From contig JAJEKV010000036.1 in assembly GCA_021234155.1 (NCBI GenBank), forward strand, positions 3,092,996-3,156,995: a DNA stretch of 64,000 nucleotides, given 5' to 3'. This DNA comes from Isoetes taiwanensis. Lineage: Eukaryota > Streptophyta > Lycopodiopsida > Isoetales > Isoetaceae. The notes beneath the pieces were generated by a model that was not told the origin of the DNA, ran no database searches, and saw only the letters and a program-made list of their open reading frames with translations. The position numbers were made by a program, and so were the translations under genes. Below, piece by piece: positions 1 to 64,000 of this stretch (position 1 is its first letter; every line of letters begins with the position of its first letter).

Positions 1-3000
1 CCACCGCGGGTAACTGACGCGCGCATCTTTGTAACTGGATTATCTGATCTTGATTTCCCTAAAAGCATGGAGCTCCCTTTGTTGTTTATAAGCAACTCTC
101 ATCTTCTGTAGCTCCACAGTTCACACGGCGCCATCTTCCTTTGGCGGCGGGGCTCACGCCGGAGTGGGAGCCAGCGTTCGGACCGTCACCGGATCCCGAC
201 ATCAATTCGCTCGTATCCGCGCGTTACCATCTTGCTTTGGTTTGGCCTCCCTTGGCACGATTTTCGTATTTGACCCTACTTGCTTGCCTTGCCTTTGCTT
301 GGCTTTGCTTTACTTTTGGTTGCCATCGCCGTTCCATCGATCGGAAGGCAGGATATTTGACCCCGATTTAGTGATTTTTAGGCATGACCAGTTTGGAGAG
401 GTGAAGACTATTTCCGAGACATCATTGCGTTTGATATGCATAGAGCCATGGTCATTCTTTCATCCTTTCCAGTTTTACTAGCATCTGTTTCTGGATTTCT
501 ACACATAGATCATAAATTCTTCAACCTCGAGCCAGCATAGCCTCAATCGATTGAAATTCACATGCTGTGTGAAGATTATATAGATTTACTCTGTATTCTT
601 GACTGAGACCCCCAAAAATTCATCTCCTACAACATCATTCGTGATGACTAATTGTTATTCTGAAATGTATAAGAACATACGTCTTTGATGTGAGCCAGTT
701 CTCAAATGGTTTGTTGTGGCTAAAGTTGATACAGTTTCAGTTCATTATTATTTTCGAACCCTTAGGAATCAGAAGAGGCAGGCTGTTTAGTAGATGAACT
801 TTTTACTAAAATTTATTCGTCTTGGCTAGCATTTCAACTCAACATTCCCATTTGTACCCAGGAACTTTGAGGAGCCCTGTGGCGGGCAGAGCATGTCAGC
901 AGTCTGCAACTTTCATCATGATGAACTTGCCATTTGTCCTTAGCGGGTCTTGATTCATTTATATCAGGATACTTCCAGTACTGAACAACTGATTTCGGTG
1001 CAGATTAGAGGATTTAGAACCTTCAGCTCATATATTTGTTCATATGTAAATCTGGTGGATGAGTTCTAGCCCATTTAAATTGTGGATCTGTTTTTTGCTC
1101 TGGGCCCCAATGTTAATTTCAGGTAGTATGGCTCAAAGTCTCTTTCAATACCATGTTGCTTTTTGCCAGGTTCTATCTTACGTTTGGAAAAGTCAGCGGG
1201 TTATTCATGCAATTGCAATTGGTGTGGGTGGGTCATTATCTAAGCTAGAGACCCAGTGCTGAGGCCGCGGTGAAGCCGTTTCTGTAACTCAAATTGCCGC
1301 ACTGGCAGAAGATCGCATGATAGCATAACTCTAATCGCAAGAAGGGTTCTAAGATATGAAGGATATGGATAATCTTTTGTTGAGCTGGTCTTTGATTCAT
1401 TTCTCTACAATTTTCGTCCTTAAATTCAACTAATAGCTTAGACCCCAGTAATGTATTCTTCAATCATTTCTATTATTTTAACATTTTATTGTTCATGACT
1501 TATTTGTATTAAAACTTATTGGGGTGATTTTTATTCGATATGATGTTGGAGCATTTACATCTGTCCTTCAAGCGTGATCATTGGAGGTCAAATCTTGATG
1601 ATTGTTTCCATCTGATTGTATTCATTGATCCTTTTTGATGGCAATTCTTCTGATGATCTAGTTCTTTTAGGCTTTCCTTTGCTCAGATTTGATCCTGGGA
1701 AGAGCAGTTTGATCAGGGTATTGAGTTAGCAGTTTCCTACCCTATTCAGTCAGTGAGATGTTGATTCAGTTGTGTCTTATGCCATTTTATAGTGGGTATT
1801 CAATGAAGGTTGAGGATGATATATATATCTCAGTTAATCAAAATTTGGTATATAAATTGTAAATGATTTCTAATTAGAATATGGTATTTTACTCAGCAGT
1901 CCCAGTTTGACTACCATCTGGTGCAAAGACGCGGCCGCTTTGCCAACGCCCATGCCTTGACCCAGGCAGCCTGGAAGGTGTCGACGCCAGGCTGGGGTTC
2001 CCAATTTGCTTTATTCAGTGGCAATTGTGATGTTTATTTACATTTGCTTACAGGTTTCAACCAGTTTGTGAAAGTACTGGTCGTTGGAGGTATCAAGCAT
2101 ATAAACGGAAATGTTCCTTTATTGGAGGGTTCCTTCCTGTATATTTTGGTCTCAGGGGTTTCAACTGGTTGTTGTGAAGTATAGAAAGTCCGTTGAAGAT
2201 TTTAACAGGGAGAGAATAAATCTGTGAAACAGGAGAGTTGATTCTGCTGGGTACAAAATGAAAATAATGTACATTACTAAAATGTGCTGTTGGCAGGTAA
2301 ACTTTTTGAACCGATGCTTGCATTTTGATTTATAGTTCATGATATAAGGTCTCACTTGGGGCAGGCGGCACTAGTACGCTTTTAACACTTTGCGCCCCAA
2401 CTTCCACACCGCGAAGTTGCGATCATGGACTGCTCGTTGGGATATGATTTGTGAATTACGTGTATGATTAAGGGAATACAGCCATGTTTTAAATCTATAA
2501 TAGGGTAGTGATTCATGCTGTGGTTGTGTTGGGTGCTTTGCGCCCGTACCGACTCAGCTTCCTCCTAATCAGCAGTTTTAAAGGTATCGCGGAAGTTATG
2601 GAGGATTCGGGTTTGAAGGCAAAATATGGGTTAATGTACAGGGTGATATTCTTCATGTGCAATAACATTGCCTGATGGGTACATTGATCAGAGAATCTTT
2701 CTATTTCGTAAAGCTGATCATGTAGATCACTTGGATGGTAAATATCTTGACGTTTCAATCTCAGGTAGCATTGGCTTGTGTCCACAAATGGATCAAATTT
2801 AGACCCACAGAGGAAGAAACCAAATGGGGATCTGAAGCTTCCTGCATACAATCGCCCCATTTTATATGTTTATCTGTGGCATCGCCAGTTTCTTTATAAC
2901 AGAACTAGTCATGTTACTCGGATCCCAAGAGCATCCTCACTGGTTTTGGGTGAAAGCTGGAACATCAAGTCTGCCGATACCAGCTTTGAGGTGTTAGGGA

Positions 3001-4983
3001 GTGGCTTCACTTAAATGTGCTGTGCCTGACTAAAATATACTCCTGCTTTCATGTTTGAACTCATTGTGATGTAATCAAAATATCGGGTTTCTCTAACCAT
3101 CAAGTGTCTCATTCACGTGACCATTTTAGGATAATGTGAGGAGGGAGTGATGTTTTCGCGATCCGCATAGGGGAAAACATCATAAACCCCAATCATTTGC
3201 TTTTCCTCATAAACTTTTGTCTTCCTTATCATATAAGTCACATGGCCAAAATGAGACAAAGTTCTAAGTACGTCTATTAATTTGAAGCACTAACATAAAA
3301 GAAATGCGATCAAGTTCCTAAAAGTAAGAGATCTGTTAAAGGCATTATAGGCATGATGGATGAGGCAGGTTGGGCACAAATCCTACTTCCTTTGCTGCAT
3401 GGGCTACCTTGTAATGACGTTTTGGTTTTCCATTGTATGTGAAATATATTGGTAGTTTGTACCAATCAGCAAATAACCAGCATGACAAATCCGTAGTACA
3501 TATTTAAAGTAGATTACTATATTAACAAATTATACGCCCGCCATTCGGTGGGATTATTACATATTAGCAAAACACAGGGGTTAGTTCTGCAATTGGGTAT
3601 TCATTACGCTCTTTCTGTGAAAAACGAAATCGTATATTCGTAGGGCCTGCTTTGATTTTCCCATTTACCTAATTTAACTTGCCTGACACATTTCTTCCAT
3701 GGGCCCAACTGACTGTGCTCCATTTTAAACCAAAAAGCAGCGATAAAATGATCCGATTGATCTAGGCAACCCAGCAGCTACCTCGACACGGTCCATGTAC
3801 GATTATTAAACAAAACAAACAACCTAAAGCAAATCTACCGGTGGCTTTACGTTAAGCCAAAACCCATTAAATGGCAAGCAAACCAGCAACGTCGGCGGCT
3901 GCATAAAAGCTCGCTCGGTACCGGAGGGCGTGGCGCCGATCACGCCTTATGACCCTGATTGATGGTCTTTTGGGAGCTTGCCTTCGACATGCGCGGATTG
4001 CGACCATTCACATTATATTTTCTTGGAAAAAGATGAAAAGTGCTGGCTAGTTCTGTTGTTTTCAGCCTTAAAAGGAAAAAGTATACATAATGAATGGCAT
4101 CTTATGAACTGTCACAGGCCAGGCAGGAAGGTGAGACCTCCACAGTTCTCCAACTTCTTCACAAAAAACTTTCGCCTTAACCTACGTTGGGAAAAAACTT
4201 TGAGTAATGACTGGTGAGGATATCGATCTTGCTTACCTTCTGACATTTGGACAATGGAAGACAGCAGGAGCCTGGCTTCCAGGAAGCTCATGGTTGGTCT
4301 GAGGCAGCGACTCTGGGCATCCGGCTCCCAGCTTTGCCTCAAATTTGAGAGGGACCCCATGTCAGGCCTCGTCCACACTAGTAATGCAATTGTCGTCTCT
4401 ACTCCGGGTTTTGGATATCTCCAGCCAGCTAGTTCCTTTGGTCCTTTCCCTAATAACTACACCATTCTGGGACCACCACAAAGCGCTTTTTACATCAGTG
4501 CTTCACTTCAATTTATATATCACTTTTCAACCCTCTTAATTTTCAAAATATCTGCCCACACATTTTGTCGACTTCAACCGCTGCATTACTCTTCCCTGCC
4601 GTCAATCTCAGCCAAATGCTACCGCTTTTGCGCAACAATTTCACCCAACAAAATATTTTGGGGGCTTCATCTAAATAAACACCCGTTCACCGCGCACCCT
4701 TGGTAGCATTCCTTTTTGCTGACAATTACTGCGATTTCCATTCTGATCTCCATTTCAGTGCGGGTGATTTGCCCCACAAGCCATGATGCTGAGAGACCGT
4801 TTCCATGTATTCACAGACAGGGGCTCTGGTTTTTATTGCTGAAAGCCGACCAATTGGACTACATTGCAATGCCAGCTCTGCTAGGGATAGACAACTCTGC
4901 GCAAAGCTTTCCCACCTTGACCCGAGCCGTTAAAAGAGCACTTCACACTGCGACCAGATTTTCCGTTGGGCAGCAGGCCCGCG
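1..4983. other. No supported gene; mostly featureless, GC-richer at the left edge
   Basis: The first 480 bases are GC-richer and contain two overlapping short open frames that look like chance. The rest is AT-rich with scattered stop codons in all frames. On the minus strand, 4230-4378 is an open stretch ending at a plausible splice donor (GAAG then GTAAGC), but I recognise no family in it and see no partner exon. The 150-residue plus-strand frame at 4254-4706 overlaps it and looks compositionally random. No transposon end, LTR or RNA gene is recognised. Confidence 0.5.
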
Positions 4984-5194
4984 CTACTGATTGATTACCG
5001 GGCCCGTCTCCCCGGCTTTCGCTTTAAATGCGCTGATCAATTCTCCCAATTTTGAAAGCGAAATCGTTCCCCGTCCGACTCTGCCGCCAGAACCCACAAT
5101 GCCATCCATCTTCCTCGCCGCTTCATCCACTTTTATAATTTCATAAATCCTGGCCGCAATATCAGTGGAAAGACCGGAGAGATCACCAGCATAC
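4984..5194 (-). CDS. Possible terminal exon of an unrecognised protein
   Basis: On the minus strand a pyrimidine-rich splice acceptor (TTCTTTGCAG) sits just before 5194. It is followed by about 70 codons that stay open to a TAG at 4984-4986. The peptide is rich in Ala, Lys, Gly and Ile and has a natural-looking composition, with phrases such as AARIYEIIKVDEAARKM and LSKLGELISAFKAK that suggest amphipathic helices around a Gly-rich linker. The open frame also runs through the acceptor to an ATG at 5241, so a single-exon reading is possible but less attractive. I do not recognise the family. Upstream exons are not visible. It could be the 3' exon of a host gene to the right, or a captured or decayed fragment. 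Confidence 0.4.
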
Positions 5195-8100
5195 CTGCAA
5201 AGAATATAACCCGTGAGCCGCGCCCCACTTTCCTCATACATACCGGGCTTGATGCAGAAATCACTGCCCTCTCATAGCTCTAAGACACGGAATTTGATTC
5301 GCTAAAACTAGAAGACCTTGATGCGTTTTACATTAAAAGCCACGCGCAATTTAGTTCTTAAGGGCAATTAGTGGAGCAGATATCTTCAGTAATTCCTGAA
5401 TGGGTGCTGGGCATTACAAATTTAAATGAAATCAATCATACTAATTCTCATCATGATTTCTTTGAACTGCAGATACTGAGGAATCAACGTTTGAAGTAGG
5501 TCCCGGAGGGGCGCTACAGGTTAGTTGTAGAGCACAATCCTTGAGGGCCTCAAGCAGTGGGCAGATTCCACCGTGATAATCACCTTGGGAGTATGGAAGA
5601 AGTTTCTGCGACGGATGATCTTCACTGTAAAGTCAAAACACATCTGATATATGCATGTAACATCAACGGGTTAAATACGTTACTGTTGAATGATTTTTTA
5701 GCTCTAATACAGGGGTTAATGAATTTGGTCGAGGGCAACTCTTCAGTCTGAGCCTTTCTGCTCAGGTACACAGCTCTGCCAGTATCAGAGCGCAGTACGA
5801 AGAGATAGCTCAGTTTTATCACAGCAAAGACCACACTTGAAACACTGCAGCTTGATGATGTTTAGTTGATGAAACTTTGCTTTGACCAATACTAGGGCGT
5901 TGTATGATGGCTCCGAATAAATCTATGATACATTCACGCAGGAGCAGGCCACTTCAGAACTTACAGCCTTTTATCACCATTTTATTGTTAGATTGTAGGC
6001 TGCTCACACCTGCCGCTAATTTTTGGATCAGGCTCCATAATCAGTCGCCACACAATCCTTTGGACCGCCTATGTCAGCATATTTTCTTCCCAAACAAGAG
6101 CATTTTCCGGACAACTAGAGACAAATTCCATCCTTTTCAGAGCAGGTGTGACACAGTCACTGTGTTCGCCTTTGCCCGAGCAGTACGCTAAATCATCAAT
6201 ACCTTCCTGCATCAGCGCTCGCACAGACGTTTCAGACTGTTTCTCTTTGTTATCGTGGCCTTTTCTCTGTGCCGGTTGCTGGCATTGGTGGCTTACATTC
6301 CGGCCAAAAGCCACCATATGATCCTCATTGCGCCAGACGCCGCCGCACTGCTGCTCACATTCAGCCGGTTTCTTCCGCGGGTAATCTTTGTAAACCCTGA
6401 AACCGAAATTTCGATTAACCGGATGAAGAGATCAAAGAAGACAGAGGATTTCATCGCACTCCTATGACTCGATCGAAAAACTGCACGTTAGCGGAAGCCA
6501 TTATCCGGATCTCGCCCAAGCCATCATTCGGTCACGGGCAAACAAACGTCCAATCAACGCAACAGGATCCGATGAGCTAGTTGCTCACTCCGTCTTTGCT
6601 GATTGGGAGGTACTTTGACAAGCTGATGGACCACGTGACTGTCATATTTGCCATGGTATCTTATGACCATCACCATAAAAATAGAAGCAAATTCTTTATG
6701 ACGTGAGGTTTCAGTTTGGGAGGCTGGGGATGGCCCCCACGCCACTCACTGCTTACGTTCCGTCGGAAGCGACGCGACATTTAGTACATCCACTACTGGG
6801 ACAAAGTAAAGGCGCAGACTTCTGAAATCTATTCACACATTTCCTGAAAATGCGTACCGAAGTGGACTCGGTTGAACCTTGCCATCCTGGCAATGCGAAG
6901 GTTTACATGGAACACTTACAGCTCAGCGAAAACTCAAAATTCCGAAGTCTCGACGGCCCGGATTCCATGTGGACATAAGAGCGAAAAAAAGAGATCCTCG
7001 GTGGAGTACCAAGTTTTGGGCCTTTTCCGGCTCAAAATATAGACTCCATAATTCCGCACCAAAAGACCGATTGAGAAACTTTTCTTTCTTCACCTGGTTC
7101 CAGTTCATGGAACAAGGGGCCAAACACCTCGAAAAAAAAACCCTCAAAATCCCTATAAGGATCGCTCCTTCACAGCAGTTTGATGGCCTATTTGGGCCCG
7201 AGGTCCCGCTGTTGTCACACGCGTGCTGTGCGTGCGTTATGGCGGTTGATATTGCGGCAGCATTGCCGCGCGGCTGGCGCCCTCGGTGGGCACGTGTATG
7301 TGGTCACGGAGTGCGGGTCGGTGGCGACCAAAGTTCACACGCCCCGCGGCAGCCATTCCACCGCGAGATGTTCTGCGGGTTGTTAATGTGCTGGTTCGCC
7401 GGGGTTTTTGCTCCACATTCCGAACTACGCACCCGCATAAGCGGCAAGTTGAGAGTCTCGGCGAACAACGCTTTACGCTTTCTAACTATGACCAAATTGA
7501 TGGGTTTTGGTCGCCAGTTTTGCTATCTCTCTTCCAGCCAGCCCTTGACCTTGACGGGTGCTTCTTGCAATTTATCCTTCCGCCCGTGACTTGCAGCAAT
7601 GGAACTTGGCGGTGGTTGTAGTCTGTTTGGAAAAAGCGGGTTATGATTAAGTGTCAAATCATGAGATTCTTCACAGGTGCAATGGTTGGTAGATCCTCGA
7701 CAACTCACGAAAACGGTTTGATTTGAGGGAATGTGCCCGTTACATTAAGTGGTTGAGATCATTTTGTCCATTGAGGTTCTTGCAAGCCACATCGGCTTTC
7801 ATTTTGTCAAGCAGAGAAGGGGCTTTCCGGTGCCAGCACTATTCAGGTATTAAGCGTGATGAATTAATACCGATTTAACCCAGCACGCGAGTGTGTTTTC
7901 ACTAACTTTTAGTCAAGCTTTCGATTCAGACAACTAATGGCATTGGATTAAAATACTCCTCGCAGATCTTTTCAATCGGCCCGGCTTATATCCCGGGATG
8001 TAAATACTCAAGAAACGGCTCCCATATTTTAGATTCTTTTCATTTGTATTAGGCCACCGTCACTAACGCCATCATGAAGATGTATTCCATCTGTAAACCT

Positions 8101-11100
8101 GCGGCTTTCATGGAAATGAATCAAAATTTGGAAAAAGCGACGTACTGATAAAGTTGTGCGTGGTACGGTTGAGTGCAAATACTCTGGCGGAGATTCTGCT
8201 GGGGACAAAAGGAGATCTCAAATTCCTCTAATATTTATCACTTACACGCAAACGGGTGTGGGTGGGTCTCTTTTTGTCTGCTTTGAGGATTTTATTCTGC
8301 GGTATGTCCATATGCGGAATAATGAAATGGGGTTATCGTCCTTTGAGAAAAAGGTAAGCCTTACAATTGAACTGCAAATCTTGAAGTTCAACCTTTTCTG
8401 AAGTTCAGTTCCTCATTGGGGTTTCTGAGGTTGGGTGGGTTCTGCATGCCTCATGGGAGGCATGCTAGGGAGGAGAAAATGTACGGTGGCAAGGCCTCTG
8501 ATATAAATATGTATTTCTAGAGCCCACGTCTGGTGACTTCTATGGCTGTATCATTCCGTATAAATTTATGGAAGGGGAACGTGATTCGCGGTTAATAATA
8601 ACCCAGCCGATGACAACTATAGGGATGGACCATTTTCCGTACCATCCTGGTCGGGCACGCCACGGGATGCACCGAAGCACCAATTCATTAATTTGAGAAG
8701 GCGCAATTCCAGCTCGAGAATGGCTTGGCGAAAGCCGCAGGTTTCATTAAAGTTGGAAAAACCATCATTCCATTTAAATTAAGAATATGTATCTGGCATG
8801 TTAGAATTTTAAATTTCTTTTATTTCTGCCCCATCTAGATTTGTTTCCCAGAAGCTTTTAAATCATCAGTTTCCCCCTTTTGCATCACTTCATTTTTTAA
8901 TCCGTCCCTCCTCATGCACCAGCTTTTCCTTTTCCACCCTCCCAAGCTTTCCTCATTTATTTTTTCCATGTAATGTCGCTTCAATGATACCCTTCTTCCC
9001 CCTTTACTTACTTTTCAACGCCAACCTTCCCTTTCATTTGCATCTCCTTGTGCGTCCGACACCTTCTTCGATTTCTTTCATTTGCTTCTTGCTTTCCACC
9101 TTCTTCTTCTAGCTTTGATTCCCGGCCTGGCGCTTCTTCTTCTTCAAAATTTTGCATGTAACGTTCTCTGCACGGGTTTGTATGAAGAACCATGGATTAA
9201 TGCAGGGGTTTGTTTAACTCTGACTTGTACATTACCGGTTTACTTTGCAGGTTGCCTAACGCTAGCAGCCATCTGACCTTCTACATGGGTTTGCCTTCTG
9301 CTTTGCCATGAGTATTCCAGCAGAAATTTGGAGAAGGGATACATCCTGAAGTCGAGATACGTATAATGATTTTCACATTTTCTTTTGAAGAATAGTTCGC
9401 GAATAACTCCGGGCTTCCAACTAGGCCCATCTTCAATAATTTGTTTAAAATTTGTCTTTTGGTGGGTGCTATGGCGAGCTTAAAAGCGATGGATGTGAGG
9501 GGAGGCTAGGGCTATGATGCAGAGAGAAAGCGGAAAGATGGAATGGAAACCTCAAGCTTTACAAAAATACGCCATTGCCATTTTGGTGATAATCTGAAGA
9601 TACAAGGCTATACGTGACATGCAAAAAGGCCAGAGTTTCATGATCGGGTGCTTAAGAACCATTAAAAGGTTCGCAGCAAAATTCATATTTTGGGGATGAA
9701 AAAATGAGGAGAGGAGACATTATTGCAGCGCCATAGAAGAAAATCAAAAATTGCGTAAACGTAATGACGATTGGAGCTTGCCACCTGCGGTTCCATTTTT
9801 AATCTCTTTACATAAATCAATAGCATTGCTGAAGGCTAAAAGTGCGCTTTATCGTGGCCAAGTCCCCACTACTACGGCTTCACCGCCAAAGACACACTAA
9901 AACGATGATGGATTTAAATCCTCTTGTGCTGCATATTGGACAATTGTGGCAGCTCCTTTGTATTCACAAAACAAGTTCCAAATAAAAGCTCCAAGCCAAG
10001 AATTACATTGCTAGCAATACCATAATCGGCGATGACGCCCCAATGCAAGCATATAGGAATTGAGCTAAAACCCGGAAATGGGTCTAGTGCGGACGGGTCG
10101 AGTGATTGCACGGGATAAAGCGACAATAGCAATGGAGAAAGCAAAAAAGCTAAATTTCTGCTATACTTCTTCTTCTTCTTCATCCCAACCGGTTTGCATG
10201 CTTTCGGGGGTAAAGCTTTCCCCGCTTATCGTGGGTACCTGGCGTACCGGGCTGGCGGGGCTTTGCCATGGCCATCCTTGCCGTTGAAAAAGAAGGCTTT
10301 ATTGTGACATTTTCGCATAATAATTTCTGGGATGTATTTACTTTTGTCCAAAAAATAACCAAATTAGAAGTTTTTTTACTTCCTCGAGAGTACGTCATAC
10401 GCTTTGAGACAAGCGCGATTTCTCCGACTTCACTTTAACATTTGTTTTATCAATTTTAGAGGACATCACTTTTATTAGTTGGATAGATAATCGGCTTTAT
10501 TTGGCTAAAATACTATAAGTCTAGATTTGTGATTGTTAAAAAGATGTGAAGGATTGGGATTGATTTCATATTTCTTTACATACCTTATTACTTGCTTAAA
10601 AATCGTAAAAAAGTTATTATTTCTCTTGTGATATTAATAGAAGAATTTGTTATTTCAAGTATATTTGTTGTTAATGTTATATAATCTATTGATGTCAATT
10701 TTAAACAAAACTAAGGCCTTGTCTTGCCTTATTTAATAGAGATAGATAGTATTTTAACGTCCACCACACTAAAGCAAAGATCCAACCAGAATGTGATAAA
10801 ATACTTTAAAATATTCAACATAAACTATAGTTTTTGTAAATGCAATAAAATAGAATTAAAAAGCACGAAATGCTGAAAATAATGCTTATCCGGGCGTGAT
10901 TTTGGAATAGACATAATCCCAAAATATATGAATGATGGTTGAAACCCGTGATTCCGGTTCTCCCGTCCCAATACAAAACCGTTCGATGTTTTTCACACAT
11001 TTAATCAAATCTGCGTCCACTTAAAATGCACAAGGATTAGCATGAAAACCGCTCTATTTGATGCAAACAGAACGAACGCCCAACAACCCGGACGTCGCCA

Positions 11101-13602
11101 TTTGAATAAAAGTTGAGAGAAAAAAGCAAGAAATCATTGCATTGGAAATGAATCATAAGGACACTACGGAAAAAAGCAAACAAATGGCGGCCCGCGCCGT
11201 CTTACCTAATATATTCATATTGCAAATGCTTATCTTCTAGCCATTTGCTTTTAATAAAATCGTTATTCTTACGGGTAAAACACACATCGTCATAGAATCT
11301 GCATCATTTTTTACAAGCTAAGGCATAGGACATGCATGGTATCTATCTATATATAAATAATAATGGCGTTTTAGGATGGTTTGTCGGCGATCTTGCACAT
11401 TGATTTTTGTTAGGTTAGTTCTAAATCGTTGGTTTGCCTCTCGTTAAGTTTTTTCTTTTCATCAAACCTCAAAGCCCAGATGCAAAATGCTCCCTTTATA
11501 AAGCGATGTCTCCCCTAGGCAATCTAGGCAATGACAATGGGGTAGGCAATGATGATGGGGAGCTTTTGAATAAGAAAAAGGGGCTTCAAATGTAAACCCA
11601 GTCACGAGTTTTCTTTATCACGGATGTGGCCCGGCATGCGAGCTTTTCTTTATATGGAAACCTCGATTCATGAACCTAATGTCCGGATCATTGCTCGATT
11701 ATGATTGGTAACTTCTTCGGCGGAATTTGCAGATTCTTTATACTGAGCAAACCTCGATTCACACCAAACCAAACCATGTGGGCATTTTAGATAGCACAAT
11801 GAAGAAAAGTTGGAAGGCCGCGTTTTAGGTCATTGGGTGTTTTAAAGCCGTGAATCAAACATTTAGCATCAGGCTTCTTCCCTGAATCTATTCCACCAAA
11901 GCTTCAACCAAGTTTGAGCTCAGGCATGGAAACGATCTCATCTGCGATGACCGCGGCGAAGATTAGTTGGTGTTAATCTTTGTTTATGATGCTTCTTCCT
12001 TTGATGCCTTCAAATTTCCAAGTCACGAGGATCCTTTCTTCATCCTATGCCAGCAGCGATTTATCTTTTGAGGAGCACTTTATTTACAAGCTTTGCATTG
12101 AGAATAGAGGGTTCAGCATTTTCCATTTGGAGGAACTTCTCCTATTGCTCTGTTTTTGAGCTAGGTTTTAGTTCGAGATCGTCTTTATTATATTGAGTTG
12201 GGCAAATTTTGTAATGCAAGTATCTTTGGCGGTGTTAGGGGATGGCACCGCCCGGTGATGTGTGGATGCTAGATGTTAGTTGCCCAACCCTATGATAGAA
12301 TAGATGTGGTCGGATCTGTTCGAAAGTCGGTATTTTCTCATGTTGCTACATTGATGAGACGACAACATTCTATTCTATGGAGGGTAATGCTCTAAAAATT
12401 GCCTGACCTTGTTATGTAAATAATCTAGAAACCTAATCGACTCAATTGTGCTTGTAGATGTGGCAAAGAAGAACATTGGATGAATGTGTTACCCCCATCC
12501 ATCTGGCGGAGAAAAGTTCATACTTGGTTCACTTATGTTTAGACTCTCTAGAACTATTTCAGACTTTTGAGAAGCTTAAAACACATCAAAAGTGTAGCTG
12601 CTGAGCCCCTTGATCGAACCCGGCTTCTTCTTGAGATCAACCCGGACAATTCTGGTACAAATTTGTGTGCATTTTCATTTTACCTTTGCTTTGAGATTGT
12701 TAGTACCTTGCTCATGTTTCACCATGAAAATGTCTTGATTAAGAAGGATGAATTCAAACATACAAATGGAGTTAAAGCGGAGAATGGAGGCATTCTCTCA
12801 AATCTTCAACCAATAATTGCTTGTCGCCGCAACCCGATTGTGGAGAGCATGCATTATCTCAGACCCGGTATCTTTGTTCGCGGCAACTCAATTGATGTTA
12901 TTATGAAGAAGGCGAGATAAAAGCTTTTTGTAACAATGAAAAATGAATAGTGTCTACTACGACAATAATGGTTTAAAGCCATTATTCGTGAGTTGCTTTG
13001 CTAGTTTCAGATGAACTTTGAGGGAAATGGGTGGTTCTCATATGGCTGTATTAGCTTACGATTGATGAGTCAAGCATTGTGTAAGTTGACATTCTCTAGC
13101 ACCTCCTGGCTGCCAGTTCTAATCTTTTAATCTTTATAGTAATATTAAGTGAAATATCTTCCATCAACTTTGTCAATTTGATTTGTTCTCTTTTTTTCCC
13201 TCTGCTTTACATTATGATGCAATTTTGTAGATGAACATGTAGGTTTCTGAACCTTGCATGGCCTTTTAGAGCTACAAACATTATTTAGGATCCTTGGTCT
13301 ATGGAGTACCAAAGCGGAAATAAACACTAAGCGCTTATTTTTTGTGCATTTTGGAACTTATCTTGGCTGGACTACATAGATCATAGATTGGTGATAATGC
13401 ACTCATTTTTTTACATTCGAATCAGTCAAAGATGCAAACTTTGGGAGCTTTGGAGATGCATTAGTTCACAATGCTTTGAGTTTATGCTTTAGTGCGATTG
13501 AACATCAAGAAGGCACGAAGTAAAAGCGTGGTGAAGAGGTATGAATGAAGCAGTTATCAATGCCTTGTATAAAGTTGCAATAGCCCATGCAAAGTTTACA
13601 AT
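5195..13602. other. Long stretch with no supported gene
   Basis: I see no recognisable coding family, transposon terminus or RNA gene here. A 236-residue open frame at 6879-7589 lies in a GC-richer patch, but two other frames are also open there and its composition looks random. A 117-residue frame at 12567-12920 is likewise unrecognised. 10400-12300 is AT-rich with short A/T runs. A small inverted repeat (AATAATGG with CCATTATT) lies at about 12964-12986. The stretch may hold introns, UTRs or old unrecognisable repeats. Confidence 0.45.
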
Positions 13603-13626
13603 GACTAAGCGTGTGCCCGGCGATCT

Positions 13627-16600
13627 TGGGCATTAAAACGGCATCAGACATGTGGAATGGGTGATAATATAGTTTATCGTGGAATAAGAATGTGTATTCG
13701 ATTTTGTAGATGTATTGGAGTGCCAAATTATATAGAGGTTTAGGGTTTAGGCATTAGCCATGGGTAGGAATAGCAAAAAGCTTAGTGTAATGGTAGATGT
13801 ATTGGAGTGCATGTAGTTTAAGATATTGGTTTAGGAGCTTAGCCGTGCTTTAGGCTTTTGGATGTATTTTTTGCATTAAATTTCTAACATTTCATGCATA
13901 GAGCCTTTTGGGTATATGCATTACCTTTAAACCCTTTTGGGCTACATTGAAAGGTTTAAAGCAAGATCTTGGGCCAACAATAAAATTTAAAGCATAAATA
14001 GTTGTGTGCTAACTTCGAAGATGCATGAACTTGAGTTGTTTAAATCAATCTCAGAGTGTTCAAAATGGTTGGAGTTGCTTATGAATAATAGTAAAAGTGT
14101 GCCTAATGTTGCCGCGCTTCTTTTAGAGCATGTGTTTATGGGCATTTAATAGCTCACAATCATAATTCCATATTGTATTCTTATGGTTATAAACGCTCCC
14201 AAAAAGACATCCAAGCATCTTTGCATGCAGTATTGATCGATTGCACTCCTTTATGATACCTCATTCATTTATATTGTTTGTTTAGTTGTGACTACTGCAT
14301 TCGTGCATGTAATTTATTGAGTCGCTTTAAATGATCAAACTACATTAAATTTGCATGCAAGGCCATTCATTAGCCTCTCATTAGCAAGTGTTATATAGTA
14401 TATCACTATATTTGCGACTAAGTGATATATAGCAACCAAGCCTTCCAAATAAAACCGCATTCTTAGCTCAAATATAGACAATTTTAAATCATAGTGCATA
14501 TTACTTCAAAACAATGCCCAAAGATGTATTTTATATATTCTCTTTTTGTGCAAGCCAAGTTAGGGCCACATGTGACCATACCCTTACAACCTTTGCAAAA
14601 TAGGGATGTCAAAGTGAAGAATGGTTTGGTCATAAACACACTTTATCATCCCAAATAGAAAACTAAATAAAGCTTTCGAAGCTTAAAAAGCTAGGATAAA
14701 AGGCCAAGGTTGAGTCTCGTGTGCCAAGGTCAAGGCCAAGTTTGAGTCTCGCTACGGAATAGTTTCAAAATATTGTCTCATTGCAAACATGGATTGTGTG
14801 AAATAATATTTCGTACAGAAAAATAATAAAGACCAAAATGCCCCTAAAGTGATTCGTCCTTGTATAGAAACATTTTCCTCTATCAAGAAAAACAAAATCA
14901 TGCCCTTCTTAGGTGAAGAAAATGACATAAATCCAGGATTGCCAAATTTTCCCTCTCAGCAGTATAATAAGATTATTAGATGTTTCACATCAAATGCGCC
15001 TTTTGCACACTATACTATACATTATCTATCAGATTTTCATATAGTTACATAATGATACATAATCCTAACTAACATGTGCCACTGTTCAAGGATGAGATAT
15101 TGCACATCCAAATCTTGGCTCAAATGCAAGGCCACACTGTTGAATGTAAATATCAGTAATTCTTGTACCATAAACATTTTAGAGGAAGGTATGTTTTAGC
15201 TGCAGTGATCAACAGTTTCAACATTTGAGGATTAATTTCTCCATAGAACTTTGTAGAGATGTTGCTGAGGTAACTTTCCACATAGATGAGCTGTCCGTTT
15301 CCCATATGGACACCTGCAAATAACCCCATAATAATTCATCATCCAATTATTTTAGGAATGCCTGATAGAACGCATGAGAAATTAAATGATTGCAACAATA
15401 CTGCAACCTTAGAGATGTATGCCATGGTACAAATATGCTTGAAAAAGTATGTGTTTGAAAGAATCAGATAGATAGTCTACGCTATCCTAATTTGAAGAAT
15501 AACCAAGAATCTAAATTAGGATTTCCTAAATAGAATAACTGCAGGAACGATGCAAGCTTTATATCTTGCCTATGCAAAAGAAAGCGATCTATGTTCAATT
15601 GCAAAAAACGATATTCAGCCTTTCAGTTATTGCGACAAAATCTCTGAGCCATAAACCAGTACATGTATGTCAAACAATTTTATATCTGCGCAACTTCATG
15701 AAAAAAGGAAACAGTGAAACTATCATAGGAAAAAAAAATAACAACCACAATACCTTTGACTGCCCTTTGACAAAGGCTGCTACAAATTATGTGAAGAGAA
15801 CAATGCTAATGTCATGAAGTTCTTGCATGATTTGAAAGCACAGCTGTTGACAACAGATAGACAAAAGAAAAAGAAACAACAAAACGATTTTAGATAGCTT
15901 CTACCTTGCATCAATGCCCTTTCCGGCTCCAAAAAGATATAAAAAATAATGTTCCTCCTCAGCCACTGCTGCCACTGGCTTCAGCATACCCGGGCTTCTG
16001 GATTTTCCATTACAATGTTTGATTCTAATGCCATGTGCTATGGCTATGCAAGAATCATGCAAACTTCATGCTTAAAAACTTAATTGTTCTCTGCAAAAAA
16101 ACATGCAAGGCAGCCTAAGAGATATTAGAAATGTGCACAATACAAAGAAAAAGGTAAGATCATGCACACGGACCCAATCTCCTTAGGCTTTCACAGAACT
16201 GGCAGAAACATACATGAGGCGGACATTCCTTGATACAGCAAGCCACAAATGTCAAACTTCAGAGGAGCCCAGGCTATTACCTTGGGAAGAATTTTTATGT
16301 AATATAGTTGAGCCTCCCTTTGCCAGGGAGTAATTGCAGCACTATTAATTCAGCTTTTATGCTTTTTTGTTCCAAGAAATAAAAACTCTCTGATGTGAGC
16401 ACTTAATCGCTATTAGCTTGTGCACCACCTGCATGAGCAGTGCAAAATCAGTGGAAAATAAATCAAAGAATCTAGATATTCAAAGTTCAAAGAGCTATAA
16501 TCTACAACTCCAAGACAAAGAGAAGGCAGTGTAATATACGGAGGTAACCTAAGTTAGCACAAACTTGAAGCCCCATCGCTGACAGTGCCCATATCTACAG

Positions 16601-16906
16601 CCCCCATTCCATTCTGCAGGCTAAAATGGCACCCCAAAATTGGACCTAAGGATAAGATCTGATTTTCGGTGAAGTCGACTATTAGTCCACGCATAGCAGA
16701 TTTCTGAGAAACTATCAAAACACTTCAGCTATTCTTTATCAAAACTATCAGGTTATCAGCCATTCTCTTCTTTGCATGACATATGTTCCATGGTTCGCAG
16801 TTAGCATTGCAAACGTTATATCCTACTGCTGGAACTTCTTCTATAATGTAAAGAATGATCTTACCTACAACCTTCTCCACGCAGGTATTTTTAATCAGGT
16901 CTGAAA
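13627..16906. other. AT-rich interior of the candidate third Helitron, no gene seen
   Basis: No supported coding sequence. Present are a direct repeat around a GTAGATGTATTGGAGTGC phrase (about 13704 and 13793) and an inverted repeat of AGTGATATATA with TATATCACT near 14400-14432. Short open frames look random. The segment could be intronic or old repeat DNA. Confidence 0.4.
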
Positions 16907-17172
16907 GATAAATAATGCAAGTGTAAGCAAACATGTCGATATAGAGAACATGTAGATATAGAAAATCCAAGAACCCTTAACAAAAACAACTCAGATAAAT
17001 AATGCAAGTGTAAGCAAACATGTAGATATAGAAAACATGTAGATATAGAAAATCCAAGAACCCTTAACAAAAACAACTCAGATAAATAATGCAAGTGTAA
17101 GCAAACGAAAACATGTAGATATAGAAAACATGTAGATATAGAAAATCCAAGAACCCTTAACAAAAACAACTA
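16907..17172. repeat. 87-bp tandem repeat, three copies
   Basis: Three near-identical units start at 16907, 16994 and 17081, each beginning GATAAATAATGCAAGTGTAA and ending with CCCTTAACAAAAACAACT. A shorter internal direct repeat (AACATGTAGATATAGAAA) occurs twice in each unit. Because 87 is a multiple of three, a minus-strand frame stays open across all copies and gives 29-residue hydrophobic repeats rich in Leu, His, Tyr and Cys. That frame has no other sign of being a gene. Confidence 0.9.
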
Positions 17173-17751
17173 TGAGGTCTTTACACGGGAATATGAGGCT
17201 ATATGAAATGAACAACTTCTGGCACTTGTTTGTTTTCTTGCAATAAGGATCCATCTATATGCTGGCACATATAGCAGCGGCAACAAATAAAAAGAAAGCA
17301 AAAAGGCCTATATTCAATACAATGCTAATCACAAAGGAGAGGGGCAGCAAATAATTCTGAGAGCAATACTTTGAGTGATGCTTCTAATTGTTGTCTAATG
17401 GAAAAGGAGGAAAGGTTGGTCAAGAAAATGAGATAAATTAATCCGTAATCATGTGGTCTAAGGATGACCATCTACTTTATGACAATGCAGATGAATATAT
17501 ACAGGTTTTGGTTGGAGGCTCTTTCCTATTTATACGTATGAAGATGGCAAATGGTTCAAGCTGCTTGACATTGATAAATTCCTACAACATACGACCACAT
17601 CTTAACCCATAAAGAAAAAGCCAATTCAAACCTGTCAAGCCAATGATAGAGCCAGGAGCATTCGTTTCTTTTCTTTTTTGCCCTTTTTGAACAGGGTTTT
17701 CTCTAGCCAATTGGGTGTGAGCGAGTGTTTTCTTAGTATTTGCCTTCAGAT
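17173..17751 (+). other. Upstream region of the BAHD gene fragment
   Basis: No coding sequence. A TATA-like phrase (CTATTTATAC, about 17527-17536) lies roughly 220 bases before the BAHD start codon. A pyrimidine-rich stretch follows at 17664-17690. This is consistent with a captured promoter and 5' leader, but promoter function is inferred only from position. Confidence 0.3.
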
Positions 17752-18153
17752 ATGGGAGCTGAAGCACCTCCGCCAGAGCAACTTACCGTCAGATTGCTGG
17801 GAAATCCTGAAATTATCACCCTTGAAGAAAATGTGCCAGATCAGGACTATTTCTTGTCCAATTCAGATCAAAACATTGCAGTGGTGATGAAGACAGTTTA
17901 TTTCTTTGATGCAAAAGAGGGCAAGTTGGAAAACCCTGCAGAGGTGCTAAAGGAGTCTCTGAAGAAGGTGCTGGTACCTGATTTTCTACTTGCTGGAAGG
18001 CTTGGCATCAGCCCTCAAGGAAAACTTCATGTAGAGTTCAGAAATCAAGGGGTGGTCTTTGTAGAGGCAGAATCAGATGGAAACATCTCTGATCTTGGAA
18101 CCGTGATCAAGCCCGAGTCAGGAACATGTCTTCTTTTTTTGTTGAATTGTTAA
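17752..18153 (+). pseudogene. BAHD acyltransferase, N-terminal fragment
   Basis: BAHD enzymes transfer acyl groups from CoA thioesters to hydroxyl or amino groups in plant secondary metabolism and in the building of suberin, cutin and lignin-related compounds. The fragment begins at an ATG (MGAEAPPPEQL) and shows typical N-terminal features in order: LSNSDQ near residue 40, VYFF near 54, an LKESLKKVLVPDFLLAGRL block, then VVFVEAESDG. Similarity ends near residue 124 and a stop follows within about ten codons. The HXXXD catalytic motif and the C-terminal DFGWG motif are therefore absent, so this is roughly 30 percent of a usual 430-450 residue enzyme. The overall look is closest to the hydroxycinnamoyl or omega-hydroxyacid transferase branch, but that is tentative. 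It lies antisense to the candidate Helitron around it, as expected for a captured gene piece. Confidence 0.8.
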
Positions 18154-18185
18154 GGTCATCAACTGTTATAAAGCAAAATAAAAAG

Positions 18186-18275
18186 AAGAATGCATGAAAA
18201 TGCCATATGAAAATGCAGAAGGCCATATGAAAATGCCATATGAGAATGCAGAAGGCCATATGAAAATGCTGATAT
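18186..18275. repeat. Short minisatellite of GCCATATGAAAATGC units
   Basis: Imperfect repeats of a CATATGAAAATGC phrase, several followed by AGAAGG, occupy this stretch directly after the truncated BAHD exon. It may mark the junction where the gene fragment ends. Confidence 0.75.
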
Positions 18276-18798
18276 GATAGAGTTGCAATCTAAGGAAAGC
18301 TATGTGACGCACTGCCCAGATTTGCAGCCAAACAATCAACTTACAGCCAATAGAAAAGCAGCCACAGAAATTTTCAGACTGGTGCATCAAGTCTTCGATT
18401 ACATTTGCTGTAAATTTGAGGTCTTTCAAAACATGAATGGTTGAAGCTAAATGAACCTTATATTCACTCTGATTATTTGTATTTTCAAAGCAACCGGATT
18501 AACCCAACTGACCCAGGAAAAGGCAATGAAAAAAACTTTATATTTACTCTGAATAAACTTATTACAGTCACTTCATTGTGAGCTGCAGCATACCACACCC
18601 TAGAAAGCATCAAGTAGAAAGAAGAATCAACTCACGTAGAAAGAAAAATCAACTAACGGTGCTGCAGCGTGCAATGGATCCACCAGTATTTCAGAACTTG
18701 TATGCACAGTCCTGCATATGAAAACGTAATAAACCTCTTGCATAAAGAAGAAATCAGACATGCACAGAGCTTAGCATAACACAAAAAAGAAAAAACAC

Positions 18799-19056
18799 CT
18801 ATTTGATCACTCGGAATGCAGCAAGCGTGATAAACAGCAAGCCTCCAAGCAAATGCCCAGCTCCTTCCTCGCCTACAGAGGTAAGATATATCTTCAACTT
18901 CAATTGTGAAACCTGAGAAAATAGATCACGAACTCAGTTTTTAGGCAAGATCCGATCCACCTGCAGCTCCACTCACCTTAGAAATCCGATTGTCCTGGCT
19001 TGTGGGCTCTTGAGCCGGTCACAAATCTGCTTGAGGCGCAACGAAAATGAGGTATA
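18799..19056 (-). pseudogene. Exon-like pair, copy A (GT-AG intron), unknown protein
   Basis: Read on the minus strand, an exon-like segment (18977-19056) ends at CTAAG followed by the donor GTGAGT. An acceptor ending TTTTCTCAG comes just before 18912, and a second exon-like segment (18799-18912) stays open for 37 codons to TAG. It encodes a peptide with the phrases TSVGEEGAGHLLGG and FITLAAFRVIK, which has the look of a short hydrophobic C-terminus. A second copy lies directly to the right. The frames of the two segments do not join cleanly across the intron, so the first segment may be untranslated or the pair may be decayed. I do not recognise the family. Confidence 0.4.
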
Positions 19057-19112
19057 ATTTCGTAGACAACTAACCCACCGAAATGACATAGAAAAGAACA
19101 CCTATTGATCAG

Positions 19113-19358
19113 TCAGAATGCAACCGTGATGAGCAGGAAGCCTCCAAGCAAATGCCTAGCTCCTTCCTCGGCTACAGAGATAAGATATAGCTTCACCTTC
19201 ACTTCTGAAACCTGAGAAAAAAGATCATGAACTCAGTGTTTATGCACATTATGATCCACCTGGAGCTCCACTCACCTTAGAAATCCGATTGTCCTGGCTT
19301 GTGTGCTCTTGAGCCGGTCACGGATCTTCTTGAGGCGCAACGAAAATGAGGTGAGCAT
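19113..19358 (-). pseudogene. Exon-like pair, copy B, tandem duplicate of copy A
   Basis: This is the same structure as the copy to its left, about 300 bp away in direct tandem. The first segment (19276-19358) begins with an ATG in this copy (MLTSFSLRLKKIRD) and ends at the donor GTGAGT. The intron ends TTTTTTCTCAG, and the second segment (19113-19211) keeps SVAEEGARHLLGGF but stops early at TGA, before the RVIK tail of copy A. Most nucleotide differences between copies in the second segment leave its hydrophobic pattern intact, which suggests past coding use. Function unknown. Confidence 0.4.
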
Positions 19359-19497
19359 AGTTTCGTATGAAACCAACCCACCGAAATGCCCTTTCACTAA
19401 ATTTTGTCATTGAATGCTGGCGGGGATGCTCAAAACCAGGATTTAATTTCGTCAACTGGCGGGGGAGTTAGATGCCGGAGGGGAGGCCGCAAGATGA

Positions 19498-19535
19498 AGG
19501 GAACGCCGCATGCGGCGTTACATGCGGCGTTCCCT
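19498..19535. repeat. Perfect 15-bp inverted repeat with 8-base loop
   Basis: AGGGAACGCCGCATG at 19498-19512 pairs exactly with CATGCGGCGTTCCCT at 19521-19535. The loop (CGGCGTTA) partly repeats the stem. It lies 39 bases from the Helitron junction at 19574/19575. This is the same subterminal zone where the better preserved Helitrons carry their GC-rich ATGTTACGC/CGGCCGG repeats. Confidence 0.9.
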
Positions 19536-19604
19536 GGCACAAATTCCAACACCCTCCAAAAATAAGAAAGAAGACTAGTAAACGTGTGCCCGACGTTGCC
19601 GGGC

Positions 19605-21943
19605 TAATGTCCCAATGATTGCCAGTCCCAATCTTCTAAAATGAATAGCTAGCATCATGGCCTTCTAAAACATGGAAACTCCTCCAACAAACTTACAACT
19701 GCTTTCTTTGATCCTGCATTATTTATCTCTCTTACAGCAGTTCAGAGATTTCAATGGCTGTAGCAAAGTTGTTTGCACTGGCCATTAGCAGGATGAAAAG
19801 GGTGCATTTACATATGCCTTGTAGTGTGAAGGCTTGAAACCCTTCTTACTTGTCATTAAAATAACATGTAAAACTCGCATATGGACAGTTTATCTCGACA
19901 CAGAACTTCCAAGCCACAAAATATAGCTATAAATTTGGCTTACGGGATTGGGACTGGCAAATAGACTAACAATGCAACATATAGTGCTTCAGAATGAAAT
20001 AGGGAAAACACAATAAAAGGTATGAAATGGCCTCAAGAATTAGCAGAGTGCATAGAAAGTAGGAAAGGTGTTCTGCTAAAGCAACAGTTTCTTTCCCAGA
20101 AAGAAAGAAAATAGTTTACCTTAAGATTTCTTTCCTTAAGATTCCTTTACTTCACGACTCCTCTGCTTCGACGAATTCGACTCCTTTGCTGATTCAAAAA
20201 AATAGACAATTACATCTTCATATTAAAGCTGAAGCAAGCATTTCGAAACTGGAAAATGCAAAACGGCATGCAAGGTAAACTTAAATCACAGAACAGAAAG
20301 CCTTACCGCAGCCTGTTAATGCCCAGAAATGGAAAAAAAACTTGGTTTGCTTCAGTGGCTCTTATCCTCCAACAACTAATCTGCAAACAGAAAATAGAAC
20401 CCAAAAATATGAAAATAGATCATTCTTATACAAAATGAAAAGACACAAATCCAGAACGAATCAATGGCAATACAGAGCAAATAAATGTCCTATATTGAGA
20501 AATAGAAATAGTAAACCTGGAATATTCTAACCATGAGCCAGTTTGCAAATGTCAAATTCTGGGATTCTTCCAGAAGCATATAGATTTGTCGAAAAGATGT
20601 AATTCTTCTCATGCATGCACCTTCTTACACTTATATATGAGGGGTCTATACCTGAAGAGATCATGAGCAATCATTAGAATAGAGTATACTACAAAAATAG
20701 AAGCAAGCAAGGAACATGGGATAAATTAGAACTTGATGTTGGCCTAGTTCTGCATAGCACAAAGAGGAGTATAGGATAGAGAGTATATATATAACAATAG
20801 CAGAAGCCAGAAAGAAACATGCAATAAATTAGAACCTGACGCTTGCTTGGACTTCAAAGCACGAACTGGAATATCAGCTTTATGCTCTTCATTGCCTAAA
20901 TCCATTGCATGGACATAACTTTGAAAGCTTCCAATCGTTACAATGGGGAATGTTACCTCTACAGTGATGCCTTAAAAAAACAGCATTGATTCTAAAGCAC
21001 AACCCTTCTAACCAACTTTTGTATATTGAATGGAAAACATAATCAAACAAATGCAACCAATTGGAGACAAACTTGGAACATAATCTAAAGAAGGGAAAAA
21101 TATGATGTACCTAATTCTTAAGCAACACCTAGTTGGTACTCTACAGCAATACTAAATGCATTCTTTTGCAGGCCTCTATAAGCAAATGCTCCTGCTATTT
21201 TTCTTTGCCTCCATATTTACCTGGATCAAATGCAAATAGAGGCTTTTTCACTCATAACAGGTCTTATAACTCAACCAAGCTCAGAATGTCTAGTACAGCT
21301 ATGACCATTGGTCTTAAGCATATGGATGCATATCGCAGTCAGTACTTCAACAGTCAGGACTACATGAATAATATGCAAAATCATCAAAAATAGGACATAC
21401 ACAGCTTATAACAAACCGCCTATACGGCCCCCATCTAAATAAACATAAAAATAATCGAATAAATGATGCAATCAAGCTGGATCTACTGTATGAGAACGCA
21501 AAGTTTAAAGCCTTTACTCACCATTTTTAATGAGCAAAGGAAGAAAGCAGACTTGCATTAAACCTTTATATTTCATTCTGCCCGCCTAATTCTTAGTCGT
21601 TGAAAGATATACCCAGCAACGATCTGATTTCATCTTGCTGGATATGAGCCCTAGTCATAACCATAGCATGTGGTCTAGTTTAGGGCCATGGAAGATCTGC
21701 AAGAAAGCAATATTTACAAAGTAAATAAAACCAATTGACTTTTGTAGCTGGAAAGGAATCATTTGCAAAAGGAAGAGTGGAACAGTGACACCTTTTGGTG
21801 GGAAGAATTTGAGAGGCTCCATAGTACCTTCTTTGTAGAATAACACTCCTCCCTTAAAAGCTTCTTGTTGCATAGAATAGTTGAAATACGTTATCACTGT
21901 CAAGACCTGCAAATGCAAAGAGCAAAGGTTGGCAGCTAAGCAT
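19605..21943. other. Interior of Helitron 1, no clear gene
   Basis: AT-rich sequence with no recognised coding family. Two segments recur in Helitron 2 in the same orientation. About 21140-21228 (AATGCATTCTTTTGCAGG onward) matches about 26985-27070. About 20090-20190 (CCAGAAAGAAAGAAAA onward) is similar to about 26335-26410. These shared interiors indicate common ancestry beyond the termini. Confidence 0.6.
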
Positions 21944-22645
21944 GTCATTAGATTGATCTACAAACAAAAGGAGAGAAGCGCCACTTTTTTTTCCGGAAGA
22001 TACACACAGTGCCAGGAATTGCATTAGCATACACATGAACAAAAAATACCTCATGATCATATGGGCCTACAAATGAAAGAAAATACTTCATGATCAGATG
22101 GGCCTACAAATGAAAGAAAATACTTCATGATCAGATGGGCCTACAAATGAAAGAAAATACCTCATGAGGGGATACGATGTTGAATGCCTTTGGGCATGAA
22201 CAGTATTGGAATTGAAATGGTTACAAAGATGACAATGCATGCAAATAGATGCTATTCTGGGGATTTCCAACAAATGGCAATGTTGACAGTTGCTGGAAGC
22301 AGAAGAAGCTTACTTTATGTCATTAGATTGATCTACAAACAAAAGGAGAGAAGCCTTACTTTTTTCCGAAGATACATACAGTGCCACGAATTGCATTAGC
22401 ATACACATGAACAAAAAATACCTCATGATCAGATGGGCCTACAAATGAAAGAAAATACTTCATGATCAGATGGGCCTACAAATGAATGAAAATACCTCAT
22501 GAGGGGATTCAAACATACGATGTTGAATGCCTTTGGGCGTGAACAGTATTGGAATTGAAATGGTTACAAAGATGACAATGCATGCAAATAGATGCTATTC
22601 TGGGGATTTCCAACAAATGGCAATGTTGACAGTTGCTGGAAGCAG
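21944..22645. repeat. 375-bp tandem duplication in Helitron 1
   Basis: Copy one (21944-22303) and copy two (22319-22645) start with TCATTAGATTGATCTACAAA and end with GTTGCTGGAAGCAG. Each contains its own smaller array of a roughly 40-bp unit (CCTCATGATCAGATGGGCCT), three units in the first copy and fewer in the second. A short open stretch (MVTKMTMHANRCYSGD) is preserved in both copies on the plus strand, but it has no recognised relatives. Confidence 0.9.
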
Positions 22646-22946
22646 GGCAAGAAGCTTTCTTTCCTTTTGCAGCACTTCTAATCTTAGCAGATTTAAGCCG
22701 TTGGGGTTGTAGCTTGTTTTGCCTTCCCAGAAATTCTAATAATTGATAATGCATCCATAAATTTAACTATAGGTCTCTAGATCATGTCATCTGCCTGTGT
22801 AAACAATAATTACCACGCAGGTCGCTAAGCTCTCAGCTTCATCCTCTCAGATGCAATCCGGCACCTCCAACATCGGATCTGGTTAAAAACAAAACGATTT
22901 ACTTGCAAAAACTTGCTTACAAAAGCTCAAAGTTGCATCTACATAC

Positions 22947-23160
22947 CTCCAGCCATATCGGGATGGAAGAAAAGAAATTCGTATGCAAGTTCCGTCCGCC
23001 ATAACCAGGAACCAATGCTACTTCGTAATAACCAAAAACCCAGTTGATGCATGCAATAAGCCTGCCAGGGTGTCTCCAGAATCAAAGGCCTGGCTGCAAA
23101 AGCTTTAAAAAATGAAGATATGAAGCTCCATATTGAAGCTTTTGTGTCCGACTTCACCAT
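22947..23160 (-). pseudogene. Captured first-exon-like segment, unknown
   Basis: On the minus strand an ATG (23158-23160) opens 71 codons to a good splice donor (CTGGAG then GTATGT) at 22946. The peptide begins MVKSDTKASIWSFISSFFKA and has alternating hydrophobic and charged stretches; an amphipathic or membrane-targeted N-terminus is possible. A diverged second copy of the sequence around the start codon (GACCTCGGCATCGCTCAGTAAAC) lies at about 23610-23640, suggesting local duplication of a 5' region. I do not recognise the family. Its sense matches that of the surrounding Helitron. Confidence 0.35.
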
Positions 23161-23924
23161 CGCTCAGTAAACCGAGGAAGGAAAATACAGATTCCGGCTT
23201 CTCTTTCTCCTGCGATGATAGCCGCCTACGAAAGAAAAAGAGCGTTAGGAATAGTAAAACGTTGGAGGGAAGATGAAGTTTGGCCGGAAAACTAAAACAT
23301 CATCAGAAAATGCCTTTTTTCCTCAGTCGATTTACCTTGTTGCTTCCTGTGACCTGAGCTCTTCTTCAGATAAATGCAAACACTCAGGTTTTTCCAGAAA
23401 ATGCTTCGTTTCTTGACAGTTTGCTACAGTACTAAGCAAGAAATAAAGAGATAAAGACAGAAGTTATGGACAAAGCAAAAAAAAACTCAGATAAAAAAAC
23501 CTAGAACAAAGCTCCCTACCACTTGTTTCAGCGACCTCTGCTTTGCCACAATGGATTAACTCAAGAAAATTCAGAAAGAACGACCACTATTTTGCTTCAA
23601 CGACCTCTGTCCGACCTCGGCATCGCTCAGTAAACTGAGGAAGGGAAAAATAGATGGATTAATCTGAACGGTTCTATAATATTGCTCTTGCTACTGCCGT
23701 TTACTAAGAAAGGAACAGAACGTTAGAATACCGTTCGGGGGAGGGTGAAATGTCGGAAAACCAAGGCACGCCGGATTGCTGTGGTCTGCTTTGGCGAGGC
23801 CGCCATGTTGTGTTAACCCAAACGCACCGCCCACACCCAAGCAAGAGAGAGAAAATTGCTGCCGGAAAGACGAAGAGAAACAACAAAAATATTTTGAAAG
23901 AAGAAGGTTGGCCGGGAAAAAGCG

Positions 23925-24014
23925 TTACATGGCCGGAAAAAGCGTAACATCCGGCGGCCGGAAAGAGGACACCGGCATCAGCAAAAACCCCAAGAAACTT
24001 TTTAAGTAAGTAGA
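23925..24014 (-). repeat. Helitron 1 5'-terminal block with GC-rich subterminal repeats
   Basis: This end holds repeated GGCCGGAAAAAGCGTTACA units followed by CATCCGGCGGCCGG, which is partly self-complementary. It finishes with AACTTTTTAAGTAAGTAGA. It is nearly identical to 29172-29278 in Helitron 2. The repeats probably mark the family's subterminal recognition region. Confidence 0.85.
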
Positions 24015-24027
24015 CTAGTAAACGTGT

Positions 24028-24044
24028 GCCCGGCGTTGCCGGGC
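24028..24044 (-). terminator. Helitron 2 3'-terminal hairpin
   Basis: Perfect 7-bp GC stem with a 3-base loop, ten bases inside the CTAG end. In Helitrons such a hairpin is thought to act as the transposition stop signal; here that role is inferred from position and form. Confidence 0.9.
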
Positions 24045-24435
24045 TAATGTGGTGGCTTGTATTCTTACTTGGCATGGGAAAGCAACCAGAAGCGGGGTAT
24101 TCAGTGCATAACTAATTTAACAAAGTAAATACCATTAAAGAAACATAGATAAATACCATTCAAGAAATATGGATGCACAAACTTCACACTCAAGACAAAC
24201 TCAGATGGAGGCAAACCTTGCATATCCAAATGTGCTGGTCTGGTACTTCCCCAGAAAGACGTCTGTTCTAAAGCACATTTACACTATCCCCCCTTTATAA
24301 AATCATATCACATTTTACTCACGCATCTTTTGGTCGAATAGCATACAGATAGTAAATCACAGTTCTTCACACATTAAAAGACTTCTGAGCAACTAATGCA
24401 GAATTCTTTCTTTGTCAACCGTACGCTGTGATCCA

Positions 24436-24569
24436 TTTCATGATCCATACCAGGTTGTTGCTCTTGCTTTTGAAGCAGAAATTGCTTGCCTTCTCCCGAC
24501 AATTTCATGATCCATACCAGGTTGTTGCTCTTGCTTTTGAAGCGGAAATTGCTTGCCTTCTCCCGACAT
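24436..24569. repeat. 67-bp tandem duplication in Helitron 2
   Basis: Two copies starting TTTCATGATCCATACCAGG at 24436 and 24503 differ at only a few bases. Each includes TTGCTTGCCTTCTCCCGACA. Confidence 0.9.
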
Positions 24570-26177
24570 TTTCACTATGTGAAACAGTAAGTACTCTTGT
24601 TAATACCATACATTAAATACAATCTAGTGCCAAACAGAAATGGTGCATACCTGCTGCTTCCTCAAACTCCAAGCTGAGATTCACAGAAGAAACTGATACT
24701 TAGTGGGAGATGCAAGATCAGAGTCGTCCGCCATGATAGCAATATAAAGGATTTGCGCCATTTGTTTATGGGCAGGAATTTAAGGAATGCGCAACATAAT
24801 GCACTGCAAAATTAGGATAACATGCAATTCAGTAATTAGGAGAGTGGCAAGATGCTAATTAATAATTTGCAGAAATATAGATAAGGAAGTCTAGGCAAGG
24901 ATAATATGTTCAATTCCTTAAATAATTTACCTTTTCTCAGTGATAACTTTAGCTTCAGCCTTTGCTGCCGTAGGCGGATATCTGCTCAAAGCCCACAGTA
25001 AGTATGAGTGCCAAAGCCAAACATTTTGTATGAACCAATCATGAACCGATACCTACTTAGAAGATGGAACGTGTGCCCAGCATTGTTGCACATAAGTAGG
25101 GGCACGTGATAGTAGTGGCATTTTTGTAGCAAGCTGCAGATACAAATAGGTCTAGAACATTAAATTATACACTTATTTCAAAGTGGAAGAAGTAAACAAA
25201 GGGGAAACAAACAACATTGTCACTTGTGAAGGTTATTTTTCCTTGTCAGGGCTCTTTATACACCTGACACGCACGCACCTTAGAGGCATATTAGCAGGAG
25301 AAAACATGCATACCTGCGTTTTCAAAAACAGTCCTTGACCAATTAAATGTCGTGTAGACAGCTAAGCCAAATAACACCAACGGGGTCAATATACAGTAGA
25401 ACCTATTAGCAAGAAGTGCTACTGCCAGACCTGTTATATTTGTAATCACATCAATATTGATCTTGTCAATAATGAAATAAAATGAGTTCCTAGATATGCT
25501 AAAATTATATGACATCAAATATGAAGCTACAAATGCTACAACAGTATCACATGACTTAGATGTGATGGTTATAAGAACATTTGAGTGCAGAGCTATTGGC
25601 CTCCAAAATACTATTATGTGTGTAAAGAGTTCTGCTTAATAATGTTCATAACAATAGCAGAAATGACGTATGGTATGTTAAGTGTTGTTATGCAGCAAGG
25701 TTTTCAGTCCTTATCCCATATTGGAAGCTTCCATCCATCCATTTAAATATAATAAATAGTTCAGATTTAGCACCACCAAGAACGGTTGGGCAAAGTCAAG
25801 GGCCCGAAGGATGTCCTGTTACATACAATAGCATGTGAGAATTATAGAAGCTAAGGCTTCTCTTAATAGGTGACATATTGAAACATAAGAAAATTATTAC
25901 CTACATAGCCTCGTCAAATGCACAGAGCCCAATCACACCATGTTACTGTTGTTTAAAAGGAAGACCTGCCATAATGCTATGGCAATGAGAGTACATCTCC
26001 AAGGTCACATCGCCTTGTAGCAGCATTTGTAGCTGTACAGCTTATGCACTTGCATTGTTTGTTTAACAGCAGAGATAGGAATAGAAAAAATCAAATGGTC
26101 CTGCTTTGCTATGCATAAATCTTCTAGATGCTTTGCAACTGTTAGAAGAAGGGCCTGTAAACATTTCTTACCTTAAC
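24570..26177. other. Interior of Helitron 2, no clear gene
   Basis: AT-rich with no recognised coding family. At 25056-25096 there is a decayed copy of the family's 3' end: CTTAG, then ACGTGTGCCCAGCATTG, then TTGCACATAAG. Short open frames in this stretch look random. Confidence 0.5.
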
Positions 26178-26303
26178 CCAACAAATCTGGAAATGCTGTT
26201 ACAGGTTACAAAATCACGCATTTGCATGGCAGATAAAGATCCAACAAATCTGGAAATGGTGTTACAGGTTATAAAATCACGCATTTGCATGGCAGATAGA
26301 GTT
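26178..26303. repeat. 63-bp tandem duplication
   Basis: Two copies beginning CCAACAAATCTGGAAATG (26178 and 26241) and ending in GCATTTGCATGGCAGATA. As 63 is a multiple of three, the 120-codon plus-strand frame around it stays open with a 21-residue repeat (NLEMLLQVTKSRICMAD), but nothing else marks it as a gene. Confidence 0.9.
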
Positions 26304-26515
26304 GTAACTTCTGTTAAGGGCCGCAGCAGGTTAACCCCAGAAAGAAAGAAAAGATTATACCTTAATCCTCTGCTTCACCGATTCCTATTCTTCAGTGACT
26401 CCTATGCTTCAACAACTGCCAGCACACTAAGATTTAGAGTTGGAGAAGATTGTAAATCAGAGTTTTAACTTTTGTTAAGACCCATAGCCTGAATCTTGCT
26501 AACGTTTCACTCTAC

Positions 26516-26801
26516 ATGTTCAGTGCCTGTGGCTTTCCAGTAGCCGAAAGTAGCAGATCTAGTAGCCGAAAGTAGCAGATCTGTTGGGGCGAGCTTCATT
26601 AGGATATTTTCTATCTCTGGGAGTTAAGAAATACCATTCCTTTTCTCCTAAATAGGCCAGCGTCGGAAGATCCCAGGGATCGTGCTTGTAAAGATCTATT
26701 TGGGCTATCACATTTGGCCCAAAATTAGTGTCGGATCTTTTTGCCAGATAATGCACTACCAGTTCTTCATCAGTTAGATGAAATTTGAACCCTGGCGGCA
26801 T
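26516..26801 (-). pseudogene. NAC-domain transcription factor, N-terminal fragment, frameshifted
   Basis: NAC proteins are plant-specific transcription factors whose N-terminal NAM domain binds DNA. From an ATG at 26801 the peptide shows subdomains A to [20 protein letters not shown] (A), then [12 protein letters not shown] (B), then [17 protein letters not shown] and [10 protein letters not shown] (C). A 22-bp exact tandem duplication (26539-26560 and 26561-26582) then introduces a stop and a shift. Beyond it the ancestral frame resumes with YWKATGTEH (subdomain D start). The rest of the roughly 150-residue domain and the activation region are missing. Many NAC genes have an intron between subdomains B and C and none is seen here; a captured processed copy is possible, but lineage differences in intron position could also explain this. 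It lies inside Helitron 2 in the same sense. Confidence 0.9.
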
Positions 26802-29171
26802 CTTTCTAGCTGCTCTGGAATTAGCTTATAAACCCCCTCTTTATTTATTTTACTCTTCTTTTTATTTGTATCTAGAAAGCACACATTTCTATTATCTCAG
26901 AGTTTTAACAGAAACTCCCAGAGTTTAAATTAGATTGTACCTTGCTCTTTGTACGACTGATTTAGTGGGCAGAGAGGCTGGTACCCTACAGCAATAGTAA
27001 ATGCATTCTTTTGCAGGCCTCTATAAGCAAATGCTCCTGCTATTTTTCTTTGCCTCCATATTTACCTAGATCTGTGCAAGCATCACCTTATGCTTAAAGT
27101 ATGTTACCAATTTCTCTGGCCCGTCTTAGATGTTGCAGTCTTACCTTTGTAATGCTTCACAATTTGACAAAGGCATATGTAAAATAAATCTCTAATGCAT
27201 GGACTTTACAGATGAACTGGACAAATTATTGGACTGTAGATTATGATCATAATACTGAACCGTGCAACACAAATGCTTAGTACCTTCAAAGATGTAACGA
27301 CGACTTTGTCCTTCGTGCTTGTTGGAAAAACTGAGGCGCAACTTCTCAGATGGAAACAAAAAGGCATTAGTTGGAAATATAATAAAATTGAACAGTAATT
27401 CACAAAAGTAAAAAAAAAACACACATGTTTATTGGGACAATTTAATCTTTTATCAACAAAGATATATTAAATGACCGTTGCAGAAAATGGAACATCTACA
27501 GAAACAAAGAAACATACCGTATTGCTTATATATTGCTTTGCATGTGCTGGTAGAAGTCTTCCGAAACTTTACAGCAACATGAAACTTAACATTCACCATG
27601 AAGAGAATCTGCAAAAAATCTTCCATCTTAGTAAAAGATCATTGGCCTCGATCATTTAGAAACAATCGTTGTAAGACAGAATGGAATATCAGATCCTCAT
27701 TGATATTTATAAGAATCGTTTGCTTAAAAGAAAACGTCAATGCAATTTATAAATGATCTAAGACTTCCTGTGCCATGTTCGTAACTTATCATTGGAAAAG
27801 TGCACTACTAATGCATTGAAAAAGTGCACTACTAATGCAATAGATTTTTCCACAGCAAACAGAAGACAAACAGATCCTTACCTTGCCAATTTCGATGTCT
27901 TTTGCTCCTCCTTACCTTTCCAGCACAGTATTCTACAACAGTATTTTCCAAGTGGCACATAATTATCACAGTCCAAGAGGCATACAATCTTCAATTCCTG
28001 CATAATAAAATGCGTAGATCATATAGCTGTGTAAACTCTAGATAGTACCATTGATTGTTGATGATTATATCTTGATCTACAAATCTGGTTCTGCAACATT
28101 GCTAGGCCAAACGACATGCATCTGCACAAAGTATATACATACAACTATCATTTCAATAAAGTGCATACCTAAAGGAGCTTGTTTTGCAGTGTTAGTAGAA
28201 AATTGTTAAGACTTCGGTTGATGCTGATGCAAAACCTGCGGCTTATGCTCACAAAAGAGTGCCGCTTATGTTGATGTTGAAGGATAAAAAGAACCTGCTA
28301 TACGAAAATATGTTGATCTCCTCACGCTGCAAGGAAACAATGTTTTAGTCTATCAATGGCTGCTTTGAATTCCATGGCTAGGTCCTAGTTTACATTTCCT
28401 AACTGCTCCCATTACCTGCACTTATTGGGGTGTAGTTGTTGATGTTGAAGGGGACCACAGAACCTACTACACAAAAATATGCTAATCTCTCACTCTGCAA
28501 AAAAGGAAAAATGGTTCAGTCTATCAAGAAATGGAAGCGTAGCATCAAAATAATCAAATTTGTGCACCTTTAACAACAAACAATTAGAAGCCACATCCAG
28601 CAAGCCGTTTCCTTGAGCGCATCACATTAGCCATTGTATGTTACCAATTTCTCTTGCAAAACGGATTACCTCCATAAGGAAAACCTCCAGGACCTGAGAC
28701 AGAACAAAACACAAATGCAAGATTACCATTCTTGCTTGTAGCTTAACCCAATCAGCTATAATAAAAATGATCGAGAGCCCTAAGAATGGGGCCGTATTTC
28801 AGTACAGAATGGTAGCAAGATTAGCAGATGCAATCGAATATTAACCCTAAGTCCATACCAAGTTGGCCCTAAATCCAAATCCGACCCTTAAATCCAAATC
28901 CAACCCTCTTCTTCAAGCAGGTCAAGATGAGTAAGACATGGCTTCAAGCTCCAGCGATGAAGCCAGACGAAAAAAAACAGACCTGCTTGTGGTGGGCGAT
29001 CCATAAACAACCGCGTAAGATTGCTTTGCTTTAGAACCTAAAACTCTCTCGATTTCCTTGATCATAAGGCGGAGGGTTACAGCATTACAGCGCCGCACGT
29101 CTCAAACCCTAGTCCCGAACTAAAAATGAAGGAAAGGAAAACTTTGCCCGGAAAATGGAAAATCGGTGCTA
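26802..29171. other. Right interior of Helitron 2, no clear gene
   Basis: Contains the segment at about 26985-27070 shared with Helitron 1, and a short direct duplication (TTGAAAAAGTGCACTACTAA, about 27790-27840). A repeated phrase ending TGATGTTGAAGG occurs near 28260 and 28440. No coding family is recognised. Confidence 0.5.
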
Positions 29172-29278
29172 GAATGGCCGGAAAAAGCGTTACACGCCGG
29201 AAAAAGCGTTACATCCGGCGGCCGGAAAGGGGACACCGGCATCAGCAAAAACCCCCAAAAACTTTTTAAGTAAGTAGA
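29172..29278 (-). repeat. Helitron 2 5'-terminal block
   Basis: Two GCCGGAAAAAGCGTTACA units, CATCCGGCGGCCGG, and the outer AACTTTTTAAGTAAGTAGA, in the same order as the 5' block of Helitron 1 and nearly identical to it. The next base, 29279, is T, as expected for a Helitron edge on this orientation. Confidence 0.88.
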
Positions 29279-29791
29279 TGTTATGTTGTTCTACGTAATG
29301 ATTGAGTTGATTTTAAGCTTTCAGTAAATAGGCATTGCATGACATTCTGCAAAACCAAGCAAAAAGAAATTTGCACAGAGGGCCAGGGATGCACAGAGGG
29401 CCAGGGATGCTTCGATGGCTTCAATATTTTGCAAAATAATGATCCTCCTTGGCAATAACATAATTACTAGAAATAAGCATGAGGACTTGTAGTATGTGTA
29501 TGTTTTTTAGATCCATCCCAATTCATAGAGTACCTTGAATATCCATATGTTCATAGAGTAGGACCGTCCCAAATCCGAAAGTGTGGTGCTGAAAATTTTA
29601 TGGCAAATCATTTTGATCGCCATTACCGTTGAAAGTATGGGCTCACATACGCCTACCATAAGGCCGAGGGAGATTAAGTATCTATGGTTTTGTATTGAGT
29701 TTTGGAATGAAAGCACTTCTAGGAACTAGCTCTTTGGTCCGTTGTAGACCGGCCAACCGCCTGTGATTAGCTTGTTTATGATGAAATAACC
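29279..29791. other. Flank between Helitron 2 and the PPR remnant
   Basis: No supported gene. A 19-bp direct duplication (GCACAGAGGGCCAGGGATG) occurs at about 29374-29410. The 69-codon minus-strand frame here is antisense to a region that may be part of the PPR remnant and is not supported. Confidence 0.4.
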
Positions 29792-30222
29792 ATGTCATTC
29801 ATCCGGTTGCTACTTGTAAAAGCTTGTCTAAAGCAAATCAAGAGTGCAACAATGTTTCAAATCCTCGATCAAAAAATATGGGGTGCAATTATCGAAGCCA
29901 ATTCTAAGCTTGGAAACGTTAATGTGGTGGTCTCTTTGCATGCGGCAATGCAACACCAAGAAAAGAGGCAACGGTTTGTCTCAGTGATTGCGTGTTTGTA
30001 AATGCAAACCGGCATCAACGTGGCAAATGGCATACCTTTTAAACTATATTTTGAAAAACTTAAGGGCTTAGCGGTATACTCTCGCCGCCTTTTATTGGAT
30101 ATCGCTATCACTAGCATGTGTAACAAGCATGAACTATGCCAAAGAGTTTGGCAACTGAGCTTTTCACCATTTGGCTTTGCATCACCGTGGACAAAGAAGA
30201 TGGTATATATGGGACGTGGTTA
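29792..30222 (+). pseudogene. Pentatricopeptide-repeat (PPR) protein remnant
   Basis: PPR proteins bind RNA in plastids and mitochondria through tandem 31-36 residue helical repeats. The plus-strand reading gives ACLKQIKSATMFQILDQ, then WGAIIEANSKLGNVN, then VVSLHAAMQ, and further on FVSVIACL. These match the successive signatures of plant PLS-type repeats (Lys-Cys-Gly-Ser-like turn, Phe-Asp-x-Met, Trp-Asn-x-Met-Ile, Met-x, Thr-Phe-x-Ser-Val-Leu). After a stop a second frame (30002-30222) continues with weaker resemblance, ending WTKKMVYMGRG. Several residues and short segments are lost relative to a normal repeat, and stops interrupt the frame. Only two to three repeats remain of an expected ten or more. 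Confidence 0.6.
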
Positions 30223-31496
30223 GTCCTATGGCCTCAATGTTATCTCTTGCATATAGCCAACATGCTTTTGAACCATTTATTATGACCGCAAGAAAATAAC
30301 GATTAAATAGAAAGAATCATCGAAGGACATCACTTAGATTCGTACATTACTTAGTTTTGTGGATTTTGATTTTGTTAGGAAAGCTATCGTGCAATTGGAC
30401 TGGCGTGCAATCAAGTTGGAAAGAGCGATGAGAGCGATGCATAAATGTATTGCTTGAGGTTATAAAGCTTAGAGTTATTTATGTTGTGCGGGAAGCATCA
30501 AAAATATATTTCGGGCGCTACCCCAACATGTCGCATTTTACTCCCCTTTTTTTATCATTGATCTTGATTTGGTCAACAAAATAATATCTTATCATCGTTT
30601 TAGGTATGAATCCATGATCACATTTTGTGAGAACCTAGATACATTGGATGAGTCAAAGCAAAGGTATAGACAAATTTCTTCGTAGCTTATTACAACTTGG
30701 ACTCTTTGTTTAAGTAATTGGCTTCTTGTTAATTGGCATTGCAACATCACTCTGCCATGCCACTTACTAGAGCATGTTACGGGTTTTCAATGATATGGAT
30801 TATTGGAAAATATGCGAGAACATATAGACAATGCCGGTGAGCTACTTGAGAGCTTTCTAGAAACCTTTTCGAGGGAAATTTCAGTGCAATTGCAATCGCC
30901 ACCGCAGCCTATTAAATTGTTTTTCAAAACCCGCTTGAATGAGGGCTTCGATAAGTGGGAAGCTTGTAAGACGAGATGGCCAAATATTTTATAGTATTAG
31001 ATTTGAAATAATGTCGCCATTTCGCTGGATGGTATTATGATTCAATTTAATAAGAACTCTTTTGGCCTTATGCGATGTGGACCCTTCAAATCGACTGAAT
31101 TTGAAATTGAGTTTGGGAAGGGTATAGGGAAAGAAGGTGAGATAATAGATCTAGGTGTGAGCCACAAACTTAGTCCAAAGTCTTCGAAATCCAGTAGAAA
31201 AAGCAAAGGAATACCTAAAAGAGCGTGGCATATAGACCGGTTAGACATAATTTTAAAGAAGACATTAATGGCACGGCCTTTGAGCGTAATGGTCTCAATT
31301 TTAAAGAAGACATTAATGGCACACCGAAAGCGTAATGGTCTCGATGAAAATGAATCAAAGATTTGGAACTTCCGGAGGAATCACACGAGGAACAAATGAT
31401 GGTTGGTAGCGCTTGAATTTTATATTGAATAGGCTCTTCTTTTTTTGTGTACATTAAAGTTGTTTAAAGAATCCATGTTGTGGAAATGGATTATTT
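30223..31496. other. No recognised gene; contains a 48-bp tandem duplication
   Basis: Open frames at 30803-30994 and 31037-31399 have natural-looking composition but no family I recognise. Within the second, a 48-bp unit (AATTTTAAAGAAGACATTAA onward) is repeated at 31249 and 31297, keeping the frame open with a KKTLMA phrase repeated. It could be a decayed host gene or repeat. Confidence 0.4.
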
Positions 31497-31588
31497 AATG
31501 TTGGCCCTCCCCGTAAAGTTGAATTTAATGAGACAGCATTCACCCTGGAGGGCCAATTTCAAAAGGCTTTTAAAGGAGGGCCAACATT
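31497..31588. repeat. Small fold-back element, 14-bp perfect inverted repeats
   Basis: AATGTTGGCCCTCC at 31497-31510 is the exact inverse of GGAGGGCCAACATT at 31575-31588. Two more GGAGGGCCAATTTC phrases lie at about 31547 and 31648, each preceded by a TTCACCC phrase. The 92-bp unit resembles a miniature inverted-repeat element, though a target duplication is not obvious. Confidence 0.65.
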
Positions 31589-31956
31589 CTTTAAAGATCT
31601 CAATTTAATCATGTGGTGAATTTAAGTCACGAGACAAATTCACCCACAGGAGGGCCAATTTCTTAGCTCTAATGGATCCGGGTCATTATTCGAAGATTAT
31701 CAAAAGAGTTCTTTGATTTAAGTATTTGGTAATGTTTTTGCACCTTAGATGCTAAAATCTAGGTCATGCATTGTGCTTAAGAAGTGATTTGAATATTCTC
31801 TTGTTTCCATTCAAAACGTTTAAATGTTCATATTTATGACATTTGTGTTCATATCTTTGTTTGTTTTGATTTAAAATTCCTTATCGATGTTCTTTTACTT
31901 TCGTGAAGAAGGAAAAGCTTTTAAGGGATCAAGCTCCTGCTCCAATAACCGCTTGT

Positions 31957-32471
31957 GAGCCCCAAGTAGTTGTAATGTGACAATGAATGATTCTTGATGA
32001 TGGTTATCGCTGGAGGAAATATGGTCTAAAAGTTGTTAAAGGAAATTCAAATGAGGGTATAAAATTAGTTGGTATTCCATTTTAAACTAAAAACAATTTG
32101 TAACATGCATTATTAATTTACTAACATGTTGTTTGTTTCATCTCATGACATTGCAGGAGCTATTACAAGTGTACAAATTTAGGATGTCCTATAAGAAGGC
32201 ATGTTGAAAAGGCATCTAATGATCCTAAAGCGCCATAAGTACATATGATAGAAAACACAATCATGACGCCTCTGGCACGCAAGAAACAAATGACCATGAC
32301 AGAGTAAATATGGATGCTATGGCGGCAAAGACTGCCCTTGCAATTGAGGCGATGTATCCTCAACGCCAACTTCATCTACAAACTATGATCATGTATCAAG
32401 AACTCGGCAGGGAGTTGCCAAAAGAGAAAGTGTTGTCCGAGACCAAAGTGAAAATTGAGCAAAGAAAATGA
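31957..32471 (+). pseudogene. WRKY transcription factor, C-terminal domain remnant
   Basis: WRKY proteins bind W-box DNA through a WRKYGQK beta strand and a C2H2 zinc finger. The plus strand reads EPQVVV, two in-frame TGA stops, then [20 protein letters not shown], so Gln of the heptapeptide is Leu. An intron follows (about 32056-32156, acceptor CATTGCAG). The second exon gives SYYKCTNLGCPIRRHVEKAS with both zinc cysteines. After a one-base deletion near 32234 it gives STYDRKHNHD with the His-x-His pair, and the frame then runs to TGA at 32469-32471. The VVV linker before the domain and an intron in this place are typical of the C-terminal domain of group I WRKY genes. Two stops, the frameshift and a degenerate donor show it is dead. 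No N-terminal WRKY domain was found upstream. Confidence 0.88.
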
Positions 32472-34064
32472 CGAAAAAACCTTCGGATCATATGGAATGA
32501 TGTTCTTAAGTTTAGTAGACATGAGTAGCATGACAGCCCACTATGCGCCACTATGAAGGACCCGCTAGGCCAAAAAGAAGAGCATATGTCAATTATGAAT
32601 GATTCTTTGCACTTGCCCCCAACATTTCAAGGGCGCCACCTTAATTTATATCGCAGATATTGGAAGTAGCAATGGGACAAAAGTCGGTCTTGCGAAAAGA
32701 CAATTTGTGCGTCTCAAAAATTAGTATCGAACATGCATATTATTTCAACAAATGTAGAATTGCCATGGTATTTCCATGGCATCCTATTGGAGCCGTAAGT
32801 ATAGTCCAATGTTAAAGATTTTTGCGTTTGTGTAATTTGCCAACCGGGTTATTGTTTTCCCCGCCATCAGCAATTTTTCTAACAAGATGGTTCTAGAGGG
32901 AAGTAAACAATGATAGCTATGTTAACGTGATGTCCAAATAGGTCACGGACAAGCATGGTGGGTTTGAGACATTTATGTCAAAAAATTGATTCAATGGGAT
33001 AAAGTTTTATTCAAGTCATTTGGGTGGGTGCACATTCCCGAATCACTTAAATCAAACATGTGATTAAATCATTTAAGGTTATGCCTTTGACCTTGGCTAG
33101 AAACAAAAATTATGGTATTGTAGAGCATATTATGCCAATTTACATTTAGTAAAGAATTTTGCATATGATTGCTTTGGAGTGATGGATGAACCAAGGGGAA
33201 TTCACATAGTTTTAGCCATATGAAGATGGTGCATGACTCCAAGGGCTTTTTTTAGGCTTGAACTATTCATATACATCATACATAGAAGGATCAAATGTGT
33301 TGTCAATATTTGATTCTCTTGCGGTCGAGTGCAAGATTGTAGGTAGAACCTATGTCTTTAGATGCACCAGAGTTTCTCTATAATTGTCTGATCCCTATAA
33401 CATGGACTTCTAATTGGATTGTGAACTCAAAGCTGTCACAACTCCCATGCAGAAGTCCATTGATATGGAGCCAATGGAAAAATGTTTGCTCATTAACACC
33501 CTATACATTTGAAATGCTATATTTAACACATTGTTTGAGTAATATGTGGTCTATATAATATTTATTTATATTTATGGTTGTTGTTAGTCATAAACATGCC
33601 TGCATGTGCCTGGCAATGTTGGCTTCCTTCAAACCTCTTTTTTGTGCTCACTACATAGACTGCTATTATTACCAGTTAGTCGAGGCCTCTCCAATGAGGA
33701 AAATGACTGGGTTCATCACGAGGCAGGGCTTTTTAAAGGCTACTTTAAAAAGGTTTTAGTTTCTCTTTTATTGCAGGAACTCTAGATTGCAGATGGTTGC
33801 ATCATCTAAGAACATGGATTCATGCCTGGTCAATTGCAAGTATCATGTAGATGTTCAACTTGTGCCAAACGTGAGCTTAAGATAGTGCACTTTTAGGAAT
33901 GAAAAACAAAAATTAAAACGTTAAAATAAACTTTCATCCTGCATAAGCAATCTCTAAACCAAGTAATTAGAGTGACTTATCATGTCTTCTTTGCAAGTTT
34001 GATTTAAACAGTATATTGCAATGGGAGTGCACCATATTTGCCATGTCACATTGTATTAGTATGG
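32472..34064. other. No recognised gene; left flank of the 9-kb transposon
   Basis: AT-rich with only short frames. This stretch may belong to the Helitron whose 3' end lies at 43173-43176, interrupted by the 9-kb element. A possible Helitron-like start (TCTATATAATATTTATTT at about 33550) is preceded by G, not A, so I do not use it as a boundary. Confidence 0.35.
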
Positions 34065-34068
34065 GGTA

Positions 34069-34147
34069 GGGTGTAAATATGGTAATGCTACCCAAAAAAA
34101 CGCGAAAGCACTTAGCACCTAAAGCACTTCCAAGCACTTAGCAACCC
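34069..34147. repeat. Left TIR and subterminal repeats of element A
   Basis: TIR at 34069-34098, then three AGCACTTA/AGCACTTC copies and one AGCACCTAAAGCACTT copy up to about 34143. The mirror set lies at 43003-43048. Confidence 0.88.
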
Positions 34148-34310
34148 GTAGTTATACCTCCCACAATCTCGACCTCGGTTCCCGCGCGCACCTAGCTTCC
34201 ATGCACCTTCCTTTTTTTTTTATCCCAATTTGTGTTTCTTTTTGCTCTCGCTTTTTCCCCGCCACATCATAGATCAATTATCCCAACTTACATTCGTGGA
34301 ATCGATTACA

Positions 34311-36235
34311 ATGGTAGAGGAGGCAGTTACAGCTGAGGATTTCGAAAGGATACACGGCCTTTCAAACCATGGTTTGCAGCCTCAGAGCAGATTCAATTGG
34401 CTGGCAAATAATGTTACACAAGAACAGTGGGAATCAGTTTGGCAAGAACCCCTCAATCCCAAGTCGAAGTCAAGCACTAAAGTTCTTGCTATTCACCCAC
34501 ATCCAAGGCCAAATTGGACAGTTTGTTAAGGATTCTTTATCCAGATGGGGTTTCAAACAATGAAGTCAGGAAGCAATTTGCCCTTGCATTTGCTTGGGAA
34601 AATTGCCAAGAAGGTCTTGAAGATCCTGAAGGCCATCAAATCAATTGGGTGCATATGGTGCACGTGTTATGGTTTACGTGCATAGCAGGCCGAGACCTCG
34701 TGGTGTTAAAGAGAAACAAGAAATTGATTCAAAGCCCCGCCGAAAGCAAAAGAGGTAGCAAGTAGTAAACTTGATCGCACAAACTTGAAACCGAATCCGC
34801 AGATAGTGACAGAGAATCTGGAAAAACTTATGATCAAGAAAACTCGATGGGAAAAAGAAATGCAGGATATAGTTGTTAGCCCGGCAAATTAAGAAAAGTC
34901 AAATGACAAAATTTTTAAAAAGGCTAACCAAAAAAAAGACACACAAAGATGGAACAATTGAAAATCACCGATTGTTGAAAAGAGGGGCCTGCTCATGACA
35001 CAGAAGTAGAACAGAAATAAATGAGTTGGAGAGAAAGTTAATGTTTGAGGAGTATGTCGCGAGTCCATGGAGTCATTATGCACTGGAGATCCGGATCTGA
35101 TTTTGAAGAAGGGAAACTTGGAGGCGTAATTAATTCAACCGGATGGTGACATCAAGGCAGCCAAGGAATATGCAAAAAACCTTGACAGCCTAGGGAGACA
35201 TCAAGAATTCAACTTTCGCATCAACACCATCAAGAGAAATCTTCCGGGTTTTTACAAAATTTTTGTAATGCTTGTGGTTTGGGATTTCGATAAGTACAAG
35301 CTTTTTTAATTCTTGATTGCTCACATGAATATCATGTGTGATGTGTCTTTACGCCTGTTAAAGGAAGGCAAATGTTTGAAATGTGAATGCCTAGTTCCCG
35401 AAGACCTTTATGTTGAGCTTGGCTTGAGCATTCCTCGCTGCGATTGGAGCAGTTGCTTCCTTTGATCCTAGATTAAGTTTCGTGAAATCGATTTGGGATC
35501 AAATACAGGGTCGGCAATTGAAGATGTAGTAGATGTGCAATCGACCAATTGAAGTCCCCGGATGTGCAATCCGAACAATTGAAGTTCCCTTCTACTAGCA
35601 CGAAGAGAAGAAGGTTGAGACATGTCGTGGATGATTCTCGATATTGAAACAGAGAATGTTCGGGACGTGACCCCAAAGGCTTAAGAAGTGGCGCGAAATT
35701 TCAGAAGAAACAAAGGTCGCCTCGTGATGAGGAGATTGAGTATGTCTTAGACACTCCAACCGTGAAGAAGCGTAAGCAAGATCAAGAAGAAAAGCCGATG
35801 TGGTTGTGAAGAAGACAGGGAAGGAAAAGAAGACATTGAATAAAGAAGAGACTAGCAAAAGAAAGGAGGTGGCAAGGCCAAAGCAACTGCTCGCACCAAA
35901 AGCCAAGGTTACTAGAAAGTATCCTTTGAGAGGGAGAGGTCAAAAGAATGATGGAAATGATGCAGGCAACGTAACTTGCAAGGCAATGAAGAAGAGGTTG
36001 AGAAGGATGTCATGGACAACATAAACTCAACCCTTGCCGATATTGCGTGTGGTGGTTTGAAAGTTCAAAAGAAGTTCATGAAGAGCGCCCAATACTAGAA
36101 CCTCGCACCAAATGTACAAGAGGCTGCAAAGACTATCCGTACAAGATAAAGGTACAAAACTTGCAAAGAATGATTGAATCCATGAGGGGAAAAACAACAT
36201 CCCTTGAGCGTAATAATTCATTCCCGATTGTTTAA
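34311..36235 (+). pseudogene. Element A plus-strand gene, unknown function, frameshifted
   Basis: Starts at an ATG (MVEEAVTAEDFERIHGL) inside the left end of the transposon. The first frame runs to 34529. The reading continues in another frame from about 34508 with LLRILYPDGVSNNEVRKQF, then FAWENCQEGLEDPEG and NWVHMVHVLWF. The central part (about 35700-36020) is very rich in Lys, Arg and Glu (KKTGKEKKTLNKEE), consistent with a nuclear localisation region. The end (36020-36235) gives LADIACGGLKVQKKFMKSAQ followed by a decayed helical stretch. Several stops and shifts break it. Its place, opposite the transposase, suggests a second transposon protein (DNA-binding or accessory), but that is inference. 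Confidence 0.55.
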
Positions 36236-39176
36236 TTTGAATTCTTAAATTATTGTATTCATTATTTGAGTTGTCTTCTAATCTTGTGGAGTGACCAAGT
36301 AGTCCAAAGTGATGAGGACTTAAATGTATCCCAATTAACTTCCGTGTCTTGTGCTTTTTTAATTTAATCTCAATATTTGTACTTGAATTTGGGTGTGTAT
36401 TCACTTGATTAATGTTGTGAATGTTAGGTCCATTTGAAGTACAAAGTGTAAATGTAGCTTCAAGTTCCACCGCGACCGCCAATTGTTATTAGGCAAAAAG
36501 AGATTGTTGATTCTAGATCTTAATGGCGTTCTCGTGAAGAGCTTTAGAAGAAGCAATCAATTGAGGGATGATCTTAAAAAGATAAACCCCTCAATTATTA
36601 AAATCATCAACAACTAACAAAGTAGTTGTATTCGTGCCTCTGAGTACATGCTTTCTTGGAGGAAGCATCTTACCGGGTATGACTTAGCCATTTGGTCCCA
36701 GATGAACAGATTTAATGTTCATGAGGTGCTTGATGTCCTATGTCCCGCTAAGAAAGACAAATTCATCTTCATTTGGGACCAGAGTTTCGTGATGAGATGC
36801 CTTTCAAGTATCCTTTGGAGTCTTCTAATCCTATTTTTATGAAGCCACCCATAAGGTATATGCATTTTCCCGAGTATGGCTGAAATGTAATTATTGCAGA
36901 TGATGAGGTTTACAAGACATTTTACGTCCCCACCATTTACTTCCATCATGGTGCCTACTTTCACCGTCGATGGCCGATGAAATTCGGATGTTTATTTGCT
37001 TCCAATACTTAGACAAAAGTCACATGTCAAGATACTTTAGTCAGATCAAGAATAACACTAGAGCGTAATGTTATACAAGTATTTCCCTCAGGTGTTCTTG
37101 AAGAATTATTCCAAAGGGAGACATTGGAGCAGATAAGAAACTGGCCGGTCAAAGCATACCGCAAGGGCCGATTCGATGGTTAGTTGATGCACATCAAATG
37201 TCTTCGGTCAGACACTGGTTCATCTACGTAAGTTTTAGATTCCCTGATCCCGGTATAAACTTTGTAAATTGCCTCAATTTTGTTACATAGAGGCATGTAA
37301 CTATGTGAGTGCATTTGCCTCCATTTTGTACAGATAATATGAGAGTGCATTTTGCCTCCATTTTGTAACTACACAAGAATTTTGTACCATCTTGCAATGT
37401 AATATATCTTCATTCTCTTTCATTATATGTTCTCGTATGAATTTTCTTGAAATTGCAAAGTTAATCAGGCGGATGTTATGCTTTCCCAATTCAAGAAAAA
37501 AATAGTTTAGACTATAAGACTCCTCACGTACCACAACCCAAACCTTTTGCAAATGATTTTAATCTTGGCGGGAACTCAAAGGAGTTGAGAAGATGTGGAT
37601 TGAATTTGGACTGGTATTGCATCGGACCTTGTTCATATTGATGACAATCGACCGAGGTCAAAATTTGGTCAATGTCCCCGGCAAGTCAATTTTTTTGCAT
37701 ATGTATAAGCCGGGAATTTTTGGACTCAATAAAAGCAAGATATGTAGAACTAATTTGAAAAGTAATCAAATGTCAAGAACAAATGTGAACAAGAATCAAA
37801 ATTTCATGGTGCATGATAATTGAAAAAAGAGAAATTTTTCACATTAATAACATTAATAGCCCGCAGTTCGAATTTAAAAGACATCCGAGCCCCAAAAATT
37901 ACAAAATTGGAGCAAAATTACAAAAAGGATGAAGACGGATGGCCTACTCAAAATTGGTAGGTGTCTAAGTACTTGAAGTCTTCAAAGAAATCAGCCGATT
38001 ATTGTCACCGCTTGGCTGATTCCACCATTCAACACCGTCCAATGAGGTACTCAGGGATTGCAGGTTGCCATATTTAGCGTAATCAAATTACCATAAGCAT
38101 CCGCACCGACCTCTATGATAGTAATAGCATTCTCTGTAATGATCAAACCGAAAGCGTAAGTCATGAGAGGGTTGTTCCTTTCTATGAAGTAGTACAAAGA
38201 TTTGCCAACCGTAAGTTGCTTTACAAAATTCAATCGCCCATTTTTTCTCCTTCTACCGCACAACTTCGGTCCCTTAAATTGTACTCGCTCTTATCACTTT
38301 CCTTCAAGACATGATCTATATCCGCTAGAAGATTCTCAAAAAGTCTCTTTCCTTTGCCTTTACCTTTCCCCTCAAGAACTAGCAACCCGACCCACTTCCG
38401 TTTCTTGAGTCGTAAACAAAAATTCTTGCCTCTGCAAAGTCACATTTTGTGTCCAAAGTTTTTGCAGCTTTCTAGGTATTGTTTGAAAAGCCTAGCAAGT
38501 AGGGAGGCCACCGCTTTTAAGGGAATCCAATTCACGAGCAAATGTAGCATTTGTCTTGATCACATACCTCGACTGTGGGGACCCCCGTACAAGAACTCCC
38601 CTCGATCATCCGGAACCGGCAACACACCATCCGGGCCCTGGTCTTTGGTTAAATTATCCCAAGCGGGAGGATAAATGGAGAAATAATCAAGCTCGGCCAT
38701 TTTTCTTGACAAAAGCGACTCGGAGATGGATCCAAGCCCGGAGAGACCGGGTAGATCAAAGCGGAGATGAGCGGCTTCTAGGTTAAAAAGAATTACGAAT
38801 GCATTTTCGGGTTTAAAGAATTTGCCATTAAGATCAATTAATGGGCGGGAGAAAACAACAAAGGGCAATTGAAACAGAGAATTCTCCCACCCTTGAAGAA
38901 TTCTCAAATAACTTCGCCAACAATTCTTGTTCAAATCTCCTCCAATCCCTTCACCAACCTCCCAAAGATCGAATTCAGAATTAACCTCCCAGTACAGTCA
39001 AATTTTGAAGACTCTACCTCCCGGAAAAGCCCTCAGAATGATAAGTCTTTGTAAGTGCTTTAAGTGCTTTAAGTCTTTGTGGGCGTTGCAGAATTGAACA
39101 TGCTAAAGACAACCAAAAAAAAGGAAAATACCTTTTGATCCCCGGTTTGCATCCATTATACTTCATCCATTACCTT
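36236..39176. other. Central region of element A between the convergent genes
   Basis: Short coding-like pieces occur on both strands without a continuous frame. Plus-strand 36648-36800 (LSWRKHLTGYDLAIWSQMN) and about 37096-37170 (EELFQRETLEQIRNWPVKAY) may be remains of the plus gene. Minus-strand 38560-38934 (124 codons, with FSRPLIDLNGKFFKPEN) and 38051-38263 look natural but unrecognised. A unit near 37485 is repeated at 40976, and AAGTGCTTTAAGTGCTTT at about 39055 copies the subterminal motif of the element. Confidence 0.4.
37485..37690. repeat. Direct repeat inside element A, copy 1
   Basis: Starts CCCAATTCAAGAAAAAAAT and runs through TTTTAATCTTGGCGGGAAC to TTGGTCAATGTCCCC. The diverged partner lies at 40976-41170 in the same orientation. 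A weaker match to its GGTCAA-AATTGGTCAATG core occurs near 52516. Confidence 0.75.
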
Positions 39177-42100
39177 CTATGAGGTAGTTGGAATACTACT
39201 CATGATTTGTTGGCAAGTGTCTTCATCCATGGTATACATGTTAGAGTCATCTTCATCCAGATACATGTCAAACTTTGACAGTCTTACAAGATGGCTATAA
39301 ACACTTGCCTCAGGTTTGTCCTCCATCAGCTCAAAATTTAGACTACCTGGAATTTGTTTGTAGTAAAGTCCCGAGACAATAACTTCTTCTACCCCAAACA
39401 CATTCCCCCATCCATCCTTATAATTTTCTAGCAAAGTATTCTTTGCTTCAGTGCACCTAAGCACATAAAAATCTACCCCTTCTTCATTACCTTCTTCAGC
39501 ATTTACAGCAAAATTATCCCCCACTTCTATCATGGAACTCATTACATCATCTTCATCCTCTTCTTCTTCCTCAATATCAAACTCGGCCTCTTCTTCATTT
39601 TCAATGTTGTCACCTGTATTCCTAGGCTCCTTTAACCTCAACTCACTGTTCTCCCAATCACCAATTCGACTCACATACACACATTTATCCCACTTGAATT
39701 GAATGCAATAGTTGCAAAAAGCATGACAATGGTCTATAAGCTACCTTCAAAGAGTTTTCCTTGTCACATGGCCTCGATGCAAAGTGAATCTTTGTTGTTC
39801 CCTTCAAGGTATGGCATTCAATTCTTTCAGATCTGTCAAATGTTTGAAGACTCCACCTCCCGTAATAACCTCGTAACATCAAGTGTCAGTAAGTGCTTTT
39901 AAGTGCCGGACAACGAATTCAAGACTTGCCTAAAAACAACAAAAAAGGAATAATACCTTTTGATATCATTATCGATGGATGATTTTGAAAGTACAATTGG
40001 AGAAAATTAACAACCTCATGTGCACACCGTAGCTTTGCATCCATTGTACTTCATTTGCTCTTGAGTTAGTACCCTCTTTATAACTGCACCAAGACCATCA
40101 TGCTCACCTTTGCCATGTGAGCTAGCAAAAATTCCATAGGAGATCCTTACCCTTTCTCCCATAAAATCTACCAAGAAAATGGAATGGTCTTGAAGACTTG
40201 AACTGTGAAGAACGACCATCACTCCAAAATACATGTTTCTTATATTCAATTCCAATACTTTGCAACCAATCAAGATGCATTTGTAGACAATGTTGGACAA
40301 ATTACGTGTCATGTGTTTTGTCATCACTAATATAGAAATGAGTCTCCTTCACAATACCTTTGAGAGTTTGTTTTCTCTTCTCCTCCTTGGTCGAGTCCTT
40401 GTTCTTCTTGTTCAAGCTCTCTTCCTCTCTCTTCCTTCTTTCTTCTTCTTCTTCTTTCTTCATCCTCCTGTAAGTAATATGCACTAGAATTGACACCGAT
40501 CAAGATGCCAATGACAGATTGAGCTTCTGTTGGATCTTAAATCAAGTAATTTTGCAAAAGTCTATGATGTAAACAATAGTATCATCCGGGTATGGTTGCC
40601 AAGCATTTCTTGAATTCCTTAGCTTGCCAATGAGCTTTATAATTATGTGGAACAAAAGACTTCATAGTCTTTTTGCATGCTCATTAAATTCAAAAGGATC
40701 CGCCTGTCTTGTAGGCCAATCTAGTAACCTTTTGCAGGTTTCTTAGATAGCTTTGGCGATAAGATTCTTTCTTTGGACTTCTTTGTCGACAGTTCAATGT
40801 CAAATGATTAGCTCAACTCCTAAGAAGTAATATGCTTGAATTTGATAGTTAGTACCTTTTCAAATACTTTCCATTGGACATTGATAGACTTTTGCTTGTT
40901 CCTCTTTTAGGACATGTTGGCAACCCGCAATACAAAAAAAATAATGGCGAGATGTATCGATTCTGAAAGAATTTTCCCAATTCAAGAAAAAAAACAGTCT
41001 AGACTCTAAGACTCCTTACAGCCACAACCTAATGGTTTTGCAAATGATTTTAATCTTGGCATGAACTCAAAGGGGTGAGAATATGTGGATTCACCGACTG
41101 AAGTCTTGCATCGAGCTTGTTGAAAATGATCACACCGACCGGGTCAAGAATTGGTCAATGTCCCCAAGTAATCCAAGATTTTGCACATCACTCTAATAGG
41201 ATAATTTTGGAATTCTATCACCGATTAGACTCGACAACCCCAGAGAATACCCGCAAAACCTTAGTGCTTCAAATAAAAGCAAGGCACAATGTGATTTAGT
41301 TCTGAGACTTAGTTATTTCAAGGTAGCGGACTTTGAAATTTTCAGAGAACATAAATCTGCAGGCATGAACACTCAATCCCGTGTTTGAGTGAAGGCATTT
41401 CCTATCAAGCGGGGGACACTCACATACAACCCGACAAGATAACTCTGTTGAGGAAAAGATGACCAAGACTATCGACAGAAACAGTTTAGATTAGATACTA
41501 CTTAAAAAGTAATGTACAAGCAAAAGGAAACCATACTTACTTCTTTAACCCACACTTTGTACAAGTCCGCATCAAACACACGCTTATGCCACTCTTCACT
41601 CTCATCCTTTTGGCACACCACCATTCTCCAATAATCACTAGTTGATTTAATGGTGTTCTCCTTGGCCATACTGGATCGACTTTGGGCCACAAACTTTGCA
41701 CTTACATTTACATTCCTTGTGAACACCATGAGGATCCGGCCCTCATATTATTGATGGCCTGCCTTACAAATTCTAAATGCAAATGGTATTGGCGAAGAAG
41801 CAAGGTCTCCCTTTCTTTTAATTTTCTAATGTAGCTTGGCTTCGGTTTCTCGCCTTCTTTGGGACATCTTCATATCCGGATGTTCCTTCTTGAAACCAAG
41901 ATATAGTTGAACCCTTGCACAATGAAAAAATTTAGTTACTTTCTAAAAAAAAAGAAAGAAAGCATTCAAAATGTATGGTCGAAACTATACTGTGTCATCT
42001 CTAGCAGATGAATAGGATGATCAATTTTCTCACCTTTATCATTCAAATGCTTCCTCACATGCTTCTTATAAGGTGATACTCTGGTATTTTCATCCCAATA

Positions 42101-42492
42101 CTTCCCCGACCGTGGCTATTTCTTCAAATTGTGAAGGCATCTTTTCTTCTCTTCCTTCCAAACATTGACCGGGGGCCGCCTTCGGATTCTGCAAAAATTA
42201 GCCTTCTAAATGCCATGGCAAATTTTTCATGGAATAGATAGAACCCTTGAAATTGCAGATTGATTGATCCCCGGGCCCCGAACAGCTGCCATTTGTAGAG
42301 TGCTCTTTCTTGCTTGCAAAATATCGGTTTTTCTTTGCATTTTTTGGCCCGCATTGTCTCTCTGACATTGGAAATCATGGTATGCATTACAGCCGTGTTC
42401 TTGGGATCCGTAATTCTCCTTGCAATGGTAAATGTATTTTTTTCTTCAAAAGTCTTTGAAGAATTCTCCCTTTGTCTAAATCCTCCAAACAT
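39177..42492 (-). pseudogene. Element A transposase-like gene, decayed
   Basis: Read from right to left on the minus strand. A Lys/Arg-rich first part lies at 42492-42124. Next comes YWRMVVCQKDESEEWHKR (about 41640-41575), with a Cys and a Trp-His pair. Then W-S-D-G-R-S-S-Q-F-K (about 40223-40194), F-A-S-S-H-G-K-G-E-H-D-G-L-G-A-V-I-K-R (about 40140-40080), an acidic linker, and a final domain (39570-39200) with VGDNFAVNAEEG, VDFYVLRCTEAKNT, VIVSGLYYK and SHLVRLSKFDM. The last has the feel of a BAH-like reader domain. The Asp residues of the SDG and HDG motifs could be catalytic, by analogy with DDE transposases, but this is inference. The same motif order recurs on the plus strand at 48450-51830. 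Frames are broken at several points. An 840-bp internal duplication near 39000-40050 adds to the disruption. Confidence 0.7.
40976..41170. repeat. Direct repeat inside element A, copy 2
   Basis: Diverged copy of 37485-37690, lying between two conserved blocks of the minus-strand transposase, so it interrupts or replaces coding sequence there. Confidence 0.75.
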
Positions 42493-42999
42493 TCCTCACA
42501 ATGTGATTAAAAGAGTCGCTTAGCTCTTTTGATGACTCTCTTGCAACCTTCTATCAATGAGAAAATGTTTTCTCTTCTTCTCATTTGGTGCAATGTTTTC
42601 TTTTTCCTTTAGTTTCAATCTCTTTTGGATTCTCTCTTCCTCTTGGCTTCAAAAAATCCCGATAAATTCTCCTTTCCCCCATCGGCAATGCTCTCTAATT
42701 AGAATTGGGATTGGCATTCTGATTGAGAATTGCAAGTGAATTATCAGCCATGAGAACAGATCAAAGATTGAATTGGATTGGAATTGAAGACAGCCAGAAA
42801 ATCTCGTTCAGGAAATCTTCGAAAGAATGACAACCAAGAATTTCCCTCCAAGAATCCGGCCATCTAGAAATCCCGCCAAACATGAAAATTCATCTCCCAA
42901 TTCGCGCGGGATCATCCATGTCATCGATCCCTACCTCCACGGGATGATGCGTTCTATTTCTGGAGTAATCATCAAACGATGTCGTTGAACGAAAAAGCA

Positions 43000-43078
43000 C
43001 TCGAGGGTAAAGCACCTAAAGCACTTACAGCACTTGTCCGGACAGTGCTTTTTGGGTAGCATTACCATATTTACACCC
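43000..43078. repeat. Right TIR and subterminal repeats of element A
   Basis: TIR at 43049-43078. Inside it are AAAGCACCTAAAGCACTTAC, AGCACTTGTCC and the inverse GGACAGTGCTTTTT, the last two forming a short GTCCGGAC-centred palindrome. Confidence 0.88.
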
Positions 43079-43082
43079 GGTA

Positions 43083-43176
43083 ACACACACAAAAATTTCT
43101 CAGGATTCCACCATTTTTATTGGTTTTTTAAAGCATGCCTGATGAAAAGCCCAGCAACGCTGGGCACTTTTTCTAG
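43083..43176 (+). mobile_element. 3' end of a plus-strand Helitron (Helitron 4), interrupted by element A
   Basis: A 7-bp perfect hairpin (GCCCAGC, loop AAC, GCTGGGC; 43149-43165) is followed by ACTTTTT and the terminal CTAG (43173-43176), then T as the host base. This matches the 3' end of Helitron 3 (hairpin GCCCACC, then ACTTTT and CTAG), so both belong to one family, different from Helitrons 1 and 2. Only 94 bp separate the GGTA flank of element A from this end, so the body must lie left of 34064 and the 9-kb element sits within it. The 5' end was not located. Confidence 0.75.
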
Positions 43177-43496
43177 TTATTATATAACAAGTAAGATATA
43201 CAAAAGGGGCAAATACAGTAAGATCGTATGTCTTATCAGTATTCAAAAGAGTAATCAGCACAGTAATCATTAATACCAAAGAGGTAAATCTTATATACAA
43301 GTATGATATGCAAATCAGTTTTCAATATTCCTCACCAAAAATAGTAGCATCTGCTTTATCAATATCAGCCGGAAAAAAAACATAAGAAAACAGTACGAAC
43401 TAACCTGAACCCGAGGCCATCGTATTTGCGACCGTACAGGGAGCGTACGCGGACCGTATAAATTCTACTCCACCTTTTATCCTGGAGCTCCCGGAT
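43177..43496. other. Flank to the right of Helitron 4
   Basis: AT-rich, no gene seen. GC content rises from about 43410, ahead of the repeat arrays. Confidence 0.4.
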
Positions 43497-44085
43497 CAAC
43501 AAGCGCTACTGAAAGGCGCTAGAGAGAGAAAGACAAAGGCGCTAGAGAGAGAAGGCGGAAGGCGCTGGCCGCTGGCGGAGGAGGCGGATGAAATGAAATG
43601 AGAGAAATGAAATGGTGAGAGAAATAAACCCGTCGAAAATATGGCGCGAAAGGATTTGGCCCGCCAGCCCGTCCGCCCGCCACTTGAATTTCTTTGCATC
43701 CGTCAGCCCGCCCGAAAGGATTTGGCCCGCCCGTCTCAAAGCCGTTTATAAAATCTGCGGGTACAGATATGGTAAACAGAAGGCGCTTTCGTCCTCGTAT
43801 TCGCAGGTTGCGATTTTATGCTTCCCGTCCTCGCTTCAACATTCGCAGGTACTTGCGCCTGAGAGGACTTGGCCGCCAAAGCAGGGCGCTCGTCAGACGT
43901 CTATTCCGCCTTAGGCATTGGTTCTTCAGGAGAGTTATTTGAGCTGTGTTTCTTTGTCCAGCAGGCGCTTCTTTGGGCGCTACCTTCAGTTGCAGGCGCT
44001 TTAGTTGGTTAGCAGGCGCTTCTTCATTTGATAGCAGGCACTTCCTCTATTTTGAAGGCGCTTCTTTGAATCAAGGCTCTTCCCT
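43497..44085. repeat. Dispersed AGGCGCT repeats in a GC-rich tract
   Basis: About ten copies of AGGCGCT occur here. Two are in AAGGCGCTAGAGAGAGAA units (43514 and 43536), and a later cluster has the form AGGCGCTTCTT spaced 25-30 bases apart (43970-44070). A small open frame with very high Arg content lies among them (43772-43942). Confidence 0.8.
43772..43942 (+). CDS. Small Arg-rich open frame, doubtful
   Basis: From an ATG (MVNRRRFRPRIRRLRF) the frame gives 57 residues, of which 22 are Arg by my count, and ends at TGA. The composition follows from the repeated CG-containing motifs in the tract, so it may be a by-product of base composition. A nucleic-acid-binding peptide is possible but unsupported by any recognised family. 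Confidence 0.15.
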   Translation, partial: VNRRRFRPRIRRLRFYASRPRFNIRRYLRLRGLGRQSRALVRRLFRLRHWFFRRVI

Positions 44086-44164
44086 TCTTTCAATGGCGAA
44101 TCTCGATCTACAATGACCCCAAGGTTAGTGGATCGTTCGCTTTTAGTTTAACCGGGCCGCCATT

Positions 44165-44460
44165 TCTCCCGTAAGTGTAATAATGTTTCTACCCCGTAGT
44201 AATGGTAGTAACCCCGTAACAATCCGCAGAAATAATCGTAGTCAGAGTAATCAGTAGTAATCTATAATAACCGTGAAATAATCAGAAGTCCAGTAGTAAT
44301 CTGTAGTAGTAACTGTAATAACTGTAATAACTGTAATAATCTTGTAGTCCGTGAAAATCTCTACTAATGTGTAACTGGTAATCTTTAGTAACTCAGTAGC
44401 CTGTTTTGAGTTATATGTAGTAACCGTAGTAATCTTTTTAGTAACTGTAAGTTTTCCCTC
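44165..44460. repeat. Degenerate GTAATAACT / GTAGTAATC array
   Basis: Roughly 30 variants of an 8-10 base unit built on GTAATAACT and CAGTAGTAATC, most regular at 44305-44340. All plus-strand frames contain stops, so it is not coding. It directly follows the AGGCGCT repeats. Confidence 0.85.
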
Positions 44461-44639
44461 GCTTTTGTTTCAGAAAGGAAGCCAAAATGGCGGGTGCCAT
44501 TAGCCTCAAAAAATAAGCAGAAATGGGCAGCTTTTGCTCAAAATAGCGCCAGCCGCCATTAAGGCAAATGGCGCCACGGGCGTTTATTTGAACAAATGGC
44601 GACCAAGCGCCATTTGCCCGCTTTGTCAATATTTTTCGC
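44461..44639. other. GC-rich stretch with inverted GGCGCCATTTG phrases
   Basis: Contains several direct and inverted copies of AAATGGCG / CGCCATTT, for example 44569-44575 and 44593-44614. These give potential local hairpins ahead of the coding-like region to the right. Confidence 0.5.
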
Positions 44640-45730
44640 TTATTTCCGCGGGGTTTCTAACAATGTGTGTGTCATTGTATGCTTGCGTGAAAAAGGACCT
44701 TGCGTAACTTCCTCCGCGGGTGACATGGTTGTTGCCGGGGGCATGAACTGCATAGAGGGCACCTACATGGAAAGAACATTGACTTTAGGAATGTCGTCGC
44801 GGGGAGGTCACCGGGCCATAATTCCATCCCATATGCTTCCCGCTCTATGTGCGAGCACCCGGATAATGTTCTTTGAGCCGTAGGCACATTTATCGAATGG
44901 CCTAGAAATGACGTGAGAATCTGTCCGGATGCTTCACCAGATGTATCATCATCGATAATCAAAACCCCAACCCCCTAGTAGTTCCTCTACATCGCCATCA
45001 CCCAGTTCTCCTTCATATCAGCCAATAAGCAACACAGAGAACTTGGTGAACTTATGCAGTGACAATGTTGTTGTTGTTGGTAGAGGTCATTGGTTCAATA
45101 GAAGTAGCATCCATGGGAAGGATGTCGATGCAATCGAACGTAGCCGCAAGTTTCCGGTGGCCGGGTGCCAACTCACGCTTCCCGGTGCATGTGCGGGTGC
45201 GTATAATATTGCGAGTGCGGGCACATTCATCGAATGGCCTCGAAGCGATATATGTTTTCATGGCATTGATGCAGCCCATGATGAGACACCAAGATCAGAC
45301 ATGGGGATACCTACCTCACACAACTCATACATAGAATCTATGGAGGCAGTGTCAGATGCAGATGAAGAGATTGATCAGTGGATTTAGCTACTCGGTTTGC
45401 TCGCAGAATACCATCAGATGATGATGAGCCACCACCTAGTTACTCAAGAACAGAACTCTTGGACATGCAGTGCCACATTCTCCATTCTTGTACTAGAACT
45501 AAATATGCAGAAGCTATAGTTCTATAGTTCTATTCAGTGATCCACAGGATGCTGTTGATGATGAATTCCTAGGAGACACAAAGGTTGGCCTTTGTGTTGG
45601 AAAAGTGCTTCCTGAACTAATGAAAGAGGATCTGAGATGTCATGCTTGTGCAGAAAGGCCAAGTGAGAATGCACTTGTTTGGTGGGAAAATAGCGATGTG
45701 ATGCTGCTGGATGGAAGGACTGTCTCATAA
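44640..45730 (+). pseudogene. Unrecognised coding-like region with internal repeat
   Basis: Several plus-strand pieces look like past coding sequence, but in different frames. A phrase GTFIEWPRNDVRICPDASPD (44885-44945) recurs as GTFIEWPRSDICFHGIDAAH (45216-45275), each after 200-250 bases of related layout, pointing to an internal duplication. Next comes RIPSDDDEPPPSYSRTELLD (45398-45460). After a stop and a possible acceptor (TTCTATTCAG) comes an exon-like 65-codon stretch (45537-45730) with GDTKVGLCVGKVLPELMKED, CHACAERPSENALVWW and LLDGRTVS then TAA. I do not recognise the family. It may be a decayed host gene with lost introns or an unknown transposon gene. Confidence 0.4.
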
Positions 45731-46389
45731 CATCTGCAAGCTCGAGAAGCTAAAGAAAATGAGGATATAGGGTGTGTTTTTTATTAAGGTACTCAACTTT
45801 TTATGTGGGCGACGCTTGTGCTGGTCGGGTGCTGGACCCGTCAAGTGAAATTTTTTTCGCTCGTCATAGCACTTCACCCGCCATTTCCTCCTGGGCGCCA
45901 AATTGCTGGTCGATCCAAGCCCGTGAAATTGCCACTTCAGCAATCCGTGCGGGTTGTTGATCCGTGCTGCTGATGCGAGGTGATGACGCTTTGTTTGGCA
46001 AGCAATTTGAAAGTAAATTTGGCGGTTTTGAAGTTCTTCAGAGTATAAATACCATGAATTTCTTTGTCGCTAGATTTCTCCAATTCTCGGGTATGGCGGA
46101 ATGGAGAGAAGCTTTCGTGCATCGTAATTGCAAGAATCAAGTTTAATTTTGATGTTGCAAAACTGCTATCTAGCCTCCAAGTTTTCCGTGAGTCGACCCG
46201 AAAATTTTTTTTGCGCTTGTTCCCCGAATTGTTGATGCAATTTGTCGCCAATCCGCAAGTGCGATTCAAGAACGAGCCAACAAGTTTCGTAGAATGCAAG
46301 CGAATTTGTGCTAGATATTTACCATGGTAATCGAGGATCATGATGCATTTCATTTTCATGTATGCTTGAAATGCATATTAATCTATGAG
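45731..46389. other. No supported gene
   Basis: Contains a TATA-like GTATAAATA (46041-46049) and a 140-codon minus-strand frame at 45937-46359 that is unrecognised and compositionally unremarkable. Confidence 0.4.
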
Positions 46390-48075
46390 TTTGCTTTGAA
46401 CTGAAAGAAGCCGACACCACGCTTTACGCAGAGACGGTCATGAAGTCTGATAGGTCGGCCACGGGCTCACGGTGGTGTGCGAGGGGTGAACCCTCGCCCT
46501 TTTCTCCTTTAGGGCGGAGGGGTCGTCGGGTGGGTGCCCTTTGGCACCATTTTTTGTTTACGACAGGCGGAGGCACTGCCTCCGCTTGTTTTTGTCGCAG
46601 TTGGAGGAAGGGGGGTGGATGGGCTTCTGGATGCGGGATGGTAGTCGCCAGACATTAACCGCTTCCACCGATGACACTTTTCTTTCTTGGTGGCGTAAGA
46701 GAGGAATTCTATGAATGTGAAGGGTTTGTTGATACTTTCTCCTTGGCCTCGTGGCATTTTTCTCTGAATTAGGGGCAAATGCTCCGCATTATGGGCCCCA
46801 GTTGACTCCGGGCCCCCTTGTTTGGCTCTATTCCCTTGGAAGGTGCTTCCGTGTAATGTGTGTACTAAGTCAAGTGGGTATTCCCTTTGGAGGGGATGTT
46901 TCCATGGGGAGGGTGTGGGATGAGATTTTGCGGGGGGTTGCGTAAAACACCTCAATTGGTGGAAGGGCAGCAAGTTGTCCATGGCGTGTAGGATCACTAT
47001 TGCCAAGTCGGTTTTGTAGCACTCATGTGTATACAAAGATCCGCGATGTTAGCTCCCGAGGGTAAGATACGTGCTTTGGATAAGATTGTTCAAATTTTGT
47101 GTGGGGGATGGATGATGAAGGGCGGTTGTTAAAGTGGCTTGGTGGAAGTGTCTCTCCGCCCCGGGAGGATGGGGGCTTGGCCATTCGGATTTGGCACCGC
47201 ATAGTAAGGTGTTGGTCTCTAAGTTTATTTGAGCATTCTCGCAGATGGAGCATCTTCTCCCCGTGCGGCACTATTGTGGCAATCTCTTCGGCCATTGTGT
47301 GGCATTTGGAAAGTAAATACTGTTACATGTAGAGTTGCCACAACTCTGTTGTATGGTCTCCGCCTTTCCCACATGCATCCCCTTTTTCTCACGGGGGTGT
47401 TCTGCGGGCTTGGGATCACGTCGTGTGCTCTTCCAAAATAGATTGTGCCTCGGTTTATCACCACTCTTTCTCCTTTCTTGTGGGTTCCTCTACCCCTGGC
47501 GTGCTTGCCCTTGGTCCACTGTGCATGCTCGGACGTTGGCGGGTTGAGGCGAAACTGCTGTGCTCACCTTGGAGGATTGGTATTGGGGATGGTCAGCCTG
47601 GCTTCGTGGGAGTTCTTCGAGGCTCGCTTTTACCGAAGGGACGCTGGACCTATATCCGGGAACAAGTGGCGAGTATTCCGCTACACATACCTATAGTCCC
47701 TCGTGGTGATGTGGTGGTGCGGGGTTTGGAAGGTTCATCCGTGATGTTGTATCTTCTTGTTTTATGCGGTCTTGTTACCGGGTGTTGGCTATTCATGACA
47801 CTCTCGCCCGTGCAAGTGGTCTCTGCAGCCCTTCCTCGGGTTCTCGATGGCTCGGTTTGGATCGTGGACATGGAGCTCACTTCCCCCACCGGGTTCTGTG
47901 CTTATATGTGGCGGTGGTGCACCACAGATGCTCAGTGGAATGTCCTTGTGAGTCGGGCTTTAGGCGGGTGTGAGCCCTTTTTGCCCCTCTTGTGGAGCAT
48001 TGTCCCGGTTTTATGCCCTCATTTGTGCGTTGCCCTGGGATTGGGTCGGGCTCGCTTCAGTGAGATTGAATAGCC
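46390..48075 (+). mobile_element. LINE (non-LTR retrotransposon) reverse transcriptase remnant
   Basis: LINE reverse transcriptase copies element RNA at a nicked target. Reading the plus strand across frames, the motifs appear in the right order. First is LYAETVMK (46418), then a GGCPLAPFF block (46530-46556), then GGWMGFWMRDGSRQTL and the catalytic D-D-T (about 46670, normally ADD). GPPL-like linker residues follow, then LNWWKGSKLSMACRITIAKS (about 46958-47020), EGKIRALDKIVQ (about 47055), PREDGGLAIR (47160) and a zinc-knuckle-like segment near 47330-47400. Beyond that resemblance is vague. Stops, frameshifts and an insertion near 46485-46520 show decay. The endonuclease domain and first reverse-transcriptase motifs are missing, which fits 5' truncation. 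No clear poly-A tail or target duplication was found. Confidence 0.85.
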
Positions 48076-48449
48076 AACAATTGCCGCTTCATGTGTATCC
48101 TGGTGTTTGGCCTGGAGAGGCAGCAAGCCTTGCATCCGTGGCGCGGGTTTGGTTGGTGTGGTTGATTTGGAAGCCGGGCGGTTGTGGATCTTCGTGGGAT
48201 TCAAAGACTGCGGCCTCTCCGGATTCCTCGACTCAGTACAAGCTATTTCAAAGCTTTTGGTGTTCCCGGATTAGTAGAGCGGAAGTTTTCCATTTGGCGG
48301 GACTTCTTGGGTGTGGTAGATGGTGATGGTCGGTTTAATACGATAGAGAGCGCTTGTTGTGGAGTGTCGAGGTATCATCGCTTTGTCTCTTTGGGGCATT
48401 CTCTTCCTCCTCACTTGCTTTGTAACATTACCATTCTTTTCATGAAGAT
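48076..48449 (+). other. Transition from LINE remnant to element B
   Basis: GC-rich plus-strand frames (47970-48326) may be the last part of the LINE but lack recognised motifs. The LINE/element B border cannot be fixed by eye. Confidence 0.35.
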
Positions 48450-51400
48450 TTGCAACCTTCTTACCATGAAGGTGATTTCCAAGAGTCCGAAGGGTGGCGC
48501 CAACAGGGAACTCAAGATGTCCAAAGTGAAGGCTGCAGTAACCTTCTTTAAATCGATTTCAAGGAATTGATTCCTTGAATTTATTTTCTTTTGAACTTTT
48601 CTTTTGCTAATCTTTGTTGTCTTTCTTGTTATGAAGGGTGTCACCAAGATAATACACAAGGAACCCAATGTCATGATCAACCTCATTTTTGAGGTAAGCA
48701 AGGTTTGCATGATTTAACAACTCTACAAAGGTTTCTTTGACTTTTTTCACTTTTCTTTTTTCTAGCGTGATTGTCATGCTTTTAGAAGGTATAGAGCTGA
48801 GTTAAGGAGAAAAGAGAGAGAGAGAGAGCTTAAGAGGGAAAGGAAATTGCAGCAGATGAAGAAGCATTGCTCCAAGGTGATCTAAGCACATGGAAGAAGA
48901 GAATGCTATCAAAAAAGGTTGCAGTGAAGGTGAAAAAGGTTCTTGGTAATGCAAGTTGTAGGGATAGGAAAGAGATAATTAAGTCTGCTGCAAAGTGGCT
49001 ACCTGAACTTGTTGTTCCTAACTCCAAGGATGAATCTGTAATGAAGAAAAAATTGTGGAGAATTTAAAAGAACTCTTTTTGGCAGATCATAAGAATGAGA
49101 AGAAAACAGATATTAAGAGGGCAAGAATTGCTGCCATGGTTTATCTTTATCAATACCAATATTAACAAATCAGCTTTTCTCGAAACTCTATGCCCGAGAA
49201 CAGAAAGATTGTCACAACTGCTGTAAGAAGAAGAGTAGATGTTGAACTTGGTGAGGGTCCATGGTCCATGTTCAAAAATAAGATTAGATGTGACAAACTC
49301 TCTTATGACGAGAGAAAACTAGTGGTGGATTTTTGGAGACACAATACAAGAGTTTCCCATGTAAGAAACATGTCATCAAGATAAAAGCAACTTCGGATGC
49401 ACTACACTTTCTTGAAGAGACATGGTAATTTTAAAGCAATTTGTTTTCAAATTGTTAAGGTTTAAGATTTTCAACTTAAGGTTGTTGATATGTTGTTCTT
49501 TGTTTCAAGACAAGTTTTTCTTCCAACGATTTGAAAGGCAATATCCATACTTTCAAATATCATTTACAGCATTCCATGCTCTAAAGCCTCCATATGTCGG
49601 GAAGGTAAAAGATAGAGAGACTTGTCGGCCAGATCTACCATTTGAGAGTTGACTTTGTGAGACAGGGCCATAAACAAAGTAAGATTAGATCAGGACCTCC
49701 ATGGTCCAAATTGCACATGCAATTGTGATGTATGTGGTATAGACCAACTCCAATGCATCTAAAGCTACATATGCTTCAACCCTCCGAGCTTTGGAGATCT
49801 TTGGTATGTCCTAAGGATGAATCGGAAGAGTGGCATCAACATAATTGTCTCTGCTGCTTAAATGCAAGGCTTGTGGAAAAAAAAGTGCCAACTTGTCCAA
49901 AAAGAAAGAGATTACAAGTTGAACCATCAAGTAGATTGGAAGACATTTGATAAGGTAATTCAAATTGTTATTCTTAAATGAGATATTCTTTTCAGCTCAA
50001 ACTCTTCTTTTGAACATAACAGGGTTTATGAGGAGGACAAGGTAACATTCTTCTTTCTAATGATGAAATAATGTTAATAGAGTTTGGTATTGCCAATTGC
50101 CATTCTTATAGCAATAGTTAAAATGGGATGAAAGCATAGTTGAAGAGCATCTTAATAAGGTTCTTGAGAAGGAAAAAACTTGTTAAGAAGAAAGGAGTCA
50201 CTTTGAGAAGACCGGCAGGAAGAACAAGTACTGGTCGAAGAAAGTGGGTGCCGGCAAGATGCTGGGCCGAGAATTCGTGACGTAAGAAAGGTAGCCGGTA
50301 AGACCGTTGATGAGAATTCGTGACGTAAGAAAGGTGGTGCGGTAAGATCGCTGGATGAGAATTCAGTCGGGAAAGAAGATCCTAAGGCTAAGAAGAAGGT
50401 ATTACAAGTAACTTGAAATGTTAAATCCAAAAAAGGTAATCGATATATGTTTTTTTCTTTTTGTAGGAAGCTCCCAAACCCCGTCAACAAGCTTGTTTAC
50501 AAGATTGACACCAAGAGAGAGTTGTTCCAATTTGTCGATTACCTTCCTCATTCCATTCATCCCTCATAATTATGAAGCGGATGGCAAGCAAAAAACGCTT
50601 TTAGGGAGTGTTTGGCGGCTTTTCCAAAGGACACTATAGTTTCAAAGATTGACTTTGCGAGAACTACACCTTCAAAATCCAACAAGAAATACAAAGCTTG
50701 CATTGGAGGAATGACCAATGCACCATTTTGGTGCACATCACATATAGGCATGCTCCACCTTCTACTGAAAACGTAATAGAAAGATCATTAAGGAAACACA
50801 TTTTTACATAAGTGATGATAGAGAACATGATGTACTCTTCGTTCAACATTGTTTGCAAAAACATATAGTTTTCCTCACCGACAAGGGGTGTCCATTACAA
50901 GAATCATGTCATGTGGTCTGATGGATGTTCCCATCAATTTAAAGGAGCAAGGATGTTCTACTTCCTAGGCAGGTTCTTTTCAAAGCAATTGAAAACCACC
51001 AATACCGGAATTTCTTTGCATCATATCATGGCAAAGGTAATTACTTTTATTTTAGTCTATTGGTTCTTTTTTAATTGGCATTTCTTTGAAATTCTGTAAT
51101 CAATCCTTGCGGTGAGCATGATGGTGGTCTTGTCAGAATAAAAAGAGCCCTCACACATGAGATGTTGAAGAGGAATTCAAGACCACTAAGGAATGCACAT
51201 GATGCAACGCTTGTGTTTTGGCGTAGCACATTTTAAGTCAGACAGACAATGAAGGAGATCATCCTTGCTTGCACATGAGTTCGTGTTTTACATGTTGTTT
51301 GCATTGCATGTTATTTTACATGATTCCTTTTGCGAGATATTTATGGGAGATAGCTATCAATGAGGTTGATAGAAGTGATCCATGATTGTAAGACATTAAC

Positions 51401-51830
51401 GTGTTCCAAAGTTGCATTGTATCGACACTGCATTCCAATGACCCTACTCAAAGTTGCTCATATGGATTTCGGTTATACAGAATTATTGTTGGGCAAAAAG
51501 TTTGGGAAGTGCATAAACAAAAGTAGAATAGAATCTTGGGTTTATTCTGAACTAATTCCAAAAGCTAAAGACGAGCTGGAAACATTACGGGGTCCTATCT
51601 ATGAAGGGGATCATGAATGGATTGGCGATGTAGTTGATGTTGGGGATAATTTTGCAAATTACCATCCGAGGCCAACAACAAGGAACAGTAGACTTCTACA
51701 TCATCAAATGCACTAAGCCTAAACACATTGTAGAGAGGGCCTTTAAAGATGCATGGGGTGCTAAATTTGCTAGAAGAGAAGTGGTCCTCTCAGGTAAGTA
51801 TTATAAGTTTTAGGAGGTAGTGAATTTGAA
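48450..51830 (+). pseudogene. Element B: second, decayed relative of the element A transposase
   Basis: Plus-strand pieces in order: KGGANRELKMSKVKAAVTFF (48505), KKMLSKK-like basic helices (48870-49070), DVELGEGPWSMFKNKIRCD and LVVDFWRHNTRVS (49230-49360). Then come ISFTAFHALKPPYVGKVKDR with a following Cys and RYHL (49555-49640), LWRSLVCPKDESEEWHQHNC (49790-49850), and W-S-D-G-C-S-H-Q-F-K (50914-50943). A G-E-H-D-G-G-L-V-R-I-K-R block follows (51114-51150), and finally GDVVDVGDNFANYH, VDFYIIKCTKPKH and VVLSGKYYK (51625-51810). The CPKDESEEWH, SDG/QFK, HDG/KR and VGDNF blocks all match element A. Many frameshifts and an AG-dinucleotide run (48811-48829) interrupt it. No TIR like that of element A was found at its edges. 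Confidence 0.7.
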
Positions 51831-53196
51831 TTGCTTGAAGATGCACCCCCGTAGTGCAATGCATACGAACCACTTGGTCATGTCGTGTTGCTTTGATATG
51901 GTGGCCAAGTGAAAACATATACAAACTTCCAAAGGATGTTCATGATCATCTTTTAGATCGAAGTTCGAGCACAAGAGTAGTCTTTATGCGTATAGCTTAG
52001 TAGATGAGGATGAGCACAAGACCGAAGTTCTTCAATGAGAAATGGAACCAAATGAATTATTTACTATCATACAAGCATTGCTAGTGCTAACCAAATTGTA
52101 TTCAATTGTAACATTCATATTCAAGTAATAAAGAAAAGTTTCATTCTTTTTTGCTATTGCGTATTCTAGTTTGAATAGTAAGAACTAGTTGCGGGGTTTA
52201 TTTTGAAAATGTAAGATTTGGTTGCGCATCCCGGTAATCCCTCAATTGAGTTGGTGCAGACTCTCCAAAGTTGCACATGGCAAACCAATCTATACCTTGA
52301 TCTTGCAAGAATGAAGCTCACATACGCTTTTGCAATCGATTTCCCAATTCCGGAAAAAGACTGTAACTTCAAAATGCCAAATGCTAGCAGGCCTTAATGT
52401 ATTTCGTGTTGAATCCAGCTGGTTTATATGCTTGAGAGATGTACTTAAGTAGATATAAAACTTTCTCTCAAGTCGAGATGCACTTAGCTATTTCAAAAGA
52501 TCGTCATTGACCAGGTCAAAAATTGGTCAATGACCAAGCAAATGAGCTAAGATTTGCAAATGAGTGTTCAAAGTTTCTTTAGTAGTATAATCACTTGGAA
52601 TTGTCTCCGATGACCTTTAAGATTGTGTGCAAGCCATAAACCATGGGAAAGGGCAAATAGAATTTGAGTCAGATGCATGTTTGAATTGTATTGCATACTT
52701 ATGTGGTGTGGTATTGCGTAATATCAATTGAATTGTTTGAATATCATTTGAATTGTTTTAATTCTTCCGTGGTATTGCGGAATATCGTTTGAATTGTAAG
52801 AATTGGTTCTGGTACAAAACACTTTGCATAAACAAGAGAACTGAACCAATGAAGAAAAAATATACAAAAATTTTAAAGAAGCACAAAGTTCATATATTCA
52901 AGTGGTTACGCACATGGTCACATTCAAAAAATGCACTTGTCACATATTCAACATGTAGTTTACATATTCAATAACTTAGAGACCATCATATATTCACAAA
53001 ATTGCAGATCATACTCAAAATTTACCCAGAAAGCAGCTTAACATTGAAAACTTAAGATTGTTTCAAAACCAAACTTCAACTTGAACCCAAAGCTAGCAAC
53101 TGCTTATCCAAATTCCTTATAAACTTCTCTCAAGAGTGAGGTCTTCCTCATCAGATTGGATATCTCGTGAATGGTGACTTTGAAGGAGTAGGCTCT
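51831..53196. other. Region after the element B transposase, no gene seen
   Basis: AT-rich. Near 52516-52540 it carries GGTCAAAAATTGGTCAATG, a weak match to the direct repeats of element A (37653 and 41142), so it is probably the matching inter-gene part of a related transposon. Repeated TTGAATTGTTT/GGTATTGCGTAATATC phrases occur at 52708-52795. Confidence 0.45.
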
Positions 53197-54611
53197 TCAT
53201 GTGTTGGAGCCAGAATCGAGAAGCAAAAGTAACAGAGAAGCATGTGTAACAGAGAAGCAAGTGGAGAACCCGGTGTAACAGAGTTGTTGGGATCTCACGC
53301 TCAGACTAGTTATAGTCTTAGGACTTGACCGACTTCTTGATCTTGCTTTCTTGTTGCCGCTTCTAAGAATCTTCTTCTTGCCTTTCCTCTTAGCAACAAA
53401 ATCTTTGGAAATAGGTTTGTCATACTCGGTTGCAAAATGAGTTGGAATCCTCACCCATGTCTTTACCTTTTCCTTTCACCTTTGTGACCTTTGTCACCTT
53501 CACATCTTCATCGAAAGACTCTTCATACTCCTCGGTTTCTTCATCTTCATCTCTTTAAAGTAACCAAGTTCTTGCTCAAGCTTGTCAGGCACTTCTACCC
53601 CACAACTGCATAGTATCCAAGACAGAACCAAAGCAGCAAACATGAAATTTATGATCACATGATAACTTGATAAGAAAACTGTCAATCGAGCTAAAACTCA
53701 AACCACAACCTTCACATCTTTTCAAAAATTGATCTCGAGGCGATCATAAACACCCATGTGAACTTTGAGTTCCTTCTTACCTTTAATAAAGTAAGCGATA
53801 TATATGTGTTTGGACTTTGCATTCCAAAACTCCATCCTATGGCCATATGCTTCAATATTCACTTCCAAGGATTTGATTTCTTCTTTCAACTTTTCTGCAT
53901 CAGCAACATTAGCACTCCCAATAGTTTCAGAAAGTAAATCTATTAAATTTGCTTCTTCTTTCTTCAAGTATGCAACCAAAGCTTGGTTGTTAGGCAAATC
54001 AAGATCAGAAGTTTGATAGATTCTCTCTTCTCTGAAATTTGCTTGGCTAATAAAGTGCAAGTAGCATCAAAGACATTGCCGCGACCTACCTTCTTCAACA
54101 AAAAGTCGCCTTTTTTTCCTTTAATTTCTTCTTCAGCTTTCTTTTGCATGTCTGACAAGCTTCTAATGTGATTGATAATCACATTGAGGTTAGCTTCAAA
54201 ACAATTTACTTCATGATCTTTACTCTTATGAACTACAGAAAATTTGTGGGAGTCTCAAAGAAAGATGCCCAATTTACCTTGTAATTTTCGGGTCAGCCAA
54301 AGCCTTAGGGGTGTTCTGCCATACAAATGCTCTTGCAAAACGAGTCCTCACTTCATTGTTGGTAGGGCCATTCTGGTATACCTTTCGAAGGAGTTCATTG
54401 AACTTCTGCCGAATTCGTGCTTGATTTCCTTGATGTTGATCTTCCCGGACCTCAAAGGAACTTCAAAAACTGATAAAAATTCAGCATTTGATACTTCTTT
54501 TGCCTTGATTTGGCTTGGGCTTTCTTCAGACGACTCCACTTTCCTAAACTCAAAGAAATTCATATTCGTTCTTGCCGGGCGGTGAAATATAATAAAAAAA
54601 CAAAAAACCAC
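53197..54611 (-). pseudogene. Charged coiled-coil-like gene, decayed, convergent to element B
   Basis: Minus-strand pieces from right to left are FRKVESSEESPSQIKAKE and IKEIKHEFGRSSMNSFERYT (54611-54348), then SLSDMQKKAEEEIKGKKGDF (about 54150-54090) and FDATCTLLAKQISEKRE. Next are KKEEANLIDLLSETIGSANV and DAEKLKEEIKSLEVNIEAYG (about 53960-53830), then a basic tail KDFVAKRKGKKKILRSGNKK (about 53410-53350). Heptad-like Leu/Ile spacing suggests a coiled coil. Frames shift at least three times. The position, convergent with the element B transposase as in element A, suggests a second transposon gene, but I see no clear homology to the element A plus-strand gene. Confidence 0.45.
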
Positions 54612-54897
54612 TTACATTTGAGTACTTTATGCTATAAATTTGCTTGAAGCACAAACATTTTCTAAAAAAAAAAGATAGCAAAAAATGCGATACCTTTGGC
54701 GCCTGGGGAGAACTCATGGTATAGTTGCAAAAAGAGTCTGCTTAAATTGCAAAGGAAGAAAAACAGAGTACAAATACACAAAGCTTGTGAGATACACAAA
54801 GCTTGGGAAGAAAAACAGAGTACAAATACACAAAGCTCGAATGCAAGGTAAGATGGCTGCGCGCGAAAATTCTATGATGATGGCCGTCGGAATTGAA

Positions 54898-54996
54898 GCC
54901 GTCAGAACCCATCATGAGCCCGTCCGAGCCCGTCAGAGCCCATCATGAGCCCGTCACGAGCCCATCGTGAGCCCGTCCGAGCCCGTCCGTGCTCGT
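54898..54996. repeat. GAGCCCGTC minisatellite
   Basis: About nine head-to-tail copies of a 9-12 base unit with core GAGCCCGTC or GAGCCCATC, GC-rich against AT-rich surroundings. Confidence 0.88.
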
Positions 54997-55004
54997 TAAT
55001 TTAG

Positions 55005-57557
55005 GTGCTGGTAAGGTGCTATAACTTCAAAAAGTTGGGTAGGTTAAGCAAAAAAGCACCCGATATAGAGCTAGAATCATTTGAGGACAACATTCAGGCT
55101 CAATTCAAACGAAAAAAGAAGTATACTTACACAAATAGGATTCCAAGAGAGCCCAAGGGAAAAAGCAAAGAGGAATGGCTATGCTCAACAAGTTCCATCA
55201 ACAAGTTTATGAAGTCAAGCTGCTGCAAAAATACTTGCAACAAGAAACTTACCAAGCATCAAGTACGTGAATTAAGAAAAGAATTTTTATCCCAACCATA
55301 CAATGCAAGGGTTACGTTTTTTGACGTGTTGAGTGTGACTTACACAGAGAAGGAGAGGATGTGATAGTGCTCAAGGGGATGGAATTCCCAATGCTGGGTG
55401 GCGCATGGCTTTAGGTATCGGTACCAACATTTTACAATTGGAGAAAGAGATATGAAGCGGTGGAAAGGTAGTCAACATGGTAATACTCGGCTCTAAGAAG
55501 CCTAGATCCACTACACCGCCACCGAATGTGTGCTAGATGCGATTCATTCAGAGAATGTCCGAAAGTATTTTCCATAGGAGGAAAAGAGGTAGAGATGATG
55601 TAAGAGAAAATGTACGCAAGCTTTCTTCCATTCTTAATAAGAAGCTTATACATAAAGAAGTTGGTGCGATGCAAATGAAGAGCTTACAGAACAACTATAG
55701 CCTTGAACTCTTTTATAGTATATGGAAAAGGGAATTTTCAGATGTTAGCATTGCAAAAAAAAATACAGCCTTCTCTAAATGCAACATCCAAAGTGGTAAT
55801 TAAGCAAAAGCTAGAAAAAACAAAAGATACAAGAGAGAGACGTAAATCTTGCAATTCAATGTTCGCCTCATATGCTAGCTTAACGTTCTTGCGTAAGTCA
55901 ATATTGGCATTGAGAGCATTGTCACATCGGTCTCCGAAAAATCATCTATGTATAATACATGATAAGATGGATCAGGTTAAGACTTTAGTGCCTAGAAGTC
56001 ATCATCTAGCAAAATCAGATGGAGAGGTGATCGCTTGAAGAGCAGTTTGACATGAGCTCGACTCATGGGCATGGTGGTCGTCGTGCCTATGGTCATTTCT
56101 CACTTGATTTATGGAAAGATGATTCAAACTTCCACATTGGTTCACTTTCTAGGATATTGCATAACTTGGAGTTGGTACAAGAGGACAAGATAGGTGACTT
56201 ATGTGGAAGTAAGCCCGCAGATTGCAAAATGGATGCAAGCAATCAAGGATACCAATCCTTTGAAGAACAAACTTGCTTCTATGGCGGAAGTATTGCCAAA
56301 TGCTTCAACTACAACGAATCCTGAGGGTGTTCAACCCTCTCCCCCAAATCTCTATTTGCAACTTGATAATGCATCGTGGGCAAAAACAAAAAATAGGTAT
56401 GTCTTTTCATACTTGTCTTATTTGACTTGGCTTAAGGTCTTTGATGAGATCCAAGTGGGCTTTATGATGGTCGCCACACCCATGATGATATTGATGCTTT
56501 ATTTGGAAATTTTTCAACCTTGATGAGTTCATCGATGATTTGACACTACCAGTAGCTACTTTACTTGTTCAAAGCCAGTGCAATGCAAAATCTCCAATTC
56601 CATACTTTATTGATGAAGTTCCAAATTGGAAGGCTTTTGTGAAGGGATTCATCCCCTCGATAAGAGCCAATGCCCGTTGGGCATAATTGAACCATTGCTC
56701 TTCAAATTTAAAATGGCAAGAGATTGGCCTGTTATGCAATACAAAATCGCCCTACACATAAAGAGTGGCTTCCAAAGCAGATTCTCCACGAAGTTAGAAT
56801 GTGGAAAAAGGATGAACATGGTCAGCCAATGCTACCAAGTGGTGTGCCACAAAATATTCCTCCTAGACCAACATTGAAGGATCTTCCGGGTTGAAGGATA
56901 GCATCAACAAATACATCTCCCTATGGAAGGACATATGTAAGAATCAAGAAAGTAGCTTGTTTGCAAGGCAATACACGGCAAAGTGTTGAGTATTGGAGCC
57001 AAATTTTATTATCTCTTTGGAGGATGTTGCTCCAGACGTCCTCAAATTGATGCATTTTGGCCACAAACAAGACAAGCTCCTCTAGAACAAACAAAGATTT
57101 GTTCCGCAGGTCGACGATATCTGCCTTGGTCACGCGACCTTTACCATCTTATTGTGGCCCGCCGATGGCCGTCTAGTGTTGCCTCTTGAGGAGTTTGATC
57201 CTCACGCATATGTGACAAAAGGGTATGTTTGTTCTAGTCGGACACGGAGATGATAACACTGCCACTTGGTTAGGATATGCAGAGGAGAATGCTGTTCTTG
57301 ATCCAGAATCTACATATTTTGGTCATATTTTTGTATCGTGGTGGAAGCCTACTGGAGGGGACTACAAAGACTGCTTAACTAAGCGTTGGCGGCCTAATCC
57401 TTCCGATCCTTCAAGGTACAAGAATTTAGATGCTACATTATGCTTGGGATGCCAATGGCAAGAGGCCGAAAACAGTCCAAATTCTGAAATATATTGTAGA
57501 TATGTGGAAAGACATAGCACATTGTTCATCTTAATACATGAGATCTTGTACTTGTAA
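55005..57557 (+). pseudogene. Element C: HTHDDID-type transposase-like gene (DUF7869-like), decayed
   Basis: Plus-strand pieces in order: KLTKHQVRELRKEFLSQPYN (about 55240-55300), Cys-rich residues just before it (SSCCKNTCNK), a basic region (HRRKRGRDDVRENVRKL, 55570), then SLTFLRKSILALRALSHRSP (55875-55935). Next are LCIIHDKMDQVKTLVPR (about 55945-55995), STHGHGGRRAYGHFSLDLW (56055-56112), LQLDNAS...KNRYVFSYLS (56356-56415), and VGFMMV followed after a one-base shift by RHTHDDIDALFGNFSTLMSS (about 56470-56530). Then come YFIDEVPNWKAF and DWPVMQYK. The C-terminal part (57230-57500) has WLGYAEENAVLDPESTYFGH and FVSWWKPTGGDYKDCL, a BAH- or chromo-like region. The D-K-M-D, L-D-N and H-T-H-D-D series matches what I recall of a widespread plant, algal and animal transposase-like family; the acidic residues may be catalytic. 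Multiple frameshifts mean it is dead. Confidence 0.72.
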
Positions 57558-57569
57558 TACATATCACTA

Positions 57570-58165
57570 CCACCCCAAAACTGGGTCCACATGTTGTTTT
57601 TCAGTGTCTTTTTTGCAGAAAAACAATACCAAAAAACTACGTGTTGTTTTTTGTCCGGATTTGCTAGAAATGACGTGTAGTTTTTAGCAAAATTTTTATA
57701 CGTGTGGTTTTTGTTGCCAAAAGTCTACGCATATAGTTTTGTCAAAATTATCTACACGTAGGAATTTACTACATATTGTTTTAAAAGTAGACGTAGTTTT
57801 CAAGTGTTGCTTTTTTAAAAAGTAGACATGTGGTTTGTAATAAAACTTAAAGGTCCACATGTTGTTTTTAACTGTTGTTTTGCCAAAAATCAACCCTAAA
57901 AAACCACACAGAGGATTTTGTCCGTCTTTGCTAGAAACTACACGTGGGTTTTTTGTTTTTCTTTTAATTATGTTGTTTCTAAGTGTTGGCTTCTTCAAAA
58001 CGTGATATGTGCTTTTAAGAAGCAATGTGTTTTTTCAGAAATAGTTGTTGTTTTTTAGTATTGTTTTACATAAAATGCACATGTGGTTTTATAGAAAGAA
58101 ATATTTTTAAGTGTTGTTTTTTCAATAAACGACATGTCAAATATTTATTTTTAAATGTTGTTTTT
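57570..58165. repeat. Array of short ACRTGTKGTTTTT-like repeats (subterminal)
   Basis: About a dozen copies of a 12-13 base motif such as CACATGTTGTTTTT, ACGTGTGGTTTTT and ACATGTGGTTTTA, spaced about 25-70 bases, plus three AAGTGTTG(T/C)TTTTT units. A few copies are inverted (AAAAACCACAC). The array starts right after the last codons of element C, as transposase-binding subterminal repeats often do. Confidence 0.75.
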
Positions 58166-60932
58166 TCAATAAACAACATAGTTAAATAACATGGCATTAA
58201 AAAGAAAACAATATGCTGAATATTTGAAAATTGTATTATTTTTTACCATAATATCCAAATAACTATTGTCTTCAAGCATTGTTTAGTTATTTTTACAATT
58301 GTTGTAATGTATTAAAGTTGTTTTTTAGATCTATGTTTTTAGGCTAATGGTGTTTGCATTTGGTTAAAATGCAGGTTATTGCCACCATTCTTGTTTAGCA
58401 TGCTTTATAGCCTTAGAATCACAGCAGATAAATTACTCCATATCTATTTGTTTAGCATAATGTATGTTTGTTTACCATTCTTTTTGAATTATTGTATTAC
58501 AACCAAGATCGAGGTTAAATACTCCACAAATAAAAAAAACTCTGATTGGTTCTACCATTTCCATGGATTTCGGCCTTAAAATCTGTATTTACAGAGCCCA
58601 ACTCTGTAATTACACATCCAGTTTGGGAATACATATCATAAGTACTGCATTGCATTCATCTAAAAGAATGACATTAATTCTCTCCTGCTGGATCGATCAC
58701 CACACAACACTGCTATACATTTGATTCAATTTGTGAATCAAGTAGGGAAAGCCGAAGGCAAAAGAGCCAAATATGAATAAATCCTAAATCCGATGCATGA
58801 ATCTGCAAAAAAAAGGATTAATCAGCGCAGTCTTTGAGGATAGAAGAAATCTGGAAGCATCAGACTGTATAAGAATAATAAAAATGTTTCTGAGAACTGT
58901 GATGATTTTGAAACAATAAAATCTTTGACAAATTGAAAAACTGCAGAAATGAATGAATAAGATTTTAGAAAATTGAAAACGGTTCATACCTGATCGATTC
59001 ATAGGAGAAAAATGCGAGTCAAATTGACGGGTAGGCAGAGCTAGGAGTGAAAGAACCAGTTATCGGAGTAGAGGAAGAAGAGGCAGAGATTTAGCAAGAA
59101 AAAGAAGGAGGATGTTTTCTTTCCTTCATCTCAGAAACAATGCCTCAAGCTTTAGCCTGGAGCTCACGAACTTCGTGAAGATTAAACTGAACTGCCCAGC
59201 TCCAAACGGATTTGCCATGTACTTCATACGCAGCTCCAAACGGATTTGCCATGTACTTCCAATCAGAGCAAGAACATGGCGCCTGAGGATGAACTGTCAC
59301 AGATGAATGATCTGGACGGAATCGTCTGCTACTGACGAATGAACATGGCGCCAAGGAATATCTGTTCCCGCCAAGCAGAACAGAGAATGAAACGGCCAAT
59401 GAGATAGAAGGACCTGGATCGACATCCCAGCCCTTGATTCGTCTTTGATCTAACGGCTATCCAATGCATTGAAAAAACACAAAAAAAGTTTTCTCCAATT
59501 GCTCTTAGTTCTAGTTGCAGTGGTTCTATGTTTGTTGCACCCTTTTTTGTATTTCGTTTTGAGACTAAAACTTCTTACATGGCAAATTGAACTTTAAATG
59601 CCATCAATTTTGTAACAAATCATGCCATTGCAATGCGGACTAGAAAAGAAGCGGAGATTAGAAGCGGGAAAGGAAGGAGATAGAATGGGTTGAAAAAACA
59701 CAATGCATGGATCAAATTTGAGTTGTTAATCTCGGCCGTTAACGCCAAGGAAAGTTGGTGTGCGTTCTTGTTTGTAGTCCAATAATAGATTGCCACGTGG
59801 TGATCATTCTATCCAAGAATGAAAAATGGATGCAGCATTCTGGAACGATGGCAGGCTGCTGATGGATTTGCCATCGCCATAAGAAGGAAGCGCCAAGGCC
59901 ACCAATAGCAAAAAGCACGTGCAGGCCCTATTCAATCCGATTATGGCCAAGCTCTAACAGTGTGGGGCAAGGCGACATCATCTCTGAATGTTAGACCTGA
60001 AAGATTGAACAGCATCCATTGGTTATGGCAGAACAGATATTTTCGTGGCTATGGCATTTTTTCGATCCAAGAAGCTATAGAAACATGCAAAATTAGGGCC
60101 AAGATTTTGGGCAGGGCAGAAGTAGCGATGGAGGGGCTATGGGGCTTCAAAGCTGGAGCTAATCCGGCAGCGGCTTGGCAAATCCGACAACAGGGACGCA
60201 AATCCGGCAGCTCATCGCCATAGTCAGCAGCAAGGAAGCAAATCCTGCAGCAACAATCAACATACGAAAATGAGCGCCATACAAAAATAAGGGCCAAGGG
60301 AAGGAACGTCCACAAACACAAATGGCAGACCAATAGCATGATAGGGCCTGGATCGAAATCTAAGCCGTTCATCTCCATCGTTGAATCAGATACATTTTCG
60401 TAACATTATCAAAAACGTATTTTAATTCTAAATATCCTTACATACCATAGGTTAGGATCCATGTTTCTGGTGTAGGACTTGGCTTGCTCCATGCTTTAAG
60501 TGCACTACCCTTGCACTTTCCCATGAGCCAACAATCTGCATGGGTCTATGCTCCTGTATAGGTTCCTTCGAACAAAACTAACCTGCAACATCAGGTCCTA
60601 TATCTGCCACTATACATTTCCCATGAGTAAACATCTTGCATGGGTCTCCAACTCAACATAGCGTTGACATCATGCAACAATAATCTGCATGTCTAAACAT
60701 AACAATCATCCAAATATTAAATTATAAAAAATGACACACCTTAAGGTTTTAACGATGTGCCATCTTGCTATTTAAGTTGTACATGTGTCATGTTTCATGT
60801 TTCTGAACAGTACAAGGGAAAACAATGGATCCATTATTTTCCTTGCAAATGTTGGTTCTCAGAAAATCCTTTTGGGACGAATTCCAAATTCCAAGTTCAT
60901 GGTCAGGCTTAGCAAGAATAACCTAACTAGCA
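58166..60932. other. No supported gene; several short duplications
   Basis: Includes a 34-bp tandem duplication (CAGCTCCAAACGGATTTGCC at 59197 and 59231), repeated GCAAATCCGGCAGC-like phrases (60150-60255), and two related phrases starting CCTGGATCGA (59413 and 60350). The latter resemble the right subterminal part of Helitron 3. Positions 60450-60660 hold diverged repeats of TTTCCCATGAG...TGCATGGGTCT that recur at about 63550, beyond Helitron 3. Confidence 0.45.
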
Positions 60933-60942
60933 CTAGAAAAGT

Positions 60943-60959
60943 GCCCACCTTTGGTGGGC
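60943..60959 (-). terminator. Helitron 3 3'-terminal hairpin
   Basis: Perfect 7-bp stem with a 3-base loop, followed by ACTTTT and CTAG. The same layout as the end at 43149-43176. Confidence 0.85.
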
Positions 60960-62987
60960 TTTGCATTTTCTGTTGTAAGGATTTTATAATAGCTCATGTG
61001 GTTCTTGTTGTATGACATAGATTGTGTGATAGCTCAAGATGATTCTTATTGTGTGTCACATTCGATACAACTCTTGTTGAAACGATCTTTTGGTAGTCTA
61101 TAACGACTTCCCTTGGTAGTCCATAACAACTTCACTGATAAAGTAAAGTGCATTGTGTAGTTTCTTGGTTGCAGTTTATTGGATGATAAGAAAGATTTTC
61201 TAACAAAATCAATCTTTAAAATAAAAAGTCCGTTATATAGGATAACCACAGGTATACAAACATCACCGCAAGTTCTACCCTACACTAAGTGCTTGAGAAC
61301 TGCATAGACAGGCCTTTTGCAATCTTTTATCATATAGACAGGCCTTTTGTTGCCTGGTTTCCATTCAGTTAGCCCAATAATAATAAGAATAAAAACCATT
61401 TAGACAAAGTTGACATACAATCTGCCCTTAACTTCTTCTATTTAACTTGAGGTATAAGGCATCAACTAGAATTCGTCCCTTCACCTTCATGTCAAACTTA
61501 AACTTTCATCTTGGACCTATAACAACTGAGAATAATTGTAAATATAAAAGGAAGAAAAGAACTCCAGTAGCAAACGGATGTGCTGAGATTTACACATAGG
61601 TATGTCAGGCTTCAAAATTTACTTGAAATAGTTGAAGCTCAACTATAAAGAAATTAAGACAGCCATCATGAACATGATAATAGAATGACCATGTGAGATT
61701 TAAATCAACCTTATTGGATCTCAGAAAAATGATTCTATAAATACAAAAAAGGATGATTGCTTCAACATTTGTTATGAAGCAATGACTACTGTAATATGGC
61801 ATTGAAGATCGATGGAGCATGCGCATGACCATCTTTAATTGGAACTCCAATACAGTTGCTAATTGCTAACTGATTTCCTGCAGGGAGTTTGACAAAGCCA
61901 TGCCAAATTTTGAAAATATCTATTCCCTTAATGGCACCATGGTTCCTGACATGATCAATGCAATGTACATGTAGAGAACATTAAGTTATACGAACTATTT
62001 AGCATGCATGGCTAATAATAATGTTGGGAGATTTTAGCCTGTCATATTTTTAAATCGGCGGTGCCTACTTTTAATGTTTTAACCATTCTTTTAATGCATC
62101 TAAAAAAACAAACATACACGATCGCAATGGCCAAGGTAACTTAACAACTCCAGTGATTCGCCAACTGTAACAACTCCAGTGTAACTCCAATGACTGCCAA
62201 CTGTAACGCATGTTTTCAATCTGCAAAAAACAGTGCAGAATCTAAGAATCTAACAAAGCACCATAAACCTTAAAGAGGCAGAACTATTTTGAAGCATCTG
62301 AGACCTTGCATGTTCCGACAAATCTTGGGGACAACCAAATCTCTATGCCGCTCCACCAATTACACAGGGGTGTGTCCATATTAGGGCTTTTGTCTACATG
62401 AACCATTATTTCTGCTTGTACATTAACCAATTGTCTCTTCTACAGGGTCAAATAATAACGTATCTAACTCAGATCAGTAAAGTTCTAATTTATCTCCATC
62501 CCCATGGGTAATCTGCAAATCTCGTGCAACAAAACTTGGCTCTTAATTAACTACTGATGCTACTTTTAAGTACCAAGAAATATAAGAGAAAATAGAGCAC
62601 CTTATCAACTTTTTCTTTGCATTAGATCCGATTACCTCTCCTTCAAATGCTTGCCGTCAAACAACTTCCTCGGCTTCTTTCCCTTCAATTTAATTCCAAG
62701 GTCAAGAAACGAAAGTTAACAGAGGACGCAACGATTGATTTTAGTTGTTCCAGGATCGCTTCTTCAGGTGCTCCAAATTCATATTTGATCGATTCCAATA
62801 TGGAAAAAGCCTCGTGTCCTTACACAACACAGCTAAAACCAAACCCTAAGATCAAGAACATGATAGGAGAAATTCCACAGCATCGTTGCTCTGAGCTACC
62901 ACAGTTCTTCAAATCAAAGAAGCGGCAACCACGGTTCTTCTGAGCCTCTACTCGGATACGATGCCAAATCCCAGGTATGAAGTTAAC
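60960..62987. other. Interior of Helitron 3, no clear gene
   Basis: AT-rich, with short duplications such as TAGACAGGCCTTTTG (61306 and 61336) and a CTCCAGTG/CCAACTGTAAC pair near 62147-62200. Open frames look random. Confidence 0.5.
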
Positions 62988-63140
62988 CTTGAAGCTGCTG
63001 AGCACACTCAAAATTATGTACATGACGGCATCATTGCGCAGTTTTGGGGCAGCACGTTTTGCATCCTGCTTTGGCATCTGAAGCAGCTCGGGCCCTAACC
63101 AAGAAGAGCTCCACAATTTGCGGCACTCTGGGCGATCCAT
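62988..63140 (-). pseudogene. First-exon-like segment in Helitron 3, unknown
   Basis: A minus-strand ATG (63138-63140) opens exactly 51 codons to a possible donor (AAG then GTTAAC) at 62987. The peptide contains PECRKLWSSSWLGPELLQMP and KRAAPKLRNDAVMYIILSVL, which looks like natural protein. The frame stays open past the donor for 55 more codons with poorer composition. I do not recognise the family. As it lies near the Helitron's 5' end and in the same sense, it could be a captured gene start. Confidence 0.4.
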
Positions 63141-63298
63141 GGCCGATCCATGGTTTAGCTAAGCTAACAAATCTAAACGAAAAAAAAAACCTAAACCGTG
63201 ACTGAATCTTAGCCCTTAGATCGATGTCGAAAAATTTGAACCGCCCGATCTAGGGCGAGATTCAAGACAGACATACACAATAATTTTATAATATAGGA

Positions 63299-64000
63299 TG
63301 ACATCTTATGTGGAGGTCAACATCCCTTACTATTAGTGCCATGTAGAACCTCTTACTAATTTAATCTGATTTAATCAGATCCATGCCAAAATCAAGTGAG
63401 AAAGCAATGGACCATGGCAGACTAGAAAATGAGATTATAGAATATTACCATTTAAAATAATGTCAACGGATTAATGTCAATGGGCCAAGCTCCATGTTCA
63501 TGGTAGGGCTTAACTGTACCATGTCTTACGCCTGCTATACCTGCATTTTCCCTTGAGAAAATATCCACATGGGTCTGAAAATCAAAATCCCCATGTCAAA
63601 GTATTGTGCATGCTCCAGTTAGTTCCAGGCATCAGGATGCAAGGTCTTAGCTCAACCCTATTTATTTAGAGGGAGGTAAAAGGTTGCAACACCGTGGGCA
63701 ACACCCACTAGCAGTAATAACAGCAAGTTATGGTATCAGTGCTTGGACCAAGCTTTGTAGGGATATTCCCCTCCATATTAAATATCCAAAGCCATGCATC
63801 TAAGACTTATACAGAGATACCATTAACCTGGAAGCATGCTTTGCTTAGTAACTTTGGACTTGCCATTTTCTCCTATTAATGCAATTGCCAGGCACAAAGG
63901 TTAGAAGGTTCAACTCTGTTTAGCATCCTGCCCACATGTATATCAATAATAATGAAGGTTCAACTCTGTTTATCATCATATGGTAAAGCCCACATGTATA
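63299..64000. other. Right flank, repeats only
   Basis: Repeats of TTTCCC(A/T)TGAG and CATGGGTCT link this to 60450-60660 across Helitron 3. A tandem repeat beginning AGGTTCAACTCTGTTTA occurs at about 63907 and 63955. At 63732 a phrase TGGTATCAGTGCTTGG resembles the initiator-Met tRNA primer site of Copia elements for its first nine bases only. No gene is seen. Confidence 0.45.

Follow-up and report, generated by a model that had tools for sequence, protein, structure and literature searches.

We found that the window analysed here, a 64,000-nt stretch of the Isoetes taiwanensis genome, contains three unlike Helitrons (A, B and C) arranged head-to-tail on the minus strand in the 5′ to 3′ order A-B-C, with zero bases between the units, and that the three together occupy one host A/T site. 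Joins of the same kind occur in hundreds in this genome. We favour the explanation, to which we assign a probability of about 0.55, that the train was built by separate insertions at the 5′ end of a resident element, recognised by RepHel, in the order C, B, A. The window covers positions 3,092,996-3,156,995 of the forward strand of contig JAJEKV010000036.1 in assembly GCA_021234155.1 (G000:C1041:3092996-3156995), and the genome comprises 1.66 Gb in 1110 contigs.

Three unlike Helitrons at one host A/T site

Helitron A (24015-29278, minus strand, 5264 bp) has its 5′ end at 29278 (TCTACTTACTTAAAAAG) and its 3′ end, CTAG, at 24015. Helitron B (19575-24014, minus strand, 4440 bp) starts with TC at the adjoining base, and the join at 24015/24014 (junction region 24005-24050) reads GCCCGGCAACGCCGGGCACACGTTTACTAG on the minus strand, followed without an intervening base by TCTACTTACTTAAAAAGTTTCTTGGGG. 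Both elements are non-autonomous, and neither contains an ORF longer than 135 aa. They have a 5′ end of one kind, TCTACTTACTTAAAAAGTTT, and the common 3′ end GCCCGGCAACGCCGGGCACACGTTTACTAG, with one substitution in B. BLAST analysis revealed that about 105 bp at the 5′ ends were common at 93% and 36 bp at the 3′ ends at 97%; the remaining matches were an internal piece of 94 bp (97%) and a single segment of about 80 bp (78%), with no further BLAST similarity between A and B and a neighbour coverage of 4%. The seamless pair with both members complete and different interiors, as proposed in the preliminary description, was thus confirmed from the sequence and by BLAST. The termini of A and B (TC...CTAG) are the canonical Helitron termini, 5′ TC and 3′ CTRR. 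The 3′ end of A (24015-24050, minus strand) carries a hairpin with a 7-bp stem and a 3-nt loop, 13 nt before the end (z -4.3); the 3′ end of B (19575-19610, minus strand) carries this hairpin too, but a single substitution disrupts one of its pairs (z -2.4). Both stems end 13 nt from the terminus, within the distance of about 10-15 nt that is typical of the class, and no inverted repeats of at least 40 bases were found in the window.

Helitron C (13605-19574, minus strand, 5970 bp) belongs to another family, with the 5′ end TCTTCTTTCTTATTTTTGG and the 3′ end GCCGGGCACACGCTTAG. The B-C join at 19575/19574 (19565-19610, minus strand) also lacks any intervening base, and there was no BLAST similarity between B and C (coverage 0%). 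Helitron C has the 5′ TC and the A/T target, its 3′ end is CTTAG, not CTAG, and its hairpin is weak (z -0.8); across 36 positions, the deviation from the family 3′ end was 0 in A, 1 in B and 12 in C. The 3′ boundary of C was set by the empty site in contig C1068, and matches to several other copies of C stop at query positions 5964-5980. The C-type 5′ end had 213 matches genome-wide at no more than one mismatch (11 in the backwards control), and A precedes all 52 exact matches listed, as judged by eye. The first letter of this search pattern bars standard 3′ ends at that distance, so that joins onto C-type ends escape the count; only two such joins are known, the B-C join of the window and one at C164:121538. 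A captured gene fragment lies within C at 17737-18153 on the plus strand and matches the N-terminal part of an acyltransferase (Pfam Transferase, PF02458; E 8e-18, profile positions 9-119 of 434), which we take to be of the family named 'BAHD'. Internal tandem repeats were seen in B (21942-22662, two copies of 345-375 bp) and in C (18788-19388, two copies of about 300 bp; 16906-17172, three copies of 87 bp).

The host bases of the target were identified by flank comparison as the A at 29279, directly upstream of the 5′ end of A on the minus strand, and the T at 13604. In contig C1068 the flank adjoining window position 29279 directly abuts the flank adjoining 13604, and the joined window flanks align through the join at 89% in C1068, 81% in C963 and 81% at C1041:4537588. 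These three loci, which are paralogues and not alleles, have an uninterrupted A/T, with …ACA followed directly by TCATTGTAAAC; therefore the entire 15.7-kb block 13605-29278 is missing there, and C spans 13605-19574. In C963 and at C1041:4537588 the upstream flank adjoining the site is only 77-78% identical. The empty-site search suggested in the preliminary description was thus successful, and the results agree with its single A/T target; the insertion left no target duplication. The outer bases given there were not correct on the left side: the supposed host T at 19574 is the first base of Helitron C, and the true outer bases are 29279 and 13604. The upstream flank of the paralogue in C1041 (4537189-4544488) is itself broken about 155 bp before the A/T by some 6.6 kb of other DNA, and a gap of similar size is present in the C963 paralogue.

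No locus was found with C alone or B alone at the A/T of the window. In contig C908 a copy of the 3′ half of C (88.9% identity), broken off at C position 3194, adjoins the same host flank. This C-like element (within C908:13694451-13700450, minus strand) ends with GTTCTAG just before the host TCATTGTAAAC, the host flank starting at C908:13695666. Alignment with the window copy fails over the final 40 bp (GTTCTAG versus CGCTTAG), while the rest is 89% alike; this points to replacement of the 3′ end or to insertion of two related elements at the same A/T in paralogous loci. The C908 locus was considered as a date for the insertion of C and dropped, because of the end mismatch and because, in the downstream flank, each of the two loci resembles the empty C1068 locus more closely than it resembles the other; a single common insertion is thus uncertain.

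DNA searches with A and with B, in each of which the best 40 candidates were scored, revealed two more full-length copies of B, at C209:28418-32855 (99%) and C771:5212-9618 (96%), so that among these candidates B is the same 4.4-kb unit in three of three full-length copies. All three copies of B are joined without a gap at either end, and each has its own neighbours upstream and downstream; two of these joins involve degraded 3′ ends. The unit upstream of B in C771 has only a 300-bp repeat in common with A. The search for other copies of each Helitron, as the preliminary description had advised, thus succeeded for B, while for A it yielded pieces and no second full-length copy among the best 40 candidates scored. 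Likewise, neither A-B nor B-C turned up again as a block among the candidates scored in either search. The window copy of B differs from the C209 copy at 25 of 4346 ungapped aligned sites, and private changes number 4 in the window, 19 in C209 and 25 in C771. Dating B by its copies was rejected as uninformative on order; the branches are unequal, and the outcome would depend on the donor.

Seamless joins across the genome

An exact search for the 20-base 3′ end gave 861 matches in the genome, and joins of CTAG directly to TCTNCTTNCTTA occur 373 times at no more than two mismatches; the backwards-sequence controls, against which the pattern counts were set, gave 0 in both cases, which excludes chance. 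Where individual ends or joins were listed, the first matches in contig order served as the sample. None of the 100 joins listed had a mismatch, and 98 of them read TCTACTTACTTA. By comparison with these at least 98 exact TCTACTTACTTA joins, exact ends spaced by 1-20 bases were found in two cases, both with an extra TTTACTAG. These two gapped joins (C1064:44849-44880 and C1064:49858-49889) have the 8 extra bases between the 3′ and 5′ ends, perhaps as a second cleavage site.

We found that 35 of 100 listed family 5′ ends (288 in total) directly follow a 3′ end, 32 of these 3′ ends being recognisable and 3 degraded, as judged by eye. The reverse comparison was similar: among 100 listed CACACG 3′ ends (969 in total), 27 run into a 5′ end, 26 of the family type and 1 of the C type, and among 100 listed CACCCG 3′ ends (129 in total) the number was 31, including three variants assigned by hand. 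Uniform insertion would give an expectation of 3-5e-6 (about 4 per million) over about 2.8e8 oriented AT sites with 861-1500 residents, the resident numbers 1200 and 1500 in this estimate being guesses. This excess at a gap of zero suggests that new Helitron copies often land exactly on the front edge of a resident. Head-to-head 5′ ends (TTAAGTAGA joined to TCTACTTACTTAA), with opposite orientation at an A/T edge, were also seen in 2 of 100 listed 5′ ends, at C913:496774-496808 and C963:8968389-8968423.

Neighbouring units were then compared at ten further loci, including arrays with B or of great length (C771, C209 and C907), arrays with RepHel or regular spacing (C1018, C317 and C1045) and C974, C1030, C1035 and C1052, which together with C907 represent every 20th of the 100 listed joins. 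Incomplete units were compared over the fetched stretch only, and one C1052 pair whose upstream side is host was omitted. Among the 33 neighbour pairs, the shared part is no more than 15% of the shorter member in 20; in 11 pairs (five in C317, four in C1035 and two in C1045) the units are copies or deletion derivatives of each other, and two pairs, both in C1018, are ambiguous; the every-20th sample gave four unlike and one like. Arrays in which neighbours are mutual copies were thus present at C317, C1035 and part of C1045, whereas A, B and C are not copies of one another. At C317:46404-63209 four complete units of 4.19-4.21 kb lie head-to-tail with parts of two more, all 93-97% alike. The 9.4-kb unit that precedes B in C209 matches a C1045 unit at about 90% along 7.9 kb. 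A duplicated pair in C1001 was tried as a before-and-after case and set aside; the junction region of the second copy matches a stretch of the first (82%), and no clear before and after emerged.

Target preference and the proposed growth of the train

The flanks of the 5′ ends bear on where a new element can land. A precedes TC in all 61 distinct flanks of listed 5′ ends that are not Helitron 3′ ends (60 host flanks and one head-to-head Helitron pair), with four duplicates merged and the three degraded 3′ ends not counted; the patterns covered flanks whose outermost base is other than C (or G). Because of this uniformity A/TC is the canonical target and G/T at the 3′ edge of a resident is not. 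Insertion at a 5′ edge is therefore compatible with this rule as it stands, whereas insertion after CTAG would require G/T.

The downstream host flanks (two sets with different 3′ ends, of 72 and 64 distinct flanks) revealed a motif, T-N5-YTTAAA, with T at +1 in 69/72 and 63/64, T at +8 in 51/72 and 48/64, against a background of 0.29, and A at positions +10 to +12. When a matrix was trained on either flank set and applied to the other, it distinguished those flanks from background AT sites with an AUC of 0.93. When the family 5′ end was compared with this motif, it ranked in the top 12% of AT sites using the full matrix in a fixed register, in the top 25-32% using the core alone, and in about the top 1% when a core shift of 2 nt was allowed; the common 5′ variant TCTACTTATTTAAA ranked in the top 4-5% with the full matrix and the 5′ end of C in the top 8-11%. 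Mimicry of the target motif was rejected as the full cause of the joins, since even motif-limited insertion would fall several hundredfold short of the excess by our estimate. The moderate match being far too small, we therefore infer that the resident 5′ end itself is recognised.

Stepwise insertion at the 5′ edge would proceed as follows. Helitron C would have inserted first, between the host A and T; B would have come next, between the same host A and the first T of C; and A would have inserted last, in front of B. A resident 5′ end may be a ready integration site because recognising and nicking a Helitron 5′ end (A/TC) would be the normal first step of RepHel in any case, and the incoming strand would be joined to the host A and the TC of the resident. 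This mechanism is probable and the order of events unproven; we infer that site selection is governed by RepHel and that the elements entered in the order C, B, A. More tentatively, RepHel may prefer resident 5′ ends as docking and integration sites, and so string unlike elements at one A/T, the host rule A/T-N5-YTTAAA being a weak form of the same recognition, which a complete 5′ end would satisfy strongly; we consider this wider rule possible, somewhat short of an even chance. The decay of 3′ ends is consistent with growth on the 5′ side in the window, C771, C974 and C1035, is against it in C317 and C907, where the most deviant 3′ end is upstream, and gives a mixed picture in C1045 and in C209, where B is intact and a unit upstream of it has a degraded 3′ end, opposite to simple 5′-side growth. 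The worse 3′ end of C may be due only to C being of another family. Furthermore, the same interiors at 11 of 33 neighbour pairs fit rolling-circle concatemers or duplication and count against stepwise insertion.

The reverse order would result if a second Helitron entered right after the CTAG of a resident, at G/T, attracted by the lingering T-N5-YTTAAA, which would make A the oldest and C the youngest. This is one of two models published for a maize pair (PMC2267711), for which the reported PCR data fit such an order without excision (PMC2267711). The motif analysis implies that the host motif still adjoins the 3′ end of a resident, and some upstream members in C209, C317 and C907 have the more deviant 3′ ends. 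However, with A in 61 of 61 distinct non-3′-end flanks, G/T would serve only beside Helitrons, the 3′ end of A in the window is intact and that of C most deviant, and the host motif alone cannot yield an excess of the observed size. We therefore regard re-use of the 3′ edge as unlikely.

Recombination, which we consider slightly less probable again, could also give a seamless product, if a circular Helitron with a joined 3′-5′ junction recombined through the common 5′-terminal 80-105 bp, or if unequal exchange shuffled existing arrays. A and B share 106 bp at 93%, and many neighbours have 80-100 bp in common at their 5′ ends. In C209 (42217-59785) two unlike Helitrons follow each other in the order X-Y-X′-Y′, with repeats 94% and 95.6% alike, an order suggestive of a two-unit block that was exchanged, duplicated or moved as one. 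Such an origin is hard to apply to the B-C join, where no similarity was detectable (coverage 0.00), or to other neighbours with only about 80 bp at about 80% in common, and the plentiful single, host-flanked copies indicate that ordinary insertion has been active.

The preliminary description had offered two mechanisms, landing at an A/T edge and one rolling-circle event running past a terminator. The first is better supported by our data, and the second is disfavoured for this trio because B recurs elsewhere, with other neighbours, as an identical discrete unit of 4.4 kb; it would suit the arrays of this genome whose units have the same interiors. Copying and insertion of A-B-C as one block from a donor array might draw on composite movement of the kind that X-Y-X′-Y′ in C209 may represent, arrays with the same interiors do exist (C317, C1035 and part of C1045), and head-to-tail junctions have been cited in support of rolling-circle transposition (PMC5876387). 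Nevertheless, among the best 40 candidates scored there was no second A-B or B-C block and no full-length copy of A, the other full copies of B have other neighbours, and the donor array would itself still need a building mechanism, all of which makes block transfer improbable. An assembly artefact at 24014/24015, which the preliminary description had named as a finding that would overturn its reading and for which we found no support, is unlikely because the two other full-length copies of B also sit in seamless arrays with other neighbours, and with 373 such joins, B in three independent arrays, a fixed single-base register and an intact empty site in three loci we give it practically no weight.

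Relation to known arrays and a RepHel-bearing unit

That tandem Helitrons are known, as the preliminary description stated, is correct, and a seamless pair with different contents is also in print. The 2008 maize report describes one such pair, with CTAG directly followed by the TC of the next element, different contents, lines carrying neither element and a proposal of consecutive insertion in which two insertion orders were left open (PMC2267711). The present genome differs from that single pair in its three units, 373 joins, B in three arrays and host motif, the order being unproven in both (PMC2267711). Rolling-circle-amplified centromeric arrays of plants, described by Xiong, Dooner and Du in 2016, are likewise tandem arrays of Helitrons; as summarised in a review, their repeats are truncated, and many of them combine several 5′ ends with a single 3′ end (PMC12628747). 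In contrast, units here have both ends, A, B and C each carrying its own 3′ end, and neighbours often differ, while the C317 units are equal yet complete. Tandem junctions in bats and plants and Helraiser circles have the same precise RTS-to-LTS junction and A/T target (PMC5876387; the bat report also via PMC2267711), but they involve one element, and the passages on them describe no edge insertion of unlike elements (PMC5876387). The same source states that Helitrons integrate between A and T and that Helraiser depends crucially on its left terminal sequence (PMC5876387). Insertion into or beside the 5′ ends of other Helitrons has been discussed for FoHeli in Fusarium; those elements are another Helitron variant with a TNAT/A target, and the report covers few cases, including one insertion 2 bp from the resident (PMC5148889). 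In Drosophila, insertion-site preference is the main source of TE dimers according to a review (PMC12628747).

A partial literature search, which is weak evidence, found no genome-wide account of unlike seamless Helitron trains or of a T-N5-YTTAAA target motif; the kind of arrangement is thus already known, and its scale, its replication and a testable target rule appear to be new. The maize report of 2008 did not decide between the 5′ edge (A/T) and the 3′ edge (G/T) (PMC2267711); rolling-circle read-through is a third option, and in the reports cited here all of these rest on few cases. In this genome the joins run to hundreds, 20 of the 33 neighbour pairs examined are unlike, B recurs in three arrays, and both an empty site and a motif that can be quantified are available. 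If elements do insert at the 5′ edge, trains would unite unlike captured gene fragments at one site, perhaps mobile as composites.

A RepHel search with Pfam PF14214 scored the best 150 of 1813 candidates, and all 150 places were above the cut-off. One match, at C1018:33465824, lies in a 13,441-bp unit between two seamless joins with ends of the A/B kind. Its RepHel frame is open, measuring 1881 aa in the DNA retrieved for this locus and 1979 aa in the profile search, and contains Helitron_like_N and PIF1. A second match between two joins was found at C1045:4350185. In C1018 (33455771-33456294) a 524-bp mini-Helitron with a host A upstream is joined seamlessly to the 13.4-kb RepHel element behind it.
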